Position numbers and translations under genes: made by a program. The notes below the pieces were generated by a model. The model searched no databases. It was not told where the DNA came from and saw only the letters and a program-made list of their open reading frames with translations. Below are positions 1 through 40,386 of a stretch of DNA of 40,386 bases, in pieces. Source of the DNA: an uncultured Elusimicrobia bacterium (GTDB taxonomy: Bacteria; Elusimicrobiota; Elusimicrobia; Elusimicrobiales; UBA9959); contig CAIRNJ010000090.1 in assembly GCA_903879915.1 (NCBI GenBank), forward strand, positions 1-40,386. The letters are read 5' to 3'. Every line of letters begins with the position of its first letter. Position 1 is the first letter of the stretch.

Positions 1-40
1 CGTGCTGCCCCGCCCGCCCCGGGCGGGGCAGCACGTTTTT
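1..40 (+). terminator. Hairpin plus T-run, terminator-like, in left inverted repeat
   Basis: Two 15-nt arms (1-15 and 21-35) pair perfectly around a 5-nt loop and are followed by five T at 36-40. This is a textbook intrinsic terminator for transcription entering from the left. The mirrored copy at 2126-2160 has its T-run on the minus strand, so each end would block transcription coming in from outside while letting outward transcription pass. Confidence 0.6.
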
Positions 41-119
41 CAGATTTCTGCATTTGTTTTTTTCCTTTAAAATTAAAAAATTAAATGGCGCAAAAAATTC
101 TGCATTTTTAATTTTTTTG
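1..119 (+). repeat. Left copy of 119-bp perfect inverted repeat
   Basis: Bases 1-119 are the exact reverse complement of 2042-2160. The copy has a GC-rich palindrome (1-35) followed by an AT-rich 84 bp. Read on the minus strand it carries the same ribosome-binding site, ATG and first 17 to 18 codons used by miaB at the other end, so it could start a reading frame that leaves the window to the left. Confidence 0.9.
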
Positions 120-385
120 AAGAGCGGGGGCACCCGGTTGATAGAAAACCCTCCCAGGCTCGCTGTTCGCTCGCCCTGGCGGGCTTTCCTGTTAATTAAA
201 TGTCGCCCCCGGAGAGGCGGAGGCTAAAACCGGTACAGCCCGGGCAAGCCGGGCTGCCCCGGTATTAGCAGGAATTTATCCCGCCCGCCCATTCTTGCCC
301 GCTTTCCCGCTGCCGCAGCGTAAAAGCGTGCATTTACCCCTAAAAGAAAAAGACAAAGAACTGTAAAATAACGTATAATACCCTT
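120..385. other. Non-coding leader region of the recombinase cassette
   Basis: I find no convincing gene here. A perfect 8-bp-stem hairpin lies at 236-256 (arms CAGCCCGG and CCGGGCTG) without a following T-run; it may be a recombinase or regulator binding site. The 3' part becomes A-rich and ends in the promoter of the HTH gene. Confidence 0.4.
374..379 (+). promoter_or_regulatory. -10 box (TATAAT) of the HTH-recombinase genes
   Basis: A perfect TATAAT lies 6 nt before the ATG at 386, so transcription should begin at or next to the start codon. No Shine-Dalgarno sequence fits between them, which suggests a leaderless mRNA. A -35 element is not obvious. Confidence 0.55.
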
Positions 386-559
386 ATGAAGCGCTACAAC
401 ATGGTTTACGCCGCGCAGGCGCTGGGCGTAACAAGACAAACCCTGTACAACTGGATCAAGAAAGGCTGGGTTAAGCCTGGCAGGGATTACCGTGATTACC
501 CCGTATTCACGGAGGCGGACATCCGCAAACTCAAAAAGTGGAAAGAGACCATAAGGTAG
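386..559 (+). CDS. Small MerR-type helix-turn-helix protein (excisionase/recombinase regulator-like)
   Basis: This 57-residue protein starts MKRYNMVYAAQALGVTRQTL and ends in a basic tail. Residues about 7-30 read as a helix-turn-helix (AAQALGVTRQTLYNWIKKG), followed by a wing-like stretch (Asp-Tyr-Pro-Val-Phe-Thr) and a helix, as in MerR-type or Xis-like DNA-binding modules. The gene stops 4 nt before the serine recombinase begins, so the two are almost certainly co-transcribed. Small HTH proteins beside large serine recombinases often act as directionality factors or repressors; that role is inferred here. The start is fixed by a TATAAT box only 6 nt upstream. Confidence 0.75.
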   Translation: MKRYNMVYAAQALGVTRQTLYNWIKKGWVKPGRDYRDYPVFTEADIRKLKKWKETIR

Positions 560-563
560 CCAT

Positions 564-2195
564 ATGAAGACCGCTCTATATCTGCGAGTATCCACGGAAG
601 ACCAGGCGAGGGAAGGCTATTCCCTTGAGGTCCAGAGGGAAACCCTCGAAGCTTTTGTAAAACGGGAAGGCCACGAAATTTTCAAGGTCTACTCGGACGA
701 CGGTATAAGCGGCGCCACCACGCGCAGGCCCGCGCTTGCCGCACTTTTGGCTGACGCCAAAGGCGGCAAGTTCGGGCTGGTACTGGTAGCCAAACTGGAC
801 CGCTTCAGCCGCAACCTGAAAGACCTCTTAATTCTGGTGGACGAGCTTTGCAGCTACGGCGTAGGCTTTAAGTCGGCGGGGGAACCCTTTGACACCACAA
901 CCTCGGCCGGCAAGCTTATGTTTCAGCAGCTTGGCAGTTTCGCGGAGTTCGAGCGCAACCGCATTGCGGAGCGCGTATTCCCCGGCATGGTCAAAGGCGT
1001 TCAAAAGGGTAATTGGCAGGGTTCGCGCTACGCGCCCTACGGTTACGCCTACAACAAGCCCGCCAAGCTGCTGGAGCTGGTTGAGAGCGAGGCCGAGGTT
1101 GTGCGGCAAATCTACGCCCTGTACCTGGAGGGCAAAAGCACTTTATCCATAGGCGCGGCCCTTACCAAACAGGGCGTCAGAAACCGCAAGGGCAACTATT
1201 TCGGCACCAAGACCATAGGCGATATCCTTAAAAACCCTATCTACACCGGAAAGATCGTCTGGAACACCCACCATTACGACAAGGCCAAGAGAACGCCAAA
1301 GGGCTATAAATACGTCAAAAACCCCGCCAGCGAGGTTATTACCGCCCAGGGCAGGCATCTCCCCATAATCAGCGCGGAAGCCTTTGCGCAAGCGCAAAAG
1401 CTTCGCGCTGAAAAACGCATAACCATCCGGCAGGCCAAGCCGGGGGACTACTTATTGTCCGGCCTGATATTCTGCGGCAACTGCAATCACAAGTTCGTGG
1501 GCGCGTCCGCGGTCTCCAACCACCGCACCAAGGCCACCAAGAAATGGTACCGTTGCTCTTCAATAACCAACAGTTATAAGACCTGCCACAATAAGAGCAT
1601 CAAGGCGGAAGTCATCGAGCCGCAGCTTGAATTATTCCTGGAACTGTTGCTCAGAAGTAATGAATTTGGGAACCGATGGCCGAACATGACCGTGCCGCCC
1701 ATAAAGTTGCCGGAAGACGAAAAAGAGGCTAAAAAGGCGGTTCACCAAAGCCTGTCAGACAATTTCGCTAAACAGGCGAAATTGACTGACGCCTACATAG
1801 AAGGCCTCATGTCCAAGGAAGTTTTCGAGGCTTCAAATAAAGAGCTTATGGAGAAAGGCGAAGAGCTGAAAAAGCTGGCGGCCTTCTACGATTTGCGCCA
1901 GATAGACCGCGAAAAATCCGCGGACTATCTGGCGAAGGCGCGCACGTTCCTTTCCGACGGTAACATAGGAGAAAAAGAGCCGGACGCCGCCGACAAGAAA
2001 AGGCTCCTGGGCGTGCTGGTCAGGAACGTGAAAGTCGGGGACAAAAAAATTAAAAATGCAGAATTTTTTGCGCCATTTAATTTTTTAATTTTAAAGGAAA
2101 AAAACAAATGCAGAAATCTGAAAAACGTGCTGCCCCGCCCGGGGCGGGCGGGGCAGCACGGCGGGTCTGTATTATCACCTTCGGCTGCCAGATGA
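564..2195 (+). CDS. Large serine recombinase (resolvase/invertase family)
   Basis: This 543-residue site-specific DNA recombinase has an N-terminal resolvase catalytic domain (about 3-150). The nucleophile is Ser10 in LYLRVSTEDQ, and the conserved motifs KLDRFSRN and the FAEFERNRIAERV helix are present. A Recombinase domain follows (about 165-275), then a zinc ribbon with CGNC near 304 and further Cys near 335-345, and a charged coiled coil (about 380-460). The FFAPFNFL segment near 509-516 looks like the usual C-terminal core. The last roughly 30 residues are encoded inside the inverted repeat and the start of miaB, so they are probably non-native read-through past a missing stop codon. It overlaps miaB by 88 bp in another frame. 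Confidence 0.9.
   Translation: MKTALYLRVSTEDQAREGYSLEVQRETLEAFVKREGHEIFKVYSDDGISGATTRRPALAALLADAKGGKFGLVLVAKLDRFSRNLKDLLILVDELCSYGVGFKSAGEPFDTTTSAGKLMFQQLGSFAEFERNRIAERVFPGMVKGVQKGNWQGSRYAPYGYAYNKPAKLLELVESEAEVVRQIYALYLEGKSTLSIGAALTKQGVRNRKGNYFGTKTIGDILKNPIYTGKIVWNTHHYDKAKRTPKGYKYVKNPASEVITAQGRHLPIISAEAFAQAQKLRAEKRITIRQAKPGDYLLSGLIFCGNCNHKFVGASAVSNHRTKATKKWYRCSSITNSYKTCHNKSIKAEVIEPQLELFLELLLRSNEFGNRWPNMTVPPIKLPEDEKEAKKAVHQSLSDNFAKQAKLTDAYIEGLMSKEVFEASNKELMEKGEELKKLAAFYDLRQIDREKSADYLAKARTFLSDGNIGEKEPDAADKKRLLGVLVRNVKVGDKKIKNAEFFAPFNFLILKEKNKCRNLKNVLPRPGRAGQHGGSVLSPSAAR
2042..2160 (-). repeat. Right copy of 119-bp perfect inverted repeat
   Basis: This is the exact reverse complement of 1-119. 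It contains the 3' coding end of the serine recombinase, the AAAGGA Shine-Dalgarno-like site and ATG of miaB, and a 15-bp-stem hairpin (2126-2160) that is translated as the N-terminus of MiaB. The match ends at 2042. Confidence 0.9.
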
Positions 2196-3400
2196 ACGAG
2201 GCGGACTCGGAGAACATCGCGGCGTCTTTCAGACGTCGCGGGTTCGAGCTGACCGACGAGATCAAGAAGGCCGACGCCGTGGTGGTGAACACCTGCACGG
2301 TGCGGCAGCGCGCCGAGGACAAGGCCATCTCGCAGATAGGGCGGCTGCGCCTGTGGAAAGAAAAGCGGCCCGAGGGCAAGCTGTTCGTGGTGGGCTGCGC
2401 CGCGCAGAAGCTGGGGGGGAAGTACCTGAAGAACCGCTTCCCGTTCGTGGACGAGGTGGTGGGCGCCAAGGCTATAGAGGATTTCGAGGACGCGCTGATA
2501 GCGCAGTTCGGCCCGGACGGCGGGGCCGAGGCGGCGCACCAGAACATGTTCCGGTCGCCGCAGACCGCCTACGTTACCATCATGCGCGGCTGCTCGCTCA
2601 AATGCTCCTACTGCATAGTGCCGGCCGTGCGCGGGCCGGCGGTGTTCCTGCCGGCGGGGGAAATACTGGCCGACGCCGCGGCGAAAATAAAGGCCGGCGC
2701 CAAAGAGATTGTTCTGCTGGGCCAGACCGTCAACGCCTGGCGCGGCGGAAAGACCACGTTCTCCGAACTCTTAAACAAAGTCCTGGCCCTGCCGGGGCTG
2801 CAGCGGCTGCGCTTCATGAGCCCGCACCCGCTTTATTTCGACGACTCTTTTACCGCGCTGCTGGCGCGCGAAAAGAAGCTGGCCCGCTACCTGCACCTGC
2901 CGGTGCAGTCGGGCTCGGACCGCATCCTTAAGGCCATGCGCCGCGGCTATACCCGCGCGCAGTACCTGGGCCTGCTGAAGAAGCTGCGCGCGGCGGTGCC
3001 GGGCATGACCGTCTCGACGGATTTTATAGTGGGCTACCCGGGCGAGACCGAAGAGGATTTCAACGATACGCTCTCCATGGTGGCGGAGGGCGGGTTCACC
3101 ATGGCCTATTGTTTCAAGTATTCCCCGCGCACGGACAGGCCGGAAATGGCCGCCACCATAAGCGGGACCGTGATGAAAGCCAGGCTTGAAAAACTGCTGG
3201 CAGCCGTCAAAAAGAACTCGAGCCTTGTTTTAAATGAAAGAATTGGTAAAATAGAGGAAGTTCTCTTTGAAACAGAAACCTACGGCCGCACCTCAGGCAA
3301 TTTCTCCCTGCGGGTGAAGGCGGGCGGCACCCCCGGGAAAATGGCCGAAGTACTGGTGGCCGGGGCCGAGAAAAATACTTTGAACGGAAAGGTACTATGA
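2108..3400 (+). CDS. miaB: tRNA-2-methylthio-N6-dimethylallyladenosine synthase MiaB
   Basis: This radical-SAM methylthiotransferase converts i6A37 to ms2i6A37 in tRNAs reading UNN codons. The N-terminal UPF0004 domain has the auxiliary-cluster cysteines C27 (FGCQMN), C63 (NTCTVR) and C97 (VVGCAAQ). The radical-SAM motif is C162-x3-C166-x2-C169 (GCSLKCSYC), and a TRAM-like C-terminus follows from about 370. At 430 residues it is close to family length. The start at 2108 follows AAAGGA with about 9 nt spacing, and no other start precedes the FGCQMN motif. The first 18 codons come from the inverted repeat and its 15-bp hairpin, so the native start may have been displaced by the upstream cassette. 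It overlaps the PilZ gene by 4 bp (ATGA), and miaA lies one gene further on, matching the pathway. Confidence 0.93.
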   Translation: MQKSEKRAAPPGAGGAARRVCIITFGCQMNEADSENIAASFRRRGFELTDEIKKADAVVVNTCTVRQRAEDKAISQIGRLRLWKEKRPEGKLFVVGCAAQKLGGKYLKNRFPFVDEVVGAKAIEDFEDALIAQFGPDGGAEAAHQNMFRSPQTAYVTIMRGCSLKCSYCIVPAVRGPAVFLPAGEILADAAAKIKAGAKEIVLLGQTVNAWRGGKTTFSELLNKVLALPGLQRLRFMSPHPLYFDDSFTALLAREKKLARYLHLPVQSGSDRILKAMRRGYTRAQYLGLLKKLRAAVPGMTVSTDFIVGYPGETEEDFNDTLSMVAEGGFTMAYCFKYSPRTDRPEMAATISGTVMKARLEKLLAAVKKNSSLVLNERIGKIEEVLFETETYGRTSGNFSLRVKAGGTPGKMAEVLVAGAEKNTLNGKVL

Positions 3401-3882
3401 CTAATAAAAAAACCAGCAAGGTCCTGAAAGAAAGACGCAGGCACGTACGCCTGCCCATCCTGCACGGGATCCTCGAACCGGTAGAGATAGAATTCTATAC
3501 CACGGACGAGCACGGCAAGAACGTGCCGCAGCCGGCCATCCTGGTGGACCTCTCCGCCGGCGGCATGCGCCTGATAACCTTCATGCCGCCGCCCCACACT
3601 AAGGAACTTAATATAGTTCTTAAGCTGGGCGGGATAAAAGGCATCCCCGTGACCGGAAAAATTTCCTGGGTAAAAGAAAAAGGCGGCGTGTTCATGAACG
3701 GCATCTCGTTCAGCGACATCAGCCACGACGACCGCAAGATGATCAACGAAATGGCGGAAGACTATTCCGACTGCGACACCCGCATAGCGCTGAAACTCCC
3801 GGAAGTATGCGTGGAAACCTGCCGCGGGCACGGCCTGTGCAACAAGCCGCAGAAGGACGAGCCGCTGTTCAAGAAAAAGTAA
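3397..3882 (+). CDS. PilZ-domain protein (probable c-di-GMP receptor)
   Basis: This 161-residue protein has the two PilZ ligand motifs: the RRRHVR segment near residues 13-18 (RxxxR) and DLSAGGMRL near 47-55 (D/NxSxxG). A beta-barrel-like stretch continues to about 125. It probably binds cyclic di-GMP and relays it to motility or surface functions; type IV pilus genes occur elsewhere in the window. The C-terminus adds a small cysteine-bearing tail (Cys-x3-Cys-x6-Cys, about 140-151) that is not part of the PilZ fold and might bind a metal. Translation is coupled to miaB by an ATGA overlap. Confidence 0.85.
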   Translation: MTNKKTSKVLKERRRHVRLPILHGILEPVEIEFYTTDEHGKNVPQPAILVDLSAGGMRLITFMPPPHTKELNIVLKLGGIKGIPVTGKISWVKEKGGVFMNGISFSDISHDDRKMINEMAEDYSDCDTRIALKLPEVCVETCRGHGLCNKPQKDEPLFKKK

Positions 3883-3903
3883 AAGAACAGGCGGCTGAAC
3901 TGC

Positions 3904-3939
3904 CAGGCAGCCGGAAGAAACCGGCTGCCTGCTGTTTTT
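3904..3939 (+). terminator. Intrinsic terminator after the PilZ gene
   Basis: Perfect 11-bp arms (3904-3914 and 3921-3931, CAGGCAGCCGG / CCGGCTGCCTG) with a 6-nt loop are followed by CTGTTTTT. Confidence 0.85.
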
Positions 3940-3966
3940 AGTGACCGCCGCACCGCGCCACAACAC

Positions 3967-4929
3967 ATGTCCCTTCAGCCCATTAAACCTATTACCCTGA
4001 TGGGGGCCAACGCCTCCGGCAAGACCGAGATAGCGCTGGAGCTCGCCCGCCGCGCCGGCGGAGAGATAATTTCCGTAGATTCAAAACAGATATATAAATT
4101 CCTGGAAGCGGGCACGGCCAAGCCGGCCGGCGCCTGGACGGACACGCCCGAAGGGCGCCTGTACCTGGCGGAGGGCGTGCCCTACCACCTGGTGGACACC
4201 CTCGACCCCCGCGCCACTTACGACGCGGGGGCTTTCGTGAAGGAAGCCAAAACTATCATGGCCGCGGTGTGGACGCGCGGCAAAGTGCCTATCATGGCCG
4301 GCGGCACGGGCATGTACGTGCAGGCGTTCTGGAACGGCCTGGACGAACTGCCGGCCGCCAACCCCGAGCTGCGCCAGGAGCTGGCGGCGCTGGTGCAGGC
4401 CGGCGGCAAAGAGGCGCTGCACGCCCAGCTCAGCGCCCTGGACCCCGAAGCCGCGCGCGGCATACCGGCCGGCAACGTGCAGCGCGTGATGCGCGCCATA
4501 GAAATAACCCGGCTGGCGGGCAGGCCGGTGTCGCAGATCTGGTCCGGCAAGTTCTTCAACGCGCTGCCGGCGCACGAGGGGAAATTCGTTTTTTTGAAAT
4601 GGAACAAGGAACTGCTGGCCGAACGGGTGAAGCGCCGCACGGTGCAGCGCTTCGATGCCTGGGCCGCCGAGACCCGCGCACTGCTCGACGGCGGCTACGC
4701 CCAGGACTGCCCCGGCCTGAAAACGCTGGGCTACCCGCAGGTTATGGATTTTCTGGCGGGAACTATTTCGAAGCCCGACGCCGTGCATGCCATAATTGCG
4801 GTAACCATGGCCTACGCCAAACGGCAGAACACCTGGTTCGCGCGCTATAAGAACGCCCTCAGGCTGGAACTGGAGAAATTCGAGGACTACGACCCCGCCG
4901 CCCTGGCGGAAAAGATACTCAACGCATGA
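3967..4929 (+). CDS. miaA: tRNA dimethylallyltransferase MiaA
   Basis: This enzyme transfers dimethylallyl from DMAPP to N6 of A37 in tRNA, making the i6A substrate of MiaB. The 320-residue protein has the P-loop GANASGKT at 13-20, the DSKQIYK motif near 38 with the conserved catalytic Asp, the GTAKP motif, and the PIMAGGTGMYVQA segment near 110-122. Length and motif order match MiaA. It begins after the terminator following the PilZ gene, with no clear Shine-Dalgarno site, and overlaps hflX by 4 bp (ATGA). A miaA-hflX pair is also known in other bacteria. Confidence 0.95.
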   Translation: MSLQPIKPITLMGANASGKTEIALELARRAGGEIISVDSKQIYKFLEAGTAKPAGAWTDTPEGRLYLAEGVPYHLVDTLDPRATYDAGAFVKEAKTIMAAVWTRGKVPIMAGGTGMYVQAFWNGLDELPAANPELRQELAALVQAGGKEALHAQLSALDPEAARGIPAGNVQRVMRAIEITRLAGRPVSQIWSGKFFNALPAHEGKFVFLKWNKELLAERVKRRTVQRFDAWAAETRALLDGGYAQDCPGLKTLGYPQVMDFLAGTISKPDAVHAIIAVTMAYAKRQNTWFARYKNALRLELEKFEDYDPAALAEKILNA

Positions 4930-6176
4930 AAGCCATACTTGTAGGCGCCGAACTTAAAAGCACACGCCAGACGGCCGGGGGGGAGACCGCCCTGGACGAG
5001 CTGTGGCGCCTTACCGAGACCGCCGGCATCGAGCCCGTCATAAAGATGCGGGTGCGCCTGGCCAAGTGGAACCCGGCCACGCTGGTGGGCTCGGGGAAAG
5101 TGGCGGAGCTCAAAGCCCTGGCGGCCGAGACCGGCGCCGGGGCGGTGATCTTCGACGACGACCTTACACCCGCGCAGCAGCGCAACCTGGGCAAAGAACT
5201 CGGCGTGATAGTGGCCGACCGCACGCGCCTGATCATAGGCATCTTCGACATCCGGGCGCGCACGCGCGAGGGCAAGCTGCAGGCCCGGCTGGCGGAATTC
5301 TCGTACGCGCTGTCGCGCCTGGCCGGCAAGGGTTCGGCCATGGACCAGCAGCGCGGCATGATAGGCGGCCGCGGCGCCGGAGAAAGGAAGATAGATTACA
5401 ACCGGCGCGAGCTGCGCGTCAAAATTACAGAGCTGGAGCGCGAGATAGAGGCCATCAAGCGCGAGCGCAGCACCCAGCGTGGCCGGCGCGACGCCGTGCC
5501 CATGCCGCAGGTGTCCATAGTGGGCTACACCAACGCCGGCAAATCCACGCTGCTCAATTTCCTCACCGGCAACCGCCACGGCATTTACGCCGATGACAAG
5601 CTGTTCGCCACGCTGGACCCCTCCACCAAGCGCGTGCGCCTGCCGGCCGGCGGCTGGGCGCTGTTCACCGACACGGTGGGCTTCATCCAGAAACTGCCGC
5701 ACGCCCTGGTGGCGGCCTTCAGCGCCACGCTGGAGGAGATACGCTACAGCGACCTCATCCTGCACGTGCACGATCTTTCTTCCCCGGACACCCGGCTGCA
5801 GCACGACGCGGTGATGGCCACGCTCGGCGAGCTGGGAGCCAGGAACATCCCGGTTATAAACGTTTTTAACAAGGCCGACATGGTCAAGGACGCCGCGGTA
5901 ACGGCCTGGGCGCCGCAGCGCCTGCGGCCGCGGTTCGTTTCCGCGCTCACCGGCGAAGGCATAGGCGACCTGCTGCTTGCGGCCGAGCGCGCGCTGTCCC
6001 TTAAATGGAAGGAGCAGGAACTGCTGCTGCCGGCCGGCTCCAAGGAGCTGCTGCGCGAGATCTACGCCAGCTGCCTGGTGCAGGAGGTTTCCTACGGCGA
6101 GCAGGGCGTGACGGTGCGCTTCAAGGCCACCCCGGAGAACTACGCCCGGCTTAAGAAAAAAACGGCGGCCGGTTAG
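4926..6176 (+). CDS. hflX: Ribosome-associated GTPase HflX
   Basis: This 416-residue GTPase binds the 50S subunit and splits stalled ribosomes. It has an N-terminal HflX domain (about 1-185) with the Gly-rich segment GGRGAGERKIDYNRRELR and a coiled linker. The G domain follows: G1 GYTNAGKS near 200, G3 DTVGFI near 245, G4 NKAD near 316, and a G5-like SALTG. The start overlaps the miaA stop. An intrinsic terminator overlaps its stop codon, so miaA-hflX forms a transcription unit that ends here. Confidence 0.95.
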   Translation: MKAILVGAELKSTRQTAGGETALDELWRLTETAGIEPVIKMRVRLAKWNPATLVGSGKVAELKALAAETGAGAVIFDDDLTPAQQRNLGKELGVIVADRTRLIIGIFDIRARTREGKLQARLAEFSYALSRLAGKGSAMDQQRGMIGGRGAGERKIDYNRRELRVKITELEREIEAIKRERSTQRGRRDAVPMPQVSIVGYTNAGKSTLLNFLTGNRHGIYADDKLFATLDPSTKRVRLPAGGWALFTDTVGFIQKLPHALVAAFSATLEEIRYSDLILHVHDLSSPDTRLQHDAVMATLGELGARNIPVINVFNKADMVKDAAVTAWAPQRLRPRFVSALTGEGIGDLLLAAERALSLKWKEQELLLPAGSKELLREIYASCLVQEVSYGEQGVTVRFKATPENYARLKKKTAAG

Positions 6177-6191
6177 GCCGCCCGCTTTTTT
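6164..6191 (+). terminator. Intrinsic terminator overlapping the hflX stop
   Basis: A 7-bp stem (GGCGGCC 164-170 with GGCCGCC 176-182 of the 6 kb block) and 5-nt loop are followed by CGCTTTTTT. The stem starts inside the last hflX codons. Confidence 0.7.
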
Positions 6192-6192
6192 A

Positions 6193-6198
6193 TATAAT
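6193..6198 (+). promoter_or_regulatory. -10 box (TATAAT) of plsY
   Basis: A perfect TATAAT sits 7 nt before the plsY ATG at 6206 and directly after the hflX terminator T-run. The transcript would start at or beside the ATG; the only upstream purines are AAAAAG, so a leaderless mRNA is likely. Confidence 0.55.
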
Positions 6199-6205
6199 TA
6201 AAAAG

Positions 6206-6871
6206 ATGACGAATATTAACGTAGGCCTTCTTTTTATCGCCAGCTATTTACTGGGCGGCATCCCCACCGGCTACTTAATAGGCCGGCTCAGGGGCATAGA
6301 TATCCGCCAGCACGGCTCCGGCAACCCGGGCACGGCCAACGTGTACCGCACGCTGGGCAAGCTGCCCGGCATCTGCACGTTCCTGGTGGATTTCCTGAAA
6401 GGCTTCGCTCCGGCCATGGTAGCCATGCACTTTTTTTACAACGCGCAGGGCGCAGACGGCTTCAGCAAGGGACACTGGTGGATACCCGTTACGGCCGGCG
6501 CGCTGGCCATAGCCGGCCATATCTGGACCGTCTTCCTGGGTTTCCGCGGCGGCAAGGGCGTGGCCACGGCCGCCGGGGTGTTCATGGCCCTGCTGCCCGT
6601 GCCCACGGCGGCGGCGTTCGGCGTTTTCGCCGTTGCGGTAGCCATCACCAAACATATCTCGGTAGGCTCCATGTCGGCCGCGGTGGCGCTGCCCGTACTC
6701 TGTTTCTTCCTTACCGACGCGCACCAGCGCCCTTTCACGCTGCTGGCGCTGGCCGTGTGCGCGCTGATCTTCTATACGCATATAGCGAACATCCGCCGCA
6801 TCCTTAAAGGAAAGGAGCTGTCCTTCAAGCACAAGGAAGATCAGGCCCCCGGCGGCGGAGAAAAAAAGTAA
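6206..6871 (+). CDS. plsY: Acyl-phosphate:glycerol-3-phosphate acyltransferase PlsY
   Basis: This inner-membrane enzyme acylates glycerol-3-phosphate with acyl phosphate, the first step of phospholipid synthesis. The 221-residue protein shows about five membrane segments and the three PlsY motifs: GSGNPGTANVYR near residues 38-49 (family SGNxGxTN), the VDFLKG segment, and GHIWTVFLGFRGGKGVAT near 105-122. The C-terminal tail is charged and Gly-rich. It appears to have its own promoter, and the DUF151-family gene follows 13 nt downstream. Confidence 0.95.
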   Translation: MTNINVGLLFIASYLLGGIPTGYLIGRLRGIDIRQHGSGNPGTANVYRTLGKLPGICTFLVDFLKGFAPAMVAMHFFYNAQGADGFSKGHWWIPVTAGALAIAGHIWTVFLGFRGGKGVATAAGVFMALLPVPTAAAFGVFAVAVAITKHISVGSMSAAVALPVLCFFLTDAHQRPFTLLALAVCALIFYTHIANIRRILKGKELSFKHKEDQAPGGGEKK

Positions 6872-6884
6872 ATAAGGCTTTTTA

Positions 6885-7478
6885 ATGACAAAAGACAACG
6901 CGGAAGAGAACAATGTCGAGGTGCGGATCTATTCCATAGCCACCAGCCTCACCGAATCCATAATTTTCCTGGACGAGACCGAGGGCACCCGCATACTGCC
7001 CATCTGGATAGGCCCCATGGAGGCGCAGGCCATAGCCATACGGCTGTCCGGCTATCCCTCGCCCAGGCCCATGACGCACGACCTGCTGTTCTCGGTGATA
7101 AAGACGCTGGGGCTCAAGATAACCGGCGTTACCATCACCGACATCGTTGAGAACACCTATTACTCCCACCTGCGCATAACCGAGGCCGACGGCACCCGCC
7201 CGCGCAACGTGGACGCCCGCCCGTCGGACGCCGTGGCCATGGCGGTGCGTTTCGGCTGCCCCATTTACATCAACGAGCGCGTGTTCGGCAAAACGCAGGT
7301 GCTCTCCAAGCCCATCACCGAGGACGAGGTGGTGAAGTTCAAGCACGACCTCAAGAACCTCAAGCCCAACGATATAATCGGCCAGCTGCTGGACGGCAGG
7401 CTCCCGCCTTCCGGCGGCAAGGACGAAAAAACCGACGAAGAGGAAGAAAAACAGGAGGGGGAACAGGACGATGAATAG
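6885..7478 (+). CDS. Bifunctional nuclease family (DUF151) protein
   Basis: This 197-residue member of the BFN/DUF151 family has characteristic stretches such as ILPIWIGPMEAQAIAIRLSG (about 37-56), RPMTHDLLFSVIKTLG (about 61-76) and VDARPSDAVAMAVR (about 106-119). Some family members have been reported to have nuclease activity; the cellular role is uncertain. The C-terminus is an acidic, Glu/Lys-rich tail (about 170-197). It overlaps the HU/IHF-like gene by 8 bp, so the two are translationally coupled. Confidence 0.85.
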   Translation: MTKDNAEENNVEVRIYSIATSLTESIIFLDETEGTRILPIWIGPMEAQAIAIRLSGYPSPRPMTHDLLFSVIKTLGLKITGVTITDIVENTYYSHLRITEADGTRPRNVDARPSDAVAMAVRFGCPIYINERVFGKTQVLSKPITEDEVVKFKHDLKNLKPNDIIGQLLDGRLPPSGGKDEKTDEEEEKQEGEQDDE

Positions 7479-7737
7479 ACTAGATCTTATACGCGAACTC
7501 ACCAAGCACCTTACCACGGAGAAAGACGCCAAGATGGCCGTCTGCAAAACTTTCGAGATAATGACGGAAGCCCTGCGCGAGAACCGCAAGGTAGTGATCT
7601 CCAATTTCGGCACCTTCAAAGTGAAGGACCGCATGCCGCGCCAGATGCGCAACCCCAAGACCAACCAGCGCGTGATGGTGGGGCCGCGCAAAAGCATACG
7701 GTTCAAGCCGTCGAAAAAACTTACGATAGGGATGTGA
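7471..7737 (+). CDS. HU/IHF-family DNA-binding protein
   Basis: This 88-residue nucleoid protein has the HU signature VVISNFGTFKVKDRMPRQMR (about 42-61), with the arm Arg/Lys and the MRNPKT motif containing the conserved Pro that intercalates DNA. It starts MNRLDLIRELTKH, typical of IHF-like subunits, and a GGAGGGGG site lies upstream. The order HU/IHF, MerR-like gene, tRNA-Pro resembles the ihfA-merR-tRNA-Pro neighbourhood of many proteobacteria, which suggests an ancestral arrangement. Confidence 0.92.
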   Translation: MNRLDLIRELTKHLTTEKDAKMAVCKTFEIMTEALRENRKVVISNFGTFKVKDRMPRQMRNPKTNQRVMVGPRKSIRFKPSKKLTIGM

Positions 7738-7762
7738 GCGGGGAAGGAAAGAAGAGCCGCGG

Positions 7763-8104
7763 ATGACCGAAAAGAAATATTTGACCATGCGGGAAGCGTC
7801 CCGCAAAGCGCAGGTGCCGGAATATACCATGCGCTACTGGGAGACGAAGTTCCGCCTGCTGCGCCCGCTGCGGCTGGCCAGCGGCCACCGCCGCTACACG
7901 ATTGCCGACGTGGAGACGCTGCTGGAGATAAAAGACCTGGTTTTCGTGAAGGGCTATTCGCTGGACGGGGCGCGCAAGGCGCTGAGCGCAAAAAAGCGGC
8001 AGAAGAAGCCGGCGGCGGCGATGCCGGCCGCGCCGGTCGTTACAAAAGCCACTCTGCTCGACGAGATAAAGAAAGACCTGCGGCAGCTGATACAGGAATT
8101 ATAA
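7763..8104 (+). CDS. MerR-family transcriptional regulator
   Basis: This 113-residue protein has a MerR HTH: YLTMREASRKAQVPEYTMRYWE (about 6-27) and the wing FRLLRPLRLASGHRRYT with the family's Arg-Arg-Tyr. A helix (about 50-75) and an Ala/Lys-rich C-terminal part follow. There is no effector-binding domain or metal-binding cysteine, so it probably acts as a small DNA-binding or dimerising regulator. It is the last gene before tRNA-Pro(GGG). Confidence 0.88.
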   Translation: MTEKKYLTMREASRKAQVPEYTMRYWETKFRLLRPLRLASGHRRYTIADVETLLEIKDLVFVKGYSLDGARKALSAKKRQKKPAAAMPAAPVVTKATLLDEIKKDLRQLIQEL

Positions 8105-8115
8105 TTCCTTTTTGC

Positions 8116-8121
8116 TATAAT
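8116..8121 (+). promoter_or_regulatory. Extended -10 promoter of tRNA-Pro(GGG)
   Basis: TATAAT preceded by TGC (extended -10). The block TTTGCTATAAT is nearly repeated as TTTGCTATCAT upstream of the second tRNA-Pro gene at 9650-9655. Confidence 0.5.
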
Positions 8122-8164
8122 AAATGCGCGGGTAATTAGTTCCGTTCCGTTGGAGTTGCGTTAC

Positions 8165-8236
8165 CGGGGTGTGGCTCAATGGTAGAGCGCTCGCTTGGGG
8201 TGCGAGAGATTGCGGGTCCGATTCCCGCCACCCCGA
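8165..8236 (+). tRNA. tRNA-Pro(GGG)
   Basis: A full cloverleaf of 72 nt: acceptor CGGGGTG / CACCCCG with A discriminator and the C1-G72 pair typical of bacterial tRNA-Pro, anticodon loop TTGGGGT, and T-arm GCGGG-TCCGATT-CCCGC. CCA is not encoded. Confidence 0.95.
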
Positions 8237-8256
8237 TAAGGCAATTCAAACGGTGA

Positions 8257-8283
8257 AAGCCGGCCAAACTTGGCCGGTTTTTA
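8257..8283 (+). terminator. Intrinsic terminator after tRNA-Pro(GGG)
   Basis: The stem CCGGCCA / TGGCCGG with a 4-nt loop, extendable by an AAG/TTT wobble segment, is followed by a T-run. Confidence 0.75.
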
Positions 8284-8393
8284 TTTTGCCCTGAATAAGG
8301 GAGGACGGAGAGCCTGAGCGCGATTTATTTTATAAAATACAGGTACGGGGAATGCGCCGCGGGGCGGCAGAGTTAGGGAGGAGAAAAATTAAA

Positions 8394-9605
8394 ATGAACT
8401 TTAAAACGATAATTACCGGGGTGCTGGTACTGGCGGCGGCGCCGACGGGCGCTTCCGCGGGCTCGCCCGCGCCGCAGGCCGCGCAGGCCGAAGGCGCCAA
8501 CCGCATAGCTTTTTCTTTCTACGGCAAAGCCGCGAAAACCCCCGGCAATATTTTCTTTTCCCCCTACAGCATGAATACCGCTTTCGCCATGGCCTACGAA
8601 GGCGCCAAGGGGGAGACCGCCGCCGAGATAGGCAGGGTTTTCGGCTTCGCTAAGACCAAAGCCGTTGCACGCGCCAACGCCGCCTCGCTGGCGCGCGGCC
8701 TGGCGGCCGCGGCCCGGGGGGCCGAGTTCGCGCAGGCAAACTCTTTCTGGGCGCAGCAGGAGTACAAGTTCCTGCCGGACTACGTTAAGGCGATCAGCGG
8801 CGGCTACGGCGCGGAAGCCCATTCCGTCAACTTCGCCTCCGACACAGAAGGCGCGCGGCAGCAGATCAATGCCTGGACCGAGGGAAAGACCAAAGGGAAA
8901 ATAAAGGACCTGTTCGCGCAGGGCGCGCTCAACGCCCTCACGCGCCTAGTGCTGGTCAACGCCGTTTATTTCAAAGGCCAGTGGGCGGCCGCTTTCGACA
9001 AGGCGCGCACCACGGACGAGGAGTTCACGCTGAACTCCGGAGAGAAAATAAAAGCACCGATGATGCGCTTCGGCGGGGACCAGGACCTGGAATACGGTTC
9101 GGCGCCCGGCCTGCAGACCCTGCGGCTTCCTTACAAAGGGGGCAGCCTGGCCCTGCTGGCGGTGCTGCCGAAGGATAAAAAGGTTTTCGCGGAACTTGAA
9201 CGCGGCCTTACGCCCGCGAAGCTGGCGCAGCTGCGCAAAGGGCTGTCGGAGCAGAAGGTGAAAGTGTTCCTGCCCCGGTTCACGTTCAGCGCCTCCTACC
9301 AGCTCAACAGCGCGCTGGCCGCGCTGGGCATGCCCGCGGCCTTCACCGACGCCGCCGACTTCTCGGGCATGGACGGCACGAAAAAACTTTTCATCCAGAA
9401 AGCCGTGCACAAAGCCTTCGTGGAGGTGAACGAAGAGGGCACCGAGGCCGCCGCCGCCACCGGAGTGGCCATGGGCCTGAAATCCATGCCGGCCTTCGAC
9501 ATCCCGGAATTCCGCGCCGACAGGCCTTTCGTTTTCTTTATCGAGGACACGAAGACCGGGCTGGTGCTTTTTATGGGCCGCATGGAGGACCCGGGCAAGC
9601 AGTAG
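8394..9605 (+). CDS. Secreted serpin (serine protease inhibitor)
   Basis: This 403-residue serpin has an N-terminal signal peptide (about 1-22). The start at 8394 is chosen over the longer 8352 frame because AGGGAGGA sits just upstream and MNFKTIITGVLVLAAA is a clean signal sequence. Serpin hallmarks are NIFFSPYSMNTAFAMAY near the N-terminus, LVLVNAVYFKGQW in the middle, and the hinge and reactive-centre loop near 349-364 (GTEAAAATGVAMGLKS). Counting from the hinge Gly as P15 puts Lys363 at P1 and Ser at P1', which predicts inhibition of a trypsin-like protease. It ends with the RPFVFFIEDTKTG and FMGRMEDP motifs. A possible -10 (TATAAA, 8331-8336) lies upstream. The Ala-rich hinge suggests an inhibitory serpin. 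Confidence 0.92.
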   Translation: MNFKTIITGVLVLAAAPTGASAGSPAPQAAQAEGANRIAFSFYGKAAKTPGNIFFSPYSMNTAFAMAYEGAKGETAAEIGRVFGFAKTKAVARANAASLARGLAAAARGAEFAQANSFWAQQEYKFLPDYVKAISGGYGAEAHSVNFASDTEGARQQINAWTEGKTKGKIKDLFAQGALNALTRLVLVNAVYFKGQWAAAFDKARTTDEEFTLNSGEKIKAPMMRFGGDQDLEYGSAPGLQTLRLPYKGGSLALLAVLPKDKKVFAELERGLTPAKLAQLRKGLSEQKVKVFLPRFTFSASYQLNSALAALGMPAAFTDAADFSGMDGTKKLFIQKAVHKAFVEVNEEGTEAAAATGVAMGLKSMPAFDIPEFRADRPFVFFIEDTKTGLVLFMGRMEDPGKQ

Positions 9606-9649
9606 GCGGAAAGCGGGGGGAACGGCTTTCTCCCGGCCTGAAGATTTGC

Positions 9650-9655
9650 TATCAT
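9650..9655 (+). promoter_or_regulatory. Extended -10 promoter of tRNA-Pro(CGG)
   Basis: TATCAT preceded by TGC, in the block TTTGCTATCAT shared with the other tRNA-Pro promoter. Confidence 0.45.
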
Positions 9656-9682
9656 CTACGGGTAGCGGAAATTGGAAAAGAT

Positions 9683-9755
9683 CGGGGCGTGGCTCAGCTG
9701 GTAGAGCGCTCGCTTCGGGTGCGAGAGATCGTGAGTTCAAATCTCACCGCCCCGA
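9683..9755 (+). tRNA. tRNA-Pro(CGG)
   Basis: A 73-nt cloverleaf: acceptor CGGGGCG / CGCCCCG with A discriminator, anticodon loop TTCGGGT, and T-arm GTGAG-TTCAAAT-CTCAC. The anticodon arm is otherwise identical to that of tRNA-Pro(GGG) 1.5 kb upstream, suggesting duplication. Confidence 0.95.
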
Positions 9756-9921
9756 TTTTACTTCCAACCGGCCCCCTCTCAGCTACGCTCCCCTCAATGC
9801 CGCAAGCCCCCAGGACAGCCCCTTGACATGTCATGGGCACAGCCTTGCCTAGCTATATCCTTTTTAGTATTATTACATGGTCGCGCGCGGAAGATCGGCC
9901 GGACGGCTGCGGGAATATATT

Positions 9922-10209
9922 ATGCGCCTTAGTTTCAGGATCATAGGCAAAGTACAGGGAATAGGCTACCGCTGGTTCGTAAAGGAAGCCGCGGCCAGGC
10001 ATAACGTGTGCGGCTGGGTACGCAACGCCGCGGACGGCTCGGTGGAAGGGGAAGCGCAGGGCCCCGTGCCGGCGCTGGACGACTTCCTTAAAGAGCTCAA
10101 GACGGGGCACGTCTGGGCCGCGGTGAGCGGCGCCGAAACGCAGGAAATGCTGGACAGCGGCGACGAAGAAACAGATTTTCGCATAAAACAGTCGGAAGAC
10201 CGGCCGTAG
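9922..10209 (+). CDS. acyP: Acylphosphatase
   Basis: This 95-residue enzyme hydrolyses acyl phosphates. It shows the family signature IGKVQGIGYRWFV with the phosphate-binding loop and catalytic Arg17, and GWVRNAADGSVEGEAQG with catalytic Asn35. The start at 9922 is preferred over an in-frame ATG at 9877 because the family begins directly at this strand and a GGGA lies about 8 nt upstream. A promoter-like pair (TTGCCT 9845-9850, TATTAT 9868-9873, 17-bp spacer) precedes it. The sigma factor gene follows 21 nt downstream. Confidence 0.93.
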   Translation: MRLSFRIIGKVQGIGYRWFVKEAAARHNVCGWVRNAADGSVEGEAQGPVPALDDFLKELKTGHVWAAVSGAETQEMLDSGDEETDFRIKQSEDRP

Positions 10210-10230
10210 AGCCCGCGGCGAGAGGAAAAA

Positions 10231-11310
10231 ATGTCAGAAGAAAAAGAAACGGAAGAGCAGGAAAAAGAAGAGCCCGCCAAAGAGGAAAAGACCGGCGAGG
10301 TCATTCCCAAGGAAAAGCTCAGCTCCATCAATATCGATTCCACCAACCAGTACATCCGCAAGATCAGCCAGATAGACCATAAGGTGACGCGCGAGGAATC
10401 GCACGAGCTGTGGAAGCGCGTGAAGCGCGGCGACCGCCGCGCCAAAGAGCGCATCATGGAGCTGAACCTGAAGCTGGTGATCCCCATAGCCAAGCGCTTC
10501 CTGTACGCCGGGGCCGACCTGATGGACCTGGTGGAGGAAGGCAACCTGGGGCTGCTGCACGCCATCGACAAATTCGACCCGAAGAAAGGCTTCCGCTTTT
10601 CCACCTACGCCTCCTACTGGGTGGAGCAGCACGTGCGCCGCTCCGTTGAAGAGAATTCCAAGACCATCCGCATCCCGCCGCACGCGTGGACCGCGCTGCG
10701 CAAGTGGCTCAAGCAGTGGGACGCCATGCACGGGAAACTGGGGCGTGATCCAACGATGGCCGAAATGGCCAAGCACATGCACTGGAACGCCAACCAGGTG
10801 CGCACCGCCCTCAACGCTTCGGAGATAGTCACCGGCCTGTCCTCCATCGAGACCCCGCTGTCCAGCGGCGACGAGATGGACGACACCGTGGGAGACACGC
10901 TCAAGGACACGGCCGCGTCCAGCCCCGACAACCTTATTTCCATCCTGCGCCTGCACGACGAGCTGAAGGACGCGCTGGTGGAGATAGGCGACAGGGAACG
11001 CATGATAGTGGAATACCGCTACGGCCTGTCAGGCCAGACGCCGATGACCTTGAACGACATCGGCAAAAAGCTCAACCTGTCCCGCGAGCGCGTGAGGCAG
11101 ATAGAGGAGCGCGCGCTGCTGCGGCTGCGCCGCGTTGCGGCGAAGATGGGGCTTATCGAACTGGGCCGCCGCCCCGACCACGCGAACCTCCAGCCCGGCT
11201 GGCAGCAGCCGAAGGTGAAGACGGACATACTCGGCGACGCGATACCTACCAAGCCGTACGTGCCGCGCAGCCAGACGAAGAACAAAAAAGCGAAACGGGG
11301 CAAAGCATGA
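10231..11310 (+). CDS. RNA polymerase sigma-70 factor, group 2 (RpoD/RpoS-like)
   Basis: This 359-residue sigma factor has a charged N-terminal extension (1-30, Glu/Lys-rich), region 1.2 (about 35-70), and regions 2.1-2.4 (about 75-145) with the core-binding DLMDLVEEGNLGLLHAIDKF and DNA-reading RFSTYASYWVEQHVRR. Region 3 (about 150-220) and region 4 (about 250-305) follow, the latter with the HTH TLNDIGKKLNLSRERVRQIE. The C-terminus continues with a basic Lys-rich tail (about 310-359) beyond the usual end. Region 1.1 is absent, which suggests an alternative group 2 sigma rather than the housekeeping RpoD, though short primary sigmas exist. It overlaps apt by 4 bp. Confidence 0.9.
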   Translation: MSEEKETEEQEKEEPAKEEKTGEVIPKEKLSSINIDSTNQYIRKISQIDHKVTREESHELWKRVKRGDRRAKERIMELNLKLVIPIAKRFLYAGADLMDLVEEGNLGLLHAIDKFDPKKGFRFSTYASYWVEQHVRRSVEENSKTIRIPPHAWTALRKWLKQWDAMHGKLGRDPTMAEMAKHMHWNANQVRTALNASEIVTGLSSIETPLSSGDEMDDTVGDTLKDTAASSPDNLISILRLHDELKDALVEIGDRERMIVEYRYGLSGQTPMTLNDIGKKLNLSRERVRQIEERALLRLRRVAAKMGLIELGRRPDHANLQPGWQQPKVKTDILGDAIPTKPYVPRSQTKNKKAKRGKA

Positions 11311-11846
11311 ACCAGGACATCCTGCAGACGGTTTCCAGGCTGAAGGCCATAGTCCGCGACGTGCCGGACTTTCCGAAGAAAGGGATCATCTTCAAGGATA
11401 TCACCCCTTTGCTGGCGGACCACGCGGCCTTCTCCGAAACGATCGCGTATTTCGCCGGTCAGTTCCGGGGGCGCGGCATAACGAAAGTGCTGGGCATCGA
11501 GGCCCGCGGCTTTCTGCTGGCCGGCCCCATAGCCATGGCGCTGGGCGCCGGCATAGTGCCGGTGCGCAAGAAAGGCAAGCTGCCGTACAAGACCCTCTCG
11601 GCCTCTTACGAGCTGGAATACGGCACGGACACGCTCGAGATGCACGTTGACGCCGTCAAGCCGGGCGAGAAGGTGCTGATCGTAGACGACGTGCTGGCCA
11701 CGGGCGGCACCGCCGGCGCCGTCTGCGAGCTGGCCGAGAAAGGCGGCGCGACGGTAGAGGGAATAGCCATGCTGATAGAGCTGGAGTTCCTCAAGGGCCG
11801 CGCGAAACTGCCCGGCCGCGACATTCAGGCTTTGCTGAAATATTAA
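11307..11846 (+). CDS. apt: Adenine phosphoribosyltransferase
   Basis: This 179-residue enzyme makes AMP from adenine and PRPP (purine salvage). The PRPP-binding signature VLIVDDVLATGGTAGA is clear at about 119-134. IRDVPDFPKKGIIFKDITPLL (residues about 14-34) and IEARGFLLAGPIA are characteristic of Apt. Length matches the family. It is translationally coupled to the sigma factor gene, and tRNA-Arg follows 14 nt after its stop. Confidence 0.96.
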   Translation: MNQDILQTVSRLKAIVRDVPDFPKKGIIFKDITPLLADHAAFSETIAYFAGQFRGRGITKVLGIEARGFLLAGPIAMALGAGIVPVRKKGKLPYKTLSASYELEYGTDTLEMHVDAVKPGEKVLIVDDVLATGGTAGAVCELAEKGGATVEGIAMLIELEFLKGRAKLPGRDIQALLKY

Positions 11847-11860
11847 GCGCAGCAGTAACT

Positions 11861-11935
11861 GCCCCCGTCGTTCAACGGATAGGACGAGAGTTTCCTAAAC
11901 TCCAAATAGAGGTTCGATTCCTCTCGGGGGCACCA
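11861..11935 (+). tRNA. tRNA-Arg(CCT)
   Basis: The cloverleaf has acceptor GCCCCCG / CGGGGGC, A discriminator and an encoded CCA (11933-11935), anticodon loop TTCCTAA and T-arm AGAGG-TTCGATT-CCTCT. The anticodon stem has one A-C mismatch at its base. It is the only tRNA in the window with an encoded CCA. Confidence 0.93.
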
Positions 11936-11964
11936 GCTTTAGCGGCAGCAACGGAGAACAAACT

Positions 11965-12639
11965 ATGCCTTCAGAAACATGGATAGACAGCGGCAAGATA
12001 GCGGCGCCGGGCAAAGTCGACCAGACGCTGAACTGGATAAAGAAGAACCGGGAGACCGTCATAGGCTCGGTAGTCATCGCGCTGGCGGCGGCCCTTTTCG
12101 CCGTGTATTTCTTCATTCATTTGCAGAGCACGCGCGAAACCGCGTGGAAGAACCTGTTCATAGCGCAGCAGACCGGCTACGGCGGCGACCTGCCCAAGGC
12201 GGCCGCGCTGCTGGGCGAGGTAGAGACCGTCTACTCGAACACCACCGCCGCGCCTTACGCCACGCTCACCAAAGGCGACCTGCTTTTCGCGGACGGGAAA
12301 TTCAAGGAAGCCGGCGAGGAATACGCCAGGCTGACCGCCCGGCCGGCGAGTCTGGCGCCGTTCGCGCTGTACAACCTGGGCAAGTGCAGGGAAGCCCAGG
12401 GCGACCTGACCGGCGCGCAGGTGGAATACTCGGCCATGCTCGAAAAATTCCCGGAGCACTTCCTGGCCCCGGAATGCCATTTATCCATGGCGCGCGTGCA
12501 GGAGATCTCCGGCGCGAAAGACGCGGCGAAGGCCACCTACGAAAAGATCGTGCTGCTCTACCCCGACACCTCCTGGGCGGCGCAGGCCAGGGAGCGCCTG
12601 ACCGCGGGGGAACAGAAGGCCCCGCCCGCCAAGAAATAA
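11965..12639 (+). CDS. Membrane-anchored TPR protein (YfgM-like)
   Basis: This 224-residue protein has one membrane segment near 36-57 (TVIGSVVIALAAALFAVYFF) and a periplasmic or extracytoplasmic tetratricopeptide region (about 75-210), including FALYNLGKCREAQGDLTGAQ and the repeat around TYEKIVLLYPDTSWAAQARE. Topology and repeat spacing resemble YfgM or Tol-Pal-like TPR proteins that assist envelope protein assembly, but no specific partner can be named. It ends Lys-rich. A terminator lies 20 nt downstream. Confidence 0.75.
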   Translation: MPSETWIDSGKIAAPGKVDQTLNWIKKNRETVIGSVVIALAAALFAVYFFIHLQSTRETAWKNLFIAQQTGYGGDLPKAAALLGEVETVYSNTTAAPYATLTKGDLLFADGKFKEAGEEYARLTARPASLAPFALYNLGKCREAQGDLTGAQVEYSAMLEKFPEHFLAPECHLSMARVQEISGAKDAAKATYEKIVLLYPDTSWAAQARERLTAGEQKAPPAKK

Positions 12640-12658
12640 CCGCGTGTTCTTCCCGGAA

Positions 12659-12685
12659 AGCCCGGCCGGCGCGCCGGGCTTTTTG
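12659..12685 (+). terminator. Intrinsic terminator after the TPR gene
   Basis: Arms AGCCCGGC (12659-12666) and GCCGGGCT (12673-12680) pair around a 6-nt loop, followed by a T-run. Confidence 0.8.
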
Positions 12686-12708
12686 TTATCCGCCCGACGA
12701 CGGAATTA

Positions 12709-12714
12709 TATAAT
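12709..12714 (+). promoter_or_regulatory. -10 box (TATAAT) before the 12742 gene
   Basis: A perfect TATAAT lies 27 nt before the ATG and is followed by an AAAGGGGA ribosome-binding site, so this is a conventional led transcript. The -35 element is weak. Confidence 0.5.
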
Positions 12715-12741
12715 ACGGACGGGCCGGCAAAGGGGAACTGA

Positions 12742-13317
12742 ATGAAAAAACTGCTGTATCTTTTTATCGTGCTGGCGCTGCCGTACCGCGCGGCCGCCCA
12801 GGCCGCGCAGGGCCCGCTGCTCGGCACCTTCAGGCTGGGGCTCGGCCTGCCCGGGAACCTGAACGTGGCGGGCGCGAACCGTGACTCGGACGAGGATACG
12901 CAAGCCGGGCCGGCGGCGGGGTTCGAACTGGTACGCGGGTACGGCGACGTAGGTCTGGGCCTGGGCCTGGAACTGCTGCCGCGGCGCGGGCTGCAGCGCG
13001 CGCCCGGCACCGCCTTCGGCTTCCTGGCCCTGCCGCTGATCTTTGAAGTCTCCGATTACGGGAGCTACGACAGCGGGGCGCTGACGCCCTACTTCCGGCT
13101 GCAGGGCGGGCCCGATCTGTTCCTGCCCGGCCGCGCCTTCCTCGGAACCTCGAAGAACGGCGGGCCGAACGCCTGCGCCGGCATAGGCGTGGGCGTAAGG
13201 AAAAAGCGGGGCTTCACGGCGGAGCTGAGGTTCAGCTTCTACCGGGCCTCGCTGGACCACAACAAGATACGGCTGCTGTATTCGGCGCCCGGAATGACCG
13301 CGGGATATTCCTTTTAA
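12742..13317 (+). CDS. Small outer-membrane beta-barrel protein
   Basis: This 191-residue protein has a signal peptide (about 1-19, MKKLLYLFIVLALPYRAAAQ). It is rich in alternating hydrophobic/Gly stretches (DVGLGLGLELLPR, ACAGIGVGVRKKRG, AELRFSFYRASLD) and ends in Phe, which is typical of outer-membrane barrels recognised by the BAM complex. I do not recognise a specific family; an eight-stranded OmpX/OprF-like barrel is plausible. It is preceded by its own promoter and followed by a second barrel gene with its own promoter. Confidence 0.7.
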   Translation: MKKLLYLFIVLALPYRAAAQAAQGPLLGTFRLGLGLPGNLNVAGANRDSDEDTQAGPAAGFELVRGYGDVGLGLGLELLPRRGLQRAPGTAFGFLALPLIFEVSDYGSYDSGALTPYFRLQGGPDLFLPGRAFLGTSKNGGPNACAGIGVGVRKKRGFTAELRFSFYRASLDHNKIRLLYSAPGMTAGYSF

Positions 13318-13359
13318 GCGCGGCAGGCCGCACGGGACGGAGCGGCGGACAGAATTTGT

Positions 13360-13365
13360 TATAAT
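13360..13365 (+). promoter_or_regulatory. -10 box (TATAAT) directly before the 13372 gene
   Basis: A perfect TATAAT ends 6 nt before the ATG, with TTATAA between and no Shine-Dalgarno sequence. The same spacing is seen at 374-386. Confidence 0.55.
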
Positions 13366-13371
13366 TTATAA

Positions 13372-14703
13372 ATGAGACGCCAGGCCAGGCTTTACCCCGC
13401 ACTTTCCATCCTGCCGCCGCTGACCGCGGCGCTGCTGGCTTTCTCCTCTTACGCGCACGCCACCAAGCTCGACCTTTCGTCCGAGGTGGAATTCAAGGGC
13501 GCCAACTACGGGCACCTGATCTACGGCGCACAGCGCAACTCGCAGGCCCTGTACACGGAAAGCGCGGCGCTCGGCTTCGTAATAAAGGACATCCGCCTGG
13601 AACAGGCGCCGCAGTCCACCATGGAAGTAGGCATCGTTCTGCAGAGCGTGGGCGCGGGCGCGTCCTCCGGCACCGTGGTGGCCTCGCCGCAGTTCTCCGA
13701 CGCCGCCAACCGCCTGCCGCAGAGCAACGGCACGCCGTTCGTACGCGAGGCGTACGTCAGGATACTCGATTTCGTAAAGCCGGACGTCACCGCCACTTTC
13801 GGCAGGCAGAGCTTCACGCTGGGCCAGGGCATAAGCCTTGCCAGCGACGACCTCGGCCTGCCGGGCGGACGGCTGGAGATAAAGAACATCTACCACGGGA
13901 TCAAGACCGATCTTTTCTTTTTCCGCCCGTTCAACAGCGTCGGCTTCACCCAGTTGTACGGCGGCTCGGCCTACTATCCGGGCAGCGAAGGCGTGTGGCA
14001 GCTCTACCATTTCTGGCAGCAGGACACGGCCGCCCCCGGCGACATAGTGTTCGACACCGCGGCTAAGACCAAGAAGTTCACCGGCCTGCGCTACGTGCTG
14101 ACGCAGAAACAGCTTTCCTTCGACGGCGAGGCCGTGATACAGCGCGGAACGTCGAAGAAAAGAACGGGGGGGACGGCCGCTTACGAAGCCCACGCTTTCA
14201 TGATGACCGGCTCCTGGAAGCAGGACCTCGCTTTTTTCGGCAAGTCCAGGATACGCCTGGGCTACGGCAGGTCCTCCGGCAACCCGGGCGCGAACGCGGA
14301 CACGGACAAAGCTTTCTTCCCCGCTTTCGGCAAGAAATACAAAGGCCTGGAGCGCAGCGGCTACGGAGAGATAGCCGGCGCCAGCCTTTACGATATAGTA
14401 AAGACCTCGCCCACGGCCAACGGCCTGCCGGACGGGGTCTCGGGCCTGAACATTATAGTGATAGGCGCGGACCTGACGTACAGGAAGCTGCTGTTATCGG
14501 CCGATCTTTATAAGTTCAGGGCCACCAATAACGCCTCCGGCGGCTCGCTGCAGATAGCCAGCGAGTGGGACCTTAAAGTGACCTACCCCTTGAGCGACAG
14601 GATGCGCCTGACCGCCGTTTACGCCACTTTTACCCCGCTGGGCTTATACCTGGACAAAACCCAGTCAAAACTCGTCTACGGCGCAGTTTCAGCCAAATTC
14701 TAA
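13372..14703 (+). CDS. Outer-membrane porin-like beta-barrel protein
   Basis: This 443-residue protein has an N-terminal signal peptide (about 1-30, cleavage near AHA). The mature part is made of amphipathic beta strands, with phrases such as VTATFGRQSFTLGQGI (about 139-154), RIRLGYGRSSG and RMRLTAVYATFTPLG, and it ends VSAKF with a C-terminal Phe. Its length, strand pattern and the FGRQ motif are similar to alginate-export-type or phosphate-selective porins, so I infer a 16-18-stranded channel; the substrate is unknown. The start is fixed by a TATAAT box 6 nt upstream. A strong terminator follows. Confidence 0.75.
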   Translation: MRRQARLYPALSILPPLTAALLAFSSYAHATKLDLSSEVEFKGANYGHLIYGAQRNSQALYTESAALGFVIKDIRLEQAPQSTMEVGIVLQSVGAGASSGTVVASPQFSDAANRLPQSNGTPFVREAYVRILDFVKPDVTATFGRQSFTLGQGISLASDDLGLPGGRLEIKNIYHGIKTDLFFFRPFNSVGFTQLYGGSAYYPGSEGVWQLYHFWQQDTAAPGDIVFDTAAKTKKFTGLRYVLTQKQLSFDGEAVIQRGTSKKRTGGTAAYEAHAFMMTGSWKQDLAFFGKSRIRLGYGRSSGNPGANADTDKAFFPAFGKKYKGLERSGYGEIAGASLYDIVKTSPTANGLPDGVSGLNIIVIGADLTYRKLLLSADLYKFRATNNASGGSLQIASEWDLKVTYPLSDRMRLTAVYATFTPLGLYLDKTQSKLVYGAVSAKF

Positions 14704-14732
14704 GACCTCTCCCGGCATCCCCGGAACCGCCT

Positions 14733-14761
14733 GCCCCGCTTAACGAAGCGGGGCGTTTTTT
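14733..14761 (+). terminator. Intrinsic terminator after the porin-like gene
   Basis: Arms GCCCCGCTT / AAGCGGGGC with a 4-nt loop are followed by GTTTTTT. Confidence 0.88.
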
Positions 14762-14958
14762 CAGGCAACGGGAGACAGGGGGGGACCGGATGGCAGGAAA
14801 TGGAGCCACTGAACGGCAAAAGCCCCGGAACAGGCCGGGGAGGGGGAGAAAACACCCCGAACCAGCCACAGCAGCCCCCTTCTTCCCCCCTTTCACCCTC
14901 AAAAAAGCAGGCCGTTCCGCTGTTTCGCAGCAGCACGCCCCACGACGAGCTGCCCGAC
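14762..14958. other. Non-coding, purine- and C-rich spacer
   Basis: I see no supported gene here; short open frames on both strands lack ribosome-binding sites and recognisable sequence. The G- and C-tracts are skewed between the strands. The DnaA-box-like sites follow directly. Confidence 0.4.
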
Positions 14959-14979
14959 TTATCCACAGGGTTATCAACA
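14959..14979 (+). promoter_or_regulatory. Two adjacent DnaA-box-like 9-mers
   Basis: TTATCCACA (14959-14967) is a perfect consensus DnaA box. TTATCAACA (14971-14979) is a one-mismatch variant in the same orientation, 12 bp on. An AT-rich stretch follows. The pair may be a small DnaA-binding locus or may regulate the gene at 15053. It is not enough to call an origin. Confidence 0.4.
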
Positions 14980-14981
14980 CC

Positions 14982-15058
14982 GTGTTGACATTAAATGACA
15001 TATGATTGCCATGTGTTGACATATAAATAGATATAGGCTAATATTATGTCATATGACA
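14982..15058 (+). promoter_or_regulatory. Promoter and putative operators of the 15053 gene
   Basis: The 10-mer GTGTTGACAT occurs at 14982-14991 and again at 15013-15022. The second copy contains TTGACA (15016-15021), a perfect -35 box, with TAATAT 17 bp downstream (15039-15044) or TATTAT at 15042-15047 as -10. A perfect 12-nt palindrome TGTCATATGACA (15047-15058) covers the start codon. The layout suggests a repressor-controlled, possibly autoregulated promoter with a leaderless or nearly leaderless mRNA. Confidence 0.5.
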
Positions 15059-15526
15059 AATTTCAGGCTTAGAATAAAACATCCTTCCGGGGCGGAATTC
15101 GAAGCGGAAGGCCCCGCGGAGCTGATCCTGAAAGAAAAAGACTCCTTCCTTACCAGCCTGGGGCAGCACCCGGCGCCGGAGCGGCAGCCGCCACAGGAAC
15201 AGGCCCAATGGGCAGCCATCACCGAAACCGGCCGGGAAGGCCTCCGGCTAAGGGTAAAACACCCGGAGATCAAGGCGGAAACGGCGGCGCTGATACTGCT
15301 TACGGCGTGGAAATACCTGGGGAACACCCAGAAGCTCAGCGCGCTGGCGCTGGCAAAAGGCATCAAAAGCTCCGGTTATTCACCAGGCAGGCTGGACCGG
15401 CTGCTGGCCAGGGCCGACAAAGAAGGGCTGACAACAGCCTCGGGGACCAAGCGCAGCAGGGCTTACCAGATAACAGCCCGCGGCGCGGAAAAAGCCTGGC
15501 TGGAAGCCAGGAAACTGGCAGCCTAG
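15053..15526 (+). CDS. Uncharacterised protein with winged-helix-like C-terminus
   Basis: I do not recognise this 157-residue protein with certainty. The N-terminus (FRLRIKHPSGAEFEAEGPAE, about 4-23) looks like two or three beta strands and is echoed by RLRVKHPE near 65-72. After a Pro/Gln-rich linker, residues about 78-157 look like a winged-helix DNA-binding domain: an LLTAWKYLG helix, GYSPGRLDRLLARADKEGL as the recognition helix region, and a SRAYQITARG wing. It stands alone in the converging intergenic region and is flanked on both sides by TGACATATA-type motifs, so an autoregulating or site-binding role is a fair inference. Confidence 0.65.
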   Translation: MTNFRLRIKHPSGAEFEAEGPAELILKEKDSFLTSLGQHPAPERQPPQEQAQWAAITETGREGLRLRVKHPEIKAETAALILLTAWKYLGNTQKLSALALAKGIKSSGYSPGRLDRLLARADKEGLTTASGTKRSRAYQITARGAEKAWLEARKLAA

Positions 15527-16346
15527 ACGCCTGACATATATAAGAAAGAAAGACATATAAACCCTGCCAGCGAGCCGGGGCCGGCCGGAGCCAGCCGACA
15601 GCCACCGATCAAGCCACCAAAAACAGCCAGGAACAACCGCAACAGCGCAGCAACCCCCCGCCTGCAATAACTGCTTACGATAACATATATTATGTTAACA
15701 TATGCATCCCCCTTGATTACAACGGCACTTCAACAATTCAAATCAACAATTATCAAATAATGCTTATGTCATAAGCATTATTTTACTATTACTGATACCA
15801 TTTATAGTTTTTTATTACTAGCAGAGCAAATCCCCGACGGAGAACCGTTTTTTAATGTTTTTTCGAAATTGAAAATATGAAAAGTTGGCAACTTTTTGAA
15901 ATTCTAAAAACATGAGACCGCAAGATCAGCCAAAAAGCACGGTCTTTGAAAATACCATGTAAGACCCCTGCCGGCGCCTTTTGAAAACTTGCAAAATCAG
16001 CCAACTTTTCAAATTCCGGAAAAGCGCCCGGCTACTACCGGTCGGCAGATCGGAGCCGATAGCCTGCCCCGCGCCACCCCTTCCGGTCCAGCCATGCCCA
16101 CACCCCCCCTGGCCGCCTGAGCGGGGCCAAGCCGCCCCCGCCCCACCCAAAAGTACCAGGACAGCAGCTCAGGCAGAAAACAGGTCTTCAGGGCCTTGAG
16201 CGGAAAATACCAGGAAGCGGGAAAAGAGCCGAAAAAGCGAAAAGGCCGGCGTAAAAAAACCGGCAAATAAATTTACGGGGAAAACAGGACAGCGCGAAAA
16301 AGCCTGAAAACCACGGACATCCGGGAACCGTTCTTAAGGGGGTAGC
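15527..16346. other. Large non-coding region with palindromes
   Basis: About 0.8 kb without a supported gene. Two GACATATA motifs follow the upstream gene (15533-15540 and 15552-15559). Next come an inverted repeat TAACATA-TAT-TATGTTA (15681-15697) and a strongly AT-rich stretch (about 15680-15900) holding a 29-nt perfect palindrome and a 17-nt palindrome (AAAAGTTG-G-CAACTTTT). The sequence beyond 16050 is purine-rich and repetitive in composition. Short open frames here have no recognisable similarity or start signals. Confidence 0.5.
15755..15783. repeat. 29-nt perfect palindrome
   Basis: Perfect 14-nt arms (15755-15768 and 15770-15783) meet around a single T; the core is CTTATGTCATAAG. 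There is no T-run, so it is not a terminator. It could be an operator or a protein-binding site in the converging region. Confidence 0.8.
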
Positions 16347-16511
16347 ATGGCAGGCAGCAAAAGGAATTATAAGGAGAGGGTGAACTGGGAACAGGCTGTT
16401 TTATGGCGCAAAAACCGTCCCCGGAAAGTCCGGCCTGAACCGGAACCGGCATACCAAGGGGGGCTGCCCGCACCAGGATCGAAGCGCATAGAACGCCGGC
16501 CAGGCCGCTAA
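16347..16511 (+). CDS. Possible small basic protein, unknown
   Basis: This is a 54-codon frame beginning MAGSKRNYKERVNWEQA, preceded by AAGGGGG seven nt upstream, the best ribosome-binding site in the region. It is rich in Arg, Lys and Pro and has no domain I recognise. The composition around it is not clearly coding, so it may be spurious. Confidence 0.25.
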   Translation: MAGSKRNYKERVNWEQAVLWRKNRPRKVRPEPEPAYQGGLPAPGSKRIERRPGR

Positions 16512-16646
16512 AGGTCCGGAATTCGGAATACCGATAAGGAGGAATTTCAGGGCTTCAGGCGGAGGGAAAAGGGGAAGATCCGGGACCAACGGCTTTCCCC
16601 CCTCACAAAAAGCCGGCGCCAGGCCCGAACAGCGGCGGCAGCGGGG

Positions 16647-17627
16647 TTATTTTACAGCGGTTTTCTTTTTCAAGGGGGCCGGCGCGGTCTTTTTCGCGGC
16701 CGCTTTGAGGGCTTTCTCTATCTTGGCCAGCAGCATTTTCCCCTCTTCGTGGGCCGGATTGAGCTGGATAAGCTCATGCAGATAACCGTAGGCGGCGTCC
16801 GTACGCTGGTTGCGGTAGGCGGCGTCGCCGGCCAGCCAGAGCAGGCCGGCCCGGTCCGAGAATTCCCGGGCCGCGGCGGAACTGGCGGCCGCTTTTTCCA
16901 GGAAGCCGGAGGCCCCGGCATAGTCCTTAAGGTCGTATTTTATCCGGCCCTCGGCGTAATCGGCCAGGAACTCCCCCTCGGCGCCCAGCCGCCGCAGCTT
17001 CGCCAGCGGCGGCGCGTAGTCCTGGCCGTTCTTCCAGGCGGACAGCGCCAGGTTCTCGAGCAGAACGGCGTCGCTGCCGCGCCTGAGCAGCAGCGTTTCG
17101 TATTCTTTGACCGCGCACGGGAAATCGCCGGAAGAATAGCAGAGCTTGGCCAGCAGCATCCGCGCTTCCGCGTCGCCGGGCCTGTTGTTGAGGAACTTGC
17201 GGTATTCCCGGGCGGCGAAATCGTAAAGCCCCACCGCCTGGTACATGACGCCCAGGCAGTAGAAGGAATTCACGTCGGAAAAACCCAGCGTGCGGGCGCG
17301 CTCGAGGTCGGAGATGGCTTCGATATAGAAAGCGGGGCCCAGCTGGTATTTCAGCCCGCCCGCCTCGGCGAGCAGGATCATGTTCCCGGGGTCGGCGGCC
17401 AGCCGCTCGCGCAGCCCGGCAAGCCTGCGCCCGGCCCGGGCCGGGGAAACGGCTCCCTGCCCGGAGCGGGGAAAGAGGGAGGAGAACGAGGTTCTGTGCG
17501 CGGCAAAAACGTAAAGTGCCGCCAGGGCTATGAACAAGAACAGGCCCAGCGGCACCTTATAGGAACAGGCGAACTTCGAGACCGCTGTCTTTAAAGAAGA
17601 CAGCCGCGGCTCATAACTCACCTTCAT
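16647..17627 (-). CDS. Membrane-anchored TPR-repeat protein
   Basis: This 326-residue protein has a single membrane segment near 25-43 (PLGLFLFIALAALYVFAAH). It is followed by tetratricopeptide-like repeats across about 68-310, for example FYCLGVMYQAVGLYDFAARE, ARMLLAKLCYSSGDFPCAVK and GYLHELIQLNPAHEEGKMLL. The C-terminus is a Lys/Ala/Pro tail. TPR domains mediate protein-protein contacts; no partner can be named. It overlaps the S1 gene by 17 bp and is the last gene of the leftward cluster. Confidence 0.75.
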   Translation of the reverse strand: MKVSYEPRLSSLKTAVSKFACSYKVPLGLFLFIALAALYVFAAHRTSFSSLFPRSGQGAVSPARAGRRLAGLRERLAADPGNMILLAEAGGLKYQLGPAFYIEAISDLERARTLGFSDVNSFYCLGVMYQAVGLYDFAAREYRKFLNNRPGDAEARMLLAKLCYSSGDFPCAVKEYETLLLRRGSDAVLLENLALSAWKNGQDYAPPLAKLRRLGAEGEFLADYAEGRIKYDLKDYAGASGFLEKAAASSAAAREFSDRAGLLWLAGDAAYRNQRTDAAYGYLHELIQLNPAHEEGKMLLAKIEKALKAAAKKTAPAPLKKKTAVK

Positions 17628-18810
17628 CCTCCGAGTTCTCCAGGAGGATCTGACCCAGCGTCAGAGTCGGAGAACCCTTGAGGTACTGCGCCACGCGCTT
17701 GCGGTCTTCAACCTCTTCGCAGCGCTTCACCGAAAGTATCAGCCGGAACGCGGTGGAGTCGATGGCGGTGACCACGGCGTTGAGCTCCTGGCCTTCCTTG
17801 GGCTCGCCCTCGGCGCCGTAATCGTCGGGCAGGATGAAGCCTTCGGTGTTCTCGCTGATCTTCACCAGCGTGCCTTCCTTGGCGACGGAAACCACCTTTA
17901 CTTTAAGGCGGGCGTGGCGGGCGAAACGCCGCTTGAGCATATCCACGGGATTGGCCATCAGCTGCTTGAAGCCGAAAGCCAGGCGTTCGGTCTCCTTGTC
18001 CAGCGAAAGAACTTTGCATTTCACGCGCTGGCCGCGCTTGTAGGTTTTGAGCTCGGCTTCCATGTTCTTCCAGGCTATGTCGGACAGCTGCACGAAGCCT
18101 TCGATGCCCTGGAAGCGGACGAGCAGGCCCTCTTCCGTGACCTTGGATACCACGCCGCGCACGATATCGCCGGGCCTGACGCCGCCCAGCACTTCGGTGC
18201 GCCGCAGCTTCTCGTCTTCCTCCAGCACCTGCCGCCGGGAAACCACCACCTTGCGCTCTTTCTCGTTGAAGTCGGTTATGTAAAATCTCACCTTGGCGCC
18301 GGCGGGCAGGTAATGCTTGTGCGCGCCGCCCAGTTCGGAAAGGGAAAGGGGCATGAACGCCCGCACGCCGGAGATGTCCACGATATAGCCGCCCTTCACG
18401 GTCTCCAGCACTTTGCCCTTCACCCGCTCCTTGGCCTCGAACATCCTGCGGGCCGCGTCCAGCGCCGCGCGCTCCCGCGCGCGCCGGTGGGACAGCACGG
18501 TGTTGCGGCCTTCGCCGCCCTTCTTCTCGAGCACGGCTTGCACCTCGTCGCCGGGCTCGGGGGTCTTTTCGTCCTGGAACTCGGACAGCGGGATTACCGC
18601 TTCCTTCTTTTCGCCGATGGCCACGAAAACGAATTCCTGGTTCACCTGCACCACTTTGACGGTGACGATTTCGCGCGAATAGACTTTCCCGGAAACCTCC
18701 GCCTCGGCCTTGAGCAGGTCGGCCATGGACATGTCGTCCTCGGGGGGACGCGCGGCTTCCTTGTGCTGGTCTTCCTGTTCTTCTGTCTGCTGGGGTTCGT
18801 TGGTTTCCAT
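17611..18810 (-). CDS. rpsA: Ribosomal protein S1-like, four S1 domains
   Basis: This 399-residue RNA-binding protein begins with an acidic N-terminus (1-30, Glu/Gln/Asp-rich), followed by four S1 OB-fold repeats at roughly 38-105, 127-195, 213-281 and 296-366. The third is the most canonical (GDIVRGVVSKVTEEGLLVRF with the IEGFVQLSDIAW motif). It is shorter than the six-domain proteobacterial S1 but comparable with four-domain S1 homologues elsewhere. An AAGGAG site precedes the start. Position after cmk and plsC fits the widespread cmk-rpsA linkage. Confidence 0.9.
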   Translation of the reverse strand: METNEPQQTEEQEDQHKEAARPPEDDMSMADLLKAEAEVSGKVYSREIVTVKVVQVNQEFVFVAIGEKKEAVIPLSEFQDEKTPEPGDEVQAVLEKKGGEGRNTVLSHRRARERAALDAARRMFEAKERVKGKVLETVKGGYIVDISGVRAFMPLSLSELGGAHKHYLPAGAKVRFYITDFNEKERKVVVSRRQVLEEDEKLRRTEVLGGVRPGDIVRGVVSKVTEEGLLVRFQGIEGFVQLSDIAWKNMEAELKTYKRGQRVKCKVLSLDKETERLAFGFKQLMANPVDMLKRRFARHARLKVKVVSVAKEGTLVKISENTEGFILPDDYGAEGEPKEGQELNAVVTAIDSTAFRLILSVKRCEEVEDRKRVAQYLKGSPTLTLGQILLENSEDEGEL

Positions 18811-18814
18811 GGGG

Positions 18815-19420
18815 CTACTGCTCCTTCGTTATTGAGAAAATGTCCGACATCAGCGATTCTGAAAATTGCGCATAGGCGGCTTTAAGGTCCGCACCGGCAG
18901 CGGGCTCGAAGCGCCTCACCGTACCGTACTTAATTATTATTTTACCTAATTTTAAGAAGTTATCGCTGTTGAAAATTCTGGCGGTCAGCACCGGCGCCCC
19001 CGATTTATGGGCCAGGAAAGCCGCCCCGGCCTTGGCCGGCAGCTTGCGCCCCCTGGCCCGGGTGCCCTCGGGGAAGATGATCAGGCAGCCGTCCTTCTTA
19101 AGGGCGCCCAGCGAACCGCGCAGCGCGCCCAGGTCCCCCCCCTCCCGGCCGCGGTCCACGGGGATGGCGCCCCAGCGCAGGATGAACCAGCCCAGCACCG
19201 GGATGGAGAACAGTTCTTTCTTGGCCATCACGTTAACCCGCCTTACCAGCGCGGTGAAGGAAAGCAGGGCGGGAGGATCGGAAAGGGAAAGGTGGTTGCA
19301 GACTATTATCAGGGGGCCGGTGCGGGGTATCTTTTCCAGGCCGATCACTTCGATGGAGTTGAACAGCCGGAAAAAAACCCGGAAAAGGAGGAACACCAGG
19401 TCGAGCGAGGCCTTTATCAC
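18815..19420 (-). CDS. plsC: 1-acyl-sn-glycerol-3-phosphate acyltransferase PlsC
   Basis: This 201-residue membrane-associated enzyme makes phosphatidic acid from lysophosphatidic acid. The catalytic H-x4-D motif is His43-Leu-Ser-Leu-Ser-Asp48, and the glycerol-phosphate-binding motif is FPEGTRARG (116-124). The N-terminus is hydrophobic (LDLVFLLFRVFFRLF), fitting membrane attachment. It overlaps cmk by 4 bp and works downstream of PlsY (6206), with PssA and Psd at the other end of the window. Confidence 0.93.
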   Translation of the reverse strand: MIKASLDLVFLLFRVFFRLFNSIEVIGLEKIPRTGPLIIVCNHLSLSDPPALLSFTALVRRVNVMAKKELFSIPVLGWFILRWGAIPVDRGREGGDLGALRGSLGALKKDGCLIIFPEGTRARGRKLPAKAGAAFLAHKSGAPVLTARIFNSDNFLKLGKIIIKYGTVRRFEPAAGADLKAAYAQFSESLMSDIFSITKEQ

Positions 19421-20115
19421 TCGGCGCTCCCGCCCGCGGCCGCTTTGAAAAGTTCCACTATCGCGTCCACCACCTTCTCCCTCGGGACGGAGGTGGAATC
19501 CAGGTAATGCGCGTCGGGGGCTTTCGTGAGCGGGTTGTTCTTGCGGCCCGAATCCTGCGCGTCGCGCTTCACGATGAAGTCCAGGATCTGGGCGTAATCG
19601 GCCTCCAGGCCCTGCGCCCGCAGCTGCTCGGCGCGCCGGACGGCGCGGGCCTCGGGCGAAGCGTCCAGGTAAATTTTCAGTTCAGCGTCGGGGAAGACGT
19701 TGGTGCCGATGTCGCGCCCTTCCATCACCACGCCGCCGGCCAGCCCCGCCCGGCGCTGCATGCCGCTCATGAACTGCCTCACCCCGGCGAACCGCGCTAT
19801 GCCCGAGCTGGCCTTACCCACCCTCTCGTCGGTGAGTTCGCTGCCCAGCAGCCGGCCGTCCAGCGAAACGCCGGCCTCGGGGCCTTCGCCGCGCGGAAAT
19901 TCCCAGGCAAGCGTCCCGGCGAGCCCCACCAGCGCGGAGTCGTCCTCCAGGTCCAGTCCCAGCTCCAGCGCCTTCCAGGCCAGCGCCCGGTACATTTTTC
20001 CCGTGCTGACAAAGCTGTAGCCCACGCGGCCGGCCACCAGCTTGCCGACGGTGGATTTGCCCACGCCCGCGGGTCCGTCTATGGCTATTACCAGGCCCCT
20101 CGCCCTCGGGGTCAC
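19417..20115 (-). CDS. cmk: Cytidylate kinase
   Basis: This 232-residue enzyme phosphorylates CMP and dCMP. P-loop IDGPAGVGKST (12-22), STGKMYRALAW near 37-47 (family STGAxYR), VVMEGRDIGTNVFPDAELKIYL near 129-150 and the RDAQDSGRKNNPLTKA lid motif near 188-203 are all present. It overlaps the deoxynucleoside kinase gene by 4 bp, giving two adjacent kinases of nucleotide supply. Confidence 0.95.
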   Translation of the reverse strand: MTPRARGLVIAIDGPAGVGKSTVGKLVAGRVGYSFVSTGKMYRALAWKALELGLDLEDDSALVGLAGTLAWEFPRGEGPEAGVSLDGRLLGSELTDERVGKASSGIARFAGVRQFMSGMQRRAGLAGGVVMEGRDIGTNVFPDAELKIYLDASPEARAVRRAEQLRAQGLEADYAQILDFIVKRDAQDSGRKNNPLTKAPDAHYLDSTSVPREKVVDAIVELFKAAAGGSAE

Positions 20116-20831
20116 CCGGCCACCGCCACTTTATTGGGAAGGTTCGCCTTGTTTTCTATGCCCATCTTGCGCAGCGGCCGCACCCACTTGGTGAAGGCGG
20201 AGGGCTTCAGCGAATATTCGTGCACCAGGCGCGCCACCTCGCTGATCGGCTGGTAGCTCTCCCAGTTCAGGCGCAGGATGCGCACGCCGGCGTCCTCCAT
20301 CTCCTCGATGAACTCGTAGTAGTTCTCCTGCAGGCTGCGGAGGTAATCCGGGGAAATAGTTTTTTCCATGTTGCGGCCGCGGGCCTTGATGCGGGCGATG
20401 GAGGTTTCGACGCGGCAGTCGAGGAAGATCATCAGCTGGGGATAGACCATTTCGCGCAGCACCATGTTGTCGAACAGGTCCAGGTAGGTGTTGTAGTCCA
20501 TGTCGGAGATGATCTTGTCCGGGTGCCGGTTGAGCATGCGGGCGAAGATAGTGTCTTCCCAGATGGTCCTGTCCTGCACCACGCCGCGGATCTTGCCGAG
20601 GCTGATGCGGGAGATGAACTCGCGGTGCTGGCGGAAGCGGTGGTTGAGCAGCCAGATCTGCATGATGGTGCCGAACTGCTTCATGTCGCCGTAGAAATTC
20701 TCGAGGTAAGGGTTGCCGCCGACCTCTTCGAGCACCGGCTCGAAGTTAAGCGCCTTGGCCAGCTCCATGGTGAGGGTGGACTTGCCCACGCCGATGATCC
20801 CCGCTATACCTATATAGCCTTCAGCGAACAT
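20112..20831 (-). CDS. Deoxynucleoside kinase (dNK family)
   Basis: This 239-residue protein is of the deoxyadenosine/deoxyguanosine kinase type. P-loop GIIGVGKST (11-19), the EEVGGNPYLENFY substrate region near 35-47, the DRTIWED motif near 88-94 with the Asp-Arg pair of the family, and an Arg-rich lid near 165-175 (RIKARGRNMEK) are visible. It salvages deoxynucleosides for DNA synthesis. The exact base preference cannot be read. The last roughly 30 residues (from KPSAFTKWVRP) extend beyond the core. It has an AAGGAAGG ribosome-binding site. Confidence 0.88.
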   Translation of the reverse strand: MFAEGYIGIAGIIGVGKSTLTMELAKALNFEPVLEEVGGNPYLENFYGDMKQFGTIMQIWLLNHRFRQHREFISRISLGKIRGVVQDRTIWEDTIFARMLNRHPDKIISDMDYNTYLDLFDNMVLREMVYPQLMIFLDCRVETSIARIKARGRNMEKTISPDYLRSLQENYYEFIEEMEDAGVRILRLNWESYQPISEVARLVHEYSLKPSAFTKWVRPLRKMGIENKANLPNKVAVAG

Positions 20832-20865
20832 AAGTACCTTCCTTTGTGGACCAGAATCAGTTCCC

Positions 20866-21954
20866 TTACTTGCGCGGCTCGATCTCCTGCTCTATGCCTT
20901 TTATGGCCAGCAGCACGTCGTCGGGGTTGGAAGCGGCCTGGATGATATCCTCGAGCCTGGCCATCCCTTCCTTGTGCATCTTCACCAGCGCCTGGTTGAA
21001 GCTCTGCATGCCGTAGAAGCCGCCTTTCGAGATGGCCTGCGTCACGGAATCAATGGCGTTCTCCGCTATCATCTTCTTGATGTGCGGGGTGGTGCACATC
21101 ACTTCCACGGCGGGGATGCGGCCGCCGCGGGTGCAGGGCAGCAGGCGCTGCGAGATGATTCCCTTAAGACTTTCGGAAAGCTGCATCCGTATCTGCACCT
21201 GCTGGTGCGGCGGGAACATGTCCACAATCCTCGAGATCGTCTGCACCGCGTTCATCGTGTGCAGCGTGGCGAACACCAGGTGCCCGGTCTCGGCGGCCGT
21301 TATGGCCGCCTGCGTGGTCTCCAAATCGCGCATTTCGCCCACCAGGATCACGTCGGGGTCCTGCCGCATGGCGGCGCGCAGCGCGTCCACGAAAGAGGTG
21401 GTATCCGAGCCCAGCTCGCGCTGGCTGATGATGCATTTCTTCTCGGTGAAGGAGAACTCTATGGGGTCCTCCACCGTTATGATATGCGCCTCCCAGCTCT
21501 GGTTGAGGTACTCGATCATCGAGGCCAGCGTGGAGGTCTTGCCCGAGCCGGTGATGCCGGTGACCAGGATCAGGCCGCGCTCGTTGGTGAGCAGTTTCTT
21601 GATGGAATCCACGGGCAGGCGCAGTTCCTCGAAAGTGGGGATCTTGAGCGGGATGTGGCGGATGGCCACGCCGATCTTGCCCTTGTGCGTGAAAACGTTG
21701 AACCGGAAGCGGCCCAGCTCGCCGCCCTCGAACGAGAAATCCGCCTCGTGTTTTTCCTCGAAGATCTTCCTGAGCCTGTCGCTCATCAGCGGGAACACCA
21801 TGTCCTCCACTTCCTTCTGCGTCATGCTGGAGGAGTTGATCGGGGTGATCGCGCCGTTGATGCGCAGGAAGACGGAGGAGTCGCAGCGGATGTGGGTGTC
21901 GGAAGCCTTGTTCTGCACCATCACTTTAAGCAGGAGGTTGAGATTTATAGCCAT
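20866..21954 (-). CDS. pilT: Type IV pilus retraction ATPase PilT
   Basis: This 362-residue hexameric ATPase powers pilus retraction. It has an N-terminal PAS-like domain with AIRHIPLKIP (97-106), Walker A GITGSGKT (133-140), the Asp box around ITVEDPIEFSF, Walker B LVGEMRD (about 204), and the His box GHLVFATLHT, matching PilT/PilU. Length is normal for the family. Its place after ftsZ in the division cluster is unusual, and the pilin genes lie about 6 kb away in the same window. A Shine-Dalgarno-like AGGTGA precedes the start. Confidence 0.95.
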   Translation of the reverse strand: MAINLNLLLKVMVQNKASDTHIRCDSSVFLRINGAITPINSSSMTQKEVEDMVFPLMSDRLRKIFEEKHEADFSFEGGELGRFRFNVFTHKGKIGVAIRHIPLKIPTFEELRLPVDSIKKLLTNERGLILVTGITGSGKTSTLASMIEYLNQSWEAHIITVEDPIEFSFTEKKCIISQRELGSDTTSFVDALRAAMRQDPDVILVGEMRDLETTQAAITAAETGHLVFATLHTMNAVQTISRIVDMFPPHQQVQIRMQLSESLKGIISQRLLPCTRGGRIPAVEVMCTTPHIKKMIAENAIDSVTQAISKGGFYGMQSFNQALVKMHKEGMARLEDIIQAASNPDDVLLAIKGIEQEIEPRK

Positions 21955-21988
21955 AGTTCACCTGGGCAACGCCGTACCGCGGCTGAAG

Positions 21989-23143
21989 TTACCTGAGCCT
22001 CCTGACGCCGGGCTGCCTGCGCAGATAGGCCGGCTTGTCGAGGTTATCCCCGCAGCCGGACGACACCTGCTGCTGGTCGGGAGGAAAATCGTCGTCGAGC
22101 CGCGGCCGGCGCGGGCCCCGCGCCTTGATGCGGGCCAGGTCGCCGGCGAGCTCGCTGCGCTTGGCCGGGAACCCGGTGGCGATCACGGTGATCTTCAGCT
22201 CGCCGCCCATGGCAGTATCGAAGACCTGGCCGTGCTTTATGGCGGCTTCGGGGTTGGCGGCCTTGGTGATGTATTCCATGGCCTCGCTGATCTCCACCAG
22301 CTTGATGTCCCGCGAGCTGGTGAAGTTCACCAGCAGGCCCTTGGCGCCGTTGATCACCGCGTTCTCGAGCATGGGCGAATGCATCGCCATCTGCGCGGCC
22401 GTCATGTGCCTGTCCTCGCCGGAGGCCTTGCCGATGCCGATCAGCGCCTCGCCTGACTTGGTCATGATCTTCTTGACGTCCGCGAAATCCACGTTCAGCT
22501 CGCCCTCGCTGGTTATCACGTCGGAGATCCCCTGTATGGCCTGGCGCAGCACGTCGTCGGCCAGCCGGTAGGCGTCGTCGCGGCTGGCTTCGCGGTCCAC
22601 CTCGGTGCGTATGCGGTCGTTGGGGATCACCAGCAGCGAGTCCAGGTGCTTGCGGAGCTCCTGTATGCCGGCCTGCGCCTGCTCGGCGCGGGGCTTGCCC
22701 TCGAAGCTGAAAGGCCGCGTGACCACGCCAATCAGCAAAGCTTCCGGGTTGATCTCCCTGGCTATCTGGGCCACCACGGGGGCCGCCCCGGTGCCCGTTC
22801 CGCCGCCCATCCCGGCCGTGATGAACAGCAGGTCGGCGTCGCCCACGGCTTCCTTAATAAGGTCCACGGATTCCAGCGCGGCTTCGCGCCCCTTGGCCGG
22901 ATCGCCGCCCACGCCCAGGCCCTTGGTGAGATTCTCGCCTATCTGTATGCGGTTGGGCGCCTTGCTGCGGCGCAGGTCCTGGGCGTCGGTGTTCACCGCC
23001 AGGAACTCCACCAGGCGGATATCGGCGTCCACCATGGTGTTGACGGCGTTGCCGCCGCCGCCGCCCACGCCCAGCACTTTGATGACGGCCTCGCGGCCGT
23101 GAAAATCCCTGTTGTAGCGTATACGGGTTTCGGACATAAGCAT
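21989..23143 (-). CDS. ftsZ: Cell division protein FtsZ
   Basis: This 384-residue tubulin-like GTPase forms the Z ring. It has GVGGGGGNAVNTM (25-37), the G-box signature GMGGGTGTG (111-119), the PNDRIRT-type segment, and the T7-loop region NVDFADVKKIM. The C-terminal peptide DKPAYLRRQ near the end would bind FtsA. The first two in-frame ATGs are 6 nt apart (23143 and 23137); neither has a good Shine-Dalgarno site. It directly follows ftsA. Confidence 0.97.
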   Translation of the reverse strand: MLMSETRIRYNRDFHGREAVIKVLGVGGGGGNAVNTMVDADIRLVEFLAVNTDAQDLRRSKAPNRIQIGENLTKGLGVGGDPAKGREAALESVDLIKEAVGDADLLFITAGMGGGTGTGAAPVVAQIAREINPEALLIGVVTRPFSFEGKPRAEQAQAGIQELRKHLDSLLVIPNDRIRTEVDREASRDDAYRLADDVLRQAIQGISDVITSEGELNVDFADVKKIMTKSGEALIGIGKASGEDRHMTAAQMAMHSPMLENAVINGAKGLLVNFTSSRDIKLVEISEAMEYITKAANPEAAIKHGQVFDTAMGGELKITVIATGFPAKRSELAGDLARIKARGPRRPRLDDDFPPDQQQVSSGCGDNLDKPAYLRRQPGVRRLR

Positions 23144-23196
23144 TAAATTAAAGGCCGCCGGAATTCCTGACCGCCCGGGCCTTTACCACCGAGCGT

Positions 23197-24429
23197 TCAG
23201 AACAGATCTTTGAACCAGCGCCAGAGTTTCTTTTCCACCGAGCCCGACCGCGTGGTGCCGGGCACGTCGGTATTCCAGGTCTTCAGGTTAGGATAGCAGA
23301 CCAGCGCCACGGCGCCCAGGTACGGCTGCGTAAGATATTCCTCGGGACACTGCAGGATCTCCTGCGCCGCCACGCCCAGCCGGGCCTGGCTGAGGTCCAG
23401 CAGCTGCTCCGCGGCCTCGGGCATGCCCCGCAGCAGGGCGCCGCCGCCGGTGAGGATGGCGCCGCCGGGCAGCTCGGCGTAGTTGGAGGTCTGCACCGCC
23501 TGGTTTATCTTCTCGAAAATTTCCTCCGCGCGCGGCTGAATGAAATCCAGCAGCTCGCGCGGCTTCACTTCCTTCTTGGTGCGGGCGTCCAGCCTGGTGA
23601 CGCTGATCATGTGGTCCTCGTCGACCATGTTGGAGAACACCGCGCCGTATTTTTCCTTTATCTCCTGGGCGGCCGACATGGTGGTGCCCAGGCCGTAGGC
23701 GATATCGCGCGTGACGTGGTCCCCGCCCAGCGGGATCTCCTTGGAGAAATGGATGCTGCCCTCGGAGTAGACGGCTATCGAGGTGGTCTGGCCGCCGGAA
23801 TCTATCAGCAGGCAGCCCAGGTCCTTCTCCTCCTCGGAGACCACCAGCTCGCCGACGGCGAGCAGCGTGTAGATGGTGTCGGCCACGCGGAACCCGCCCT
23901 TGAAGACGGATTTGACCAGGTTGTTTATCACGGGCGTGGAGGCCGTGACGATGTGCACGCCCACTTCCAGCAGGGCGCCTTCCATGCCGATGGGATTGGG
24001 CACGCCGCGCTGGCGGTCCAGCGAAAAGCCCTGCGGGATCACATGCAGGATCTCGCGGTCGGAGGAAAGCGGCACGGTCTTGGCGCTTTCGATCACGTTG
24101 GAAACGTCCTCGCCGGTGATCTCCTTGTCGGTGCGGGCGATGTTGTAGCCGCCCTTGTTGTCGAAAGCCTGGATATGCGAGCCGCGCACGCCGAGGTAGA
24201 CCTCGCCCACCACTTCGTTGGCCTTGCTCTCGGCCGCGTCCATGGCGTGCTCGATGGCGCGGGCGGTCTCCTCGATATTGACCACCACGCCGCCCTTGAG
24301 CCCCTTGCAGGGGGCGGAGGCCCCGGCCAGGATGCGTATCTTGTTATGTTCCTCGTCGCGCTCGGCGATGACGCAGGTTACCCGGGACGACCCCATGTCG
24401 AGTCCGGCGATAATTTCGGATTTTCCCAT
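23197..24429 (-). CDS. ftsA: Cell division protein FtsA
   Basis: This actin-like protein anchors FtsZ to the membrane. The start at 24429 (MGKSEIIAGLDMGSSRV) is chosen because GGAG lies 10 nt upstream and the ATPase phosphate-1 motif follows at once; a longer frame from 24474 adds 15 unlikely residues. Seen are the phosphate 1 loop (LDMGSSRVTCVIAE), the connect and phosphate 2 region (LLIDSGGQTTSIAVY), the adenosine motif (AILTGGGALLRGM), and a C-terminal amphipathic helix (KKLWRWFKDLF) for membrane targeting. Confidence 0.95.
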   Translation of the reverse strand: MGKSEIIAGLDMGSSRVTCVIAERDEEHNKIRILAGASAPCKGLKGGVVVNIEETARAIEHAMDAAESKANEVVGEVYLGVRGSHIQAFDNKGGYNIARTDKEITGEDVSNVIESAKTVPLSSDREILHVIPQGFSLDRQRGVPNPIGMEGALLEVGVHIVTASTPVINNLVKSVFKGGFRVADTIYTLLAVGELVVSEEEKDLGCLLIDSGGQTTSIAVYSEGSIHFSKEIPLGGDHVTRDIAYGLGTTMSAAQEIKEKYGAVFSNMVDEDHMISVTRLDARTKKEVKPRELLDFIQPRAEEIFEKINQAVQTSNYAELPGGAILTGGGALLRGMPEAAEQLLDLSQARLGVAAQEILQCPEEYLTQPYLGAVALVCYPNLKTWNTDVPGTTRSGSVEKKLWRWFKDLF

Positions 24430-24483
24430 ATTATTAAAACTCCAGGAGGCCGGCCGGCCCGGACCGCTCAGCAAGCGCTGCGG

Positions 24484-25278
24484 TTACCGGGGCTCGGAAA
24501 CAAAGATCTTGCCTTCGTTGAATGTTCTTAAATCCACCCGCAGCGGGCCGACGCGTTTTGCCGAGGCGTCTTTAAGGACTTCGCTTAATCTTAATATTTT
24601 TAGTCTGGTGAATTCAAATCCCCCCCACAGGATGTAAGTACTGTCGGCAAGGGTGAGCTCGCAGGCGGCGGCCTTCAGTTCGCAGGCCAGTTTTACCGGC
24701 TTCGAGGGGAGCAGCCCGGAAAAGGACCTTATTTCGCCCAGGAATTTCACCAACGCCGGGGCCGGGCCGGTGACGCCCCTGACCTCGGTGATAAAGGCGG
24801 GGTCCTGCGGGCCGGAAAGATTCTCGCGCATTATCCGGCCGGTCTCACCCAGGTAAACGGTGGTCCCGTCCAGCAGCAGCGGGGCTACTACAGGCTCCAC
24901 CGCGGCGGACACGGCCGCGGTGCCGGTAAGGAAATTGCGGGTCACGTGCGCGGAAGACAGCGCGGGATGCAGGCGTTTCAATTCCTCGGCCAGTTCGCTG
25001 CAGCGCCGCGAGGTAAGCGGAGCGCTGACCGCCGCGGCCAGCAGCGCGCGGGCGGAAGCCGAGGCTTCCGGCGCGGGGCAATCGACCGCCACCGACGACG
25101 GACGGAAAGCCGTCAGGCGGCCCTCCAGAAAACGCCGGGAAGCTTTCAGCGATTGGCCGGAAAGCCACCCGGCCAGCGCCAGCGCCATTACTATGCCGGC
25201 GGCCGCCCCGCCGTGCAGAAGCAATTTGTTGCGCACTTTGACGCGCATCGTTCTCTTGAATCTTTTTCTGGCGGCCAT
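24484..25278 (-). CDS. ftsQ: FtsQ/DivIB-type cell division protein
   Basis: This 264-residue protein has a short basic cytoplasmic N-terminus, one membrane helix (about 23-42, GAAAGIVMALALAGWLSG) and an extracytoplasmic part with a POTRA-like region (about 55-130) followed by a beta-rich domain. Sequence similarity is weak, as is usual for FtsQ; the call rests on topology, size and position directly before ftsA-ftsZ. Four Cys in the extracytoplasmic part could form disulfides. A TATAAT box lies 7 nt before the ATG on this strand, so this gene probably starts the leftward cluster on a leaderless mRNA. Confidence 0.8.
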   Translation of the reverse strand: MAARKRFKRTMRVKVRNKLLLHGGAAAGIVMALALAGWLSGQSLKASRRFLEGRLTAFRPSSVAVDCPAPEASASARALLAAAVSAPLTSRRCSELAEELKRLHPALSSAHVTRNFLTGTAAVSAAVEPVVAPLLLDGTTVYLGETGRIMRENLSGPQDPAFITEVRGVTGPAPALVKFLGEIRSFSGLLPSKPVKLACELKAAACELTLADSTYILWGGFEFTRLKILRLSEVLKDASAKRVGPLRVDLRTFNEGKIFVSEPR

Positions 25279-25285
25279 TCAGTAT

Positions 25286-25291
25286 ATTATA
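25286..25291 (-). promoter_or_regulatory. -10 box (TATAAT) of the ftsQ cluster
   Basis: A perfect TATAAT on the minus strand, 7 nt before the ftsQ ATG with ATACTGA between and no Shine-Dalgarno sequence. Confidence 0.55.
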
Positions 25292-25297
25292 GTTCAA

Positions 25298-25490
25298 TTT
25301 TGCCTCCGGGCAAAATTGCCCGGAGGGCGGCCGCGCCGAGGCTATGCCGGAGGCGCGGCCGAACGTATCCGCCGCGCAGCGGCCGCGAGCTCTGCGAGCG
25401 CGGACGCGGTCCGGGATCGTTCACTTTTGCCTCCGGGCAAAATTGCTCTGAGGGCGGCCGAACGTATCCGCGGATAGTGAATGCCGGCGC
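25298..25490. repeat. Hairpin-rich region with two imperfect direct repeats
   Basis: A block starting TTTTGCCTCCGGGCAAAATTG occurs at 25298 and again at 25425. Both copies continue with GAGGGCGGCC and GAACGTATCC, but the first copy has about 27 extra bases (CCGCGCC...GGCGCGG, itself a hairpin). Copy one contains 11-bp palindromic arms (CCTCCGGGCAA / TTGCCCGGAGG). The region separates divergent ftsQ and tRNA-Lys and is not coding. Confidence 0.7.
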
Positions 25491-25551
25491 CTCCGCGCCT
25501 GGACCCTGTCCCGTTTTCCCGGCTAAATTTTCCAAAGTTTTGTTTTTGTTG

Positions 25552-25557
25552 TATAAT
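25552..25557 (+). promoter_or_regulatory. -10 box (TATAAT) of tRNA-Lys
   Basis: A perfect TATAAT lies 25 nt before the tRNA-Lys gene. No terminator is visible between the tRNA and the sensor kinase, so this promoter may also serve the two-component genes. Confidence 0.5.
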
Positions 25558-25582
25558 TACGGTGTCGTACATCAGCAGTCAG

Positions 25583-25654
25583 GCGCCCGTAGCTCAGGGG
25601 TAGAGCATTCGCCTTTTAAGCGAGTGGCCGCGCGTTCGAATCGCGCCGGGCGCA
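25583..25654 (+). tRNA. tRNA-Lys(TTT)
   Basis: A 72-nt cloverleaf: acceptor GCGCCCG / CGGGCGC with A discriminator, anticodon loop CTTTTAA and T-arm GCGCG-TTCGAAT-CGCGC. CCA is not encoded. Confidence 0.95.
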
Positions 25655-25680
25655 CCCCTTTTCTCCCTCTCAGGCCGAAA

Positions 25681-27090
25681 ATGAGCATCCGAAGCAAACT
25701 GATAATCTTCATGCTCGTTCTGCTTACCGCCGTCTCGGCGGTAATGGCCTTCCTGTTCCAGCGCAACGAATGGTCGTCCATCTCCTCCAACAGCCAGCGC
25801 AAGAACCTCCAGATCCTGCTGGCCATGTCGGAGGTCTGCAAGGAAATGTCGGATACGCCGGACAAATCCTACGCCTACAGGTATTTCAAGACTTTCCTTA
25901 AGACCCCTGAGATCATACAGGTCTCCTGCAGCGGCGCTAAAGGCCGGATCTTCCTGGAAGACCGCTACTACAGCCCGCAGCCGCCGCCTTTTCTTTACCG
26001 CTATACCACCTTCCCCCCGCCCCGCATCGGCACCTGGGAGACCCGCAGCGACGGCGGGGTTGAAATACTCAAAGCCTCGGTCAACACCCTGAACTCTAAA
26101 AAGCGGACGGTCACCGCCAGCGTCGATTTTTCCACGCAGCTCATCTACCAGGAAATGGATTCCTCGCTGCGCCAGTCCTCGGCCAGCTTCTTCATAATAC
26201 TTTCCATAGCTTTCGCGCTGGGCTGCGCCGGCACCCTGATCATAACCCGCGTCATCTTCACCCCTATACAGTCGATCGCCGAAGGCGCGCGCATAATCGG
26301 CTCGGGGCGCCTCGACCACAGGATCCCCGTTACCAGCAGGGACGAAATGGGCATGCTGGCCTCCGAGCTTAACGACATGGCCGACAAGCTCAAAGAGGTG
26401 TCGGACATGAAGCAGGATTTCGTGTCGAGCATAACCCACGACCTCCGCTCGCCGGTGACCGGCATCGAGCTTTGTTCCGACATCATCCTTAAGCTCGTCG
26501 AGAACCGGGAGCAGGCCAAGATCCCGGAGCAGGTGTTCTCGATAAACGAACATTCGCAGCGCCTGAACCGCTACATAGATTCGCTGCTGGAGATCTCGAA
26601 GATGGAGTCCGGCAAGATGACGCTGGACCTGAAGACGGTGAACCTGGAAGACCTGGCGGACCGCGCGGTGCGCGCTTTCAGGGCGTACGCGGAACAGAAA
26701 GGCCTGAAGCTCGAGTTGATCGTGGGGCAGGATATCCCGGCCACGCGCGGCGACCCCGACAGGCTTTACCAGGTGCTGGCGAACGTCATCGGCAACGCGG
26801 TGAAGTTCACCGCTTCAGGCTCGGTCAGCGTGTTCATAGAAGCCACGCCCGGCTGGCAGAAAGTCCGCGTCTGCGATACCGGCATAGGCATCCCGCCCGG
26901 CGAGACCGCCAATATTTTCAGCAAATTCTACAGGATAAACCGCGGTAAACGGGACTACCCGGCGGCCGGGCAGGGCACGGGCCTGGGCCTGTTCATAGCG
27001 AAATTCATCATCGAACAGCACGGCGGCAGGATCGAGGTGGAAAGCGCGCCGGGCAAAGGCAGCTCGTTCGCGGTGTTCCTGCCGGCTTAG
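25681..27090 (+). CDS. Sensor histidine kinase
   Basis: This 469-residue membrane kinase has TM1 at about 7-25, an extracytoplasmic sensor of about 140 residues (Pro/Tyr-rich near 100-120), TM2 at about 173-195 (FFIILSIAFALGCAGTLIIT), HAMP (about 196-250), and HisKA with phospho-acceptor His253 in SSITHDLRSPVTG. The HATPase domain has an N box (VIGNAVKFT), G1 DTGIGIPP, and G2 GQGTGLGLFIAK. The start is the ATG 26 nt after tRNA-Lys; longer upstream frames run through the tRNA gene and are rejected. The cognate regulator begins 10 nt downstream, and two pilin genes come next. Confidence 0.95.
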   Translation: MSIRSKLIIFMLVLLTAVSAVMAFLFQRNEWSSISSNSQRKNLQILLAMSEVCKEMSDTPDKSYAYRYFKTFLKTPEIIQVSCSGAKGRIFLEDRYYSPQPPPFLYRYTTFPPPRIGTWETRSDGGVEILKASVNTLNSKKRTVTASVDFSTQLIYQEMDSSLRQSSASFFIILSIAFALGCAGTLIITRVIFTPIQSIAEGARIIGSGRLDHRIPVTSRDEMGMLASELNDMADKLKEVSDMKQDFVSSITHDLRSPVTGIELCSDIILKLVENREQAKIPEQVFSINEHSQRLNRYIDSLLEISKMESGKMTLDLKTVNLEDLADRAVRAFRAYAEQKGLKLELIVGQDIPATRGDPDRLYQVLANVIGNAVKFTASGSVSVFIEATPGWQKVRVCDTGIGIPPGETANIFSKFYRINRGKRDYPAAGQGTGLGLFIAKFIIEQHGGRIEVESAPGKGSSFAVFLPA

Positions 27091-27100
27091 GACGTTCTTT

Positions 27101-27805
27101 ATGCGCCCGAAACAGACCATCCTGGTGATAGACGACGAACTCACTCTGCTGAAGTCCGTCAAGGAACGCCTTGAGCTGGAAGGCTTCAACGTGCTCACCT
27201 CCACCACCGCGGAGCAGGCGCTGGCCACCATCGCCCGGTTCCCGCCCGACCTGATGGTGGTGGACCTGCGGCTGCCCGGCATGAGCGGGCTCGACTTCTG
27301 CAGGGAGGTGCGCGCTTCGGACGGGCCCTCCAGGACAGTTCCGATCCTGTTCCTGACCACCGACAGGACGGAGATCAGCAAGATACTCGGCCTCGAGCTG
27401 GGCGGCGACGATTACATGACCAAGCCTTTCAGCCCTGCGGAATTCGTGGCGCGGGTGAAGGCCCTGATAAGACGCAGCCTGCTGAGCGACGAAAGGGACG
27501 GGGCCGAGGAGGTCCTGGCCTCCGGCGAGCTGGCCATAAATTACCCGAGGCACGAAGCGCGCGTCTCGGGCAGGCTCATCGACCTTGCCCCCAAGGAGTT
27601 CGAGATACTTTACCTGATGGTAAAGAAGAACGGCCGGGTAATGACCCGCCAGTTCCTGATGGAAAGGATCTGGGGCCGCCCGTACGAGAACACCAGCCGG
27701 GTGATAGACACCCACATAAAGAACATCCGCAAAGCCCTCGGGGAAATGCAGCACTGCCTCCTGACGGTGGAGGGACTCGGCTACAAATGGACGCAGCCCG
27801 AATAG
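27101..27805 (+). CDS. OmpR/PhoB-family response regulator
   Basis: This 234-residue regulator has a receiver domain (about 6-125) with the acidic pair Asp11-Asp12, phospho-acceptor Asp55 in VVDLRLPG, Thr in the LFLTT motif and Lys108 in MTKPFS. A winged-helix DNA-binding domain follows (about 135-232), including LAPKEFEILYLMVKKNGRVMTR and VIDTHIKNIRKAL. It pairs with the kinase just upstream. The two pilin promoters immediately downstream carry direct repeats at 11-bp period, the usual target layout of this family, so they are likely targets. Confidence 0.96.
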   Translation: MRPKQTILVIDDELTLLKSVKERLELEGFNVLTSTTAEQALATIARFPPDLMVVDLRLPGMSGLDFCREVRASDGPSRTVPILFLTTDRTEISKILGLELGGDDYMTKPFSPAEFVARVKALIRRSLLSDERDGAEEVLASGELAINYPRHEARVSGRLIDLAPKEFEILYLMVKKNGRVMTRQFLMERIWGRPYENTSRVIDTHIKNIRKALGEMQHCLLTVEGLGYKWTQPE

Positions 27806-27825
27806 CGCAGGGCGCGGGCGCGAAA

Positions 27826-27881
27826 CTTCACAAGAACTTCACACTCTCCGCACACGAACAACCAATTTGATATGCTATAAT
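27826..27881 (+). promoter_or_regulatory. Pilin 1 promoter with three 11-bp-period repeats
   Basis: CTTCACA (27826-27832), CTTCACA (27837-27843) and CCGCACA (27848-27854) are spaced exactly 11 bp apart. An extended -10 (TGC TATAAT, hexamer 27876-27881) follows 21 nt after the third repeat. The repeats occupy the -35 region, as in PhoB-type activated promoters. The same order and spacing recur before pilin 2. Confidence 0.7.
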
Positions 27882-27923
27882 TTTTTTGTCAAGATAAGTT
27901 TTCATATTACACGGGGAGGAGTT

Positions 27924-28361
27924 ATGCAAAATAGAAAAGGTTTTACGCTGATAGAACTGCTGGTGGTCGTGCTGATCATCGGTATCCTGGCTTCCGTGGC
28001 CATACCGCAATACTTTAAAGTGGTGGAGAAAGGCCGCGCGAGCGAAGCTATTTCCATCCTTTCGTCCGTCTGCGCCGCGCAGGAAAGGGAACTGCTGCGC
28101 AACGGCTCTTTCGCCACCTCCACGCTGAACCTGGACATCAACGTGCCAGTGATGAACTTCTTCAACGCGCCCGTGCTGACCGCCGGGGCCGCGGGCACCG
28201 GGGCCGGCGCTACCATTACCATCCAGAGGAAAGCGGCGAACCCCGCCCCCCCCGCCGCGTTCGGCGCCTACACCATGACGCTGACCTACGCCGGCGCCGG
28301 CGTAAAGACCATAACCTGCGCCACCGCGGGCACCGACCCCTGCACTTCGCTGGTCCCGTAA
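27924..28361 (+). CDS. Type IV pilin-like protein, copy 1
   Basis: This 145-residue prepilin has a short leader (MQNRKG) cut before Phe, the N-methylation signature FTLIELLVVVLIIGILAS, Glu5 and the long hydrophobic assembly helix. A small Ala/Gly/Pro-rich globular part ends in a Cys-x8-Cys loop (TITCATAGTDPC), a likely disulfide loop at the C-terminus. The start has a GGGGAGGAG site; an in-frame upstream extension from 27867 is rejected. It is almost identical to the next gene (8 differences in 145 residues by my count). It could be a major pilin or a pseudopilin; PilT and PilZ elsewhere in the window favour pili. Confidence 0.92.
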   Translation: MQNRKGFTLIELLVVVLIIGILASVAIPQYFKVVEKGRASEAISILSSVCAAQERELLRNGSFATSTLNLDINVPVMNFFNAPVLTAGAAGTGAGATITIQRKAANPAPPAAFGAYTMTLTYAGAGVKTITCATAGTDPCTSLVP

Positions 28362-28392
28362 GCCGCGAAAGACCGCAGACAGTTCTGCACTT

Positions 28393-28424
28393 AAGAAAAC
28401 CCGCTTTGCGGGTTTTCTTATTTT
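28393..28424 (+). terminator. Intrinsic terminator after pilin 1
   Basis: Perfect 12-bp arms (AAGAAAACCCGC / GCGGGTTTTCTT) with a 3-nt loop are followed by ATTTTC. Confidence 0.9.
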
Positions 28425-28460
28425 CAGGCCCGGTCCGCCTGCACCGGCGCGGACCTCAAA

Positions 28461-28516
28461 CTTCACAAGAAACTCACATCCGCCACACACGTATACGCGC
28501 CTTGATATGATACAAT
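28461..28516 (+). promoter_or_regulatory. Pilin 2 promoter with three 11-bp-period repeats
   Basis: CTTCACA (28461-28467), ACTCACA (28472-28478) and CCACACA (28483-28489) lie at 11-bp steps. The extended -10 TGA TACAAT (hexamer 28511-28516) starts 21 nt after the third repeat, the same geometry as pilin 1. TTGATATG before the -10 is also shared. Confidence 0.7.
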
Positions 28517-28544
28517 CTCACTATAAGGACAGACAGGGGGTATT

Positions 28545-28982
28545 ATGCAAAATAAAAAAGGTTTTACGCTGATAGAGCTGCTGGTGGTCGTGCTGATCAT
28601 CGGTATCCTGGCTTCGGTGGCCATACCGCAGTACTTTAAAGTGGTGGAGAAAGGCCGCGCCAGCGAGGCCATTTCCATGCTTTCCTCCATCTGCGCCGCG
28701 CAGGAAAGGGAACTGCTGCGCAACGGGTCTTTCGAAACCTCCACGCTGAACCTGGACATCAACGTGCCGGTGATGAAATTCTTCAACCCGCCCGTGCTGA
28801 CCGCCGGGGCCGCGGGCACCGGGGCCAACGCCACCATTACCATCCAGAGGAAAGCGGCGAACCCCGCCCCCCCCGCCGCGTTCGGCGCCTATACCCTTAC
28901 GCTGACCTACGCCGGCGCCGGCGTGAAGACCATAACCTGCGCCACCGCGGGCACCGACCCCTGCACTTCGCTGGTCCCGTAA
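28545..28982 (+). CDS. Type IV pilin-like protein, copy 2
   Basis: This 145-residue prepilin is nearly identical to copy 1, with substitutions at about eight positions (for example Arg4 to Lys, Asn to Lys and Ala to Pro around the FFN segment). Leader MQNKKG, the FTLIELLVVVLIIG helix and the C-terminal Cys pair are conserved. It has its own promoter, AGGGGGT ribosome-binding site and terminator, so the duplication covers the whole transcription unit at a 621-bp period. The coding parts are far more alike than the flanks, which fits either selection or gene conversion. Confidence 0.92.
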   Translation: MQNKKGFTLIELLVVVLIIGILASVAIPQYFKVVEKGRASEAISMLSSICAAQERELLRNGSFETSTLNLDINVPVMKFFNPPVLTAGAAGTGANATITIQRKAANPAPPAAFGAYTLTLTYAGAGVKTITCATAGTDPCTSLVP

Positions 28983-29018
28983 ACCGCGGACCTCGGCTAT
29001 CAGCGAGTCCTGAGAAAT

Positions 29019-29050
29019 AAGAAAGCCCGCTCCCGCGGGCTTTCTTACTT
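29019..29050. terminator. Bidirectional terminator between pilin 2 and the coiled-coil gene
   Basis: Perfect 12-bp arms (AAGAAAGCCCGC / GCGGGCTTTCTT) with a 4-nt loop, T-rich on both strands. It serves pilin 2 and the converging coiled-coil gene. Confidence 0.85.
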
Positions 29051-29067
29051 TAACCTTTTTCCCGCGG

Positions 29068-32019
29068 CTATTCGCCGCCGGCCTGCCTGAGCTTCTGCTG
29101 CAGCTGCTCCACCGTCTGCCGCAGGGCCTCCTCGCTGGCGGCCAGCTCCTTGATGCGCTGCTCGTATTCGTCCCGCGCCACGGAGCCGGTCTTCCTGGCC
29201 CGCTCCTCCTCCAGCACGGACCGCAGCCGCTCTATGTTCCTGCCCGCCTCTTCGGCCAGGGCGCGGTATTTTTCCGCCGCTATTTCGTTGGCGCTGGCCT
29301 CGTCGCGGAAAGCCGAGATCTCGGAGAGCAGCGTTTTTTCTTTTTGCGCGAAGTCCTGCGCCTGCCGTTCCTTCGCGGCGCGCAGCTCGCGCCGCTCCGC
29401 CTCCAGGCCCTTGGCCGCGGCGGCCTTGAACTCGGCCTCCCCGCGGTCGCGGCGCACCAGCTCGGCGCGGAGCAGCTCCCCGTCGCGCTTCAGGGCTTCC
29501 AGCTGCTTGTCGCGGGCGGCTCGCTGCTCTTCCGCGGCGCGCAGTTTCAGCAGCGTATCCTCGTATTTTTTCTCCCGCGTTTTCACCTCGTCCTCGAACG
29601 CGGCCTTGAAATCCTCGTATTCGGCGCGCAGGGTCCTGTATTCCTTCTCGCGGGCGGCCAGCCTGGCCGCCAGCTGGGCGCCTGAATCCTCGGCGCTCTT
29701 CCTCTCCTGGGCCAGCTCCATCTGCAGGGAGGAAAGCTGCTGCTGGCGGTCCTCGGCGGTTTTCTTGATGCTCTCGAAGCGGCCCAGGGCGTCGGAAAGC
29801 CTTTCCCTGAAACCTTCCAGGGTTTTCCGGTACGTCTCCTCCTGCGCCTGGCGCACCTGCGCCGCGGTCTCCAGCTCGTGGTTCTTGCGCTCCACGATCT
29901 CGGAATAGCGCGCCACCTCGCGGCGCACGGCGGCCTCCGCCTTTACCGCGGCCGCCGCTTCCTCGTCCGAGACGCGGACGGTAAGCGCGGCTATCTTATC
30001 CTCCAGCACGCGCCTTTCGGAGCTGAATGCCGCGCCCAGCGTTTCTTTTTCCGCGGCCGCCTTCACCAGCGCTTCCCTGGCGCGCATGACCTCGGCGTCC
30101 CTGACGGCCAATTCGGCGTCCATGGCCTTTTCCTTCTCGGTGTAAAGCCGTTCCAGGCGCTGGCGCTCCAGCAGCAGCAGCTCCTCTTTTTCCAGCCGCG
30201 ACGCCTCGAAGGCGCGCGAAAGCTCGGCGATCTTGTCGTCGCGCAGCTTGAGCGTTTCCGCGCTGCGCTGGGCGTTCTCCTCTATGGCGGCGGCGCCCCG
30301 GGCCTTTTCCTCGGCCAGCGCCAGTTTCAGCTCCTCGCCTGATCTCTGCAGCGCCATTTTAAGCATGCCAAGGGCCGCCTCCTTGCGCTCCAGGGCGGCG
30401 GCGGCGGCCGAAGTTCTTTCCTCCAGTATCTCGGAGAACTTCTCCTGCTCGGCGGCCTGCTCCTGGCGCGCCTCGGCGGCGGCGGCGGCGGCGCGGGCCT
30501 CATACTCCGCTTTGAGCTTCAGCTTGAAAGCGTCGAATTCCGCGCGGTGCCGTTCCGCGGCGGCCTCAAGGTCTCTGCGCAGCCCCGCGGCCTGGTCGCG
30601 GCCGGCGGCGCGGTCCTTGGCCAGTTCCTCCTGCTCCCGGCGAAGATGCACGATCTCTTCCGTCTTCAGGCGCAGGCTGTCCTCGTAGCCGCGCGCGGCG
30701 GCGTCCAGCTCGGCGCGCAGGTCCCGCGTGTGCTTCTCGGTCTCCACTTTCAGGCGCACTTCGTACTCCGACTGCAGCTGCCGTTCCCTGAAAGTGAATT
30801 CCTCCTGCTTGGCGCTGTACTGCGCCTGCGCCTGCCCCAGCTTCTGCGCCAGGGCCTCCCGTTCCGCCTGCGTTACGCGCACGGTCTCCTCGAAAGTCTT
30901 CAGGTTGCGCTGCAGGTACTCTATCTCCTCCTGGCGCTTGGCTGTGTCTTCCTTATAGCCGCGCTCTATCTCCTGCAGCTTTTCCGCCAGGCGGTTGCGC
31001 TCGTGCTCCACCGCTATTTTCAGGCGGCGCGGGATCTCGGCCTCCATCTCGCGGTACCGGTTCCGTTCGGCCTCCACCGCCAGCTCCATTTTAGTTATGC
31101 GGCCCTCGTACGCGGCCTGCTGGTTCTTCTTTTCCTCTTCCAGCGCGCCTATCACGCCTTCGAGGCTGCGCATCGCGTCCTTGTAGCGCGAAAGGTCCTC
31201 GTCCCGGCGCTTCACGGCCTCGGGCAGCTCGCTGAGCTGATGTTCGAGCAGCGAGACCTGCGCTTTGAAATTGTCTATTTCCTGGTTCTTCTCCAGTATC
31301 TTCTTGTCTATCTCCAGCTCTTTGCGCCGCAGGGCGCGCTCGCGGTCCTCGGTATCCTTCACCCAGCTGTCCTTCGCCCACTTGAGCATGACCTCCTGCT
31401 TCTTAAGCTCCTCGGCGGAACTCTGCTCCCTTTTTCCCAGCTCCTCCACCCGGTTCTGGTAGCTGCGGTCCAGCGAACTTTTTATGGCCGCCGCCTCGTC
31501 CGCGTACTTCTTCTTCTCCTCCTCCAGCCGGGCGCCGTAAACGCGCTCGAATTCCTGCTGCTTGGCCAGCTGCTCCTGGCGCAGCTGCCACAGTTCCCCT
31601 TCCACCTGCGCCCAGCGCCCGCGCAGCTCCTCGGACTTCTGCTGGTAGTCCTCGTACAGCCGGGCCTCCTTGAGCTTGAGCTGGTCCTCGTTCTTGGAAA
31701 TTTTCTCCTCCAGCTCCTTTTCGCGCTCGTTGAGGCGCTCGAGCCTGGCGCGGAACTGGTTCTCCACCGAGTCCTGCCTGGACTTCAGCTCCTCCTCGTG
31801 GGCGCGCGTAGTACGCTCGATGTCGGAGGTCTTCGCCTTCAGCTGGTTCTCCAGGAAAGCCACCTGGCTGCTCTTTTCCTGCAGGTTCTGGCGCGTCTTC
31901 AGGTCGTCCTCGTGCAGGGCGCGTATCTTGTCCAGCGCCCAGCGCAGGGCCAGGCGGGCCGTCTCCACGTCGTTTATCGTGGTCTCGTTAAGGGAGGATT
32001 CGTCAAATTTTTCGTTCAT
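29068..32019 (-). CDS. Very long coiled-coil protein, unknown function
   Basis: This 983-residue protein is made almost wholly of Glu, Arg, Lys, Ala, Leu and Gln in heptad-like runs from about residue 40 to the end (for example LEEKISKNEDQLKLKEARL and REKKYEDTLLKLRAAEEQ). There is no membrane segment, no Walker motif and no globular head, which argues against SMC or RecN. A short N-terminal part (about 15-40, NDVETARLALRWALDKIRAL) is the only distinct segment. It should form a rod roughly 130 nm long if continuous, like cytoskeletal or scaffold proteins. GGAG lies 7 nt before the start. It lies between pilins and nrdJ; its role is unknown. Confidence 0.75.
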   Translation of the reverse strand: MNEKFDESSLNETTINDVETARLALRWALDKIRALHEDDLKTRQNLQEKSSQVAFLENQLKAKTSDIERTTRAHEEELKSRQDSVENQFRARLERLNEREKELEEKISKNEDQLKLKEARLYEDYQQKSEELRGRWAQVEGELWQLRQEQLAKQQEFERVYGARLEEEKKKYADEAAAIKSSLDRSYQNRVEELGKREQSSAEELKKQEVMLKWAKDSWVKDTEDRERALRRKELEIDKKILEKNQEIDNFKAQVSLLEHQLSELPEAVKRRDEDLSRYKDAMRSLEGVIGALEEEKKNQQAAYEGRITKMELAVEAERNRYREMEAEIPRRLKIAVEHERNRLAEKLQEIERGYKEDTAKRQEEIEYLQRNLKTFEETVRVTQAEREALAQKLGQAQAQYSAKQEEFTFRERQLQSEYEVRLKVETEKHTRDLRAELDAAARGYEDSLRLKTEEIVHLRREQEELAKDRAAGRDQAAGLRRDLEAAAERHRAEFDAFKLKLKAEYEARAAAAAAEARQEQAAEQEKFSEILEERTSAAAAALERKEAALGMLKMALQRSGEELKLALAEEKARGAAAIEENAQRSAETLKLRDDKIAELSRAFEASRLEKEELLLLERQRLERLYTEKEKAMDAELAVRDAEVMRAREALVKAAAEKETLGAAFSSERRVLEDKIAALTVRVSDEEAAAAVKAEAAVRREVARYSEIVERKNHELETAAQVRQAQEETYRKTLEGFRERLSDALGRFESIKKTAEDRQQQLSSLQMELAQERKSAEDSGAQLAARLAAREKEYRTLRAEYEDFKAAFEDEVKTREKKYEDTLLKLRAAEEQRAARDKQLEALKRDGELLRAELVRRDRGEAEFKAAAAKGLEAERRELRAAKERQAQDFAQKEKTLLSEISAFRDEASANEIAAEKYRALAEEAGRNIERLRSVLEEERARKTGSVARDEYEQRIKELAASEEALRQTVEQLQQKLRQAGGE

Positions 32020-32297
32020 AGTTAAACTCCGTCCAATACATTGTGCAATTTGAGGCCGCCGCCTTTCAACAGATACGCGGTTGTCCGCATTGTAATTATA
32101 GGTGCCGGGCGGTCAATTAAAGGTTACATTTACATTAAATAATTGTTCCGCGGACCGCTGCGTAAACGGATATCGGCGTAAAAGTTGACAATAAAACTTA
32201 TGATTGATAGATTAACAGTAGGCCGCAGCTGACGCGCATAGATTTACCGCCGGTCCAAAGACCGCGGCAACGATAGAACGGGGGCGGCAACCTACAA
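32020..32297. other. Divergent intergenic region before nrdJ
   Basis: It holds the coiled-coil gene's upstream region and the nrdJ promoter. TTGACA (32185-32190) and TAGATT (32208-32213) are 17 bp apart and would give a leader of about 78 nt. That leader has a short hairpin (CGGTC-CAAA-GACCG) and GCGGCAAC twice. I see no recognisable cobalamin riboswitch box. Confidence 0.45.
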
Positions 32298-34808
32298 ATG
32301 AAACCCATGGCCCTTGAAAAGAAAAAGATCATCGTCGGAGAAAATCAGGCGAAAGTAATAAAGGACAAGTACCTCCGGGACGACAATACCGTGGAGGACC
32401 TTTTCACGAGGGTGTCCCATAACATCGCCCTTTCGGAAATACTGCTGCATCCCCGGGCGGAAGAGTGGGGCGTGTTCGAGGGGATAAGCTTCAGGAAGCA
32501 CGAAACCGGCGCCGGGGAAAGCTGCTCCCGCGCTATCCTGTTCCATGAGGGGCTGGCCGACTCGACGGCGCGCGAGGCCAACTTCCTGAAACTGGTGGCC
32601 AACCTGGAAAAGGTCTACAAGGGCGCGGAAGAGGCGCGCGGGGCGGCCGACCGCGCGCAGACCGGCTTTTACAACATGATGGCGGATTTCGATTTCCTGC
32701 CCAATTCGCCGACCCTGATGAACGCGGGCCGCGAGCTGCAGCAGCTTTCAGCCTGCTACGTGCTGCCCGTCCCCGATTCCATGGAGGGCATAGCCCAGGC
32801 CCTGACGGCGCAGAGCCTGATACAGAAATCCGGCGGCGGCACCGGCTTCTCGTTCTGCCGGGTGCGCCCCAAAGGCGACACGGTTAAGAAAACCCACGGC
32901 GTGGCCTCCGGCGCCATCTCGTTCATGAAGCTGTTCGACAAGCTTACCGACGTGGTGAAGCAGGGCGGCACGCGGCGCGGCGCCAACATGGGCATCCTGC
33001 CCTACTGGCACCCGGAGATCAGGGAGTTCATAACGATAAAATCGCAGCCGGGCGTGCTGGAGAACTTCAATATTTCGATAGCCCTGGACGACAAGTTCAT
33101 GAAGGCCGTGGAGACCGGCGCGTCCTACGACCTGGTGAACCCCCGCACCGGCGCGGCGGCCGGCACGGCGAAGGCCAGGGAAGTGTTCAATTCCATGGTG
33201 GAATCCGCCTGGGCCACCGGCGACCCCGGCATCGTCTTCCTGGACCACATCAACCAGACCAATTCCAACCCCACCCCGGCGCTGGGCGAGATAGAGAGCA
33301 CGAACCCCTGCGGCGAGCAGCCGCTGCTGCCGTGGGAATCCTGCAACCTGGGCTCCATAAACCTGGCTAACTTCGTGACCGGCGAACTGACCAAAGGGAA
33401 ACTGGACTGGGACCGCCTGGCGGAAACGGTGCGCAAGGCCGTCCGCTTCCTCGACGACGTCATAGAGATAAATAATTACCCGCTGCTCGAGATAGAGAAG
33501 ATAGCTAAGGGCAACCGCAAGATAGGCCTGGGCATCATGGGCTGGGCGGAGACGGCCGTGAAACTGGGCCTGCCCTACGACAGCCCCGCGGGGCTGGCGA
33601 AGGCCGAAGAAGTGATGGGCTTCATAAACGACAAGGCACTAGCGGCCTCCGAGGAACTGGCGAAAGAACGCGGCGCTTTCCCCAACTGGAAGGATTCCAT
33701 CTACGACGCCGGCGGCAGGCACTTCAGGGGTACGGCGGCCAGGCCCCGCAACGCCGCGCGCACCACGATAGCCCCGACGGGCACCATAGCCATAGCGGCG
33801 GGGCTGCAGGGCTCCGGCATCGAGCCGTTCTTCGCCATCGCCTACACGCGCTACAACGCCAGGGCGCTGGACGCCATAAAGAACAACCACGACCCCGAAG
33901 CCAGGGACACTTTCTTCGAGGTGAACGCGCTGTTCAAGCAGCTGGCCGCCGAGCACGACTATTTCGGGCTGGACGAGGCGACGCTGTGGAAGAAGATCGA
34001 ACACAACCATAAGGCGGTGCGCGGCATCCCCGAGATCCCCAAACGGATACAGGACCTTTTCCCCACCGCCCACGACGTGTCCATAGAGAACCACATAAGG
34101 ATACAGGCGGCCTTCCAGAAGCACATCGACAACGCGGTCTCCAAGACCATCAACATGCCGGCCTCGGCCAGGACGGAGGATGTGAAGAACTGCTACGTCC
34201 TGGCGCATAAGCTGGGGTGCAAGGGCATGACCGTCTACCGCGACGGCTGCAAGGCGCAGCAGGTGCTGAACATCACGCCGGGCACCCAGCCCCAGGCCAG
34301 GACCAAGAAAAAAAAGACCGCGTACCAGTCCTTCGGCGTGTCGTCGGAGTATTTCCAGCTGAAGACCGGCTACGGCCCGCTGCACGTGCACGTGAACTAC
34401 AACGAGCACGGCCCTTACCAGGTGTTCACCAACATGCCGCCGCTGGGCACGGAGATCAGCGGGCTGACCTCGCTGATAGGCATACTGCTTTCCAAGTACC
34501 TCGAGGAAGGCGGCGACCCGGTCAAGATCATCAAGCATCTCAACTCCGTGAAAGGCGACAGGCCCGTGGGCCTGGGCGACAACAGGATAAACTCGGTGGC
34601 GCACGGCATAGCCGTGGCGCTCCGGAGCCACCTGAAGCGCACCGGCATCATAAACACGGACCAGGAGATAAACGGGCCGGAGAAGCTGGAGCTGTGGGAA
34701 GCCTCGCGCACCCAGTACTGCCCCAAGTGCTACTCCTCCAACGTCAGCTACGAGTCCGGCTGCTCGGGCCCCAACTGCCACGACTGCGGCTACTCGGAGT
34801 GCTCGTAA
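32298..34808 (+). CDS. nrdJ: Adenosylcobalamin-dependent (class II) ribonucleotide reductase
   Basis: This 836-residue enzyme reduces ribonucleotides to deoxyribonucleotides using a cobalamin-generated thiyl radical. The active-site motif is Asn336-Pro-Cys338-Gly-Glu340, followed by LPWESCNLGSINL; the partner cysteines are near SACYV (about 153) and in NLG. Other marks are DFLPNSPTLMNAG, GGTGFSF, and TTIAPTGTIAIAAG. The C-terminal part (about 680-800) is the domain often seen fused to NrdJ, and it ends in a zinc-type Cys cluster (YCPKC...CHDCGYSEC) that probably includes the reducible C-terminal cysteines. The start may be 32298 or the ATG at 32307. It supplies dNTP precursors alongside Tmk, Cmk and dNK. 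Confidence 0.95.
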   Translation: MKPMALEKKKIIVGENQAKVIKDKYLRDDNTVEDLFTRVSHNIALSEILLHPRAEEWGVFEGISFRKHETGAGESCSRAILFHEGLADSTAREANFLKLVANLEKVYKGAEEARGAADRAQTGFYNMMADFDFLPNSPTLMNAGRELQQLSACYVLPVPDSMEGIAQALTAQSLIQKSGGGTGFSFCRVRPKGDTVKKTHGVASGAISFMKLFDKLTDVVKQGGTRRGANMGILPYWHPEIREFITIKSQPGVLENFNISIALDDKFMKAVETGASYDLVNPRTGAAAGTAKAREVFNSMVESAWATGDPGIVFLDHINQTNSNPTPALGEIESTNPCGEQPLLPWESCNLGSINLANFVTGELTKGKLDWDRLAETVRKAVRFLDDVIEINNYPLLEIEKIAKGNRKIGLGIMGWAETAVKLGLPYDSPAGLAKAEEVMGFINDKALAASEELAKERGAFPNWKDSIYDAGGRHFRGTAARPRNAARTTIAPTGTIAIAAGLQGSGIEPFFAIAYTRYNARALDAIKNNHDPEARDTFFEVNALFKQLAAEHDYFGLDEATLWKKIEHNHKAVRGIPEIPKRIQDLFPTAHDVSIENHIRIQAAFQKHIDNAVSKTINMPASARTEDVKNCYVLAHKLGCKGMTVYRDGCKAQQVLNITPGTQPQARTKKKKTAYQSFGVSSEYFQLKTGYGPLHVHVNYNEHGPYQVFTNMPPLGTEISGLTSLIGILLSKYLEEGGDPVKIIKHLNSVKGDRPVGLGDNRINSVAHGIAVALRSHLKRTGIINTDQEINGPEKLELWEASRTQYCPKCYSSNVSYESGCSGPNCHDCGYSECS

Positions 34809-34837
34809 GAGCGGCCGGCCCGGACGGCAGCGAAGTT

Positions 34838-34867
34838 AAAAACCCCGCCGAACAAGGCGGGGTTTTT
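34838..34867 (+). terminator. Intrinsic terminator after nrdJ
   Basis: The stem AAAAACCCCGCC / GGCGGGGTTTTT with a 6-nt loop runs into a T-run. Confidence 0.88.
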
Positions 34868-34894
34868 ATTTTGCCCCAAAGGCGGGCGTATTTT

Positions 34895-34900
34895 TATAAA
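34895..34900 (+). promoter_or_regulatory. -10 box (TATAAA) of tmk
   Basis: TATAAA lies 8 nt before the tmk ATG, with ATGTATCC between and no Shine-Dalgarno sequence; a leaderless start is likely. Confidence 0.45.
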
Positions 34901-34908
34901 ATGTATCC

Positions 34909-35550
34909 ATGAAGAAAGGGCTTTTTATAGTGCTGGAAGGGCCGGACCGCTCCGGCAAATCCACCCAGGCCGCGCTGCTGAAAACCTGGCTGGAAGGCCT
35001 CGGCCGCGAAGTACTGGTCACCCGCGAACCCGGCGGCACCTACCTTTCAGAGAAAATACGCAGGATACTGCTCGATCCCAAAAGCCGGATAGAGCCGATG
35101 ACGGAACTTTTTCTTTACGAGACCTCGCGCATCAAGCACACCCTTGAGAAGATAATCCCCGCGCTGAAAGCCGGCAAGGTGCTGATCTCCGACCGCTACA
35201 CGCTGTCCACCACCGCCTACCAGGGCTACGGCCGCGGCCTGCCGCTGAAGACGGTGGAAACCCTCAACAGCATCGCCACGCTGGGGCTTAAGCCCCACCT
35301 GACCGTGGTCATGGATATCCCCGACAGCGTCTTCGCCCGGCGCGAACGCGAGGACGAGAAACTGCGCGGCGCCGACCGCATAGAGCGCGAGCCGGGCAGC
35401 TTCCGCCGGCGCGTGAACCGGGCCTACAAACTGCTGGCCCGCAGGCCCGGGATGACGCGCATAGACGCCGGGCGGCCGGTGGAGGAAATACAGGCCGAGA
35501 TACGGGCCCGCGTGGCCAGGATCTTAAAACGACAAAAAGGGGAACGGTGA
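34909..35550 (+). CDS. tmk: Thymidylate kinase
   Basis: This 213-residue enzyme phosphorylates dTMP to dTDP. P-loop EGPDRSGKST (10-19), TREPGGTYLSEKIR near 38-51, the DRY motif (ISDRYTLSTTAYQGYGRGL) near 97-115 and the Arg-rich lid REREDEKLRGADRIE near 145-159 are seen. It is first in a tmk-holB-metG set, an order found in many bacteria. Confidence 0.95.
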   Translation: MKKGLFIVLEGPDRSGKSTQAALLKTWLEGLGREVLVTREPGGTYLSEKIRRILLDPKSRIEPMTELFLYETSRIKHTLEKIIPALKAGKVLISDRYTLSTTAYQGYGRGLPLKTVETLNSIATLGLKPHLTVVMDIPDSVFARREREDEKLRGADRIEREPGSFRRRVNRAYKLLARRPGMTRIDAGRPVEEIQAEIRARVARILKRQKGER

Positions 35551-35597
35551 CCGGCGGCCCGGCGTATTGCCGCCCGCGCCTTACCAACGGCTGAACT

Positions 35598-36707
35598 ATG
35601 GCATTCTCATCGATACTCGGCCAGGATAAGACCATAAAGCGCCTGCGCTCGCTGGTGGAGACCGGCCGCGTGCCGCCGGCCATGATCTTCCACGGCCCGC
35701 CGGGCGTCGGCAAATTCCCCGCGGCCCTGGAGTTCGCCGCGGCGCTCAACTGCACGCGCGTTGCTTTCACGGAGGCCGCGCCGGCCGCGGCCGAAGAGCC
35801 CGCCGACGGGCTTTTCTTCGCAGAGCCTGAGCCCGCCCCGGCCCCCGCGCCCGCCGCCGCGGCGCGGCCGCCGGAAAGCCCGGCCCCCGCGCCGGCCGGC
35901 GATTCCTGCGGGCTCTGCCGCTCCTGCCTGCAGGCGAAAAGCGGCGCGCATCCCGACATCCGCGTGGTGGACACCCTCTTCCAGGCCGCCCTGCTCGACG
36001 AGGACGAAAGCGCCAATTTAAAAGTGGACACGGTCAGGGAACTCACCCGCTGGGCGCAGCAGAAGCCGATGCTTTCGGATTGGAAGATCTTCGTTATCCG
36101 CGACGCGGAAGCGCTGGTGCCGCAGGCCCAGAACGCGCTGCTCAAAACCCTGGAAGCCCCTCCGCCGAACACCGTGATCGTGCTGACCACGTCGAAAAAG
36201 AACTCGCTGCTGGCCACCATCCTTTCGCGCAGCTTCCCGGTGGAGTTCGCCCCGCTGCCGCGCGCAGTTGTGGCCGAGTTGCTCAGCGCCCGCGGCACCG
36301 ACCCGGCCGAAGCCCGGAAGCTCGCGGCGCTGTCGCGCGGCTCGATGGAAAAAGCGGCCGAGGCCGGCGGGCTGATGCTGCGCCTGGCCAAGCTGCGGCC
36401 CGGCGATCCCGCCAGGGCCTTCAAGTTCGCGGCTGGCCTGCCCAGGGACAGCCACCTGGCGCGCGAGGAAGTTAAGACTTTGCTGGAGCTCGCGCTGGGG
36501 CGCATCAGGGCCGCCTGGCGCGCGGCCGACGGGCCGGCCAAGAATAAATTCACCGCGCTGCTGCGCCGCACGCTGGAGCTGCGCCGCATGGCCGACCGCA
36601 ACGTTTCCTATTACCAGCTCCTCGAGGTGACCCTGCTGGAAAGCGAAAGAGCGGGGCTAAGGCTGGAAGACCTGCTGGACACCGCCGCCGCGGAAGCGAA
36701 CGGATGA
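35598..36707 (+). CDS. holB: DNA polymerase III delta-prime subunit
   Basis: This 369-residue clamp-loader subunit has the AAA+ fold with a P-loop GPPGVGKF (34-41) in which the usual Ser/Thr after Lys is Phe, so it probably does not hydrolyse ATP, as is known for delta-prime. NALLKTLEAPPPNTVIVLTT near 176-195 is the characteristic sensor 1 region (LLKxLEEP). The zinc module keeps Cys near 53 and CGLCRSC near 104-110, but a low-complexity Ala/Pro/Glu insert of about 45 residues separates them. It overlaps metG by 4 bp. Confidence 0.88.
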   Translation: MAFSSILGQDKTIKRLRSLVETGRVPPAMIFHGPPGVGKFPAALEFAAALNCTRVAFTEAAPAAAEEPADGLFFAEPEPAPAPAPAAAARPPESPAPAPAGDSCGLCRSCLQAKSGAHPDIRVVDTLFQAALLDEDESANLKVDTVRELTRWAQQKPMLSDWKIFVIRDAEALVPQAQNALLKTLEAPPPNTVIVLTTSKKNSLLATILSRSFPVEFAPLPRAVVAELLSARGTDPAEARKLAALSRGSMEKAAEAGGLMLRLAKLRPGDPARAFKFAAGLPRDSHLAREEVKTLLELALGRIRAAWRAADGPAKNKFTALLRRTLELRRMADRNVSYYQLLEVTLLESERAGLRLEDLLDTAAAEANG

Positions 36708-38179
36708 AGACGAAGACATATTACATCACCACCCCGCTCTATTACGCCGCCGACAAGCCCCATCTCGGGCACGCCTACACCACGCTGGCCGCCGACGTGC
36801 TGGCGCGCCACCTGCGCGCGCGGGACATCCCGGTGCAGTTCCTGACCGGCACCTGCGAGCACGGCGCCGACGTCGAAAGAGCGGCCCGCGAAAAGAACGT
36901 GGCGCCTAAGGTCTGGTGCGACAGGACCGCCGCCGATTTCCGGGCGCTGTGGAAGACCCTGAACATAAAGTACGACCAGTTCCTGCGCACCGCCGACCCC
37001 GCGCACGAGGCCGGCGTGCAGGCCGTGTTCGAGCAGCTCCTGGCCAGCGGCGACATTTACTCCGGCGCCCGCGAAGACCTTTACTGTCCCGCCTGCGGGA
37101 CTTTTTACGACGAGAGCGAGCTGAAGGACGGCAGGTGCTCCGAGCACGCGCGCCCGGCGCAGCGCCTCAGCGGGGAAAGTTATTTCTTCAGGCTCTCGAA
37201 ATACGGCGGCGCGCTGCTGGAACATTACCGGGAACACCCGGATTTCCTCTCCCCCCGCTGGCGCGCGCAGGAGCTGGTCAGTTCCGCAAAAGCGGGCCTC
37301 AGGGACGTTCAGGTCTCCCGCTCCAAAGCGGCCTGGGGCGTGCGCGTCCGGTCGAACCCGGAGCACACCGTGCACGCCTGGTTCGGCGCGCTGCTCGGCT
37401 ACGCCGCCGGGGCCGGCTACCACCCGGAAAAGCCCGCCCACGATTTCAACTCGCTGTGGCCCGCCGACGTGCACCTGGCGGGCAGGGAGAGCTTCCGGCT
37501 GCACGGCGTAGTCTGGCCCGCCATGCTGATGGCCCTCGGCCTGAAGCTGCCTCACAAGGTTTACGCGCACGGCTGGTGGACCATCAACGGCGCCAGGATG
37601 GCGAAGGCGCGCGGCAACTACATAAAGGCAGAGGACCTGGTGAAGGACTACGGCGTGGACGCGCTGCGCTATTTCGTTTTCAGGGAAGTCGCGTTCGGGC
37701 AGGACGGGAATTTTTCCCCGGAAGCGTTCCACCGCCGCTATAACGCCGACCTGGCCAACGGCCTGGGGAACCTCTTCTCGCGCGTGATGAACATGGCGGC
37801 CAAATACCTCGACCACCGCCTGCCGGAAAAGCCCGCGGACTGCGAAACGTTCGGACAGCTTTCTTCCTGGACCCCGGCCATCCACCACAGCATGGAAACC
37901 CTGCAGTTCAGGGAGGCGCTGGAAAAGATCTGGCAGGGGATAGGCACGCTCAGCCGCCTGCTGGACGAGAAAAAGCCCTGGGTGATGGCGAGGACGGACC
38001 CGGCGGCGCTGCGGACCTTCCTGCACGAGCTGGTCTGGTGCCTGCGCCTGATAGCCGCCTGGCTGGACCCCTTCATGCCGGATACTGCCAGCCGCATGCA
38101 CCTGCAGCTGGGCGTGGGCAAGCTTTCCGCCGACGGCGCCGAGCCGCAGAGCGTGCCGCCGCTGTTCCCCCTTAAATAA
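36704..38179 (+). CDS. metG: Methionyl-tRNA synthetase, with altered catalytic motifs
   Basis: This 491-residue class I synthetase has the HIGH motif as HLGH (20-23), a zinc knuckle (YCPACGTFYDESELKDGRCSEH, about 126-147), the WPADVHLAGRE and VVWPAMLMALGL motifs, a FGQDGNFS motif near 332, and an anticodon-binding helical domain to the end. Three usually invariant sites differ: TGTDEHG reads TGTCEHG (Cys51), VWFDAL reads AWFGAL, and KMSKS reads RMAKA (298-302) before RGN. The C-terminal tRNA-binding domain of longer MetRS is absent, as in many bacteria. Position after tmk-holB is the normal metG locus, so it may still be the cellular MetRS. Confidence 0.9.
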   Translation: MKTKTYYITTPLYYAADKPHLGHAYTTLAADVLARHLRARDIPVQFLTGTCEHGADVERAAREKNVAPKVWCDRTAADFRALWKTLNIKYDQFLRTADPAHEAGVQAVFEQLLASGDIYSGAREDLYCPACGTFYDESELKDGRCSEHARPAQRLSGESYFFRLSKYGGALLEHYREHPDFLSPRWRAQELVSSAKAGLRDVQVSRSKAAWGVRVRSNPEHTVHAWFGALLGYAAGAGYHPEKPAHDFNSLWPADVHLAGRESFRLHGVVWPAMLMALGLKLPHKVYAHGWWTINGARMAKARGNYIKAEDLVKDYGVDALRYFVFREVAFGQDGNFSPEAFHRRYNADLANGLGNLFSRVMNMAAKYLDHRLPEKPADCETFGQLSSWTPAIHHSMETLQFREALEKIWQGIGTLSRLLDEKKPWVMARTDPAALRTFLHELVWCLRLIAAWLDPFMPDTASRMHLQLGVGKLSADGAEPQSVPPLFPLK

Positions 38180-38196
38180 CAGTTCCGGAAATAAAA

Positions 38197-38228
38197 AAGC
38201 CCGGGCCGAAGGCGCCCGGGCTTCTTTT
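38197..38228. terminator. Terminator between metG and pssA
   Basis: Perfect arms AAGCCCGGGC / GCCCGGGCTT with a 7-nt loop and flanking A- and T-runs; it can act on both converging genes. Confidence 0.85.
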
Positions 38229-38241
38229 GTCAGCGAGAATT

Positions 38242-39066
38242 TTACTCCAGCACTTCCCTGCCCCTGAAGATCTTCCTGAACGCCCCGTACAGCCAGGCCA
38301 GCACGCCGGACAGCGCGTAGATGGAGAAGAACAGGAACAGCGCGTCCTGCGGGTAGCGCACTATCATGGAAAGCACCGCGGTTATCAGCAGGATGCCCTT
38401 TATGGAATTGGGCTTGAGCATGTCGCCCTTGAACGCGGCGTACGGCGCGGAGGAGACCATCAGCAGCGCCAGCGCTATCATGATGAAAGGCACGATGCCG
38501 TACACGAACGGCATCCGGTCCATCACGATCTGTATGCCGCGCATGCTGCTCTCGCCCTCTATCATGCTGTAGGCCAGCACGAACGAAACGAGGATGCCGG
38601 CGGCGCCGGGAATGGGCAGCCCCTGGAAATAATCCTTCGAGCTGCCGCCGAAATGCGACTTCACGTTATAGCGGGCCAGGCGCAGCGCCCCGCACAGCAC
38701 GTACAGGAAAGCCACCGGGTAGCCCCAGTAGCCGTAGTCCTTGAGCACGAACTTATAGACCAGGTACGCCGGGGCGATGCCGAACGAGATCCAGTCCGAC
38801 AGCGAATCTATCTCCACGCCGAAAGAGCTTTCGCCGTGCACCAGGCGCGCCACGCGGCCGTCCAGCATGTCCATCACGTAGGAGATGATCAGGAACCAGG
38901 ACGCCCGCACGTACTCGCCTTCGGAGGCCGAGAGTATGGAAAAGAAGCCGAAGGCCATGTTGGCGATGGTGAAGATGGACGGCAGCACGATGGCGCCGGT
39001 CTTCTTCAGCTTGACCATGTCTATGCGTTTCGGCTTTACCTGGATCTCTTCGTTGTTTAAGGTCAT
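38242..39066 (-). CDS. pssA: CDP-diacylglycerol--serine O-phosphatidyltransferase
   Basis: This 274-residue membrane enzyme makes phosphatidylserine from CDP-diacylglycerol and serine. The CDP-alcohol phosphatidyltransferase motif is complete: Asp69-Gly70-x2-Ala73-Arg74-x8-Gly83-x3-Asp87-x3-Asp91. About six to seven membrane segments follow from residue 28. It lies downstream of psd on the same strand, with 22 nt between them, so the two-step route to phosphatidylethanolamine is encoded together. Confidence 0.95.
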   Translation of the reverse strand: MTLNNEEIQVKPKRIDMVKLKKTGAIVLPSIFTIANMAFGFFSILSASEGEYVRASWFLIISYVMDMLDGRVARLVHGESSFGVEIDSLSDWISFGIAPAYLVYKFVLKDYGYWGYPVAFLYVLCGALRLARYNVKSHFGGSSKDYFQGLPIPGAAGILVSFVLAYSMIEGESSMRGIQIVMDRMPFVYGIVPFIMIALALLMVSSAPYAAFKGDMLKPNSIKGILLITAVLSMIVRYPQDALFLFFSIYALSGVLAWLYGAFRKIFRGREVLE

Positions 39067-39088
39067 AGTTTGATTTCCTGTCCGCGGC

Positions 39089-39715
39089 CTACCAAAGGCC
39101 CAGAATGGTCTCCGAGCCCGCCACCGCGTCGCCGGGCTTCACCAGTATTTTCGCCGACTCCGGCAGGTACACGGCCACCTGCGAGCCGAAATAGATCATG
39201 CCCACGCGCTCGCCTATCTTCACCTGCTGCCCCTCGGCCACGTAGCAGGCTATGCGGCGCGCTATCGAGCCGGTTATCTGCTCTATTTCCACGGCCCGGC
39301 CGCCTTCGCCGGTGATGCGGATGCGGTTGCGCTCGTTGTTGGCGGCCTCGGGCTTGTAGGCTATGGCGAACTTGCCCTTAGTGTATTTTATGCTCTCCAC
39401 TTTGCCTTCCATCGGCGAGCGCTGCACGTGGACGTTGAGCACCGACAGAAAAATGCGCACGACGGTTATCCCGGGCGTGCCCTCGTTCTGTATGGTCATC
39501 ACGGTGCCGTCGGCGGGGCAGGCTATCTGCCCCGGCGCGAACACGGTGTTCCGCTCGGGGTCGCGGAAGAAATAGGCGGAAAAAGCCGCGAAGAAAAGCC
39601 CGAGCAGCAGCAGCGGCATGCCCACCCACTTGCAGCAGGACAGCAGCAGCCCGCCCACGACGGCGGCGGCCACGCCGCCCGAGATAAGTTTTATTCCGAT
39701 AGGAGCAAATCCCAT
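39089..39715 (-). CDS. psd: Phosphatidylserine decarboxylase
   Basis: This 208-residue proenzyme of the short type decarboxylates phosphatidylserine to phosphatidylethanolamine. It has two N-terminal hydrophobic segments (about 10-26 and 31-50), the RDPER motif (51-55), PADGTV near 67-72, the NVHVQRSPMEGKV segment, and the self-cleavage site Gly177-Ser178 in MIYFGSQV. Ser178 should become the pyruvoyl group. A GGAGG site precedes the start. It is first in the psd-pssA pair. Confidence 0.95.
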   Translation of the reverse strand: MGFAPIGIKLISGGVAAAVVGGLLLSCCKWVGMPLLLLGLFFAAFSAYFFRDPERNTVFAPGQIACPADGTVMTIQNEGTPGITVVRIFLSVLNVHVQRSPMEGKVESIKYTKGKFAIAYKPEAANNERNRIRITGEGGRAVEIEQITGSIARRIACYVAEGQQVKIGERVGMIYFGSQVAVYLPESAKILVKPGDAVAGSETILGLW

Positions 39716-39763
39716 ATCAGCCTCCAGGATTAAATTACCGCATATCCGCTAACTACAAAAACG

Positions 39764-39848
39764 TGCCCGGGGCGGGACTCGAACCCGCACGGAGGAGACC
39801 TCCAGCTGATTTTAAGTCAGCTCTGGCTACCAGTTACAGCACCCGGGC
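39764..39848 (-). tRNA. tRNA-Leu(TAA)
   Basis: An 85-nt class II tRNA: acceptor GCCCGGG / CCCGGGC with A discriminator, D-arm CTG-TAACTGGTAGC-CAG, anticodon loop CTTAAAA, a long variable arm (TGGAGGTCTCCTCCGT) and T-arm GCGGG-TTCGAGT-CCCGC. Its 5' 15 nt overlap the 3' end of the HNH gene. Confidence 0.95.
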
Positions 39849-40319
39849 CCGTTTAATACTGTTACGTCCTCTATGCGTAGGCTTAAGGCTGTGACAATTC
39901 GGGCACAAAATACGCAGATTTTCCAGTCTATTATCACGCCTGTCGCCGTTTATATGATCCAGTTCCAACGGCAGATACCCATCCGCTGTAGTTTTAGCCC
40001 AGCCGCACTCCTCGCAATGCATGGGCTTCAATTTCGCTGCAAACAACCTTTTTTTTAACTTAAAACTTTGAAAAAAACTTTTTTTGACCAAAATTTTTTC
40101 AAGCGGGATCCGAACAACGCCTTTAACGCTCAACCCTTTATTCCAGGCTCTGCCTTTAAAATGCGCTATTTTGATCCCCAACTCGGCAATGTACTTTTTT
40201 ATCTGCTCGTAATTGCCGCCGGCTTCCCGCAAATTCAATTTTAAAAGAACCTGCCTGTAACTGGAAGACGCAGCCACGGCATTGCGCAGTTGAATTTCCG
40301 ACCATGAACGGCGATTCAT
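39834..40319 (-). CDS. HNH endonuclease, probably a homing-type or mobile gene
   Basis: This 161-residue protein has an N-terminal HTH-like DNA-reading region (about 5-50, SWSEIQLRNAVAASSSYRQV, then LGIKIAHFKG) and a C-terminal HNH domain. The HNH domain has Cys102-x2-Cys105, Asp121-His122 (LELDHINGD), Asn130 and Cys139-x2-Cys142-His143. The last codons (Ala-Arg-Val-Leu-stop) are read from the first 15 nt of the tRNA-Leu(TAA) gene. Upstream lies another tRNA-Leu-like 5' fragment. The gene is more AT-rich than its neighbours, a sign of transfer. The target and whether it is mobile are not shown by the sequence. Confidence 0.85.
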   Translation of the reverse strand: MNRRSWSEIQLRNAVAASSSYRQVLLKLNLREAGGNYEQIKKYIAELGIKIAHFKGRAWNKGLSVKGVVRIPLEKILVKKSFFQSFKLKKRLFAAKLKPMHCEECGWAKTTADGYLPLELDHINGDRRDNRLENLRILCPNCHSLKPTHRGRNSIKRARVL

Positions 40320-40366
40320 GTTTTAATGCTAACTAAATGGCACACGCAAAGTCAAACAGAGAAGAT

Positions 40367-40386
40367 CGCGTCTACCAGTTCCGCCA
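40367..40386 (-). pseudogene. 5' part of a tRNA-Leu-like sequence, cut by the window edge
   Basis: On the minus strand the edge reads TGGCGGAACTGGTAGACGCG, the characteristic D-arm region of bacterial tRNA-Leu. What follows (ATCTTCTCTG) does not form a Leu anticodon arm, and no T-arm or acceptor 3' half appears before the HNH start. It looks like a tRNA-Leu broken just after the D-arm; the 5' acceptor strand lies outside the window. Confidence 0.55.

Follow-up and report, generated by a model that had tools for sequence, protein, structure and literature searches.

A large serine recombinase next to miaB in Elusimicrobia probably belongs to an integrated island with paired inverted attachment sites

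The recombinase module at the start of miaB

The window, a 40,386-nucleotide stretch of DNA from an uncultured Elusimicrobia bacterium, opens with a small helix-turn-helix (HTH) gene followed by a large serine recombinase (LSR) gene whose 3' end overlaps the start of miaB (Table 1). The recombinase carries the Pfam domains PF00239 (Resolvase), PF07508 (Recombinase) and PF13408 (zinc ribbon) in this order in one long protein, as expected of an LSR. Positions 1-119 form a 119-nt inverted repeat with positions 2042-2160, at 100% identity across a spacer of 1922 nt, a match for which the probability of chance is negligible; the right arm takes in both the C-terminus of the recombinase and the start of miaB. 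The first-pass annotation had described an exact 119-bp inverted repeat enclosing an HTH gene and an LSR, which is borne out by the sequence match and by the Pfam domains. Conservation of the promoter-like TGTAAA-N5-GTATAAT upstream of the ATG extends to 18 relatives, and the terminator-like hairpin at the left end would block transcription coming into the module from that side.

Table 1. Features at the left end of the window.
Feature	Position	Strand	Remarks
Left M arm	1..119	-	inverted copy of att half-site M and recombinase 3' end; clipped by contig start
Hairpin	1..35	+	perfect, 16-bp stem, then TTTTT; terminator-like
Promoter-like site, HTH-recombinase genes	350..380	+	TGTAAA-N5-GTATAAT immediately before ATG
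Small MerR-type helix-turn-helix protein, 57 aa	386..559	+	Pfam MerR_1, E 5.5e-6
Large serine recombinase, 543 aa	564..2195	+	ends Ser-Pro-Ser-Ala-Ala-Arg
Right M arm	2042..2187	+	recombinase 3' end, substitute miaB start and left half of putative attR
miaB (tRNA methylthiotransferase)	2108..3400	+	up to 2187 element-derived; from 2188 native gene
Hairpin copy in right arm	2126..2160	-	T-run on minus strand
Core TTCGGCTG	2180..2187	+	junction 2187/2188, within miaB coding sequence

A search of 101 genomes gave 20 near-complete units whose recombinase is 66-100% identical, the relatives being Elusimicrobia MAGs from several projects. In many of them the recombinase C-terminal coding sequence is repeated, inverted, upstream of the gene. 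Inverted M arms were present in 17/17 units with enough flank, some of them clipped by a contig end as in the window; three units (G009, G023, G042), where contig ends were too near to judge, were left out of this count. Relatives bearing the recombinase without the left repeat, the contrary case named beforehand, were looked for among these assessable units and are absent. Eight units read through the left arm into an adjoining sequence, hereafter T, and in these eight the arms measured from the core span 146-174 bp and are 95-100% identical within a unit, against mostly 82-88% between units; the two M arms of G026 are 87% alike. The same test on 11 distant LSR loci (L025-L035, ~1.5 kb flanks) revealed no inverted arms, nor was such a repeat found within the stretch examined of an Omnitrophota relative (L161, 45% identity). 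Base 1 of the window is the first base of its contig (C90), so the left arm is truncated: about 27 bp more are expected before an inverted core (T'/M'; slashes mark the junction). The G058 module, 97% identical to the window's, has an arm of 146 bp, 27 bp longer, that reaches the core and then T. The repeat is therefore genuine and tied to the recombinase, as first described, but the window copy is not the complete arm.

Junctions at a single base and the recombinase tail

Arm M ends at the core ...TTCGGMTG/ inside the miaB coding sequence. Aligned miaB starts reveal an empty site, m/miaB', in G027, G005, G015 and G020, with the native promoter and a native start ending ...ACNTTYGGMTG/CCARATGAA. 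The native promoter is found joined to T (m/T) in G028, G018, G014, G009, G002 and G025, M/T junctions occur in many relatives at the same core base, and M/miaB' adjoins the recombinase in 18 genomes. At the latter junction M takes the place of all sequence to the left and brings an ATG of its own together with codons for the same Ile-Ile-Thr-Phe-Gly-Cys. All four expected combinations of the halves M, T, m and miaB' are present, joined at one base, and because the M-side core is common to all of them, crossover should take place at or within TTCGGMTG. The four junctions are those expected of attB, attP, attL and attR, and we infer which acts as which; in this putative assignment, attB-, attL- and attR-type junctions lie at a single base of a conserved host gene, as in integrative islands. 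The earlier expectation that LSRs act at short att sites stands: each arm is the M half of one of a pair of inverted att sites. M/T-type sites number 67 in 29 of the 59 family genomes, versus none in the 282 other genomes of the phylum. As a side observation, G027 has eight M/T-type sites on several contigs despite a native, empty miaB, and sites may exist away from this gene.

The recombinase frame runs through the core, and M/T encodes a conserved 18-aa tail. At 30/30 tabulated T junctions this frame reads [ED]L[LW]...LK/E.[LM]Y, while the miaB frame hits TGA at once; among distinct T sequences, 41/42 have the recombinase frame open. Differences among close T pairs occur at rates of 0.13/0.075/0.246 at codon positions 1/2/3, which points to selection on the protein for the tail. 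Where the recombinase joins miaB the tail is replaced by Ala-Arg-stop, and it is this fusion to miaB, not to T, that accounts for the end of the window LSR. The prediction that inversion would change the recombinase C-terminus can accordingly be read directly from the T-joined and miaB-joined ends; insertion into the host gene, or flipping, should alter the end of the protein, and the change between 18 conserved residues and Ala-Arg may constitute a built-in switch of activity or direction.

Island architecture, cargo and a second recombinase family

In a complete unit, the recombinase is bracketed by inverted M and a defence-type cargo by near-identical inverted T of 430-451 bp. In miaB's direction, with primes on M and T marking inversion, G018 reads m/Ta-cargo-Ta'/Mb'-AbiV-rec2-Mb/Tc-cargo-Tc'/Md'-rec1-Md/miaB'. 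Its T pairs are identical (Ta 431/431, Tc 451/451) and Ta and Tc differ from each other; a T pair in G028 matches at 446/448 positions, but the G028 array does not split cleanly into units, its T pairs being partly mismatched. An inverted M pair together with an inverted T pair implies two M/T sites in inverted orientation if the unit were closed as a circle, and the 119-bp repeat of the window is the M pair of such a unit. The island spans ~36 kb in G018 and 40-62 kb in G028, and the window contig is without its own T side and cargo. Separately, a single M/T was found in the window's genome (L055:1-417, contig C24); the gene in front of it is not a recombinase, and the site is part of a different cassette. 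Contig C24 may hold another part of the window's island.

Modules appear to be shared across lineages. The next 600 bp of miaB beyond the module common to the window and G058, which belong to different genera, are 69% identical, against the 97% of the module itself, and G018 rec1 and G028 rec2 are 97.7% identical core to core with miaB and T, respectively, as right-hand neighbours. Longer modules, of 3.6 and 3.5 kb, are those of G018 rec2 and G002; one of them encloses AbiV.

The cargo includes type I restriction-modification with PrrC, AbiV, a SIR2-like protein, a DUF4143 ATPase, the PADLOC candidate PDC-M21B and a STAND NTPase. Of ORFs of at least 130 aa, 78/85 are co-directional with miaB, including 31/31 in three T-bracketed cargoes. 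We also noted two small genes, neither with a Pfam match (SKPVYKWxxANEYYMI... and ...EVTVGG/GIATGRNDASINGTIGIW), that turn up together towards one end of every large cargo (L059:6943-7961, L060:8689-9701, L058:9995-11507); they may be core genes of the island. A gene 'MKK..SKPVYKWVSANEYYMI' considered as chromosomal flank was rejected as such, as it recurs in each cargo. Selected annotated cargo proteins included no clear phage or conjugation gene, a viral origin was discarded for want of relatives in IMG/VR, and single-stranded folding of the T region was not convincing (z -1.6). Directly oriented sites flank cassettes of 1.2 to 7.6 kb. Such cassettes (L133:2867-4079, L133:4080-11637, L138:5652-8229, L145:4040-5992, L142:4469-8733, L134:11714-13697) carry accessory genes (Bro-N, SIR2-like, PDC-M21B, DUF3800, DUF4143), and each ends in a substitute miaB start.

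A second LSR family, ~25% identical and with the same domains, adjoins tRNA-Asp, tRNA-Ser and tRNA-His genes (L167, L169, L172, L174). It has inverted pairs of M arms (102-141 bp) and T arms (191-364 bp), and a different tail, TYFAQ[HN]PE, read across its own core. The same anatomy in this family argues that the design is not an accident of one locus. Its T arms share distal T sequence with the miaB family; in L096 and the T matches, a GC-rich non-coding stretch of ~200 bp is common to T arms of both families, with many copies per genome.

Proposed recombination and relation to known elements

It is likely from these arrangements that the left end of the window falls within a recombinase module, part of an integrated mobile island that carries paired inverted att sites, and the 2.1-kb invertible cassette or small mobile element first proposed would instead be one module of a much larger island at miaB, as in G018. 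We propose that a circular element with attP = M/T would recombine with attB = m/miaB' to give attL = m/T and attR = M/miaB', the gene surviving integration through the substitute start given by M. A second, inverted M/T between cargo and recombinase would leave inverted M arms around the recombinase and inverted T arms around the cargo. The module could then invert between this inner site and attR, recombinase and cargo modules could be exchanged within tandem arrays, and the recombinase tail would switch between its form at T and Ala-Arg at miaB. We infer recombination itself throughout, from junctions seen in genome sequences. Still more tentatively, the LSR might use both inverted att sites of its element in the way that FLP works on the 2-micron circle, and recombination might rewrite the enzyme's C-terminal tail. 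Such an enzyme would itself switch integration or direction and need no separate directionality factor; we hold this as a possibility, short of an expectation.

The second, inverted att copy could alternatively be inert, a duplication kept identical by gene conversion in an otherwise ordinary LSR island. Gene conversion is expected to give identity within units and divergence between them, as seen, and the orientation of cargo and modules is nearly uniform; yet the inverted pair is kept in every assessable unit and again in the unrelated LSR family, which suggests selection, and G018 rec1 and G028 rec2 are one module between different neighbours. An inert copy is thus conceivable, though we doubt it.

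We consider it rather unlikely that the module is a self-encoded invertible switch that flips regularly to control miaB or the recombinase. The sites are inverted with identical M halves, and inversion would swap Ala-Arg for the conserved T tail and take the module's promoter off miaB. Both orientations were accordingly sought in relatives. The inverted state was found in G041, where the module's left end abuts an intact M/miaB', an arrangement in which the recombinase would be joined to T and gain the long tail; but this is a single MAG contig that ends within the other arm, and a misjoin across the repeat is possible. Inversion is not seen to be frequent: in 17/18 modules next to miaB the 3' end of the recombinase points to that gene, and the cargo, almost all co-directional, shows no free inversion either.

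A stand-alone small mobile element (HTH gene and recombinase) with long terminal inverted repeats, that is, a new kind of insertion sequence, is very improbable, even though the window alone looks so, the 97%-identical modules of different genera match core to core and the module shared by G018 and G028 has miaB on its right in one and T in the other. The module terminates at the att core, beyond it lies cargo flanked by inverted T arms of its own, and the 3.5-3.6 kb modules, one with AbiV, do not fit. The first-pass annotation had suggested searching related genomes for intact-repeat cassettes at other loci, but all copies with flanks are at miaB or at island M/T junctions; none was seen at unrelated loci with target duplications, and the 2.1 kb transposon was rejected on this ground. 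Finally, an assembly artefact (fold-back or k-mer overlap at the contig end) is barely tenable: the repeat starts at base 1 of its contig, 119 is a k-mer size of some assemblers and relatives often show contig breaks at the repeat, but 16 further units, assembled independently, have these arms too, and the eight read-through units, two of them in genomes on 0.7-0.8 Mb contigs, rule out a fold-back, so that the repeat itself explains the contig break and the assembler may have set only the visible arm length (119 of 146).

Compared with described systems, the island is SCC-like in site and 2-micron-like in layout, and a member of neither. Composite elements are known for SCC (PMC6222049). Like SCCmec and the Enterococcus cassette chromosome (CcrAB, rlmH), it is an LSR island, site-specific in the gene of an RNA-modifying enzyme, with attL/attR and variable accessory cargo. 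However, it lies at the miaB 5' end or at tRNA genes and not at the rlmH 3' end, it has one LSR and a MerR-like gene in place of the Ccr pair, a second full-length att copy is present in inverted orientation, and its att core sits inside the recombinase reading frame, fixing the tail. In the yeast 2-micron circle, a pair of long inverted repeats that each contain a recombination site separates the recombinase side from the other side, and inversion drives amplification of the replicating circle. The likeness to this FLP/FRT system is in layout only: the island has two pairs of inverted repeats, M and T, in integrated form only, its recombinase is a serine and not a tyrosine enzyme, and it sits in the chromosome with no replication genes identified. 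As in integrons, small accessory or defence cassettes stand in arrays behind a native promoter at a fixed site and almost all point the same way; here, however, serine recombinase domains replace the tyrosine integrase IntI that, together with attC sites, defines integrons, and each cassette ends with a substitute host-gene start. In temperate phages and ICEs with a serine integrase, attP likewise adjoins the integrase gene, and integration of the island would similarly be attB x attP, but the island has paired inverted att and no relative among viral contigs.

Our search of open-licence papers found nothing on LSRs with miaB or with Elusimicrobia, and nothing equivalent under wider topics. 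A single attP is usual in LSR islands. The two lineages described here, whose LSRs are ~25% identical, have each kept two inverted att sites that overlap the recombinase frame, with a codon-selected tail beyond the core, and the paired-att island is a natural system in which control of LSR direction becomes testable. It would also offer defence-gene islands a concrete means of assembly and exchange, in a phylum where the literature searched describes no such element. The host gene is in effect held hostage, miaB relying on the element for its start. As a separate observation, at L148:2432-2697 and L144:2801-3913 a decayed miaB start fused to an M-type arm is followed, 0.3-1.1 kb downstream, by an intact miaB with its native promoter, an apparent gene replacement.
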